From Rhodospirillaceae bacterium (GTDB lineage: Bacteria > Pseudomonadota > Alphaproteobacteria > CACIAM-22H2), in NCBI GenBank assembly GCA_022843945.1, contig JALHMR010000048.1:1-33844 (forward strand): a stretch of DNA of 33,844 nt, in the 5' to 3' direction. The notes below the pieces were generated by a model. It saw only the letters and a program-made list of their open reading frames with translations, did no database searches and was not told the DNA's origin. Made by a program: the position numbers and the translations under genes. Numbering within the stretch: the stretch's first letter is position 1; each line of letters starts with the position of its first letter. Below are positions 1 through 33,844 of the stretch, one piece after another.

Positions 1-62
1 AACTTTATTTAAGAAAAAGTTTAGGCGACCATGGCCCGACGCTGAATCGGGGCCTTCGTCAC

Positions 63-599
63 ATGATGCCATCAAGAGTATCGGGAAGTCGAAGGTCGCG
101 CGGGGTCCGGGGGGCCCGCGATGCTGGCCGCGCCGCGCCGGTGCTGAATATCGGCGGCGGCCTCGCCTTCGGCGCGGCCGCCGGCATCGCCACCGGCCCC
201 GGCGCCATCGTCGCCGCGGTGGCGCCGCCGCTGGTCGCGGGCCACGCCCACGCCATCATCGTGCGCCCCTCGGTCATCCCGGAGCAGCCGCTGCTCGACC
301 GTTTCGTCGGCGACATGGCGGCCGCCCCGGAGATCGTGGGCGAGCTCGTGGCGCTCTATGTCGAGCAGCATCCGCGGCTGGCGCTGCGCTTCGTCTCTCT
401 TGCCCTGCGGCGGCATATCGATGCCGCCCTGTGGATCGAGGAGGCCGCCGCGCGCCGCGCCCGTTTCGGCTTCGAGGCGCTGGCCACCGTGCTGCGCGCG
501 GCCGTCTCGCTGGCGGCGCCGGCAGCCGAAGAGCCCGAAGCCCCGTCGGTGATTCTGGATATTCCGCCGCTCGACTGGCTCGATCCGCCCACGCTTTGA
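63..599 (+). CDS. Hypothetical Gly/Ala-rich protein
   Basis: I do not recognise this 178-residue protein. It has a basic N-terminus (about residues 3-23), a Gly/Ala-rich hydrophobic stretch (about 28-68) that could contain one or two membrane segments, and a helical Ala/Arg/Glu-rich C-terminal half ending in an acidic, Pro-rich tail. Its third codon positions are strongly GC-rich, as in the neighbouring genes, which supports coding on this strand. Two adjacent ATG codons (63 and 66) can start it and neither has a clear ribosome binding site, so the start is uncertain. It lies 105 bases upstream of pntAA on the same strand but has no evident link to the transhydrogenase. The AT-rich stretch at 1-30 could hold its promoter. 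Confidence 0.5.
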   Translation: MMPSRVSGSRRSRGVRGARDAGRAAPVLNIGGGLAFGAAAGIATGPGAIVAAVAPPLVAGHAHAIIVRPSVIPEQPLLDRFVGDMAAAPEIVGELVALYVEQHPRLALRFVSLALRRHIDAALWIEEAAARRARFGFEALATVLRAAVSLAAPAAEEPEAPSVILDIPPLDWLDPPTL

Positions 600-704
600 G
601 CGGAACCATCGCCGTTTCCGCCCCGTGGCAAAGCCGCTACCGCCCCTTGGCAAACCAGTGGCGGGTTGGCATGGTGTCCCGCCAATTCAGGGGATCCTGC
701 CTCT

Positions 705-1853
705 ATGAAGCTTGCCGTACCCAAGGAACGCCGCGCCTTCGAAGCGCGGTGCGCTGCCTCGCCTGACACGGTCAAACGTCTCAAGGCACTGGGCCTCGAG
801 ATCGTTGTCGAGACGGGGGCCGGCAGCGGGGCCGCTACCCCGGACCAGGCCTATGTCGATGCCGGCGCCACCATCGCGCCGGACGCCGCCTCGTGCCTCG
901 CCGAGGCCGACATCGTGCTCAAGGTGCAGCGCCCGCTGACCGCCGATGAGGGCAACGACGAGCTCGGCCTGATCAAGCGCGGCGCCGTGCTGGTCTCGAC
1001 CATGGATCCCTATCGCAACAAGGCGCAGGTCCAGGAATACGCCACGCGCGGCATCACCGCGATGGCCATGGAGCTGATGCCGCGCATCACCCGGGCCCAG
1101 AGCATGGACGTGCTCTCCAGCCAGGCGAACCTCGCCGGCTACAAGGCGGTGATCGACGCGGCCGAGGTCTTCGGCCGCGCCTTCCCCATGATGATGACCG
1201 CCGCCGGCACCATCGCGCCGGCCCGCGTCATGATCTTCGGTGTCGGCGTTGCCGGGTTGCAGGCCATCGCCACGGCCCGGCGCCTGGGCGCCGTCGTCTC
1301 GGCCACCGACGTGCGGCCGGCCACCAAGGAGCAGGTCGAGAGCCTCGGCGGCACCTTCGTCGCGGTGATGAACGAGGAGTTCCAGCAGGCCCAGACGGCC
1401 GGCGGCTATGCCAAGGAGATGTCCGACGCCTACAAGCAGAAGCAGGCGGCGCTGATCGCCGAGACGATCAGGAAGCAGGACATCGCCATCTGCACGGCGC
1501 TGATCCCCGGCCGCGCGGCGCCGACCCTGATCACCGAGGACATGGTCAAGTCGATGAAGCCGGGCTCGGTGATCGTCGACCTGGCGGTGGAGAACGGCGG
1601 CAACTGCCCGCTCTCCGAGCCGGGCAAGGTGGTGATCAAGCACGGCGTGGTGATCGTCGGCTACATCAACGTGCCGAGCCGCGTGGCGGTCGACGCCACC
1701 GCGCAATATGCGCGCAACTTGTTCAACTTCCTCGGCGTCATCCTCGACAAGAAGACCGGGGCGCTGACCATCGACGCCGCCGACGACATCATCAAGGGCG
1801 TGATGCTGACGCGCGACGGCGCGGTCGTGCATCCGGCCTTTACCACTGCGTAG
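705..1853 (+). CDS. pntAA: NAD(P) transhydrogenase alpha subunit, part 1 (NAD(H)-binding)
   Basis: This is the soluble NAD(H)-binding domain I of proton-translocating transhydrogenase, which uses the proton gradient to move hydride from NADH to NADP+. The 382-residue protein opens with MKLAVPKE, typical of the family, followed by KVQRP (about residues 75-80), SQANLAGYKAVI, the nucleotide-binding turn GVGVAGLQAIATARRLGA (about 180-197) and the TALIPGR segment. Its length matches the separate PntAA chain of alphaproteobacteria rather than the fused PntA of E. coli. A TTG at 666 lies in frame, but ATG 705 fits the family N-terminus and has AGGGGA about 11 bases upstream. It is the first gene of the pntAA-pntAB-pntB operon. 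The 159-base gap to pntAB holds a palindromic repeat. Confidence 0.96.
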   Translation: MKLAVPKERRAFEARCAASPDTVKRLKALGLEIVVETGAGSGAATPDQAYVDAGATIAPDAASCLAEADIVLKVQRPLTADEGNDELGLIKRGAVLVSTMDPYRNKAQVQEYATRGITAMAMELMPRITRAQSMDVLSSQANLAGYKAVIDAAEVFGRAFPMMMTAAGTIAPARVMIFGVGVAGLQAIATARRLGAVVSATDVRPATKEQVESLGGTFVAVMNEEFQQAQTAGGYAKEMSDAYKQKQAALIAETIRKQDIAICTALIPGRAAPTLITEDMVKSMKPGSVIVDLAVENGGNCPLSEPGKVVIKHGVVIVGYINVPSRVAVDATAQYARNLFNFLGVILDKKTGALTIDAADDIIKGVMLTRDGAVVHPAFTTA

Positions 1854-1871
1854 GTCATAGAATGCTTAGCG

Positions 1872-1974
1872 CACCCCCCTCCCTAACCCTCCCCCGCAAG
1901 GGGGGAGGGGACATGATCGCCGATCAACTTCTTACCCCCTCCCCCTCGACGGGGGAGGGATGGGGTGGGGGTGA
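1872..1974. repeat. Palindromic repeat inside the pnt operon
   Basis: Two G/C-only hairpins stand in tandem. One has CCCTCCCCC and GGGGGAGGG arms with a GCAA loop, the other has the same arms with a TCGA-type loop. Outer arms rich in CACCCCC and GGGGGTG can also pair. This looks like the REP-type palindromes common between genes of alphaproteobacteria. It sits between pntAA and pntAB and would form strong RNA structure in the transcript. Confidence 0.7.
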
Positions 1975-2012
1975 TTGGCAAACTTGCAACTGGCATTGCG
2001 GAGACTGAGCCG

Positions 2013-2429
2013 ATGGATCCCTCGCAGCTTCCCTCGACCGCGGCGCAGCTTGCCAACGAGGCCGCCGCCCTCGCCGCCAAGGCGCGGATGCTCGCCGAGC
2101 AGGCGGCCGTCGCCGCCCAGAACAGCGGCGGCGGCGTCGACATTCTGACCATGGGCCTGACGGTCTTCGTGCTCGCCTGCTTCGTCGGCTACTACGTCGT
2201 CTGGCGGGTGACCCCGGCGCTGCACTCGCCGCTGATGGCGGTGACCAACGCGATCTCGAGCGTGATCATCGTCGGCGCGCTGCTGGCCGCCGGCGCCAGC
2301 CAGGTCGGCTTCTCGCGGACCCTGGGCTTCCTCGCCATCATCCTCGCCTCCGTCAACATCTTCGGCGGCTTCGTGGTGACGCAGCGCATGCTCGGCAAGT
2401 TCAAGAAAAAAGAAACGGCCAAGAAGTAA
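2013..2429 (+). CDS. pntAB: NAD(P) transhydrogenase alpha subunit, part 2 (membrane)
   Basis: This is the small membrane chain that, with PntB, forms the proton channel of the transhydrogenase. The 138-residue protein has an Ala-rich helical N-terminus (about 1-35) and then three or four hydrophobic segments (about 45-65, 72-93 and 100-122), ending in a Lys-rich cytoplasmic tail. This matches the separate alpha-2 chain in both size and layout. A GTG at 1965 is in frame, but it would add 16 residues encoded by the edge of the upstream palindromic repeat, so ATG 2013 is preferred. The gene ends 18 bases before pntB, with GGACGGGGA in the gap as a possible ribosome binding site for pntB. Confidence 0.93.
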
Positions 2430-2447
2430 GGACGGGGACCCAGAACC

Positions 2448-3842
2448 ATGAGCGAGAATCTCGCCGCCCTCCTGTACCTGGTCGCGGCCGTCTGCTTCAT
2501 CATGTCGCTGCGCGGCCTGTCGTCGCCCGAGACGGCCCGCCAAGGCAACAATTTCGGCATCGTCGGCATGGTGATCGCCATCGTCACGACGCTGCTCCAT
2601 CCCGCGATGGGCGGGTTCCTCACCATCGTTGCCGGTGTGGTGATCGGCGGCGCCATCGGCACCTTCATCGCGGTGCGCGTGCAGATGACGGCGCTGCCGC
2701 AGCTGGTCGCCGCCTTCCATTCGCTGGTCGGCCTGGCGGCGGTCTTCGTCGCGGCGGCCGCACTCTACTCGCCCGCCTCCTTCGGCCTCGGCGTGCCGGG
2801 CGAGATCAAGACCGCAAGCCTGATCGAGATGGGCCTGGGCACGGCCGTCGGTGCCATCACCTTCACAGGCTCGATCGTCGCCTTCGCCAAGCTGCAGGGC
2901 CTGGTCTCCGGTGCGCCGCTGACCTTTCCGATGCAGCACCAGTTCAACGCCTTGCTCGGCGTGGCCATCGTGCTGACCATCGTCTGGTTTGCCTTCACCG
3001 GCTCGTACGCCGCCTTCTGGATCCTGGTGCTGCTGTCGCTCGCCGTGGGCTTCCTGCTCATCGTGCCAATCGGCGGCGCCGATATGCCGGTAGTCATCTC
3101 GATGCTCAATTCCTATTCCGGCTGGGCGGCGGCGGGCATCGGCTTCACCTTGCACAACAACGCGCTGATCGTGACCGGCGCGCTGGTCGGCTCGTCGGGC
3201 GCCATCCTCAGCTACATCATGTGCAAGGGGATGAACCGCTCGATCTTCAACGTCATCCTCGGCGGCTTCGGCACCGATGCCGCCGGTGCCGCCGCGGCGG
3301 GCGCCAAGGAGACGCGCCCGGTGAAGTCCGGCTCGGCCGAGGACGCGGCCTTCATCATGAAGAACGCCTCGTCGGTGATCATCGTGCCGGGCTACGGCAT
3401 GGCGGTGGCCCAGGCCCAGCACGCGCTGCGCGAGATGGGCGATCTCCTGAAGAAAGAGGGCGTCACCGTGCGCTACGCCATCCACCCGGTGGCCGGCCGC
3501 ATGCCCGGCCACATGAACGTGCTGCTGGCCGAGGCCAACGTGCCCTACGACGATGTGCTGGAGCTCGAGGAGATCAACCGCGACTTCGCCCAGACCGACG
3601 TCGCCTTCGTCATCGGCGCCAACGACGTGACCAACCCGGCGGCCAAGACCGACCCCCAGTCGCCGATCTTCGGCATGCCGATCCTCGACGTCGACAAGGC
3701 CAAGACGGTGCTGTTCATCAAGCGCTCGATGGCCACCGGCTATGCCGGCGTGGAGAACGAGCTGTTCTTCCGCGACAACACCATGATGCTGTTCGCCGAC
3801 GCCAAGCACATGTGCGAGGAGATCTGCAAGGCGCTGGGCTGA
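2448..3842 (+). CDS. pntB: NAD(P) transhydrogenase subunit beta
   Basis: This is the beta subunit. The N-terminal half (about residues 1-260) consists of many hydrophobic helices that form the proton channel. The C-terminal domain III binds NADP(H). Seen directly in that domain are the fingerprint PGYGMAVAQAQ (about residues 311-321), HPVAGRMPGHMNVLLAEA, the GANDVTNPAA turn and KRSMATGYAGVEN near the end, all characteristic of PntB. The length of 464 residues is the usual one. It is the last gene of the pnt operon and converges with the minus-strand enolase-superfamily gene, whose stop codon lies 4 bases away. The complete operon suggests that this cell makes NADPH from NADH at the cost of proton motive force. 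Confidence 0.97.
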   Translation: MSENLAALLYLVAAVCFIMSLRGLSSPETARQGNNFGIVGMVIAIVTTLLHPAMGGFLTIVAGVVIGGAIGTFIAVRVQMTALPQLVAAFHSLVGLAAVFVAAAALYSPASFGLGVPGEIKTASLIEMGLGTAVGAITFTGSIVAFAKLQGLVSGAPLTFPMQHQFNALLGVAIVLTIVWFAFTGSYAAFWILVLLSLAVGFLLIVPIGGADMPVVISMLNSYSGWAAAGIGFTLHNNALIVTGALVGSSGAILSYIMCKGMNRSIFNVILGGFGTDAAGAAAAGAKETRPVKSGSAEDAAFIMKNASSVIIVPGYGMAVAQAQHALREMGDLLKKEGVTVRYAIHPVAGRMPGHMNVLLAEANVPYDDVLELEEINRDFAQTDVAFVIGANDVTNPAAKTDPQSPIFGMPILDVDKAKTVLFIKRSMATGYAGVENELFFRDNTMMLFADAKHMCEEICKALG

Positions 3843-3846
3843 CGGC

Positions 3847-4956
3847 TCAGCGCCGGCGGAATTCCGCGACCTTCGCCGGATCGACCTCGACGCCCAGCCC
3901 CGGCCCTTCGGGCAGGGTCAGCACTCCGTTTTCGACCGCCAGCGGCTGCTTGACGATATCCGCCGCGAGATAGTGGTTGGTCGTCGTCAGGTCCCAGTCG
4001 AGCGCCGGGACCGCGGCAGCGAGATGCAGCAGCCCGGCCGTCGCCAGGCTCGACTCGGCGATCTTGGCCGCGAGGTTGACGTGCCAGCCCAGCGCCGTGC
4101 AGCGCTCGGCCGCCGCCTTGGTCGCGATGTAGCCGCCCAGCTTGATCGGCTTGAGGCTGGCTCCCCTGGCGGCGCCTGCCTTGTGGTGGGCCTCGATGTC
4201 GGCCAGGCGGCCGATCCCTTCATCGGCGCAGAGCGGTGCGGCAAAGACCTCGGCCAGGCACGCCATGCCGGCGAGATCGTCGGCCTTCAGCGGCTGTTCG
4301 ACATAGGCGAGGCGCAGCGTCCCGGTGACCCGGGCGAAATCGCGGGCCGTGTCCTCGTTCCAGGTGGTGTTGGCGTCGACCGAGAGCTTGGCCTCCGGGC
4401 CGATGACGGCGCGCACGGCGCGCGCGGCGGCGACATCGTCCTCGAGCGCGCGCGTGCCGACCTTGAGCTTGAACACACTCATCCCCGCGCGCCGCGCCGC
4501 GTCCGCCTCGGCGACGTCCTGGTCGATGGTGGCGTTGCCGAGCATGCGCATCACCGCCATCTGCCGGCGCCGGGCGCCGCCCAGCAGCTCGCAGACCGGT
4601 TTGCCGGCGCTGCGGCCGGCGAGATCGAGCAGGGCGAGATCGACGGCCGCCTTGGCCGCCGGGTTGCCGACGATGGCCCGCTCGAGCATCGGGCGCAGCG
4701 CCCCGAGCCGGTCGAGACTGCCGCCGATCAGCAGGGGGGCGAGGAAGCGGCGGATGGCCGCCACCATGCCCTCGCTGATTTCGCCGGACAGGTTCGGGGA
4801 GGCGGCGGATTCGCCCCAGCCGACCAGGCCATCGCCGGTCTCGATGCGCACGACCACGCCTTCGGCGGTCTCGAGCTTGAGCCGGCCGCCGAGGTTGATC
4901 GGCCGGAGCGGCGGCAGGTCGATGGCGGTGACCTCGATGGCGCGGATGACGGCCAT
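3847..4956 (-). CDS. Enolase-superfamily enzyme, muconate-lactonizing/epimerase subgroup
   Basis: A 369-residue mandelate racemase/muconate lactonizing enzyme family protein. Such enzymes abstract the alpha proton of a carboxylate, using Mg2+. The capping domain is at about 1-125 and the barrel follows. The catalytic set is visible: the KLK pair (K163, K165), metal ligands D194 (in SVDAN), E220 (in YVEQPL) and D245 (in CADEG), and a second lysine near the end of the barrel (K269 or K272, in SLKPIKLGG). A lysine on each side of the active site is the mark of the muconate cycloisomerase, O-succinylbenzoate synthase and dipeptide epimerase subgroup. The substrate cannot be read from the sequence. 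It follows panC by 10 bases, so the two are probably co-transcribed, which gives no clear clue to substrate. Confidence 0.85.
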   Translation of the reverse strand: MAVIRAIEVTAIDLPPLRPINLGGRLKLETAEGVVVRIETGDGLVGWGESAASPNLSGEISEGMVAAIRRFLAPLLIGGSLDRLGALRPMLERAIVGNPAAKAAVDLALLDLAGRSAGKPVCELLGGARRRQMAVMRMLGNATIDQDVAEADAARRAGMSVFKLKVGTRALEDDVAAARAVRAVIGPEAKLSVDANTTWNEDTARDFARVTGTLRLAYVEQPLKADDLAGMACLAEVFAAPLCADEGIGRLADIEAHHKAGAARGASLKPIKLGGYIATKAAAERCTALGWHVNLAAKIAESSLATAGLLHLAAAVPALDWDLTTTNHYLAADIVKQPLAVENGVLTLPEGPGLGVEVDPAKVAEFRRR

Positions 4957-4966
4957 CGCGTGGCCC

Positions 4967-5812
4967 TCAGACCGGCACGTTGTCGATCAGCCGCGTCTGG
5001 CCGAGGAACGCCGCCGCCGCGACACGCGCGGGACCGTCGACGCGCTCCACGAGCTTCAGGGTCGTGGCGTCGACCACGTCGAGATAGTCGATGCGGGCAA
5101 AGCCGGCCTGGAGCAGCTCCTGCTTGCCGCGCGCCGCGGCCGTGCCGGCGCTGCCGCCGGCTTTCATCTCGGCGGCCACGGCGGTGATCACGCGATAGAG
5201 GAGCGGGGCGAGCGCGCGCTCGGCCGGCTTGAGATAGGCGTTGCGCGAGGACATGGCGAGGCCGTCGCCCTCCCGGTAGGTGGCGACCGGCTCGATACGC
5301 GAGGGGACATCGAGGTCGCGGGCCAGCTGCTTGATAACCTGGAGCTGCTGGTAGTCCTTCTCGCCGAAGAAGGCGGCATCGGGCAGGCATTGCAGCAGCA
5401 GCTTGGTGACGATGGTGGCGACACCCTGGAAATGGCCGGGCCGGAACGGGCCGCACAGGCCTTCGGTCAGGCCGCTGACGGTGACCGTGGTGGCGGCACC
5501 CGGCGGGTACATCTCCACCACCTCGGGCGCGAAGATCGCGTCGGCGCCCACGGTGGCGAGCTTGGTTGCGTCACCCTGCAGGTCGCGAGGATAGCGGTTG
5601 AAGTCCTCGTTGGGCCCGAACTGGGTCGGGTTGACGAAGATCGAGACCACGGCCTTGGCGCATTGCTCGCGGGCGCGGCGCACCAGCGAGAGGTGGCCGT
5701 CATGCAGGGCGCCCATGGTCGGCACAAGGCCGACGGTGGCGCCGTCCTTGCGCCAGGCATTCACCGTCCGCCGCAGCTCGGCGATCGAGCGCAGGATGGG
5801 CGGTGTGGCCAT
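4967..5812 (-). CDS. panC: Pantothenate synthetase (pantoate--beta-alanine ligase)
   Basis: PanC joins pantoate and beta-alanine with ATP to give pantothenate, the precursor of coenzyme A. The 281-residue length is typical. All family motifs are present in order: PTMGALHDGHLSL with the HxGH ATP-binding pair (about residues 31-43), FVNPTQFGPNEDF (about 59-71), RPGHFQGVATIV (about 123-134), FFGEKDYQQ (about 147-155) and MSSRNAYL near residue 185. It is the first of two closely spaced minus-strand genes. panB and panD are not in the window. The upstream gap of about 110 bases to rpsU holds a GC-rich hairpin. Confidence 0.97.
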   Translation of the reverse strand: MATPPILRSIAELRRTVNAWRKDGATVGLVPTMGALHDGHLSLVRRAREQCAKAVVSIFVNPTQFGPNEDFNRYPRDLQGDATKLATVGADAIFAPEVVEMYPPGAATTVTVSGLTEGLCGPFRPGHFQGVATIVTKLLLQCLPDAAFFGEKDYQQLQVIKQLARDLDVPSRIEPVATYREGDGLAMSSRNAYLKPAERALAPLLYRVITAVAAEMKAGGSAGTAAARGKQELLQAGFARIDYLDVVDATTLKLVERVDGPARVAAAAFLGQTRLIDNVPV

Positions 5813-5849
5813 GGACGCGTCCCCTGTTGTGCTGGCCCGGAGATGCGAA

Positions 5850-5875
5850 CGCCCGCGAACCTTGGCTCGCGGGCG
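5850..5875 (-). terminator. GC-rich hairpin between rpsU and panC
   Basis: The arms CGCCCGCGA (5850-5858) and TCGCGGGCG (5867-5875) form a 9-base-pair stem with an 8-base loop. It lies just after rpsU on the minus strand, but no T-run follows, so it may act as a Rho-independent pause or an mRNA 3' end stabiliser rather than a full intrinsic terminator. Confidence 0.45.
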
Positions 5876-5926
5876 AATTCGACGTCGGTACTGTGGCGGG
5901 GCGCCGGAGCGTCCCGCCGACCAGGA

Positions 5927-6130
5927 CTAGTAGCCTTCACGCTCCATGCGCTTGCGGGCGACCTTGCGGGCCCGGCGGATGGCTTCGGCCTTCTCGCGCG
6001 CCTTGCGCTCCGAAGGCTTTTCGAAATGACGCCGCAGCTTCATCTCACGGAAGACCCCTTCACGCTGAAGCTTCTTCTTGAGGGCGCGCAGGGCTTGGTC
6101 GACGTTATTGTCGCGAACGATGACTTGCAC
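5927..6130 (-). CDS. rpsU: 30S ribosomal protein S21
   Basis: Ribosomal protein S21 of the small subunit, 67 residues and very basic. It begins with (M)[19 protein letters not shown] and continues with the family's [15 protein letters not shown] segment. The start is a GTG at 6130-6128, chosen because it gives the conserved N-terminus. The minus strand carries GGAAGGAGTG upstream, with the AAGGAG core complementary to 6143-6148, at good spacing. The frame stays open further upstream, but those residues do not look like S21. The gene is transcribed divergently from def. Confidence 0.96.
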
Positions 6131-6302
6131 GGTTTGACCGCACTCCTTCCCGATATATCCGAACAAAATGGGTGAAGCGGCGGGAAGCCGTTTTCCACAG
6201 CAACCCACCGCTACTGAACACGCTTATATCACAAGCCCTTACCGCCTGGGAAGCGCAGAAAACCCCCTTTACCCAGAGGGTTGGCGGAACCATAGTCCCC
6301 GG

Positions 6303-6857
6303 ATGGCCATTCTCAAAATCGCCCGTATGGGCCATCCGGTCCTGCGCCAGAAGGCCGAGGAGGTGGCCGATCCCACCGCTCCGGAGATCCAGCAGCTGGT
6401 CGCCGACATGATCGAAACCATGGATGACGCGCCGGGGACCGGGCTGGCGGCCCCCCAGGTCCACGTGCCCCTGCGGGTGGTGGTCTTCCGGGTCGGAGCG
6501 CACCGCTCGACCGGGGCACCCGACGACCAGCCCGAGGCGCTGACCGTGCTGATCAACCCCATCCTCGAGCCCCAGGGCGAGGAGCAGGCGCTGGACTGGG
6601 AGGGCTGCCTGTCGGTGCCCGGCATGATGGGGGCGGTGCCGCGCTTCACCCGGCTGCGCTACCGGGGGGTCAACGAGAAGGGCGAGGAAATCGACCGCAC
6701 GGTCTCGGGCTTTCATGCCCGCGTCGTGCAGCACGAATGCGACCATCTCGATGGTATCCTCTACCCGCAGCGGCTCCAGGACCTGCGGCTGTTCGGCTTC
6801 AGCGACGAGATGAAGAGAGCCTTTGGAGGCAACGACGATGAGCCAGACCCGGACTGA
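6303..6857 (+). CDS. def: Peptide deformylase
   Basis: This metalloenzyme removes the formyl group from the N-terminal methionine of new proteins. The 184-residue protein has all three motifs: GTGLAAPQ (residues 45-52, in place of the usual GIGLAAPQ), EGCLS (100-104) and HECDH (144-148). The metal ligands are C102, H144 and H148. The frame is open upstream to 6168, but ATG 6303 gives the usual start MAILKIARMGHPVLRQ. The last 20 bases overlap the next gene, whose ribosome binding site lies inside def. The usual partner fmt is not visible. The acidic tail (NDDEPDPD) is encoded in the overlap. Confidence 0.96.
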   Translation: MAILKIARMGHPVLRQKAEEVADPTAPEIQQLVADMIETMDDAPGTGLAAPQVHVPLRVVVFRVGAHRSTGAPDDQPEALTVLINPILEPQGEEQALDWEGCLSVPGMMGAVPRFTRLRYRGVNEKGEEIDRTVSGFHARVVQHECDHLDGILYPQRLQDLRLFGFSDEMKRAFGGNDDEPDPD

Positions 6858-7512
6858 CGAAACCGGCTTTGATCGCGACGCGGTGCGCGAGGCGATCGTC
6901 GAAGCGGCCTTGCCGCACGTCGCCTTCGACGGCTGGACTCCTGAGACCCTGCGCCTGGCGGCGCGCGATGCCGGCTACGAGCCGGTGATGGCCTTGCGCG
7001 TTTTTCCTCGCGGCGCGGTCGAGGCGGTCGAGTTCTGGAACCAGCTCGCCGACCGGCGGATGCTGGCGGCGCTCGAGGCGGAGAAGGCCGGGACCCTGAA
7101 GATCCGGGCGCGCGTGGCGCTCGCCGTGCGCCGGCGCCTGGAAAGTGTGGGCCCGCATCGCGAGGCGGTGCGCCGCGGCCTCGGCCTGTTCGCCCTGCCG
7201 CACAACGCGCCGGCCGGTGCCGCCGTCCTGTGGCGCACGGTCGACGCCATCTGGTACGCCTGCGGCGATACGGCGACCGACTTCAACTACTACACCAAGC
7301 GCGGCCTGCTGGCCGGCGTCTATAGCGCCACGGTGCTCTACTGGCTGGAGGACCGCTCCGAGGGCTCGGCCGAGACCTGGACCTTCCTCGACCGGCGCAT
7401 CGCCGAGGTGATGCGCGTGCCCCAGGCGCTCGGCGCCTTGCGCGAGCGGCTCGCGGCGTTCCCCAATCCGCTGCGCGCTTTCGTCGAGCGCGCCAGGACC
7501 CGCACGCGCTAA
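6838..7512 (+). CDS. COQ9-family ubiquinone biosynthesis protein
   Basis: A 224-residue COQ9-family protein. In mitochondria COQ9 is a lipid-binding protein with a TetR-like fold that assists ubiquinone synthesis. Alphaproteobacteria carry the homologue. Visible here are the N-terminal helices with the VAFDGWTPETLRLAARDAGY segment, the GAVEAVEFWNQLADRRML region, and the C-terminal core with WRTVDAIWYACGDTATDFNYYTKRGLLAGVYSATVLYWL, the most conserved part of the family. The start ATG 6838 has GGAGG eight bases upstream, which decides it over the in-frame TTG 6823. It overlaps def by 20 bases, so translation is probably coupled. Confidence 0.88.
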   Translation: MSQTRTDETGFDRDAVREAIVEAALPHVAFDGWTPETLRLAARDAGYEPVMALRVFPRGAVEAVEFWNQLADRRMLAALEAEKAGTLKIRARVALAVRRRLESVGPHREAVRRGLGLFALPHNAPAGAAVLWRTVDAIWYACGDTATDFNYYTKRGLLAGVYSATVLYWLEDRSEGSAETWTFLDRRIAEVMRVPQALGALRERLAAFPNPLRAFVERARTRTR

Positions 7513-7520
7513 GACCGCTC

Positions 7521-7591
7521 GTCACCCCGGCGATAGCCAGGGTCCAGGCTTCCGGATCGACACTCGCTATCGCTCGTTGGTCCGGGATGAC
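7521..7591. repeat. Intergenic palindromic repeat after the COQ9-family gene
   Basis: Outer arms GTCACCCCGG (7521-7530) and CCGGGATGAC (7582-7591) pair imperfectly, and inner arms CGATAGC (7531-7537) and GCTATCG (7566-7572) pair perfectly, giving one long stem-loop. It lies between the convergent COQ9-family gene and purK. Its form (GTCACCCCGG ... CCGGGATGAC) resembles a dispersed palindrome common in alphaproteobacterial chromosomes, and it could end transcription from both sides. Confidence 0.6.
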
Positions 7592-7611
7592 TGCGGAACA
7601 GGGTCCTGCAG

Positions 7612-8721
7612 TCACTTCTCGTTGGCGATCTCGTCCTTGCGCGGGATCAGGCGCGTGACGTGGCCCATCTTGCGGCCGGCCTTGGCCTCGGCCTTGCCGT
7701 AGAGATGGAGCTTGGCATCGGGGTCCTTGAGCAGCTCCGGCCAGCGCTCGATCGCGTCGCCCAGCAGGTTGTCCATGATCGCGTCCGAGTGGCGCCGCGA
7801 GTTACCCAGCGGCAGGCCGCAGATGGCCCGCACCACCTGCTCGAACTGGCTGGTGATGCAGGCGTCGATGGTCCAGTGGCCCGAATTGTGCGGCCGCGGG
7901 GCAAGCTCGTTGACCATCAGCTCGCCGTCCTGGCCGACGAACATCTCCACCGCCAGTACGCCGACCACGCCGAGCTTCTCGGCGATGTGCCGGGCCATGC
8001 CCTCGGCCCGCCTGGCGGTGGCGAAGGGGATGCGCGCCGGGGCGATGGTCTGCGCCAGGATGTGGTGCTCGTGGCGGTTCTCCACGGTGACGTAGTTGGC
8101 GTGCTTGCCGTCGAGCCCGCGGGCAACGATCACCGAGCATTCCCGCTCGAACTGGACGAAGCGCTCGAGCACGGCTTCGGCCGGCGGCGGCATGCCGGGC
8201 GCGAAGCTCGCCCAGAGCGCCGCTGATTGCGCGCCGGCGCGCACCGTCACCTGGCCCTTGCCGTCGTAGCCGAGGCGCGCGGTCTTGAGCACCGCCGGCA
8301 CGCCGACCTCGTGCAGCGCCGCATCCAGGGTCGGGGCGTCGATCACCCGGCGCCAAGGGGCGGTCGGGATGCCGATGCCGTTGAGGAACTCCTTCTCGCG
8401 GACCCGGTCCTGGCAGATCTGCAGCACGCCAGGCGACGGCCGCACCGGCACCAGCCGGTCGAGCTCGGCGACGGGGGCGTGCGGAATGTTCTCGAACTCG
8501 TAGGTGACGACCTGGACCTGGCCGGCGAAGCGCACCAGGGCGTCGCGGTCCTGGTAGTCGGCCAGGGTGGTCGCGTCGGCGACCTGCGAGGCCGGCGCAT
8601 CCTTCTCCGGGCAGAAGATGTGGCAGCGATAGCCCATCGCCGCCGCGGCGAGCGCCGTCATGCGGCCGAGCTGGCCGCCGCCGAGGATGCCGATGGTCGA
8701 GCCGGGCGGGATTGAGTTCAT
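7612..8721 (-). CDS. purK: N5-carboxyaminoimidazole ribonucleotide synthase
   Basis: PurK is an ATP-grasp enzyme of de novo purine synthesis. It carboxylates aminoimidazole ribonucleotide with ATP and bicarbonate. The 369-residue protein begins with the nucleotide-fold motif [12 protein letters not shown] (about residues 9-20). It continues through the ATP-grasp lid ([17 protein letters not shown], about 139-155), the [16 protein letters not shown] strand, and [10 protein letters not shown] with [17 protein letters not shown], which carries the metal and phosphate ligands. It lies downstream of purE with a 4-base overlap (8718-8721), the usual purE-purK operon. The C-terminus ([14 protein letters not shown]) is normal. 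Confidence 0.97.
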
Positions 8722-9278
8722 CGGCGCCGCTTCTTGGCCGTCTTGAGCGGGGCCTCGCCGACACTCCTGGTCTGGGTGCTGCGCCAGCGATCGAGAGTCC
8801 GGGCGACGCGCGTGTCGTTGAGGGCGATGACCGCCGCCGCCAGCAGGGCGGCGTTGACTGCCCCGGCCCGGCCGATGGCCAGTGTCCCCACCGGCACGCC
8901 CGCCGGCATCTGGGCGATCGACAGCAGGCTGTCGAGTCCCTGGAGCGTCTTGCTTTCCACCGGCACCCCGAACACCGGCAGGGCGGTCATCGCCGCGGTC
9001 ATGCCCGGCAGATGGGCGGCGCCGCCGGCTCCGGCAATGATCACCTTGAGGCCGCGTTCGCGCGCGTCGTTGGCATAGGCGTAGAGCCGGCGCGGCGTGC
9101 GGTGGGCGGAGACGATCCGGGTCTCGTGCGGCACGCCCAGTGCGATCAGCGTTTCGGCCGCGTGGCGCATGGTCTCCCAGTCCGACTGGCTGCCCATGAT
9201 GAGGCCCACCAGCGGCTCCCGGCGAAGCTGGGCGCCCACCGGGCGCTTGGTGCCCGAACGACGGGAAGAGGGGCTCAT
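8718..9278 (-). CDS. purE: N5-carboxyaminoimidazole ribonucleotide mutase
   Basis: PurE moves the carboxyl group of N5-CAIR to carbon 4, the step after PurK. The 186-residue protein carries the class I motifs: [10 protein letters not shown] (about residues 28-37), [13 protein letters not shown] with the catalytic histidine (about 58-70), [12 protein letters not shown] (about 82-93) and [14 protein letters not shown]. Both ends are slightly longer than usual, with a basic N-terminal stretch (about 1-22) and a Lys/Arg-rich C-terminal tail (KKRRR). The stop overlaps the purK start by 4 bases, indicating translational coupling. The start ATG at 9278 has no strong ribosome binding site. Confidence 0.95.
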
Positions 9279-9456
9279 GGCGGGGGTCTCCGTACGGGGA
9301 TACGTCGGTCAGGGGCCGGGTTTTAAAGCAAATTTACCAGTCGGTAGCAAACCGTTAGTATTCTCCAGCCGTGCCTCGGCAATAGCCCTGGGATGGACAG
9401 GCACAAGGGATGTCCGCTATTGGCCGTCAGGACAAGTACGGATTGAACGGGACGGC

Positions 9457-10218
9457 ATGAAAGTCAGCGACCCCAAACGGGTTTCCGGCCCGGGCCGCGC
9501 TGGCGGCACCGAGAAGAAGCCCGCCGTGGGCGCCGCCGCCTATGCCCGCACCGCCGATACCGGTGCCGCAAGGGCGATCGCCGACATCGCCTCCGTTCTC
9601 GACATCCCCGAGGCCGAGTTCACCCCCAAGGTGCGCGCCGCCATCACCTCGTTGATGGCCGAGGTCGACCGCCTGCGCCGCGACCTGCAGCAGAGCCAGG
9701 CCCGCATGGCCCACCTGGAGCAGCTCGCCGACCAGGATCCGCTGACTCCCGTGGCCAACCGCCGCGCCTTCGTGCGCGAGCTCACCCGCATGATGTCCTT
9801 CGCCGACCGCTACGACGCGGTTTCGAGCCTGGTCTATTTCGATCTCAATGGCCTGAAGCCGGTCAATGACAGCTACGGTCACGCGGCGGGCGATGCGGTC
9901 ATTGCCTACGTGGCCCGCGTCCTGGTGCAGCACGTGCGCGATTCCGACGTCGTCGGCCGCCTCGGCGGCGACGAATTCGGCGTGCTGCTGGCCTACACCG
10001 ACGAGGATGGCGCGCGCGAGAAGGCCACGGCGCTGGCCGCCGCGGTCGCCGAGCAGCCGGTCGACTGGAACGGCGTCAAGATCCCGACCTCCGTGTCGTG
10101 GGGCGTGCATGTTTTCCGCAGCGGCGACAAGGCGAGCGAGGCGCTGGACGCCGCGGCTCAGGCCATCGAGGCCGCCGACCGCGCCATGTATGCCCAGAAG
10201 AAAGTTCGCTCTGAATAG
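9457..10218 (+). CDS. GGDEF-domain diguanylate cyclase
   Basis: This protein makes the second messenger cyclic di-GMP from two GTP. It has 253 residues: a low-complexity N-terminus (about 1-35), a short helical region ending in a coiled coil (about 60-90), and one GGDEF domain (about 92-250). The signature GGDEF is intact (residues 170-174), and the inhibitory I-site RxxD is present as RDSD (161-164) five residues before it. Activity and product inhibition are therefore both expected. There is no signal peptide, membrane segment or known sensor domain. The frame is open back to 9097, but that part runs opposite to purE. ATG 9457 is preferred although its ribosome binding site is weak (CGGGACGG). 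The gap 9279-9456 must hold its promoter. Confidence 0.9.
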   Translation: MKVSDPKRVSGPGRAGGTEKKPAVGAAAYARTADTGAARAIADIASVLDIPEAEFTPKVRAAITSLMAEVDRLRRDLQQSQARMAHLEQLADQDPLTPVANRRAFVRELTRMMSFADRYDAVSSLVYFDLNGLKPVNDSYGHAAGDAVIAYVARVLVQHVRDSDVVGRLGGDEFGVLLAYTDEDGAREKATALAAAVAEQPVDWNGVKIPTSVSWGVHVFRSGDKASEALDAAAQAIEAADRAMYAQKKVRSE

Positions 10219-10242
10219 GCCGCTGATCCGGGCGGGTGCTGC

Positions 10243-10455
10243 CTAAGCGATGATGTCGGGCAGCAACCGGCTTTCGATCTGCGAGATCGCGTCCTTGAGC
10301 TGCAATTTACGCTTCTTCAGCCGCTGGATCTGGAGCTGGTCGAAGGGCTGCCGCTCGGCCAACCGGGCGATGACGTCGTCCAGATCGCGATGCTCGGTCT
10401 TGAGTTCGACGAGCCGGCGCTGCAGCATCTCGTGCTCGGGATCGTCGTCGTTCAT
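10243..10455 (-). CDS. YdcH-like small protein (DUF465)
   Basis: A 70-residue, highly charged, fully helical protein of the DUF465/YdcH family. The family pattern is visible as LQRRLVELKTEHRDLDDVIARL followed by DQLQIQRLKKRKLQLKDAISQIE, two helices that should form a hairpin. The molecular function of the family is not known. It lies between the diguanylate cyclase and pfkA but on the opposite strand, with 24 bases separating its stop from the cyclase stop. Confidence 0.85.
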   Translation of the reverse strand: MNDDDPEHEMLQRRLVELKTEHRDLDDVIARLAERQPFDQLQIQRLKKRKLQLKDAISQIESRLLPDIIA

Positions 10456-10562
10456 TGGACTCGCGGGCTAGGAAGAGCGTGGCGGAAGTGTAGCAGACCG
10501 GTCCGTTCCGGCGAAGGCGCCCAACGGCCCGCTGGCAGCGCAAAAAAAGAGGGTCGGCGTTC

Positions 10563-11642
10563 ATGAGCAAACGGATCGGCATCCTGACCAGCGGCGGAGA
10601 CTGCGCCGGCCTCAACGCGGCCTTGCGCGCCGTGGTCCTGCGCGCCCGCCATGGCTACGGCTGGACCGTGGTTGGCATCCGCAACGGCACGCACGGCCTG
10701 ATGGAGCGGCCGATCGAGGCCGGGGAACTCGGCGACGACGTGACCGAGACGGCGATCATGCGCCAGGGCGGCACCATCCTGGGAACTACCAACAAGGGGG
10801 ATCCCTTCGCCTTTCCCATGCCCGACGGCAGCGTGCGTGACCGCTCGAACGAGGTGATCGAAGGCTATCGCCAGCTCGAGCTCGATGCCCTGATCGGCAT
10901 CGGCGGCGACGGCTCCTTCGCCATCCTCCGCCGGATCGCCGCCCAGGGCGGGATCAATCTCGTCGGCATTCCCAAGACGATCGACAACGATCTCGACATG
11001 ACCGAGACCGCGATCGGCTTTTCCACGGCCGTCGACGTGGCGACGCAGGCCCTGGACCAGCTGCAGCCGACGGCCGCCAGCCACAGCCGCGTCATGATCC
11101 TCGAAGTCATGGGCCGCGATGCGGGTCATATTGCGATCGCTGCGGGCATTGCCGGCGGCGCGGACGTCATCCTGATCCCCGAGATTCCCTGGCGGCTCGA
11201 GAGCATCCGCCAGCGAATCGAGACAGTGAAGGCCCGCGGCCGCAATTTCGCGCTGGTCGTGGTCGCTGAAGCGGTGCGCACGGCCGAAGGCGATGCGGCC
11301 ACCGTGACCAACGCCGGTGGTGCTGTGCGCTACGGCGGCATCGGCCAGTACGTGGCGGAGAAGATCGCCCAGTCCACCGGTGCCGAGACCCGCGTCACCG
11401 TGCTCGGCCATGTGCAGCGCGGCGGTGCGCCGGACGCGCGCGATCGCCTGCTGGCGAGCGGCTTCGGCGTGCATGCCGTCGATCTGATCGCGCAGAAAAA
11501 ATTCGATCGCATGGTGGCCCTGTGGAATCGCGAGATTATCGACGTACCGCTCGCCGACGCGATCAAGCAGCCCAACGTCGTGGATCCGAACGGCCCTCTG
11601 GTACGCACGGCGCGCGGCCTCGGCATTTCTCTGGGCGAGTAG
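10563..11642 (+). CDS. pfkA: 6-phosphofructokinase (PfkA family), mixed active-site type
   Basis: This enzyme phosphorylates fructose 6-phosphate at carbon 1. The 359-residue protein has the PfkA motifs TSGGDCAGLNAALR (residues 9-22), IGGDGS (113-118), GIPKTIDNDLD (135-145, with the catalytic aspartate in TIDND) and EVMGRDAGHIA (171-181). At the two positions that separate donor classes (104 and 124 in E. coli numbering) it has Gly, as in ATP enzymes, and Lys, as in pyrophosphate enzymes. The phosphoryl donor therefore cannot be assigned with certainty. The purine-rich AAAAAAAGAGGG upstream is the likely ribosome binding site. It is followed by a large hairpin. Confidence 0.93.
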   Translation: MSKRIGILTSGGDCAGLNAALRAVVLRARHGYGWTVVGIRNGTHGLMERPIEAGELGDDVTETAIMRQGGTILGTTNKGDPFAFPMPDGSVRDRSNEVIEGYRQLELDALIGIGGDGSFAILRRIAAQGGINLVGIPKTIDNDLDMTETAIGFSTAVDVATQALDQLQPTAASHSRVMILEVMGRDAGHIAIAAGIAGGADVILIPEIPWRLESIRQRIETVKARGRNFALVVVAEAVRTAEGDAATVTNAGGAVRYGGIGQYVAEKIAQSTGAETRVTVLGHVQRGGAPDARDRLLASGFGVHAVDLIAQKKFDRMVALWNREIIDVPLADAIKQPNVVDPNGPLVRTARGLGISLGE

Positions 11643-11648
11643 AGCGGC

Positions 11649-11702
11649 TTGTCACGCAGCGATACCGCTCAAGCTTGGCGGTATCGCTAAAAGTCGTGAC
11701 AA
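11649..11702. terminator. Long interrupted stem-loop after pfkA
   Basis: The inner arms AGCGATACCGC (11658-11668) and GCGGTATCGCT (11678-11688) match perfectly over 11 bases around a 9-base loop. The outer arms TTGTCACG (11649-11656) and CGTGACAA (11695-11702) match over 8. There is no T-run on either side, so it is either a factor-dependent terminator, an mRNA 3' end stabiliser or a dispersed repeat. Confidence 0.55.
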
Positions 11703-11710
11703 AAAGATGA

Positions 11711-11983
11711 TTACGAATTTCCGTTAAGGGTAATTAACCAACCTGCGTGCGAAGTGTGTTCTCGCACGGCGCGGGGCGACTCTCGCTGCGTACACACTGG
11801 GTGGGGAAGTTCTCTCGAACTTGTAAGTGGGGAATGGGGGATCGACGCCTTTGACGGTTGGCAGCGCGGGGAACACAAGCGCTGACGCCGGCGAGGGTCA
11901 AGCCAATCAGGCATTTTTGTAACGGCGGGTAAACCGTCCCGTGCGCAGTTGGGGGCTGCGTGCGTTTGTCGCGACGAGGTCAT
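11711..11983 (+). promoter_or_regulatory. Non-coding leader upstream of the type I secretion operon
   Basis: No gene is visible here. The stretch contains TTAA(6)TTAA at 11724-11737, a 6-base-pair hairpin GTGCGA/TCGCAC (11747-11752 with 11762-11767), and AGTGTGT in its loop (11753-11759). That loop sequence is complementary to ACACACT downstream (11792-11798). A further hairpin AAGTTC-TCTC-GAACTT lies at 11807-11822. The first hairpin and the loop pairing together would make an H-type pseudoknot. I see no convincing -35/-10 pair, so the extent of the transcript is unknown. Confidence 0.4.
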
Positions 11984-14215
11984 ATGTCAACGACAACGCT
12001 CCATCGAACCGAAACCCTGCGCGCGCAAGCGGCGCCGACGGCTCTTCAGTGCCTCGTCGTCGCCGCCCGCCATCACGGCATCCATCTCGGCGTCGAGCAG
12101 CTCATGCGCGAGCACGGTCTCGGCAGCGAGGAGCCCAACGCCGCTATCCTGCAGATGATCGCGGACAGCGTGGGCCTCGATCTGGCGACGCTGAAGCTGC
12201 CGGCCGCCGACTTCAAGCGCCTGCGGAAGGCGCTGCCCGCCATCGTCCGGCTGAGCAACGGCAATGCGCTGCTGATGCTGGACATTGCCGACAGCCCGAC
12301 AGGCCTGACCGCAACCCTGTTCGACCCGACGGCCGGTGAGGCGACGCCCCTGGTCATCGAGCTGGAGCGCCTGTCCGGTGCGCTGGCCGGCGAGATCCTG
12401 CTGGTCAAGAAGGGTGAGAAGGCCGCCGAACGCGAGACACCGCCGAAGTTCGGCTTCAGCAGCCTGATCCGCGAAATCGTGCGCGAGAAGCGCCTGTTCC
12501 GCGATATCGCCGTGGCCGCCGCCATGATGGCGGTGTTCGCTCTGGCGCCGGCGCTGTTCTGGCAGCTGATCATCGACCGCGTGTTGGTCTACAAGAGCCT
12601 GTCGACCTTCCAGGTGCTGGCAGGCGGCATGGTCTTCGTCGTGCTCTTTGACACGCTGTTTGGCTACTTGCGCCGCACGCTGATCCTGGTCGCCACGGCC
12701 CGCATCGACGCGCGTCTTTCGGTGTTCACCTACAACCGCCTGCTCGATCTCGGTATCGAGTATTTCGAGCGCACGCCGACCGGCGTGATCACGCGCGACG
12801 TCAACGAGATCTGGCGTATCCGGAGCTTCCTGACCGGCCAGCTCTTCGGCACGGTGCTCGATGCCATGGTCCTGGTCATCGTTGTCCCGGCCCTCTTCTG
12901 GTTCAGCGTGCCACTGGCCAGCATGGTGCTGGGCCTGGGCGTCCTGATGATCGGCATCGTGCTCGGCTTCATGCCGTTCATCCGCCGCCGCACGACCCGC
13001 GCCTTCATCGCCGAAGGCCGGCAGAACGCCTACCTGGTCGAGACCGTGCAGGGGGCGCGCACCATCAAGTCGCTCGCCCTCGAGCCCCAGCGCCGGCGCG
13101 CCTGGGACGCTCACGTCGCCGAGGCCGCGCGCCTGCGCCGCGAGGCGGCCCGCACGGTCAACCTGGCGCAGACCGCCGTGGCGCCGATGGAGAAGCTGAT
13201 GACCAGCGGCGTCATCGCGGTTGCCGCCTACGGCGCCATCAGCAGCAACGACCCGCTCTACGTCGGTGCGCTGATCGCCTTTGGCATGCTGTCGCAGCGC
13301 GTCGCTCAGCCGCTGATCCAGCTCGCCCAGCTCGTGCAGCAGTTCGACGAGGCCAGCCGCGCCGTGCGCACGGTTGCCGCCGTCGTCAACCAGCCGACCG
13401 AGGAAGGCCGGGGTACCGGCGGCTTGCGGACGCCGATCAAGGGCTCGGTCGAGTTCTCGGGTGTGCGCTTCCGCTACAACGGTGCCGCCACCATGGCGCT
13501 CGACAACGTCTCGTTCCGCGTCGGTTCGGGCTCGGTGTTCGGCATCATGGGCCGCAGCGGTTCGGGCAAGACCACGGTCACCCGCCTTCTGCAGGGCCTG
13601 CACCGTCACTATGACGGCCTGATCAAGGTCGACGGCACGGATATCCGCGCCATCGATCTCGATCACCTGCGCCGCAGCACGGGCGTCGTGCTGCAGGACA
13701 GCTTCCTGTTCGCCGGCTCGATCCGCGAGAACATCGGGGCGGGTCTGCCGGGCGCCAGCTTCGAGCAGATCGTCGCCGCGGCCCGCCTGGCCGGCGCCGA
13801 GGAGTTCATCGAACGCCTGCCGCGGGGCTACGACACGCTGATCGAGGAGGGCTCTTCCAACCTTTCCGGCGGCCAGCGCCAGCGGCTGGCGATTGCGCGC
13901 GCCCTGGTGGCGAACCCGCCACTCCTCATCTTCGACGAGGCGACCAGCGCCCTCGATCCGGAGAGCGAGGCGGTGATCAACACCAACCTGCAGCGCATCG
14001 CCAAGGGGCGCACGGTGATCGTGATCTCCCACCGCCTGTCATCGCTGGTGTCGGCGGACGGAATCCTCGTCCTCGATCACGGCCGCGCGGTGGATATGGG
14101 CAAGCACGACCAGCTGCTCGCCCGCTGCGAGATCTACCGTCACCTGTGGCGCCAGCAGAACCGCCACACCGTTACCGACCTCAACACGAGGGGGGATGCC
14201 CATGTCGCGGCCTAA
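11984..14215 (+). CDS. Type I secretion ABC exporter (permease/ATPase) with C39-like domain
   Basis: This is the inner-membrane ABC component of a type I secretion system of the HlyB kind, 743 residues. Residues about 15-130 form a C39-like domain in which the catalytic DCG motif is replaced by the APT of QAAPTALQC. It should therefore bind but not cleave its cargo, as in RTX exporters. The membrane domain (about 160-450) follows. In the ATPase domain, Walker A is GRSGSGKTT (523-531), the signature is LSGGQRQRL (from 627), Walker B is LLIFDEATSALD and the switch histidine is in VISHRLS. ATG 11984 is preferred over GTG 11960 on the basis of spacing to CGAGGT. The cargo is probably the RTX-like glycanase at 16691. 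No TolC-like outer-membrane gene is in the window. Confidence 0.93.
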   Translation: MSTTTLHRTETLRAQAAPTALQCLVVAARHHGIHLGVEQLMREHGLGSEEPNAAILQMIADSVGLDLATLKLPAADFKRLRKALPAIVRLSNGNALLMLDIADSPTGLTATLFDPTAGEATPLVIELERLSGALAGEILLVKKGEKAAERETPPKFGFSSLIREIVREKRLFRDIAVAAAMMAVFALAPALFWQLIIDRVLVYKSLSTFQVLAGGMVFVVLFDTLFGYLRRTLILVATARIDARLSVFTYNRLLDLGIEYFERTPTGVITRDVNEIWRIRSFLTGQLFGTVLDAMVLVIVVPALFWFSVPLASMVLGLGVLMIGIVLGFMPFIRRRTTRAFIAEGRQNAYLVETVQGARTIKSLALEPQRRRAWDAHVAEAARLRREAARTVNLAQTAVAPMEKLMTSGVIAVAAYGAISSNDPLYVGALIAFGMLSQRVAQPLIQLAQLVQQFDEASRAVRTVAAVVNQPTEEGRGTGGLRTPIKGSVEFSGVRFRYNGAATMALDNVSFRVGSGSVFGIMGRSGSGKTTVTRLLQGLHRHYDGLIKVDGTDIRAIDLDHLRRSTGVVLQDSFLFAGSIRENIGAGLPGASFEQIVAAARLAGAEEFIERLPRGYDTLIEEGSSNLSGGQRQRLAIARALVANPPLLIFDEATSALDPESEAVINTNLQRIAKGRTVIVISHRLSSLVSADGILVLDHGRAVDMGKHDQLLARCEIYRHLWRQQNRHTVTDLNTRGDAHVAA

Positions 14216-15545
14216 GTCCAAGTCCACCGATCAGCTCATCGCCCGCTTCCAATCGGAGACTGATGCTCTGTCCCACGAGAAAGAGCCGGTGATGGCGCGC
14301 CGGACCCTGTGGATCGTCGGCGGGGCGGTGGCCCTGGCCATCGGCGTCGCCTCCCAGGTGAAGATCGATCGCATCGTCACCGCGAGCGGCCAGCTGATCA
14401 CCCACGAGCCGACCGTCGTCGTGCAGTCGCTCAACCGGGCCATCATCAACTCCATCCGCGTGCGCGAGGGTGACCGGGTCAGGGCCGGCGACATCCTCGC
14501 GACGCTCGATCCGACGTTTGCCGCGGCCGACGTCGCCCAGCTCGATGTCCAGATCGAGAGCCTGGATGCCGAGATCGCGCGGCTGGAGGCGGAAATCGAC
14601 GAGCGGCCGCTGATGGCGGTGGGTCTTACCCCGCGCTATGCCGCGTCTCAGGCGAACCTGATGGCCCAGCGCGCCGCCCAGCGCGCCGAGCAGCTGCGCA
14701 GCTTCGATTCGAAGCTGGCGCATCACGAGGCGACCGTCGTCAAGCTGCAGAACGATCAGAAGCGCTACACCGAGCGTGCCAAGATCATGAAAGAGGTCGA
14801 GAGCATGCGTCAGCAGCTGGCCGACAAGCAGGTCGGCAGCCGGCTGACCCTGCTGCAGGCGATGGACCAGCGCCTGGAGATCCTGCGCAGCCTCGACTAC
14901 GGAACGCACGCGGCGACCGAGGCGCAGCATGCGCTTGCCACGACGCGTTCCGAGCGGGAGTCGTTCCTCGAGCAGTGGCGCACGCAGCTCAACGTCGATC
15001 TCGTGCAGCGCCGCACGGCGCGCGATGCGGCGGCCGAGCAGCTCTCCAAGGCGAAGAAGAACCACGACCTCGTGGAGCTGCGGGCGCCGACCGATGCCGT
15101 CGTGCAGCGGGTCGCCAAGCTCTCCGTCGGCTCGGTGCTGACCGAGGCCTCGCCGCTCTTCACCCTGGTGCCGGCGCGGGCCCAGATCGAAGCCGAAATC
15201 TCGATCGATGCGCGCGACATCGGCTTCCTGCGGATCGAAGACCCCGTCGCCGTGAAGCTGGAGGCCTACAATTACCTCGAGCACGGGACCGCCGAAGGCC
15301 GGGTCCAGATGATCAGCGAGGATGCCTACACCACGCAGGGCGACGACGGCCGCACGCCCGTCCGTCCTTACTACAAGGCGAACGTGGTCCTGGAGCGCAG
15401 CGACCTGATCAATGTGCCGGCGGGTTTCCGCATGCTTCCCGGCATGCCGGTCACGGCGGACATCAAGGTCGGCACGCGCACGCTGCTGTCCTATGTCTCC
15501 CACGGCATCACCCGCAGCCTGAACGAGGCGATGCGCGAGCCATGA
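14196..15545 (+). CDS. HlyD-family type I secretion periplasmic adaptor
   Basis: This membrane-fusion protein links the ABC exporter to the outer-membrane channel. The 449-residue protein has a short cytoplasmic N-terminus, one membrane helix (about residues 34-52, RTLWIVGGAVALAIGVAS), a lipoyl-like half-motif (RAIINSIRVREGDRVRAGDILATLDPT, about 85-111), a long coiled-coil hairpin (about 120-290) and a second lipoyl half with the beta-barrel (LVELRAPTDAVVQRVAKLSVGSVL onward). It overlaps the exporter gene by 20 bases. ATG 14196 and ATG 14202 are both possible, and GAGGGGGG just upstream suits the second slightly better. Its end overlaps the SEL1 gene by ATGA. Confidence 0.93.
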   Translation: MPMSRPKSKSTDQLIARFQSETDALSHEKEPVMARRTLWIVGGAVALAIGVASQVKIDRIVTASGQLITHEPTVVVQSLNRAIINSIRVREGDRVRAGDILATLDPTFAAADVAQLDVQIESLDAEIARLEAEIDERPLMAVGLTPRYAASQANLMAQRAAQRAEQLRSFDSKLAHHEATVVKLQNDQKRYTERAKIMKEVESMRQQLADKQVGSRLTLLQAMDQRLEILRSLDYGTHAATEAQHALATTRSERESFLEQWRTQLNVDLVQRRTARDAAAEQLSKAKKNHDLVELRAPTDAVVQRVAKLSVGSVLTEASPLFTLVPARAQIEAEISIDARDIGFLRIEDPVAVKLEAYNYLEHGTAEGRVQMISEDAYTTQGDDGRTPVRPYYKANVVLERSDLINVPAGFRMLPGMPVTADIKVGTRTLLSYVSHGITRSLNEAMREP

Positions 15546-16348
15546 GAAAGCTCGCCCTTCGCTCGGCGCAGTTCGTCCGGAGAAAGACCGCCGCTTCGCG
15601 GTCTTTCGACCGGATGAGCGCCGCCGCTTCGATCCGCAACGAAGCCGAGGCGCAGTTCCAGCTCGGCCTCTACTACCTGACCGGCCGCGACGCGATTCAC
15701 TATCCGTCGATCGGCGTGAAATGGCTGACCAGGGCGGCCGAGCAGGGCTATGCCCAGGCCCAGCATAACCTCAGCATGATCTATCTGACGGGCCTGCGCG
15801 CCCGCGGTCCGGCCGCCACCTGGATGGCCGAGCTGCAGAGCATCGCCACGGGCGAGGCGCCGTCGCCGGCCGTGGCGAACAGCGCGCTGCTCTACCCGGA
15901 GGGGCTGGATGTGGCGGCGGATGCCGCCCAGGCCTTCAAATGGGCGAAAGCGGCCACGGCACAGGATCTCGCCGCGGCGCAAGCCAATCTTGGCATGATG
16001 TATCTGCGCGGTGTCGGCGCGCCGCAGGACTTCAAGGAAGCGCATCTCTGGCTGCAGAAGGCGGCCGTGGCCGGTGACGCCGGCGGCGCGCTCGGCCTCG
16101 GCATCCTCCATGAGCATGGTCTCGGCTTCGATGCTGATTGCGCAACGGCCGCGCGCTGGTACCAGCTGGCGGCGGAGAAGGGCAACGACGCGGCGGCGAC
16201 GGCGCTCGGCCTGCTTTATCTCGACGGACGCGGCGTCGATCGAGATGCGCGCGCCGCGGAGCGGCTGCTGAGCGGCGCCGCGATGCGCGGCAACGGATTC
16301 GCTCGCGATGCGCTCAATCGCCTGCGCGCCGCAGCGCAGACTCTGTAA
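15542..16348 (+). CDS. SEL1-repeat (TPR-like) protein of the secretion locus
   Basis: A 268-residue protein made of about five SEL1 repeats (about residues 34-265). The clearest are AEAQFQLGLYYLTG, AQAQHNLSMIYLTG, AAAQANLGMMYLRGVGAPQDFKEAHLWLQKAA and AAATALGLLYLDGRGV. SEL1 repeats are protein-binding solenoids. The basic N-terminus (MRKLALRSAQFVRRK) is not followed by a hydrophobic core, so I predict a cytoplasmic protein. The start ATG overlaps the adaptor's stop (ATGA), which points to coupled translation and a role tied to the exporter, perhaps as a cargo chaperone or assembly factor. This is inference. SEL1 proteins such as ExoR regulate exopolysaccharide genes in rhizobia, but ExoR is exported and this one seems not to be. 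Confidence 0.85.
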   Translation: MRKLALRSAQFVRRKTAASRSFDRMSAAASIRNEAEAQFQLGLYYLTGRDAIHYPSIGVKWLTRAAEQGYAQAQHNLSMIYLTGLRARGPAATWMAELQSIATGEAPSPAVANSALLYPEGLDVAADAAQAFKWAKAATAQDLAAAQANLGMMYLRGVGAPQDFKEAHLWLQKAAVAGDAGGALGLGILHEHGLGFDADCATAARWYQLAAEKGNDAAATALGLLYLDGRGVDRDARAAERLLSGAAMRGNGFARDALNRLRAAAQTL

Positions 16349-16690
16349 GACGAATCGATGCGCGCGCCATACGAGAATCGTCTCTGTGCCCCGATGCTGC
16401 GCGCTTCATCGCGCCGCACCCGGCAGAATTTTCCGCAAGCTGCGCAAGTTCTGCCGCGTGTGACGCGGCGAATCGCGCGCGCCTCACATCGCGTGCCAAT
16501 CGGCCGTGATCGCTGTGAGATGCGATGGAGCATTTGTGTGATTACGACTCTGCTGAAGCAGAAATCACGCACCACGGTAGATTGGTACATCGGCGTTTCG
16601 AGCGTCGCGGTTATCGTCGCCACGGTTGTCGGGATTTCTCTCGCAAGAGAGCAAATGTTTTTCGGTTGAGACGAGAAAGGAAAACGACAT
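16349..16690 (+). other. Gap between the SEL1 and glycanase genes
   Basis: The 342-base gap holds a short stem GCCGCGT-GTG-ACGCGGC (16453-16469), a possible small membrane-protein gene (16520-16669), a 5-base-pair stem CTCTC/GAGAG with a GCAA loop (16638-16651), and AGAAAGGA (16674-16681), the probable ribosome binding site of the glycanase. The gap is more AT-rich than its flanks from about 16520 on, so the glycanase may have its own promoter here. Confidence 0.45.
16520..16669 (+). CDS. Possible small single-pass membrane protein
   Basis: An open frame of 49 codons beginning MRWSICVITTLLKQKSR and holding one hydrophobic helix (about residues 23-42, WYIGVSSVAVIVATVVGISL), then a charged end AREQMFFG. 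The frame is open further upstream, but that part is Arg-rich and does not look coding. No clear ribosome binding site is seen. A real transmembrane pattern makes it worth listing, but it could be chance. It ends 21 bases before the glycanase gene. Confidence 0.25.
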   Translation: MRWSICVITTLLKQKSRTTVDWYIGVSSVAVIVATVVGISLAREQMFFG

Positions 16691-19033
16691 ATGGCAGCTC
16701 CAGTTTATTCGCGTAGCCCGACGCCGAGCCGGTGGCTCAAGGCCACCAAGAAGGGCTCGACGCTCTCCGGCAGCGGCTCGAACGAGCACCTGCAGGCTTT
16801 TGCCTCCGGCGTGACGCTGGTTGGCGGCACGGGCGGCGACACCTACGCCGTCTACGATTCAGGCACGAAGATCACCGAGGCCGCCAATGGCGGCATCGAC
16901 ACCGTCATCACTTACGGCAGCTACCGGCTCGGGGCGAACCTCGAGAACCTGGTCATGCACGGTGGTGGCAACGATTGGGGCTCGGGCAACTCAGGCAATA
17001 ACCTGATCATCGACGGGGCCGGCAACGACCACATCGAGACCGGTGGCGGCAACGACGTCATCACTCTCGCCGGCGGTGCCAACAACGTCGTCGCCACCAA
17101 GGCGGCGAACAGCGTCACGTGGGTCGAGAACTTCAAGACCTCGGGCACGCTCGACAAGCTCGACCTGCGTGGCTACGGCTTCCAGGGCTTCGCCTCGGTG
17201 CAGGCGAAGATGAGCCAGGTCGGCTCCGACCTGAAGATCGATCTCGGCAACGGCCAGTCGGTCATGCTGGAGGGCCGCACGGCCGGCCAGATCGTGGCGG
17301 GCAACGTGACGGTCGAGGCGGCGAGCAGCACGCCAACTCCGACGCCGACCCCCACACCGACGCCGACCCCCACGCCGACTCCCACGCCGACACCGACGCC
17401 GACTCCGACTCCGACGCCTCCGCCGACCGGCACGCTGCCGTCACCGAATGCGCCGCTCTCCGGCATGAAGATGACCTTCATGGAGGAGTTCGACAGCCTC
17501 AGCCTGCGCACCGGCACCGCGGCGACCGCCAACGGCATCTGGAAGACCTCCGACGGCTGGGGCAATCGCACTCTGTCGGGCAACAAGGAGCTGCAGCTCT
17601 ATGTCGACGCCGACTACAAGGGTCTCGGCCTCAATCCGTTCTCGGTCAAGGATGGCATTGCCACGATCACGGCAAGCAAGACGCCGGATTGGGCAAAGTC
17701 CGCGGTCGGGTACAACTACATCTCGGGTGAGCTGACCACCGCGGGCTCCTTCGCCCAGCAGTACGGCTACTTCGAGACCCGCGCGCAGATGACTCCGGGC
17801 AAGGGCATGTGGCCCGCCTTCTGGATGCTGTCGACCAACGGCAAGTGGCCGCCGGAGATCGACATCGTCGAGGCGATCGGGCACCTGCCCAACCACGTCT
17901 ACGTCAACACCCATTCTGCGACCAATAGCAGCGCGGGCAAGGACGTGTGGTCCAACGAGGACATCACCAAGGGTTTCCACACCTACGGTGTGAACTGGAC
18001 CAAGGATTACGTGACCATGTATTTCGACGGGAAGGAGGTCTACAAGCGCGCCACGCCGGCGGACTTCCATACGCCGATGTACATGCTGCTCAACCTGGCG
18101 GTCGGCGGCAACTGGCCGGGCTCCCCCGACAGCACCACTGACTGGACGAAGTCGAACTACAAGATCGACTACGTCCGTGCCTGGTCGCACGATCCGAACG
18201 CGGCGGTCTACAAGAACGTGGTGGCCGGGACGAATCCTCCGCCGACCACGCCGCCTGTCACCAACCCGCCGGTGGATCCGTCCAACGAGCTCAAGGCTGT
18301 CCTGAGCAACGCGACGAACCCGCTCGACCTGGGCGACAGCTTCACGGCCAATGCTACGGCCGCGGGCACCTCGTCGACCTACTCGGCGAGCCAGATGTCG
18401 ATCAGTGGCGTCACCGGCGACGTCACCGTCGCCTACGACGCCACCGGGGGCATGACCGTCACGAACAATGGCGTATGGAACGCCATCAAGAACGCGATGG
18501 TCAACGCGACCCAGAGCGGCTCCGTGACGATCAACAACTTCGTCGACGTGCAGATCACCCGCACGAGCGGCGACGACACCGTCACGGTGAAGGATGCCAA
18601 GCGCGGGACGATCTCGACGGGTGCGGGCAACGACACGATCGACGTGACGGCTGCCAGCAACCTGAACTACGACAACGTGATGAATATCAATGCCGGCGAC
18701 GGCAACGATACCGTCAAGTTCTCGGGCACGAGCATCACCAGCACCAAGATCGACGGCGGTGCGGGCGATGATCGGATCGAGGTCGGGACGCACCAGTCGG
18801 CGACCGTCACCGGCGGCGCCGGAGCTGATATCTTCAGCTTCATCGCCGGTGCGCATGCGACGATCACGGACTTCAACGCGTCCGTGGACCGGATCGAGCT
18901 CAAGGGCGTCAGCGCCAGCTCGGTCAACGTCACCGCCAATGGTGGCTCGACGCTGATCGATCTGGGCGGTGGATCGACCATCCAGCTGACCGGCGTGACC
19001 ACGCCGAACAGCGTGCAGCTCGCCTACGCCTGA
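16691..19033 (+). CDS. Secreted RTX-like family-16 glycoside hydrolase
   Basis: A 780-residue modular enzyme with no N-terminal signal peptide. Residues about 40-210 are RTX-like, with GGTGGDTY and GAGNDHIETGGGNDVITL. A (TP)15 linker follows (214-243). The family-16 hydrolase domain spans about 255-510, with YGYFETRAQM, GMWPAFWML and the catalytic motif EIDIVE (389-394; nucleophile E389, acid/base E394). A second Thr/Pro linker leads to a C-terminal region (about 535-780) with GAGNDTIDV, GDGNDTVKF, GGAGDDRIEV and GGAGADIFSF, probable calcium-binding repeats. Family 16 enzymes cut beta-1,3 or beta-1,3-1,4 glucans and related polymers. The plan resembles the rhizobial exopolysaccharide glycanases ExsH and PlyB, which leave by type I secretion, and the exporter genes stand just upstream. 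The exact substrate is not readable. Confidence 0.92.
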   Translation: MAAPVYSRSPTPSRWLKATKKGSTLSGSGSNEHLQAFASGVTLVGGTGGDTYAVYDSGTKITEAANGGIDTVITYGSYRLGANLENLVMHGGGNDWGSGNSGNNLIIDGAGNDHIETGGGNDVITLAGGANNVVATKAANSVTWVENFKTSGTLDKLDLRGYGFQGFASVQAKMSQVGSDLKIDLGNGQSVMLEGRTAGQIVAGNVTVEAASSTPTPTPTPTPTPTPTPTPTPTPTPTPTPTPPPTGTLPSPNAPLSGMKMTFMEEFDSLSLRTGTAATANGIWKTSDGWGNRTLSGNKELQLYVDADYKGLGLNPFSVKDGIATITASKTPDWAKSAVGYNYISGELTTAGSFAQQYGYFETRAQMTPGKGMWPAFWMLSTNGKWPPEIDIVEAIGHLPNHVYVNTHSATNSSAGKDVWSNEDITKGFHTYGVNWTKDYVTMYFDGKEVYKRATPADFHTPMYMLLNLAVGGNWPGSPDSTTDWTKSNYKIDYVRAWSHDPNAAVYKNVVAGTNPPPTTPPVTNPPVDPSNELKAVLSNATNPLDLGDSFTANATAAGTSSTYSASQMSISGVTGDVTVAYDATGGMTVTNNGVWNAIKNAMVNATQSGSVTINNFVDVQITRTSGDDTVTVKDAKRGTISTGAGNDTIDVTAASNLNYDNVMNINAGDGNDTVKFSGTSITSTKIDGGAGDDRIEVGTHQSATVTGGAGADIFSFIAGAHATITDFNASVDRIELKGVSASSVNVTANGGSTLIDLGGGSTIQLTGVTTPNSVQLAYA
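17330..17419 (+). repeat. Tandem Thr-Pro coding repeat, 15 units
   Basis: Fifteen six-base units of the form ACnCCn encode (Thr-Pro)15, the linker between the N-terminal RTX-like region and the hydrolase domain. The units differ at the wobble bases. Slippage by one unit keeps the frame, so linker length may vary between strains. Confidence 0.95.
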
Positions 19034-19078
19034 GGCGTAGCGTAAACGGCCGGCCGCGGGCAGCGATGCCCGCGGCCG
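19024..19078 (+). terminator. Two hairpins at the end of the glycanase gene
   Basis: The first, CTACGCC-TGA-GGCGTAG (19024-19040), has the stop codon itself as its three-base loop. The second has 12-base-pair arms (19051-19062 and 19067-19078) closed by a GCGA loop of the GNRA type. No T-run follows, but the strength and position suggest transcript termination or 3' end protection. Confidence 0.65.
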
Positions 19079-19102
19079 TGCTGCGTTTGTCGGCCAGGGG
19101 AT

Positions 19103-19276
19103 ATGAGAATGGGGACGATCGGCATCAGGGTTCTGAAGACGGCGCCGCGCCGCATCCGGCGCAGGCGCGCGGTGTCGGCGACGCGCCGGCGCCAGTATTC
19201 GCGCCATCGCCGCAGCCGGCTGAACCGGCCGCGCTACGAATTCACGGTGCTGGTACCGCATAGCGCCGGCGGTTGA
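19103..19276 (+). CDS. Possible small Arg-rich protein
   Basis: An open frame of 57 codons starting MRMGTIGIRVLKTAPRRIRR and ending YEFTVLVPHSAGG. About one third of its residues are Arg. AGGGG lies 3 bases before the ATG, which is rather close. It sits 24 bases after the strong hairpin at the end of the glycanase gene. It resembles no family I know. GC-rich DNA easily yields Arg-rich frames, so it may be chance. Confidence 0.3.
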   Translation: MRMGTIGIRVLKTAPRRIRRRRAVSATRRRQYSRHRRSRLNRPRYEFTVLVPHSAGG

Positions 19277-19333
19277 GCGGGCGTATCCGGCAATCGTTTG
19301 CAGGCAATCACGCGTTCAGGCGGCGACGCCGCC

Positions 19334-19363
19334 TTGACGGGCCGTCCCGGTGCCAGCTATGAC
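19334..19363 (+). promoter_or_regulatory. Predicted sigma-70-type promoter of the metY leader
   Basis: TTGACG (19334-19339) and TATGAC (19358-19363) are separated by 18 bases. Transcription would start near 19370. The arms ACTCGG (19362-19367) and CCGAGT (19394-19399) overlap the -10 box and the start and could be part of an operator. Confidence 0.55.
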
Positions 19364-19369
19364 TCGGGC

Positions 19370-19457
19370 CTACCCTGTTGGAGAGACAGGGTGCCGAGTT
19401 GGACAGGGACGACAAAAAAATTCCAGGGGCTGCCAGTTCTGGCGGCCCTAATTTTTT
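19370..19457 (+). ncRNA. Structured leader or small RNA upstream of metY
   Basis: The predicted transcript from the promoter at 19334-19363 would contain ACCCTGT (19372-19378), which pairs with ACAGGGT (19386-19392). A second copy of ACAGGG at 19403-19408 could compete for the same strand. A complete intrinsic terminator follows and then, 100 bases on, the metY start. The layout is that of an attenuator or riboswitch, or of a free small RNA of about 88 bases. By eye it is not the SAM-II (metA) motif often found before methionine genes in alphaproteobacteria. The class is unknown to me. Confidence 0.45.
19414..19457 (+). terminator. Intrinsic terminator upstream of metY
   Basis: Arms GGGCTGCCAG (19427-19436) and CTGGCGGCCC (19439-19448) form a 10-pair stem with one G-T wobble. 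It is flanked by seven A residues (19414-19420) and six T residues (19452-19457), so it can work on both strands. It stands in the leader of metY and not at the end of an operon. Confidence 0.85.
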
Positions 19458-19556
19458 GGCGCTGATTTTGAATCGCTCCAAACTGACCCTGGCCGGTCTT
19501 TCCTTTCCGTCGGCGCTCCGTTAGGACTGGGCCAGCCTCCTCACTCCAGGCCAGCC

Positions 19557-20852
19557 ATGCCCGATCCCAAATTCTTCCAGTTCGATACGCTGAGCCTGCA
19601 CGCCGGTCAGCATCCGGACCCGGTCACCGGGGCGCGGGCCGTGCCCATCTACCAGACGACGTCGTACGTCTTCCCCGATGTCGACTACGCCGCCTCGCTG
19701 TTCAATCTCGAGCGGGCCGGCCACATCTACAGCCGCATCTCTAACCCGACCGTGGCCGTCCTGGAGGAGCGCCTGGCGGCGCTCGAGCAGGGCGTGGGTG
19801 GCGTCTGCACGGCGAGCGGCCAGGCGGCGCTGCATCTCGCCATCGCCACCCTGATGGGCCAGGGCAGCCATATCGTGTCCTCGGCCTCGATCTACGGCGG
19901 CTCGCACAACCTGTTCACGCACACGCTGCCGCGTTTCGGCATCACCACGACATTCGTCGATCCGCGCAATCCCGAGGCGTTCCGCCAGGCGATGCGGCCG
20001 GAGACACGGCTGGTCTTCGGCGAGACCCTGGGCAATCCCGGCCTGGAGGTGATGGACGTCGAGGCCGTGGCGCGCGTGGCGCACGAGCACGGCGTGCCGC
20101 TGATGATCGATTCGACTTTCACCACGCCTTACCTGTTCCGCGCCTTCGAATGGGGGGCCGACATCATCATGCATTCGGCCACCAAATGGCTGGGCGGGCA
20201 TGGTGTCGCCATCGGCGGGGCGCTGATCGACAGCGGCAAGTTCGACTGGGAGAAGTCCGGCAAGTTCCCGACGCTCACCGAGCCCTATGCCGGCTATCAC
20301 GGGCTCGACTTCGCCGAGGAGTTCGGACCGCAGGCCTTCATCATGCGCGCCCGCGCCGAGGGCCTGCGCGATTTCGGGGCCTGCATGAGCCCGGGCAACG
20401 CCTTCTACATCCTGCAAGGGGTCGAGACCCTGCCGGTGCGCATGGCGCGCCATGTCGAGAACGCCCGCAAGGTCGTGGCCTTCCTGGCCGCGTCCGAGGA
20501 CGTGGCCTGGGTCAACTATCCCGAGCTGCCCAGCCACAAGGACCATGCCCTGGCCCGGAAGCTGCTGCCGCTGGGCGCCGGCTCGATCGTCAGCTTCGGC
20601 ATCAAGGGCGGTCGCGCGGGTGGGCGCAAGTTCATCGAGGCGCTGCGCGTCTTCTCGCACCTCGCCAATGTCGGCGACGCCAAGTCGTTGGTCATCCATC
20701 CAGCCAGCACGACGCACCAGCAGATGGATGCCGCCTCGCTCGCCGCCGCCGGCATCGGCGAGGAGATGATCCGCCTGTCGGTCGGCCTGGAGGATCCCGG
20801 CGACCTGATCGACGATCTCGGCCAGGCGCTGCGCGCCTCGCGCAAGGGCTGA
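19557..20852 (+). CDS. metY: O-acetylhomoserine aminocarboxypropyltransferase (sulfhydrylase)
   Basis: This PLP enzyme of the Cys/Met metabolism family joins O-acetylhomoserine with sulfide (or methanethiol) to give homocysteine (or methionine). The 431-residue length and the N-terminus FDTLSLHAGQHPDPVTGARAVPIYQTTSYVF are those of MetY and not of the shorter MetZ or MetB. PLP contacts include YSRISNPT (about 58-65), the SGQAA loop (about 87-91) and the Schiff-base lysine K210 in SATKWLGGHG. The C-terminal half has EFGPQAF, the MetY-type insert GYHGLDFAEEFG and LVIHPASTTH. No Shine-Dalgarno is obvious. The gene is preceded by a leader and terminator and followed after one base by an alpha/beta hydrolase. 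Confidence 0.94.
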   Translation: MPDPKFFQFDTLSLHAGQHPDPVTGARAVPIYQTTSYVFPDVDYAASLFNLERAGHIYSRISNPTVAVLEERLAALEQGVGGVCTASGQAALHLAIATLMGQGSHIVSSASIYGGSHNLFTHTLPRFGITTTFVDPRNPEAFRQAMRPETRLVFGETLGNPGLEVMDVEAVARVAHEHGVPLMIDSTFTTPYLFRAFEWGADIIMHSATKWLGGHGVAIGGALIDSGKFDWEKSGKFPTLTEPYAGYHGLDFAEEFGPQAFIMRARAEGLRDFGACMSPGNAFYILQGVETLPVRMARHVENARKVVAFLAASEDVAWVNYPELPSHKDHALARKLLPLGAGSIVSFGIKGGRAGGRKFIEALRVFSHLANVGDAKSLVIHPASTTHQQMDAASLAAAGIGEEMIRLSVGLEDPGDLIDDLGQALRASRKG

Positions 20853-20853
20853 G

Positions 20854-21642
20854 ATGGACCTGGTCGTCGACGGCCGCAAGGTGTTCGTCTCGAGCGGCGG
20901 CCGTCCGTTCGATCCCGTTCACCCGACCGTCGTTTTCCTGCACGGCGCGGGCATGGATCATACCGAATGGATGCTCCAGGCGCGCTACTTCGCCCATCAT
21001 GGGCGCGGCGTCCTGGCGGTCGACGCGCCCGGCCACGGCCGCAGCGTAGGTCCTGCGCTGCGCAGCGTTCCCGACCTCGCTTCCTGGGTGGTCAAGCTGC
21101 TCGACGCAGCGAAGGTCGAGCGCGCCGCCTTGGTCGGCCATTCGATGGGGGCGCTGGTTGCGCTGGAGACCGCGGCACAGGCGCCGTCGCGCGTCTGGGC
21201 GCTCGGCCTGCTCGGTGCGGCGGCGCGCATGCCCGTGCATCCGGATCTGCAGAAGGCCGCCGACGCCAACGATCGCGCGGCCGTGGACCTCGTCGCTTCC
21301 TGGGGCTTCGGCCGGCGCGCTCATCTCGGCGGCGCCAAGGCGCCGGGCTCGTGGATGCTGGGTTCGGGCGTGCGGCTTCTGGAGCGCGCCCCCGACGGGG
21401 CGCTGGCCGCGGGCCTCTTCGCCTGCAACGCCTATATGGGCGCGCTCGACGCGGCGGCCAATGTGACCTGCCCGACCCTGCTGCTGCTGGGCGAGATCGA
21501 CCGCATGACGCCGCCCGCCGGCGCGCGTGATATCGCCGCGAGGATCCCGGGCGCGCACACGGTCGTCGTGCCGCGGGCCGGGCACATGCTGATGGTCGAG
21601 GACCCCGACCGCACCATCGACGCCCTCTCCGAGATCATCTAG
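20854..21642 (+). CDS. Alpha/beta-fold hydrolase
   Basis: A 262-residue alpha/beta hydrolase. The oxyanion region is VVFLHGAGMDHTEW (residues about 26-39), the nucleophile S97 lies in GHSMG, and the remaining triad is probably D216 (LGEIDRMTPP) and H244 (RAGHMLMVED). There is no signal peptide, so it should act in the cytoplasm. The start lies one base after the metY stop, so the two are co-transcribed. A role in handling an acyl or thioester compound linked to methionine synthesis is possible but cannot be read from the sequence. The motif and size do not fit the larger homoserine acetyltransferase MetX. Confidence 0.88.
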   Translation: MDLVVDGRKVFVSSGGRPFDPVHPTVVFLHGAGMDHTEWMLQARYFAHHGRGVLAVDAPGHGRSVGPALRSVPDLASWVVKLLDAAKVERAALVGHSMGALVALETAAQAPSRVWALGLLGAAARMPVHPDLQKAADANDRAAVDLVASWGFGRRAHLGGAKAPGSWMLGSGVRLLERAPDGALAAGLFACNAYMGALDAAANVTCPTLLLLGEIDRMTPPAGARDIAARIPGAHTVVVPRAGHMLMVEDPDRTIDALSEII

Positions 21643-21770
21643 CGACACAAAAATATCCGGCCCGGACCAAGGACTTGCCGTCTCTCCGGGACGTGACTAC
21701 GGTTTGTGCTCTGGAAACAGGTGCGCACGAGCCTAAATCGGTCTAGACGTTTTGTCCGAACGGTTCTGGG

Positions 21771-22622
21771 GTGTCATGGCTGCATTGTATGGCGCGGCCA
21801 CGTGCGGCGCCTTTTCCGCAGGATTTCGATCAGGAGCCGACGGAGCAGGGCGGACTGCCGGCCCCGGCGGCAATTCCGGAGTACGAGCCTGCACTCCCCC
21901 TGTCGCCGAACAGCGGCAGCTTCCTTGATGCGTTGACCGCGCCAAGGGGGCCGGCGCCGGCCGATGTCGAAGACGAAGGGCCCTTAGAGCCCGAGGTGCC
22001 ACGGGAGATTGGGGTGCCGAGCTTCATGGCACGGCCGAATCCCCTGAACGCGCCATCCCTGATTCGCCCGTATGACGACGACCGATCGCCGACGCCCAAG
22101 CCGGTAGCGCCATTGCTCAGCGGCGCGACGCGGCCCGATGTGGACGAGCGCGACTTCGATCGGCCGGACGAGCGGCCCCGGCTGCCCTATACGCCGCGGA
22201 AGACCGCGGCTCCGATTTCGCGAGTTAGCCGCAACAATTCGATCATTCCAGGCGAGAGGTTCGATCTTGCGAAATGGCAGCCAGTTGACTGGCCCAAGGA
22301 CGACAACAGTATTGTCGCCGGTGATAAGATCGCCGTACACGTCAAAAGTGAGGCGCTGCTGCCGACCAATCAGTTCCGATTCCTCGTTACAGCTATTCCG
22401 CTCGATGAAAAAGGAAATCCGCAGCCTTCTCTGGCTACGAACCGATGGTTCGACCCCGTAAACTACGCTACGGCGACTGGTACCTTTTTCGATCGAACTC
22501 TCATTATCGGCGCGACGTCGTCCGCGCCGCGCCACCGATGGATTGTATCGATTCCGCCGCAGCAAGCTGCCCATGACAATGCTGCGCACAACTCGTTGCA
22601 GGTGTTTGTTCCTCGAGAATGA
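21771..22622 (+). CDS. Hypothetical protein, first gene of an atypical two-gene cassette
   Basis: I do not recognise this 283-residue protein. Residues about 1-160 are low-complexity, rich in Pro, Asp and Arg, and probably disordered. Residues about 165-283 look like a compact beta-rich domain (DKIAVHVKSEALLPTNQFRFLVTAIPLDEKG ... HRWIVSIPPQQAA ... LQVFVPRE). It has no signal peptide, no membrane segment and only one Cys, near the start. GTG 21771 gives the longest form. ATG 21789 is an equally good start. From about 22200 the base composition is visibly more AT-rich than the surroundings, suggesting transfer. Its stop overlaps the start of the next gene (ATGA), so the two are probably coupled. 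Confidence 0.6.
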   Translation: MSWLHCMARPRAAPFPQDFDQEPTEQGGLPAPAAIPEYEPALPLSPNSGSFLDALTAPRGPAPADVEDEGPLEPEVPREIGVPSFMARPNPLNAPSLIRPYDDDRSPTPKPVAPLLSGATRPDVDERDFDRPDERPRLPYTPRKTAAPISRVSRNNSIIPGERFDLAKWQPVDWPKDDNSIVAGDKIAVHVKSEALLPTNQFRFLVTAIPLDEKGNPQPSLATNRWFDPVNYATATGTFFDRTLIIGATSSAPRHRWIVSIPPQQAAHDNAAHNSLQVFVPRE

Positions 22623-23317
22623 TGATGAAAGCGCTTGTTCTCGCTACCGGCATTCTGGCAACCGTCGGGCTGGCTTCGCCCGATATTCGTGAACTGTTCC
22701 GTCCCGCAGCCCCGTGGTGGAAGCCGAAGCTCAGCTATCCAAAAGAAGATATGCACGTGGACCAGGGCTTCATGAAACAGCTCTGCGCCGACAATCGCGA
22801 CTCGTCGAGAACGATGTGTGACGGGTTTATTTCCGCTGTCGCCGAAGCCATGGCAAAAGGTTCAGTGCAGGGTTTTAGGGCGTGTGTTCCTGTCGATGAA
22901 GCCCCATCTGACGTTGTGAACGACGTCCGGCGGCAGTTGGCTCGTATCGAGCATCCTGCTGGATACTCTGGCTCCTCGGTGGTAGCGCAGGCATTGAGTG
23001 AGGCGTTTCCATGCTGGCCGACTTCTTCGAGACCCCGCAAGGAGATTTATCTTTTCACTGGGGATATTCAGCGGGAGTGCGCCAACGGATCAGACTCGCG
23101 CCTTGTATGTGAGGGGTTTGTGTTGGCGGTGGCCGACATGCTCGGCTTTGGTCCCGTTCACGGAATCGAGGCGTGTTTTCCGCACCCGCAAGATGCGATC
23201 TACGCAAAGGTTCGCAAGGCATTGTCGGCTCCGCTCTTACGCTGGGATGAGGTATTGGGGCCCGCATCTTGGACAGTAGCCAGAATCCTTGCCGCGCCTC
23301 ATCTCTGCCCGAAGTGA
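22619..23317 (+). CDS. Exported protein with two Rap1a/Tai-like domains
   Basis: A 232-residue protein with a likely signal peptide (about residues 1-20). It is a tandem duplication. Unit one has C56, C67, C89 and C132, and unit two has C154, C164, C186 and C230, with spacings 11/22/43 and 10/22/44. Each unit contains a C-(D/E)-GF-x3-V motif (CDGFISAVAEAM and CEGFVLAVADML) and a Cys-Pro or Pro-Cys turn near its end. This pattern matches the Rap1a/Tai family of periplasmic proteins, whose known members are immunity proteins against type VI secreted amidases. Many members stand alone with unknown roles. Three ATG codons in a row (22619, 22622, 22625) could start it. It overlaps the unknown gene upstream, which lacks amidase features. 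Confidence 0.7.
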   Translation: MMMKALVLATGILATVGLASPDIRELFRPAAPWWKPKLSYPKEDMHVDQGFMKQLCADNRDSSRTMCDGFISAVAEAMAKGSVQGFRACVPVDEAPSDVVNDVRRQLARIEHPAGYSGSSVVAQALSEAFPCWPTSSRPRKEIYLFTGDIQRECANGSDSRLVCEGFVLAVADMLGFGPVHGIEACFPHPQDAIYAKVRKALSAPLLRWDEVLGPASWTVARILAAPHLCPK

Positions 23318-23321
23318 GCAT

Positions 23322-23356
23322 AAAAAAATCGGGCGCGGGTTTGAGCCCGCGCCCGA
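23322..23356 (-). terminator. Intrinsic terminator of hsp20
   Basis: Arms TCGGGCGCGGG (23329-23339) and CCCGCGCCCGA (23346-23356) form a perfect 11-base-pair stem with a 6-base loop. On the minus strand it is followed by seven T residues (complement of 23322-23328). It ends the hsp20 transcript and faces the Rap1a-like gene. Confidence 0.92.
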
Positions 23357-23384
23357 GGCTGGAGAAGAACTTCCGGGATCGACG

Positions 23385-23837
23385 TCAGGCCGCCTTGGCG
23401 CTCAGCGTGCGCGGGGCGGTGCCGGTCTCGATCTTGATCTGGCGCGGGCGCTTCGCCTCCGGGACCTCGCGGACGAGGTCGACATGGAGGAGGCCGTTCA
23501 CCAGCTGCGCGCCGACGACCTTGATGTGGTCGGCGAGCTGGAAGCGGCGCTCGAAGGCGCGGCCGGCGATCCCGCGATACAGGAACTCGCTGCTCTCCTC
23601 GGCACCCTTGGCCTTGCCCGAGACGTTCAGCGTGTTCTCCTGCGCCACGATCGAGATCTCGTCCTCGCCGAAGCCGGCCACCGCCATGGTAATGCGGTAG
23701 GCGTCTTCGCCGGTCTTCTCGATGTTGTAGGGGGGATAGCTCGAACCCTCGTCGACCTGGACCTGGTCGAGCATGCGGCCAAGCCGGTCAAAGCCGATGG
23801 TGGAGCGGAAAAGGGGGGAGAAATCGAACGACGTCAT
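23385..23837 (-). CDS. Small heat-shock protein (Hsp20 family)
   Basis: An ATP-independent chaperone of 150 residues that holds unfolded proteins during stress. The N-terminal arm MTSFDFSPLFRSTIGFDRL is of the IbpA-like class. The alpha-crystallin domain (about residues 35-128) has YPPYNIEKTGEDAYRITMAVAGF, the LNVSGKAK strand, and FERRFQLADHIKVVGAQLVNGLLHVDLVRE. The IxI-type motif is in RQIKIETG. The frame extends upstream, but ATG 23837 gives the family start and follows TGGAGGAC. The gene is preceded by a sigma-32-type promoter and a ROSE-like hairpin covering that ribosome binding site, so it should be controlled by heat at both transcription and translation. Confidence 0.95.
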   Translation of the reverse strand: MTSFDFSPLFRSTIGFDRLGRMLDQVQVDEGSSYPPYNIEKTGEDAYRITMAVAGFGEDEISIVAQENTLNVSGKAKGAEESSEFLYRGIAGRAFERRFQLADHIKVVGAQLVNGLLHVDLVREVPEAKRPRQIKIETGTAPRTLSAKAA

Positions 23838-23840
23838 GAT

Positions 23841-23930
23841 CTGTCCTCCATTGAGCAACAGGGTGATCGGATTAACCCGGATGGGTCTAACCCTTTGATC
23901 TACATGCCGGACCCTCGAAAGGCGCCCGAC
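23841..23930 (-). promoter_or_regulatory. ROSE-like RNA thermometer in the hsp20 leader
   Basis: The last hairpin of the leader (complement of 23841-23861) pairs CTGTTGCTC with GAGGACAG, hiding the ribosome binding site. It contains the ROSE signature TTGCT opposite the AGGA of the binding site, with one G-G mismatch and one bulged U. A second stem TTAgACCC/GGGTTAA (complement of 23872-23890) lies just before it. Known ROSE elements in alphaproteobacteria have this layout and melt on heating. Confidence 0.75.
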
Positions 23931-23938
23931 AACGATCC

Positions 23939-23966
23939 ACATAGTCAATGCTTGCGGCGGTTCAAG
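23939..23966 (-). promoter_or_regulatory. Sigma-32-type heat-shock promoter of hsp20
   Basis: On the minus strand CTTG (complement of 23963-23966) is followed after 17 bases by ACTATGT (complement of 23939-23945). The alphaproteobacterial sigma-32 consensus is CTTG-N17/18-CYTATNT, so only one base differs. The predicted start leaves a leader of about 90-95 bases, the usual length for a ROSE leader. Confidence 0.7.
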
Positions 23967-24092
23967 AGGGGGGCCGGGGCTAGCCATGCCCACGGTCCGT
24001 TAATACTCTGTTGGCAAGCTCCCGGCCGGGGCGGGAGCCTTTCCAGCCGCCACCGGTTAATAGACTTGGCAGCACGAGCACAGGCGTGACGA

Positions 24093-24503
24093 ATGGAAAC
24101 GGCGACGAGGTTCTTCGGCAAGACCTACGACGAGACCATGGCGTTGCTGGTCGCCTCCCGCGACTATCTGGCGAACGCCCAGCCGGCCGACACCACCGGC
24201 CTCAAGCCGATCGAGCGGCTGCGGGTGAATTGCGAAGCCATGCGCCTGACCACGCGGCTGACCCAGGTCATGGCCTGGCTCCTGGCCCAACGAGCCGTGC
24301 ATGAAGGCGAGCTGACCCGGGAAGCCGCGGCCAGCGAGGATTACCGCCTGCAGGCCGATGAAGTCTGCCTGGCGGAGACCGATCACACCGTGCACGTCCT
24401 GCCGCCGCGCATGCGCGAGCTTCTGGACCAGAGCCGGCGGCTCTATGTTCGGGTGGCCCGGCTCGACGAGCTGTCGCGCCGCGCCGCTCTCAGCGGCACC
24501 TGA
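24093..24503 (+). CDS. DUF1465 / RcdA-family protein
   Basis: A 136-residue helical protein of the DUF1465 family. In Caulobacter the member RcdA is an adaptor that helps ClpXP degrade CtrA and other cell-cycle proteins. The family features visible are FFGKTYDETMALLVASRDYL at the start, the RLRVNCEAMRLTTRLTQVMAWLLAQRAVHEGEL core (about 42-75) and the HVLPPRMRELLDQSRRLYVRVARLDEL end. The start ATG lacks a strong ribosome binding site. It is transcribed away from hsp20 and ends just before a bidirectional terminator shared with rpmE. I infer cell-cycle proteolysis from family membership only. Confidence 0.85.
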   Translation: METATRFFGKTYDETMALLVASRDYLANAQPADTTGLKPIERLRVNCEAMRLTTRLTQVMAWLLAQRAVHEGELTREAAASEDYRLQADEVCLAETDHTVHVLPPRMRELLDQSRRLYVRVARLDELSRRAALSGT

Positions 24504-24508
24504 ACAAT

Positions 24509-24535
24509 AAAAAAGGCGCCCGAGGGCGCCTTTTT
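24509..24535. terminator. Bidirectional intrinsic terminator between the rcdA-like gene and rpmE
   Basis: Arms GGCGCCC (24515-24521) and GGGCGCC (24524-24530) are flanked by six A residues and five T residues. It serves both the plus-strand rcdA-like gene and the minus-strand rpmE. Confidence 0.95.
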
Positions 24536-24554
24536 CGTGGCCTTGGAGAGGCTG

Positions 24555-24836
24555 TTATTTCTTGGCTTCAGCCGGAGTCGCCGGCTTCATGGGTGCAGCG
24601 GCGGCCGCCTTCTGCGCCGCCATGCCGAGGTTCTGGAAGCGCTTGTTGAACTTGGCGACCTGACCGCCGGAATCCATGATGCGATGCTGGCCGGTCCAGG
24701 CCGGATGGGTCTTGGGGTCGATATCGAGATGGATCGACTCCCCCGGCTTGCCATAGGTCGAGCGCGTCTTGAACGAGGTGCCGTCGGTCATCACGACGTT
24801 GATCTCGTGATAATCGGGGTGAATCTTCTCTTTCAT
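24555..24836 (-). CDS. rpmE: 50S ribosomal protein L31
   Basis: Ribosomal protein L31, 93 residues. It starts [22 protein letters not shown] and continues with [44 protein letters not shown], the conserved core. It has no cysteine, so it is the zinc-free form. After the core (about residue 73) comes an Ala/Lys/Pro-rich tail of about 20 residues, common in alphaproteobacterial L31. The frame is open upstream to 24911, but ATG 24836 gives the family start, preceded on the minus strand by a weak GGAGCGCCGCC. Confidence 0.96.
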
Positions 24837-25041
24837 GGCGGCGCTCCGGCGCAAGGCGGACGGGTGGGAAAAGGAAGGCGCGCTTATAGCCCAATAGGGG
24901 CCGGGGATCAAGCCTCCGCCCGGCCCAAAGCTGCACGATATTTCAATAACTTGTGAGAGGTTCGGGGGCGTGATAGACGATCCCCGGCATGCGCTCCCGT
25001 TCCGGGGGCGCTGTCCCCCCGACCGAAGAGTTGGCGGCCCG

Positions 25042-25368
25042 ATGGACGAGAGCGCGTTTCAAAACCTCGCCGACCCCCTGCTCGCGCGGCTCAATGCGAC
25101 GCTCGAAGAGGCTCTCGGCGACGAGGCGGATGTCGAACTGCGCGGCGGCATCCTGACCATCGAACTCGACGATGGCCGCCAATACGTCATCAACAAGCAC
25201 GCGCCGACCCGCCAAGTGTGGCTGTCCTCGCCGATCTCGGGCGCCGCGCATTTCGAGCACGACGCGGCGAGCGCGACCTGGCGTTCCACCCGGGGCGGCG
25301 CCATCCTCACCGAACTGCTGGCCGCCGAGCTGTCTGCGGCCACCGGCTGCGACGTGACCTTCGATTGA
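25042..25368 (+). CDS. cyaY: Iron donor protein CyaY (frataxin)
   Basis: A bacterial frataxin, 108 residues, that binds iron and modulates iron-sulfur cluster assembly on IscU/IscS. The fold is clear: an acidic N-terminal helix ([28 protein letters not shown]), the beta sheet with [38 protein letters not shown] (about residues 34-71), a conserved Trp in ATWRSTRGG, and the C-terminal helix. A GTG at 24970 is in frame, but ATG 25042 gives the normal length. It lies 4 bases before the ABC exporter gene and 205 bases from the divergent rpmE. Confidence 0.93.
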
Positions 25369-25372
25369 ACGC

Positions 25373-27151
25373 ATGAGCGACGCCGAACCGCAGCGCCGCC
25401 GCGATCTTCGGGTCATGCGACGCCTGATCCGCTTTCTCGCTCCCTACAAGGCACGAGTTGCCCTGGCTCTGGTCGCGCTGATCGTTGCCGCTGGCACCGT
25501 CCTGGTCTTCGGCAGTGGCCTGCGCTGGCTGATCGATCACGGCTTTGCCACCGGCGACCTGGGCCTCCTCGATCAGGCCCTCGTGGGGATGCTGGGCGTC
25601 GTTGCCGTGCTCGCCGCGGCGACCGCGGCGCGGGCCTATTTCGTCGCCTGGCTGGGCGAGCGCGTCACCGCCGATCTGCGCCGCGCCGTCTTCGACAACG
25701 TGGTGCGTCTGTCGCCGGGCTTCTTCGAGACGGCGCGCACCGGCGAGATCCTGTCCCGGCTGTCGACCGATACCACGCTGGTGCAGACGGTTGTCGGCTC
25801 CTCGGCCTCGATGGCCTTGCGCAATGTCATCCTGTTCATCGGCGGCACGGTGATGATGGCCGTGACCTCGCCCAAGCTGACCGGCCTGGCCTTCCTCGTC
25901 GTGCCGCTGGTCGTGGCGCCGATCATTCTTTTCGGCCGGAAGGTAAGGGCCCTGTCGCGGGCCAGCCAGGACCGGCTGGGTGACGCCGGCGCCGAGATAG
26001 ACGAAGTGCTGAACGCCGTGCGCACGGTGCAGGCGTTCAACCGCGAGGACCGCGATTCGGCCCGCGTCGCCGAGCGCATCGAAACGGCTTTTGACGCGGC
26101 CACGCATCGGGCCGGGGTGCGTTCAATCCTCGTGGGCCTCGTCATCCTGCTGGTCTTTGCCGCGGTGGGCGTGATCCTGTGGATCGGCGGACACGACGCG
26201 CTGGCCGGCAACCTGTCGGCCGGCGAGCTCTCGGCCTTCGTGTTCTATGCGGTCGTGGTCGCCGCCTCGGTCGGGGCGATCAGCGAATTTGCGGCTGATA
26301 TGCAGCGTGCGGCGGGCGCCGCCGAACGCCTTTTCGAGCTGCTCGATGCGCGGCCCGCGATCGCCGCGCCGGCCAGTCCCGTCAGCCTGCCGCAGCCGGC
26401 CCGCGGCGACGTCGCCTTCGAGAACGTGAGCTTCCGCTACCCCACGCAAGGGGAGCGCCCGGCCTTGCGCGGCGTGTCCTTCGAGGTGCGCGCGGGCGAA
26501 ACCGTGGCGCTGGTCGGCCCCTCAGGGGCCGGCAAGAGCACGGTCTTCAATCTGCTGCTGCGTTTCTACGATCCGGATACGGGGACCGTGCGGATCGACG
26601 GCGTCGACCTGCGCCAAGCCTCACCGGCGGCGGTGCGTGAGCGTCTCGCCGTGGTCGCCCAGGATGTGGCGGTCTTCGCCACCGACGTCCTGGAAAACAT
26701 CCGCTATGGGCGCCCCGGGGCGACGGAAGAAGACGTGCGGCGCGCCGCCGAGGCGGCGGCGGCGGCTGAGTTTATCGAGCGTCTGCCGCAGGGTTACCGC
26801 ACAAACGTCGGCGAGCGCGGTGTGCGACTTTCCGGCGGGCAGCGGCAGCGCGTCGCGATCGCCCGCGCTCTCCTGCGCGACCCGGCGATCCTTCTGCTCG
26901 ACGAAGCGACGAGTGCGCTCGACGCGGAGAGCGAGCGCCTCGTCCAGCAGGCCCTTGATCGCCTTCTCGATGGGCGCACGGTGCTGGTCATCGCTCACCG
27001 GCTGGCGACGGTGCTCAAGGCCGATCGCATCCTCGTGCTTGATCACGGCGAGATCGTCGCCACCGGCACCCATGATGAGCTCGTCCGCCAGCAGGGGCTT
27101 TACGCGCGTCTCGCGTCGTTGCAGTTCGCGGCGATCGAAGGGGCGGCGTGA
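25373..27151 (+). CDS. MsbA-like ABC exporter (fused permease/ATPase)
   Basis: A 592-residue half-transporter with an N-terminal membrane domain of six helices (about residues 20-325) and a C-terminal ATPase domain. In the latter are Walker A GPSGAGKST (about 382-390), the signature LSGGQRQRVAIARALL, Walker B AILLLDEATSALD and the switch histidine in VIAHRLATV. It should act as a homodimer. The type is close to MsbA and other lipid or multidrug exporters. The substrate cannot be told. It starts 4 bases after cyaY, so the two are co-transcribed, though a functional tie is not obvious. It converges on the surface-antigen-like gene with a gap of only 17 bases. Confidence 0.92.
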   Translation: MSDAEPQRRRDLRVMRRLIRFLAPYKARVALALVALIVAAGTVLVFGSGLRWLIDHGFATGDLGLLDQALVGMLGVVAVLAAATAARAYFVAWLGERVTADLRRAVFDNVVRLSPGFFETARTGEILSRLSTDTTLVQTVVGSSASMALRNVILFIGGTVMMAVTSPKLTGLAFLVVPLVVAPIILFGRKVRALSRASQDRLGDAGAEIDEVLNAVRTVQAFNREDRDSARVAERIETAFDAATHRAGVRSILVGLVILLVFAAVGVILWIGGHDALAGNLSAGELSAFVFYAVVVAASVGAISEFAADMQRAAGAAERLFELLDARPAIAAPASPVSLPQPARGDVAFENVSFRYPTQGERPALRGVSFEVRAGETVALVGPSGAGKSTVFNLLLRFYDPDTGTVRIDGVDLRQASPAAVRERLAVVAQDVAVFATDVLENIRYGRPGATEEDVRRAAEAAAAAEFIERLPQGYRTNVGERGVRLSGGQRQRVAIARALLRDPAILLLDEATSALDAESERLVQQALDRLLDGRTVLVIAHRLATVLKADRILVLDHGEIVATGTHDELVRQQGLYARLASLQFAAIEGAA

Positions 27152-27168
27152 ACGCATCGGATTACCCG

Positions 27169-27705
27169 TCAGCCGGCCAAACGCCATGAACCGTCGGTGC
27201 GACGGCAGGCGATGCCGTGAATCTGGTGTAGCAAGGGGCCATGGCTCGCGCTTGTGTGATATTCGCGACAATAGGCGCCTGTGGTGTCCTGGAACGTGCG
27301 CGTCGGCACCACGGCGTAGGTAAAGCCGTTGTCGCCGTTGCGCCAGTAGATGCGCCGGCTATCCAGCGCGAATTCGAGCACCCGGCCGACGCAATTCTGA
27401 TCGACCACATCCATCTTGGCGCCGGCAGCGTGACCGACCAGCGTGTTGCCGATGGCACCGCGGGCGACGTCGGATGAGGTGGTGATGTCGGCGTGCAGGC
27501 GCGAGCGATCGCAGATCCCGCGGTCGATGCCGTAGGGCACGAAATGCACCTGCGTGGCGGGCAGGACCTGCTCGATCATGCTGCCGCCCCGCCGCCAGGG
27601 CAGGCCGTCATTGAGCAGCTTGCTGACCGGGATCCAGGCGGCGGCGATGAAGGTCAAAGCGACGCCCACGACCACCATCTCCTTGGGCAGGGACGTGCGC
27701 AGCAT
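27169..27705 (-). CDS. Surface-antigen-like protein (17 kDa antigen C-terminal domain)
   Basis: A 178-residue protein with one N-terminal hydrophobic helix (about residues 10-27), either a signal peptide or an anchor. There is no lipobox Cys. The C-terminal domain (about 85-178) has VLEFALDSRRIYWRNGDNGFTYAVVPTRTFQDTTGAYCREY and GIACRRTDGSWRLAG, the pattern of the 17 kDa surface antigen/RT0821 family, with the usual two cysteines. The function of this domain is not established. It is probably periplasmic or tied to the envelope. The upstream ribosome binding site is weak. Confidence 0.75.
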   Translation of the reverse strand: MLRTSLPKEMVVVGVALTFIAAAWIPVSKLLNDGLPWRRGGSMIEQVLPATQVHFVPYGIDRGICDRSRLHADITTSSDVARGAIGNTLVGHAAGAKMDVVDQNCVGRVLEFALDSRRIYWRNGDNGFTYAVVPTRTFQDTTGAYCREYHTSASHGPLLHQIHGIACRRTDGSWRLAG

Positions 27706-28203
27706 CGTGGAAGTCGCCTTTTTCTAAGAGGGGCCCGGCCGGACCCGAAGGCCCGGCCGGGCGGCGGCTGCAGCGGCGTTGGCTGTCGGGGGCGCCGCTA
27801 CCTCCGCTTGCTGTTCTGGTCGTCTGTCGGCGTGCCGACCGCGGCGCCATGGGGGGCGTCGAGCAGAAGCGCGGGCAGCGCGGCCATCAGGGGAAATTTC
27901 GTCACAGCCAACATCATCTCCGTCGTTGCGGCCCGACACCGAAGCGGCGGCGTTGTTCTTGCGAGTACAAGAACCGCACGCTCACAATGTTGAGGGGGAA
28001 GGGGGATCGGTCAATAGACCGGCTAGTTTTATTACAACGTCTACTTTGTGACTTCTTTGGATCACAAAAAACTCACAGGTCAAGTTGGTGCAAATGCTTA
28101 CGTTGGGCCGGCGAAATCCCTGGAACGGCGGCATTTTTTGCTGGAGGAGTGCCTGCGCCGCCACCAAACCGCTGGGTCGTGTTAATATCTGTTCCTGATC
28201 ACA
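27706..28203. other. Non-coding stretch between two divergent envelope genes
   Basis: No convincing gene is seen in these 498 bases. There is a GC-rich stem with 10-base arms (27733-27742 and 27753-27762), a hairpin GTTCTTG-CGAGTA-CAAGAAC (27955-27974), and an AT-richer part from about 27950 with the inverted repeat TTTGTGA(10)TCACAAA (28045-28068), a possible operator. TAATAT at 28183-28188 is a good -10 box for the lipoprotein gene, but no matching -35 is seen. Confidence 0.5.
28045..28068. promoter_or_regulatory. Inverted repeat, possible operator
   Basis: Perfect 7-base arms TTTGTGA and TCACAAA are separated by 10 bases. The half-sites look like those of the CRP/FNR superfamily (TGTGA), but the usual spacing is 6, so the binding protein is unknown. 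It could serve the divergent genes on either side. Confidence 0.35.
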
Positions 28204-28731
28204 ATGAACCCGCTCCCCGTCTCGGGCCTTCGCGCCGTCGTCCGATATGCCGCCTGCGTGGTGGCGATTCTCGGCTTGGGCGGCTGCGGCCTTCTCGATC
28301 ACCTGAGCGGCCCGGCTCCGGCCGAGGAGCCCGCCGCTACCCCTGTAGCCGCGCCGAGCCCGCCTCCGGCGCCTGCTTCCCGCCCTGCGGCCGCCGTCCG
28401 GCCCCCCCGGGCAATCCCCCCGCCACCCCCGCCGGCACCCGGCCGGGCCCCGGAAATACGCCTTGTAGGGCTTAGCCGGAGCGAGACTCAGGCGTTGTTG
28501 GGTTCGCCAGCGGTTGAAACTGAGCGGTCGCCTGCCAAGGTGTGGCAGTACCACCAAGGCGACTGCTCGGTGGAGGTCTACTTCTATCTCGACGTTGCAC
28601 GGAATGAGTTCTATGCCCTTCACTATGAAGCCAGAGCGCCTCTCGCCAATGCTGGAGGCGGAGGGGTTTCCCCAGGGTCCTCAGCCGAATGGTGTCTCCA
28701 ACGCGTCCATGATGCCCATCGCACCCGCTAG
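28204..28731 (+). CDS. Lipoprotein with Pro-rich linker and BamE-like domain
   Basis: A 175-residue predicted lipoprotein. The signal peptide ends in the lipobox LGGC, with C28 as the lipidated residue. Residues about 37-82 are a Pro/Ala-rich linker suited to crossing peptidoglycan. Residues about 84-145 (RLVGLSRSETQALLGSPAVETERSPAKVWQYHQGDCSVEVYFYLD) have the form of a BamE/SmpA-like domain, with two helices and then a sheet. BamE itself supports outer-membrane protein assembly, but this linker is unusual for it, so I do not call it bamE. A TAATAT box ending 15 bases before the ATG implies a very short leader. Its last 23 bases overlap the ChvI-like gene. Confidence 0.75.
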   Translation: MNPLPVSGLRAVVRYAACVVAILGLGGCGLLDHLSGPAPAEEPAATPVAAPSPPPAPASRPAAAVRPPRAIPPPPPPAPGRAPEIRLVGLSRSETQALLGSPAVETERSPAKVWQYHQGDCSVEVYFYLDVARNEFYALHYEARAPLANAGGGGVSPGSSAEWCLQRVHDAHRTR

Positions 28732-29470
28732 CGCCGATCCGGCCGTCGTCACCTCCGCCACGATCGTCATCGTCGATGACGATCCGATGCTGCGGCGGAC
28801 CGTGGCCACCAATCTCGAGGACGCCGGCTACCAGGTCGTCCCCTGCGATGGTGGGCGGGCGGCGCTCGACTACTTCGCCAATGGCGGCCGCGCCGCCGCC
28901 GTCCTGCTCGATTGGCACATGCCCGAAATCGACGGACCGGAAGTCCTGCGCCGCCTGCGCGACGGCGGCACGTTCGTGCCCGTCATCTTTCTCACCGGCC
29001 ACAACCAGCCGATCTACGAAGAGGCGGCGCTGGCCGGCGGGGCCGTTGATTTCGTCGACAAGTCGAAGAGCTTCGGCATCATCCTGCAGCGGCTGCGGCT
29101 GGCCATCGAGGGCGCCAAGGCGCCTGTGGCCGTGACGGCGGGCGGCGGCGGTGCCGCCGGCCTCGATTTCGACGACCAGAGCTCGCGCGCCGCGTGGCGC
29201 GGACGCCAGGTCGATCTGACCCTGACCGAGTACCGGGTGACGCGTCTGCTGGCGGCCCGTGCCGGCCGCGACGTGTCGTATCGCGAGATCTACGATTTGG
29301 TGCGCGGAGAAGGGTTCCGCGCCGGTTCGGGCGAGGAGGGCTACCGGGCCAATGTCCGCGCGCTCATCAAGCGCATCCGCCAGAAATTCCGCGACACCGA
29401 TCCCGAGTTCGACCTCATTGAGAACTACCCGGGATTCGGCTATCGCTGGAAGGATGGAGCCGGCGCCTGA
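28709..29470 (+). CDS. ChvI-like response regulator
   Basis: An OmpR-type response regulator of 253 residues. The receiver domain (about 17-140) has acidic D23-D25, phosphoacceptor D68 in LLDWHMP, T96 and K118. The winged-helix domain (about 155-250) has LTLTEYRVTRLLAARAGRDVSYREIYDLV, then AGSGEEGYRANVRALIKRIRQKF and ENYPGFGYRWK. This C-terminus closely follows rhizobial ChvI (YDRVHYEGF, AGSGDNGYRTNVRSAIKRIRNKF), whereas the receiver is more divergent. ChvI controls acid and envelope stress and exopolysaccharide genes. The start is ATG 28709 or 28712, inside the end of the lipoprotein gene. It overlaps the kinase gene by 17 bases, so the three genes form a tight operon. Confidence 0.85.
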   Translation: MMPIAPASADPAVVTSATIVIVDDDPMLRRTVATNLEDAGYQVVPCDGGRAALDYFANGGRAAAVLLDWHMPEIDGPEVLRRLRDGGTFVPVIFLTGHNQPIYEEAALAGGAVDFVDKSKSFGIILQRLRLAIEGAKAPVAVTAGGGGAAGLDFDDQSSRAAWRGRQVDLTLTEYRVTRLLAARAGRDVSYREIYDLVRGEGFRAGSGEEGYRANVRALIKRIRQKFRDTDPEFDLIENYPGFGYRWKDGAGA

Positions 29471-30980
29471 TCGGACGCCCGGCGCTCGACATGGGGGACT
29501 GGCCCGTCTGCGGCGGTCCCTCGTCGTCCGTCTGGGCGTTCTCATCATTGTCTTCGCGGCCGTGCCGGCCGTGCTCTACGAGCAATTCCGGGTCGCTGAT
29601 GCCGAGCGGCAGGCGCTCATCCTCACCGCCATCCGGGAGAAGGGCACGGTCATCAGCCGGGCGCTCGAGCCGCTGCTGCGTCGTGCCGATAGCGTGCCCT
29701 ATTTCCGGCTGGGCGAGGAGCTGACCCAGTTCCAGACCGGCTCGGTCAATCTCAAGCTGCTCCTGCGTCCGGCCAACCCGCCAAACAGCGGCTTCTTCTA
29801 TGTCGCCTCCGCGCCGGCGGTGACCACCGATGCGCTCGAGATCGAGCGCCGCCACCTCCTGGATGCCGGTATCCTCGGGCGGCTGGAGGGCAGCTGCGAC
29901 GGCAACCTGCCGCTGGCCATGCGCGTGGAGCTGCCGGGCGGCCAGACCGAGATCCTGACCTCGATCTCGCCGGTACGGACCAGCGGCGGCTGCTGGGCAC
30001 TGGTCATCTCCAGCCTGCTCGACGAGCTCGGCGACCGCTCGCTGGGCCTGCCCTACTGGCGCTCGCCCGAGGTCCAGGCGGCGGCGGCGATCTATCTGGC
30101 GCTGGCGGCCATCGTACTGCTGGTCTTCTTCGATCTCTGGCAGAGCCTGGTGCGCTTCGGGCGCATGGCCCGCGACATCCGGCGCCAGCAGAGCCGCGCG
30201 CGCTTTGCCGAGCGCAACGACATCCCGGAGCTCCAGGCCGTGGCCAGCGAGTTCGATCGCATGGTCGATACCCTGCGTGAATCGGCCGCCAGCTTGCGCC
30301 GCGCCGCCGAAGACACGGCTCATGCCTATAAGACCCCGATCGGCGTGGTGCGCCAGGCGATCGAGCCCTTGCGCAAGCGCCTGGCGCCGGATGACGAGCG
30401 CGGCGCCCAGTCGATCGACGCCATCGAGAACGCGCTCGAGCGGCTCGACGCGCTGGTCACCACCTCGCGGCGGCTCGACCGGGCCGCCGCCGACCTGCTC
30501 GACCCGCCGCACGACCGGATCGATTTCTCCTCGCTGCTGCGCGCCCGGATCGAGAATTACCAGCGGGCGCTGGCCCAGCCGAGCCCGTCGCTGGTCGCCG
30601 ATATCGACGACGGGGTAACCGTGCTGGGTGGCGCCGAGCTGCTGGAGACGGTGATCGAGAACCTGATCGACAACGCGCTGAGTTTCACGCCGGGCGGCCG
30701 GCAGGTGCGTATCCGCTTGCGCCGCTTCCGCGACATGGCGGTGCTGACGGTCGACGACGATGGGCCGGGTGTGGCGCCCGAGAAGCTCGGTCTGATCTTC
30801 GAGCGCTACTACTCCGACCGGCGGGCGGCGCCGCCGCAGCGGGGCAGCTCGGCGGCCGGCAATTTCGGCGTCGGGCTGTGGATCGTGCGGCGCAACGTCG
30901 AGGCGATGGGCGGCCAGGTGCGCGCCAGCAACCGCCAGGGCGGCGGCCTGCGCATGGAAGTCGATCTGCGCACGGCTTAA
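29454..30980 (+). CDS. ChvG-like sensor histidine kinase
   Basis: The partner of the regulator upstream, 508 residues. Membrane helix one is about residues 22-43, a periplasmic sensor domain follows (about 44-207), membrane helix two is about 208-228, then a HAMP-like linker, the phosphoacceptor H290 in DTAHAYKTPIGV, and the ATPase domain with ENLIDNALSFTP (N box), DDDGPGVAPEKLGLIFERYY (G1 and F boxes) and GVGLWIVRRNVEAMGG (G2). The histidine context HAYKTP is unusual beside the common HELRTP. The frame is open further upstream, but ATG 29454 follows GGAAGG and is the first plausible start. A palindromic repeat follows the stop. Confidence 0.9.
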   Translation: MEPAPDRTPGARHGGLARLRRSLVVRLGVLIIVFAAVPAVLYEQFRVADAERQALILTAIREKGTVISRALEPLLRRADSVPYFRLGEELTQFQTGSVNLKLLLRPANPPNSGFFYVASAPAVTTDALEIERRHLLDAGILGRLEGSCDGNLPLAMRVELPGGQTEILTSISPVRTSGGCWALVISSLLDELGDRSLGLPYWRSPEVQAAAAIYLALAAIVLLVFFDLWQSLVRFGRMARDIRRQQSRARFAERNDIPELQAVASEFDRMVDTLRESAASLRRAAEDTAHAYKTPIGVVRQAIEPLRKRLAPDDERGAQSIDAIENALERLDALVTTSRRLDRAAADLLDPPHDRIDFSSLLRARIENYQRALAQPSPSLVADIDDGVTVLGGAELLETVIENLIDNALSFTPGGRQVRIRLRRFRDMAVLTVDDDGPGVAPEKLGLIFERYYSDRRAAPPQRGSSAAGNFGVGLWIVRRNVEAMGGQVRASNRQGGGLRMEVDLRTA

Positions 30981-30986
30981 TCAAAT

Positions 30987-31040
30987 AACCTCATCCTGAG
31001 GAGCGAGCCCCGTGGGGCGAGCGTCTCGAAGGGTGAGGTT
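30987..31040. repeat. Palindromic repeat between convergent genes
   Basis: Outer arms AACCTCA (30987-30993) and TGAGGTT (31034-31040) pair perfectly, and the interior is largely self-complementary down to CCC-GT-GGG. It lies between the ends of the ChvG-like gene and the MotB-like gene, where it probably ends or stabilises both transcripts. The form CCTCATCCTGAGGAGC is a dispersed palindrome of alphaproteobacteria. Confidence 0.7.
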
Positions 31041-31045
31041 AAATT

Positions 31046-32215
31046 TCAGCGGCTGGTGATCTTGATCTCGATGCGCCGGTTGCGACGCCAGCCGATCTCG
31101 TCGTCGCGGGCATCGAGCGGCTGGAACTCGGCGAAGCCGGCGGCGACCAGGCGTTCGGCGGGGATGCCGCGGCTGGACAGGAACTTGACCACCGAGAGCG
31201 CACGCGCCGTCGACAGCTCCCAGTTCGAGGGGAACAGGGCGGTGGAGATCGGGCGGCGGTCGGTATGGCCGTCGACCTGCAGCACCCACGGCAGGTCGGT
31301 CGGGATGCGCTTGGAGATCTCGGCCAGCGCATCGGCCAGGCGCGCCATATTGTCGCGCCCCCCCTGCTCGAGTTCGGCCGAGCCCGAGGGGAAGAGGAGC
31401 TCGGACTGGAAGACGAAGCGGTCGCCGACCACGCGCAGGTCGGCCCGCTCGCCCAGCACCTGGCGCAGCCGGCCGAAGAACTCGGAGCGGAAGCGGGCCA
31501 GCTCCTCGACCCGCGCGGCCAGCGCCAGGTTGAGGCGGCGGCCGAGATCGGCGATCTGGGCCTGGCTTTCCTTCTGCTTGGATTCGCTGGCCTCGAGTGC
31601 CGCGTTGAGGCGGTTCATCTGCTCCTGCAGGGCGGCGAGCTGGCGGGTCAGCAGGTCGGCCCGCGCCTGGGCGTCGGCGGTCAGGCTGCGCTGGGAGGCC
31701 AGGGAGCCGCCGGTCTCGGCCAGCTTCTTCTCCAGCTCGTCGCGCAGGATGGTCAGCGTCTCGATGTTGCGGCGCAGGGCATCGAGCTCGCGCAGCTGCG
31801 CGTCGATCTTTTCCTTGTCGGCCTGGATGGTCTTGAAGGCGTCTTCCAGCTCCTTGGCCACCGTGGCGACCCTGGTGTCGCCGGTGGCGGCGCGGGCATT
31901 GGCGGCGGCCAGTTCCTGCTCCAGCCGCTCGCGCGTGCTGACCGTGGCGCGCAGCTCCTCGGTCAGGCGTGTGGTCTGCTGGCGCAGATCGATCGTCGCG
32001 CGCCGCTCCATGGCGAGCTGATCGGCCAGCTCGCCGAGCTGGGTGGACAGGGCGGCCAGCGCGTCGTCGCGGTTGGAGATCACGTCCTTCAGGTAGAACT
32101 GAAAGAGCGTGAAGATCATCAGGACGAAGACGATGACCAGGATCAGCGTCGCCAGCGCATCGACGAAGCCGGGCCAGATATCGACGGTGCGCGAGCCGCT
32201 ACGCGAGCGAGCCAT
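31046..32215 (-). CDS. MotB-like protein with OmpA peptidoglycan-binding domain
   Basis: A 389-residue stator-like protein. One N-terminal membrane helix (about residues 16-42) begins with FVDALATLI, whose D19 corresponds in place to the proton-carrying Asp of MotB and ExbD. A coiled coil of about 200 residues follows (about 45-250), much longer than in MotB, and then an OmpA-type domain (about 270-385) with LLFPSGSAELEQGG, VDGHTDRRPI, NWELSTARALSVVKFL and RRNRRIEIKI. It should anchor to peptidoglycan. It follows the MotA-like gene by 5 bases and should form a proton-driven complex with it. Flagellar genes are absent here, so a flagellar role is unlikely. Confidence 0.88.
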   Translation of the reverse strand: MARSRSGSRTVDIWPGFVDALATLILVIVFVLMIFTLFQFYLKDVISNRDDALAALSTQLGELADQLAMERRATIDLRQQTTRLTEELRATVSTRERLEQELAAANARAATGDTRVATVAKELEDAFKTIQADKEKIDAQLRELDALRRNIETLTILRDELEKKLAETGGSLASQRSLTADAQARADLLTRQLAALQEQMNRLNAALEASESKQKESQAQIADLGRRLNLALAARVEELARFRSEFFGRLRQVLGERADLRVVGDRFVFQSELLFPSGSAELEQGGRDNMARLADALAEISKRIPTDLPWVLQVDGHTDRRPISTALFPSNWELSTARALSVVKFLSSRGIPAERLVAAGFAEFQPLDARDDEIGWRRNRRIEIKITSR

Positions 32216-32220
32216 GGGTG

Positions 32221-33369
32221 TTAGCGCGTTTCTTCGGCGAGCGCGGCGATGGTCCGGGCGAGCAGGCGGATCTCGTTACGCAGGTCCTGGGTGAGCTGCA
32301 CCCGGCCCGCGGTGGTTTCCTCGATCAGCCGCGCCATCAGGATGTCGAGGTTGCGGATATGGCCGCGCGTGGTCTCGTCGATCGCCGGCGCGCCGCCGCC
32401 GCCCATCTTGCCGGCGACGTCGGCCAGGCGCATGAGCATCGGCTTGAGCTCGGCCTGGTTCTCGGCGAAACGCGCCAGCAGGGCCTGCTGGGCGCGCATC
32501 TGGTCGGTGAACTGGCCGAGACGGTCGCCGAGCGAGGCCAGGGCCTGGGTGCCGCCGGCCCGGCCGTCCTCGACCCGCGTCAGGGTGCGCTGCAGGCCTT
32601 CGAGATTGTCGGCGGTCTGTTCGAGGAGGGCCTGGATATAGGCGGGGACGGGCTGCTCGCCCTCGGCCATCGGGCCGCCGCTCGACAGCCGGGTGAGGCC
32701 GGAGAGCCATTCCTCGAGATCGTTGAAGAAGCGGTTCTGCGCCTGGCTTGCCTGCAGGTCGAGAAAGCCGAGAACCAGCGAGCCGGCGAGGCCGAAGAGC
32801 GAGGTGCCGAAGGCCGTGCCCATACCCGAGAGCGGCGCCTTGAGGCCGGCCTGGAGCTCGTTGAACAGCGCCCCGGTTTCGTTCGAGGTCGAGAGGCTGC
32901 TGATCACGCCGCTGACCGCGGCGACCGTCTCGAGCAGGCCCCAGAAAGTGCCGAGCAGGCCGAGGAAGATCTGCAGGCCGATCAGGTAACGGGAAATATC
33001 GCGCGATTCATCGAGGCGCGACACCAGCCCGTCGAGCAGCGTGCGCATCGACACGGCCGAGAGGCTGAGGCGGCCCTTGCGCTCGCCGAGCATCGTCGCC
33101 ATGGGAGCAAGAAGCCGTGGCGGCTTCTGCGCCGACAGGCCGGGCTGGTTGCGGCGGTAGCGCTCGATCCACGAGACCTCGGGGAAGAGCCGGAGGACCT
33201 GGCGGATGTTGTAGAGGATGCCGAGCGCCAGCACGCCGAGGATCAGCGCGTTGAGCGGCACGTTCGCATAGAAGGCGAATTTCAGGCCCGGCCACAGCAG
33301 CGCGACGATCGCGCCGACCGCGACCAGGAAGACCAGCATTCGGAGGAGATAAGCGTGAGGGCGATTCAT
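32221..33369 (-). CDS. MotA/TolQ/ExbB-like proton channel protein
   Basis: A 382-residue membrane protein. Two helices near the N-terminus (about residues 9-27 and 37-56) are followed by a cytoplasmic domain, then the two channel helices: IGLQIFLGLLGTFWGLLETVAAVSGV (about 131-156) and MGTAFGTSLFGLAGSLVLGFLDL (about 181-203). The GLLGTFWGL and GMGTAFGTSL segments are those of the MotA/TolQ/ExbB channel family. A long soluble, helical C-terminal tail (about 205-382) is unusual for MotA or TolQ. It is directly followed by the MotB-like gene and preceded by another OmpA-like gene, so the three form one envelope operon. The work it powers is unknown. Confidence 0.87.
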   Translation of the reverse strand: MNRPHAYLLRMLVFLVAVGAIVALLWPGLKFAFYANVPLNALILGVLALGILYNIRQVLRLFPEVSWIERYRRNQPGLSAQKPPRLLAPMATMLGERKGRLSLSAVSMRTLLDGLVSRLDESRDISRYLIGLQIFLGLLGTFWGLLETVAAVSGVISSLSTSNETGALFNELQAGLKAPLSGMGTAFGTSLFGLAGSLVLGFLDLQASQAQNRFFNDLEEWLSGLTRLSSGGPMAEGEQPVPAYIQALLEQTADNLEGLQRTLTRVEDGRAGGTQALASLGDRLGQFTDQMRAQQALLARFAENQAELKPMLMRLADVAGKMGGGGAPAIDETTRGHIRNLDILMARLIEETTAGRVQLTQDLRNEIRLLARTIAALAEETR

Positions 33370-33439
33370 CGCAGAAAGTACGACAACTCCGTGGGAACCC
33401 GTCGCATCCGCGGCGGCCGCAGGCGCGGCCGGTGCCGCG

Positions 33440-33844
33440 TCAGCGGCGGACGATAATCATGTCGACCCGATCCGCCGGTCCATCCGGTGAGCGGTTGCCG
33501 AGCGCGCGCACATCCATCCGGGTGCTGCGTACGCCTTGCTCGATCAGGTAGCTGCGGACAGCGAGCGCGCGGCTGAGGCTGAGCCGGCGCGCCTGGCTGC
33601 CGGCTTCGTCGCCGCCGGTCGCATAGGCGACGATCTGCAACCGGACGCTCTCATCCTGTTTCATCTCGGCCGCGGCCTTGTCGAGCGCGTCACGCGCATT
33701 GGCTGGCAGATCCGCGACGCCGGAGCCGAAATCGAGGCGGCCGACTCGGCCTTCCACGGGCTGTGAGGCCGGCGGCAGCGCCGCGACCTGCGGGGCCGGT
33801 GCGGGAGCGGGAGGGGCTGCGGCCGGACGCGATGGCGCGGGCGC
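33440..33844 (-). CDS. OmpA-domain protein, 5' end outside the window
   Basis: A partial gene. The last 134 codons are present and the frame is still open at the window edge. It begins with a Pro/Ala-rich linker (about 28 residues), followed by an OmpA-type domain (GRLDFGSGVADLPANARDALDKAAAEM, then RLSLSRALAVRSYLIEQGVRSTRMDVRALGN and ending DRVDMIIVRR). The Asp and Arg residues that bind diaminopimelate in this fold lie in ATGGDE and LSLSRALAVRSYL. It is the first of three minus-strand genes, 70 bases before the MotA-like gene. Confidence 0.85.
   Translation of the reverse strand, partial: APAPSRPAAAPPAPAPAPQVAALPPASQPVEGRVGRLDFGSGVADLPANARDALDKAAAEMKQDESVRLQIVAYATGGDEAGSQARRLSLSRALAVRSYLIEQGVRSTRMDVRALGNRSPDGPADRVDMIIVRR

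Follow-up and report, generated by a model that had tools for sequence, protein, structure and literature searches.

A conserved, terminated leader upstream of metY as a candidate sponge for an AbcR-like small RNA

The window analysed here is a stretch of 33,844 nucleotides from a Rhodospirillaceae bacterium (assembly GCA_022843945.1, contig JALHMR010000048.1, positions 1 to 33,844 of the forward strand). It carries metY, whose product matches the NCBIfam model NF006004 with 785.6 bits against a cut-off of 636, and ahead of the gene lie a promoter, a 5' hairpin, a short word and an intrinsic terminator (Table 1). A preliminary description of this DNA, made from the letters alone, had named the promoter, a stem with two competing partner strands, the terminator and metY downstream of it. 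The letters bear all of these out; both pairings of the stem can be read, and the local hairpin is favoured when each is computed alone (-9.7 vs -6.9 kcal/mol for the alternative). Further upstream, at 16691-19033, the window encodes a beta-glycanase-like protein with a proline-threonine linker and calcium-binding-type repeats, which scores 364 bits with the EglC model, below that model's cut-off of 700.

Table 1. Coordinates of the leader and metY in the window, and of the partner small RNA elsewhere in the same genome (G000).
Feature	Position	Strand	Basis and remarks
Promoter P1, TTGACG-18-TATGAC	19334..19363	+	Direct reading; -35 at 19334-19339, -10 at 19358-19363
Predicted transcript start from P1	near 19370	+	Prediction from promoter
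5' hairpin ACCCTGT/ACAGGGT	19372..19392	+	Direct reading, fold; genus-specific
Hairpin arms	19372-19378 (ACCCTGT) with 19386-19392 (ACAGGGT)	+	Letters; alternative partner ACAGGG at 19403-19408
Conserved word GAGTTGGACAGGGAC	19396..19410	+	Conservation, complementarity to AbcR-like sRNA seed, duplex energies
Word core GAGUUGRACAGGG	19396-19408	+	Conserved across leaders
Intrinsic terminator with A-tract and T-tract	19414..19457	+	Terminator scan, fold, conservation
Terminator stem	19426-19449	+	10 pairs, 7 G-C
Spacer to metY	19458..19556	+	Candidate second-promoter room; TTAGGA at 19521-19526, a poor -35
metY, O-acetylhomoserine aminocarboxypropyltransferase	19557..20852	+	ATG at 19557
Partner AbcR-like sRNA	G000:C12:32828-32914	-	Behind trxB and a LysR gene

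The 100 nt from 19366 to 19465 fold to -44.1 kcal/mol, compared with -32.5 +/- 3.8 kcal/mol for shuffled sequences (z -3.1). A consensus promoter scan over 18500-20000 listed no promoter, and the same stretch holds two terminator-like sites vs 0.8 +/- 1.0 in shuffles; as bare pattern matches, the parts of the leader are within chance. They rise above chance because they are conserved among relatives, with TTGAC before the word and a terminator after it.

metY was retrieved from 61 genomes, 23 of which belong to the family of the window. The family gene scores above 770 bits in 18 of the 23, and in 16 of these 18 the word GRGTTGRACAGGG stands before metY with TTGAC ahead of it; the two exceptions are a contig that starts inside the word (G013) and a genome that has no word and a different upstream gene (G007). 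For genus g4 (G004, G008 and G011) the best metY-like gene is more distant, and no leader was found. Six genomes of other families have metY above 600 bits: one has a shortened word (G050), one the variant GAGTTCACAGG (G023), and no word is visible before metY in G047, G029, G056 and G052. Family f29 has metY in 9 of 12 genomes (E up to 1e-180), and seven of these nine carry the shortened word AAGTTGACAGGG, with one further change in G411; both genomes of family f123 carry the full word. The leader is absent at the close metY genes of G180 and G406, as at those of G007, G047, G029, G056 and G052.

The resulting set of 26 leaders consists of the cases upstream of metY plus G062, and metY follows directly in 25 of them, most having been collected by way of metY. 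TTGAC, which also served to select the leaders, is present in all 26 at 38-62 nt before the word. The distance from the nearest TTGAC start to the word is 38-48 nt in 24 leaders, and the word begins some 2-12 bases past the predicted start in 24 of 26. Only the two leaders of the window's genus (G000 and G001) contain an inserted 5' hairpin, the other 24 beginning almost at the word; it is in this genus that the distance grows to 58 and 62 nt, which marks the hairpin as a local addition. In 25 of 26 leaders a terminator lies at most 100 nt downstream of the word, vs 19 of 520 base-composition shuffles, and G017 has a terminator stem without a good T-run. Many leaders have small stems near the word, and these vary in sequence and place; the conserved core is a single 13-nt word, and no stem is conserved beside it. 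The preliminary description had let its reading depend on whether relatives keep the stems ahead of metY, and the outcome divides in two: the leader itself is kept, whereas the stems are not, the competing stem being genus-specific.

A search for promoter plus word in 385 genomes of the class gave 7 matches vs 4 with the reversed control, of which four precede metY, one is the unit of G062 and two are chance-like. With a looser pattern, 22 genomes bearing the sRNA or metY yielded only G062, G144, G141 and G257; the last of these (L280) has TTGAC and GAGTTAGACAGGGAC about 15 nt before an ATG, with no terminator, and may be chance or an ordinary sRNA target. Three loci (L008, L011 and L013, from G021, G022 and G020) share the palindrome TACTCTACAGTAGTA about 50 nt before the metY promoter, a possible repressor site. 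A CsrA site (consensus ACARGGA) in the word was set aside, since its GGA is missing from G006, G003 and G002.

The counterpart of the word was found within the same genome. With no mismatch, the word occurs in G000 only at metY; with one mismatch it occurs at three places, all of them opposite-strand copies of one other element; and with up to two mismatches it occurs at 27 places vs 33 for the reversed control, so that only the places with zero or one mismatch are meaningful. The element is an sRNA-like gene, made up of a hairpin ACGTCTCCCAGACGT, an unpaired stretch GAAGCCTCCCTGTTCAACTC and a terminator, and the leader word is the complement of its exposed seed CCUCCCUGUUCAACUC. The 14-base complement TCCCTGTYNAACTC is present in 19 of the 23 family genomes, and the reversed control in none of the 23. 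Over the 385 genomes of the class it is present in 21 genomes vs 7 with the reversed control; the contexts of 19 matched genomes outside the family comprise the sRNA in 13, the metY leader of G144 and five chance-like cases. A scan of named genomes returned at least 115 stretches, among them Azospirillum, Niveispirillum, Nitrospirillum, Skermanella, Micavibrio, Reyranella and Tagaea, and the matches listed there include odd labels such as Pseudomonas putida and an Anaerolineae record. The hfq gene is present in 21 of the 23 family genomes, that of the window included.

A covariance model of the sRNA (R1) was built from 35 of 38 prepared sequences, three cut-off ones being dropped. It matches all 23 genomes of the window's family, which supplied 9 or more of the 35 training rows; the match is weak in G011, which has only a diverged copy. 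Outside the family it matches 14 of 16 genomes, several with diverged seeds. Both-side changes support 6 of the 12 pairs of the alignment, namely three terminator-stem pairs in 7-13 rows and three first-hairpin pairs in one row each. Eight genomes of families f16 and f52 have the sRNA and no promoter plus word, so the leader is not the general partner of this sRNA. The sRNA is also present in G004 and G008 (L246 and L247), of a genus where no metY leader was found, with a seed that has one extra A. In G000 the final 32 nt of the sRNA recur twice, with terminators that differ (L034 at G000:C18:27997 and L035 at G000:C18:60760), each time beside a phage-integrase gene (Pfam PF00589), which suggests that genomic islands use the sRNA gene as an attachment site; L085 and L101 in G367 may be compared, a genome that also has a second copy with a different upstream part.

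The predicted pairing of word and seed is extensive. Duplexes of the G000 seed with 19 leaders range from -29.8 to -41.1 kcal/mol, vs means of -13.9 to -20.5 kcal/mol for shuffled leaders, and 18 of the 19 are better than all 300 of their own base-composition shuffles; the duplex of the window itself, at -30.3 kcal/mol, is surpassed by the best of its 300 shuffles (-30.9 kcal/mol). Differences in the word mostly keep the pairing through G.U: the second letter is a G opposite U in G009, G020 and G021, and the seventh a G opposite U in G000 and G001, while in G003 the seventh letter is in a G-C pair, two of the three sRNA copies of that genome having a C. Because the seed of the main sRNA is nearly constant, co-variation with it is mostly limited to such wobble-preserving changes. 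The match of word and seed is present in four families (f1, f29, f123 and f41).

In rhizobia, Agrobacterium and Brucella, AbcR sRNAs regulate ABC transporters and the uptake of amino acids, and the partner sRNA occupies a comparable genomic place. Of 171 fetched sRNA loci, which overlap and are not independent, 135 have a LysR gene upstream on the same strand, and in 134 of these it is 116-497 nt before the seed (at L111, with 30% identity, it is 3950 nt before it); a trxB match is present as well in 90 of the 171 overlapping loci. Many of the 36 loci without LysR have little upstream sequence or are island-end copies. In G000 the LysR gene is 191 nt before the seed, with trxB ahead of it, and among the best 25 NCBIfam matches no specific LysR is named above cut-off. 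The order trxB-vtlR-abcR1-abcR2 is described for Agrobacterium (PMC7486931), and abcR of Sinorhizobium is reported to adjoin lsrB (PMC3712013). The partner sRNA thus lies in the same place, behind trxB and a LysR gene that is a putative counterpart of vtlR/lsrB, as AbcR1/AbcR2 (ar15) with VtlR/LsrB in Rhizobiales; unlike in Agrobacterium, no tandem pair of sRNAs came to notice at this locus. An LsrB box (GCAT-N3-TG-N3-T) is found in 26 of 120 upstream regions vs 3.0% of base-composition shuffles, G000 not being among the 26.

The AbcR motifs described are M1, CUCCCA, and M2, GUUCCC (PMC5461406). M1 is also present in the first hairpin of the partner sRNA, before the seed, in 23 of the 35 aligned sequences, G000 included, and is missing from 12; M2, looked for between the hairpins, occurs in none of the 35, and the linker reads CCUCCCUGUUCAACUC instead. 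When L033-L035, L079 and L242 were compared with Rfam, no family reached its gathering score, and the AbcR/ar15 family, which we take to have an Rfam entry, is not among the matches up to E 10. The core UUUCCUCCCU of aR8/MmgR/SisA-D is found in 0 of 35 aligned sRNAs; MmgR (RF00519) scores 29.0 bits at L079 and 21.6 bits in G000 vs a gathering score of 41, and SorX (RF02784) 30.1 and 21.4 bits vs 46.6. With M2 missing and Rfam scores staying below threshold, we call the sRNA AbcR-like by its genomic place behind trxB and LysR, rather than a proven AbcR.

In a number of genomes a second, related sRNA (B2) is encoded ahead of the leader, in the same orientation: in G006, G002, G003, G015 and G023, in all seven f29 genomes with a leader, in both f123 genomes and in G062. 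B2 is also present in G029, which has no leader. G062 combines a B2-like sRNA (a weak match, 22.1 bits) with promoter, word and terminator, and has no metY in the 12 kb around. In f29 the word is one base short and B2 is short by one base or more in 5 of 7 genomes; duplexes of f29 leaders with f29 B2 reach -27.2 to -36.3 kcal/mol, while four f1 leaders with the shortened f29 B2 reach -18.0 to -23.6 kcal/mol. The full-length B2 of G412 and G413 pairs with the short word through one bulge (-34.5 and -34.3 kcal/mol). This matched shortening is one evolutionary event, seen in several genomes, as read from the sequences. The leader of G050, GGCAAGUUGACAGGGAG, paired by hand with its own B2, CUCCCUGUUGACUUGCC, matches at 17 of 17 positions, two of them G.U. 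The adjacent copies in G006, G002, G003 and G015 each carry a mismatch, and a leader's own B2 is often not its best partner: for G411 it gives -27.2 kcal/mol vs -33.9 kcal/mol with four others, for G247 -29.2 vs up to -37.8 kcal/mol, poorer than most, and likewise for G002, G003, G015 and G144.

A further B2-like sRNA is found in the window's genome (L292, G000:C13:122101-122184; R1 27 bits). Upstream of B2, L007 and L021 share TTAACC-N5-GTTAACC, partial versions of which occur at L024, L288 and L290; it resembles the consensus of a CtrA site.

Building on the observed sequences, their conservation, complementarity and co-occurrence, and one co-evolved pair, we consider it reasonably probable that the metY leader is a terminated 5'-UTR RNA that binds, and most likely sponges, the AbcR-like sRNA, with metY expressed by read-through or from a second promoter. 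From P1 a short RNA, about 88 nt long, would be made and would end at the terminator ahead of metY; its word of 13-15 nt would pair with the exposed seed of the AbcR-like, probably Hfq-bound sRNA encoded elsewhere, and in several relatives the upstream B2 sRNA could pair with the leader too. Transcription from the metY promoter would then titrate or destroy the sRNA and so couple methionine synthesis to the other targets of the sRNA, and metY itself would come from read-through, which 10 genomes could hardly avoid, or from a second promoter, for which 14 genomes have room. That these RNAs are made, that Hfq is bound and that the two pair inside the cell, as well as which of them controls the other, we infer from sequence. 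As far as the letters go, the leader has features expected of a sponge, its own promoter and terminator ahead of the gene and, by the duplex energies, extended complementarity to the sRNA seed; AACAGGGAG is proposed as the reporter site for pairing with the sRNA. A wider proposal, which we advance tentatively and rate somewhat below an even chance, is that a conserved antisense pair links methionine synthesis to the AbcR-type network: the metY leader would be the sponge of the AbcR-like sRNA, and in several families B2 and sponge would form a co-evolving two-gene cassette that can persist without an adjacent metY.

The same pairing could also act in the opposite direction, with the sRNA regulating the metY leader by changing termination or RNase E decay near the nascent 5' end, and hence metY output. 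We regard this as rather unlikely, though it would fit the place of the leader directly before metY in nearly all cases collected, mostly via metY, and also the nine g5 genomes and G409, where only 17-26 nt lie between the end of the terminator stem and the start codon of metY, and read-through of P1 would have to be the main source of metY; for UpsM/StsR of Rhodobacter, a mode of action partly of this kind is described (PMC8307010). However, 75-225 nt separate the end of the word from the start codon, the word does not overlap the terminator stem, no conserved antiterminator pairing was seen by eye or in folds of single leaders, the gap of 46-174 nt between terminator and metY in 14 genomes leaves room for a second promoter, and G062 keeps its leader with no metY beside it. 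Distances to metY count to its start codon, which for eight loci whose match starts at residue 5 was placed 9 bases before the match. Sponging is favoured because the word lies far from the metY start and outside the stem, because the terminator is nearly always kept, and because of the G062 unit; sponging and control of metY may both hold, as for UpsM/StsR.

That the word is a DNA operator or is left over from an integration site, and matches the sRNA only by accident, seems to us very improbable: such DNA does move, as the copies of the sRNA 3' end beside phage-type integrase genes in G000 suggest, but the leader has its own promoter and terminator, and the match recurs in four families with wobble-preserving changes and one matched deletion. 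Little more can be said for a metabolite riboswitch of a new class, the chance of which we consider slight. The order of promoter, structure, terminator and methionine gene, together with the fold energy, had suggested a riboswitch or attenuator in the preliminary description, and SAM_alpha (SAM-II) is indeed reported at metY in Rhizobiales and Rhodobacterales, though not in nine Rhodospirillales genomes of one survey (PMC4239095). Yet a covariance search of the window against Rfam gave nothing at gathering score, and the riboswitch reading fails because there is no Rfam match and the flanking stems are not conserved; the core is one word rather than a structure, and in f29 word and neighbouring sRNA both have one base fewer. 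The earlier statement that the leader does not match SAM-II holds, as 19270-19570 gave five weak matches up to E 10, none of them a SAM or SAH class and one of them BjrC1505, an alphaproteobacterial sRNA (E 9.8). Of the options that had been left, a free small RNA comes closer than another class or a protein operator, in the form of a terminated word antisense to a trans-acting sRNA; another Rfam class found no support. A leader peptide read through the word from a TTG start (M[N/D]RD...) can be dismissed as next to impossible, for although TTG RAC AGG GAC is open in several leaders and would end as MNRDALLE* in G022 and G020 (by eye, in plus-strand loci), the 13 word bases are kept regardless of codon position, later codons differ (by eye), and the one-base deletion of f29 shifts the frame, which decides the matter.

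If true, a sponge that forms part of a methionine gene's leader would tie the synthesis of amino acids directly to their import, and would offer one explanation of how metY is controlled where SAM-II was not found. Among open-licence PMC papers, judged by title and the start of the abstract, we found none on this leader or on an AbcR sponge, and CCUCCCUGUU was not found there.

A 5'-UTR-derived sponge of MicF is reportedly present in Salmonella, and to go by the title it is likewise a sponge for an sRNA that comes from a 5' UTR. One study of AbcR points to AbcR sponges as a subject for future searches (PMC8844928), and the partner sRNA may have an entry in a study of Azospirillum sRNAs (PMC7685610). 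SAM-II, as surveyed, shares with the present leader the gene, the class and the position before metY (PMC4239095), but the leader in the window does not match it. The CrfA sponge of Caulobacter demonstrates the sponge principle for a similar sRNA: as described, a small RNA pairs with the exposed CCUCCCU of the alphaproteobacterial SisA-D (aR8) family (PMC12559287). It differs in that CrfA pairs with aR8, whose core is missing from the sRNAs aligned here, whereas in the present case the pairing RNA is the metY leader; the main text of that paper does not mention metY (PMC12559287). A comparable layout is described for UpsM/StsR of Rhodobacter sphaeroides, where an RNA derived from a 5' UTR ahead of a gene cluster is likewise bound by a trans-acting sRNA, with control in cis and in trans, although the genes (dcw) and the sRNA are other ones (PMC8307010).
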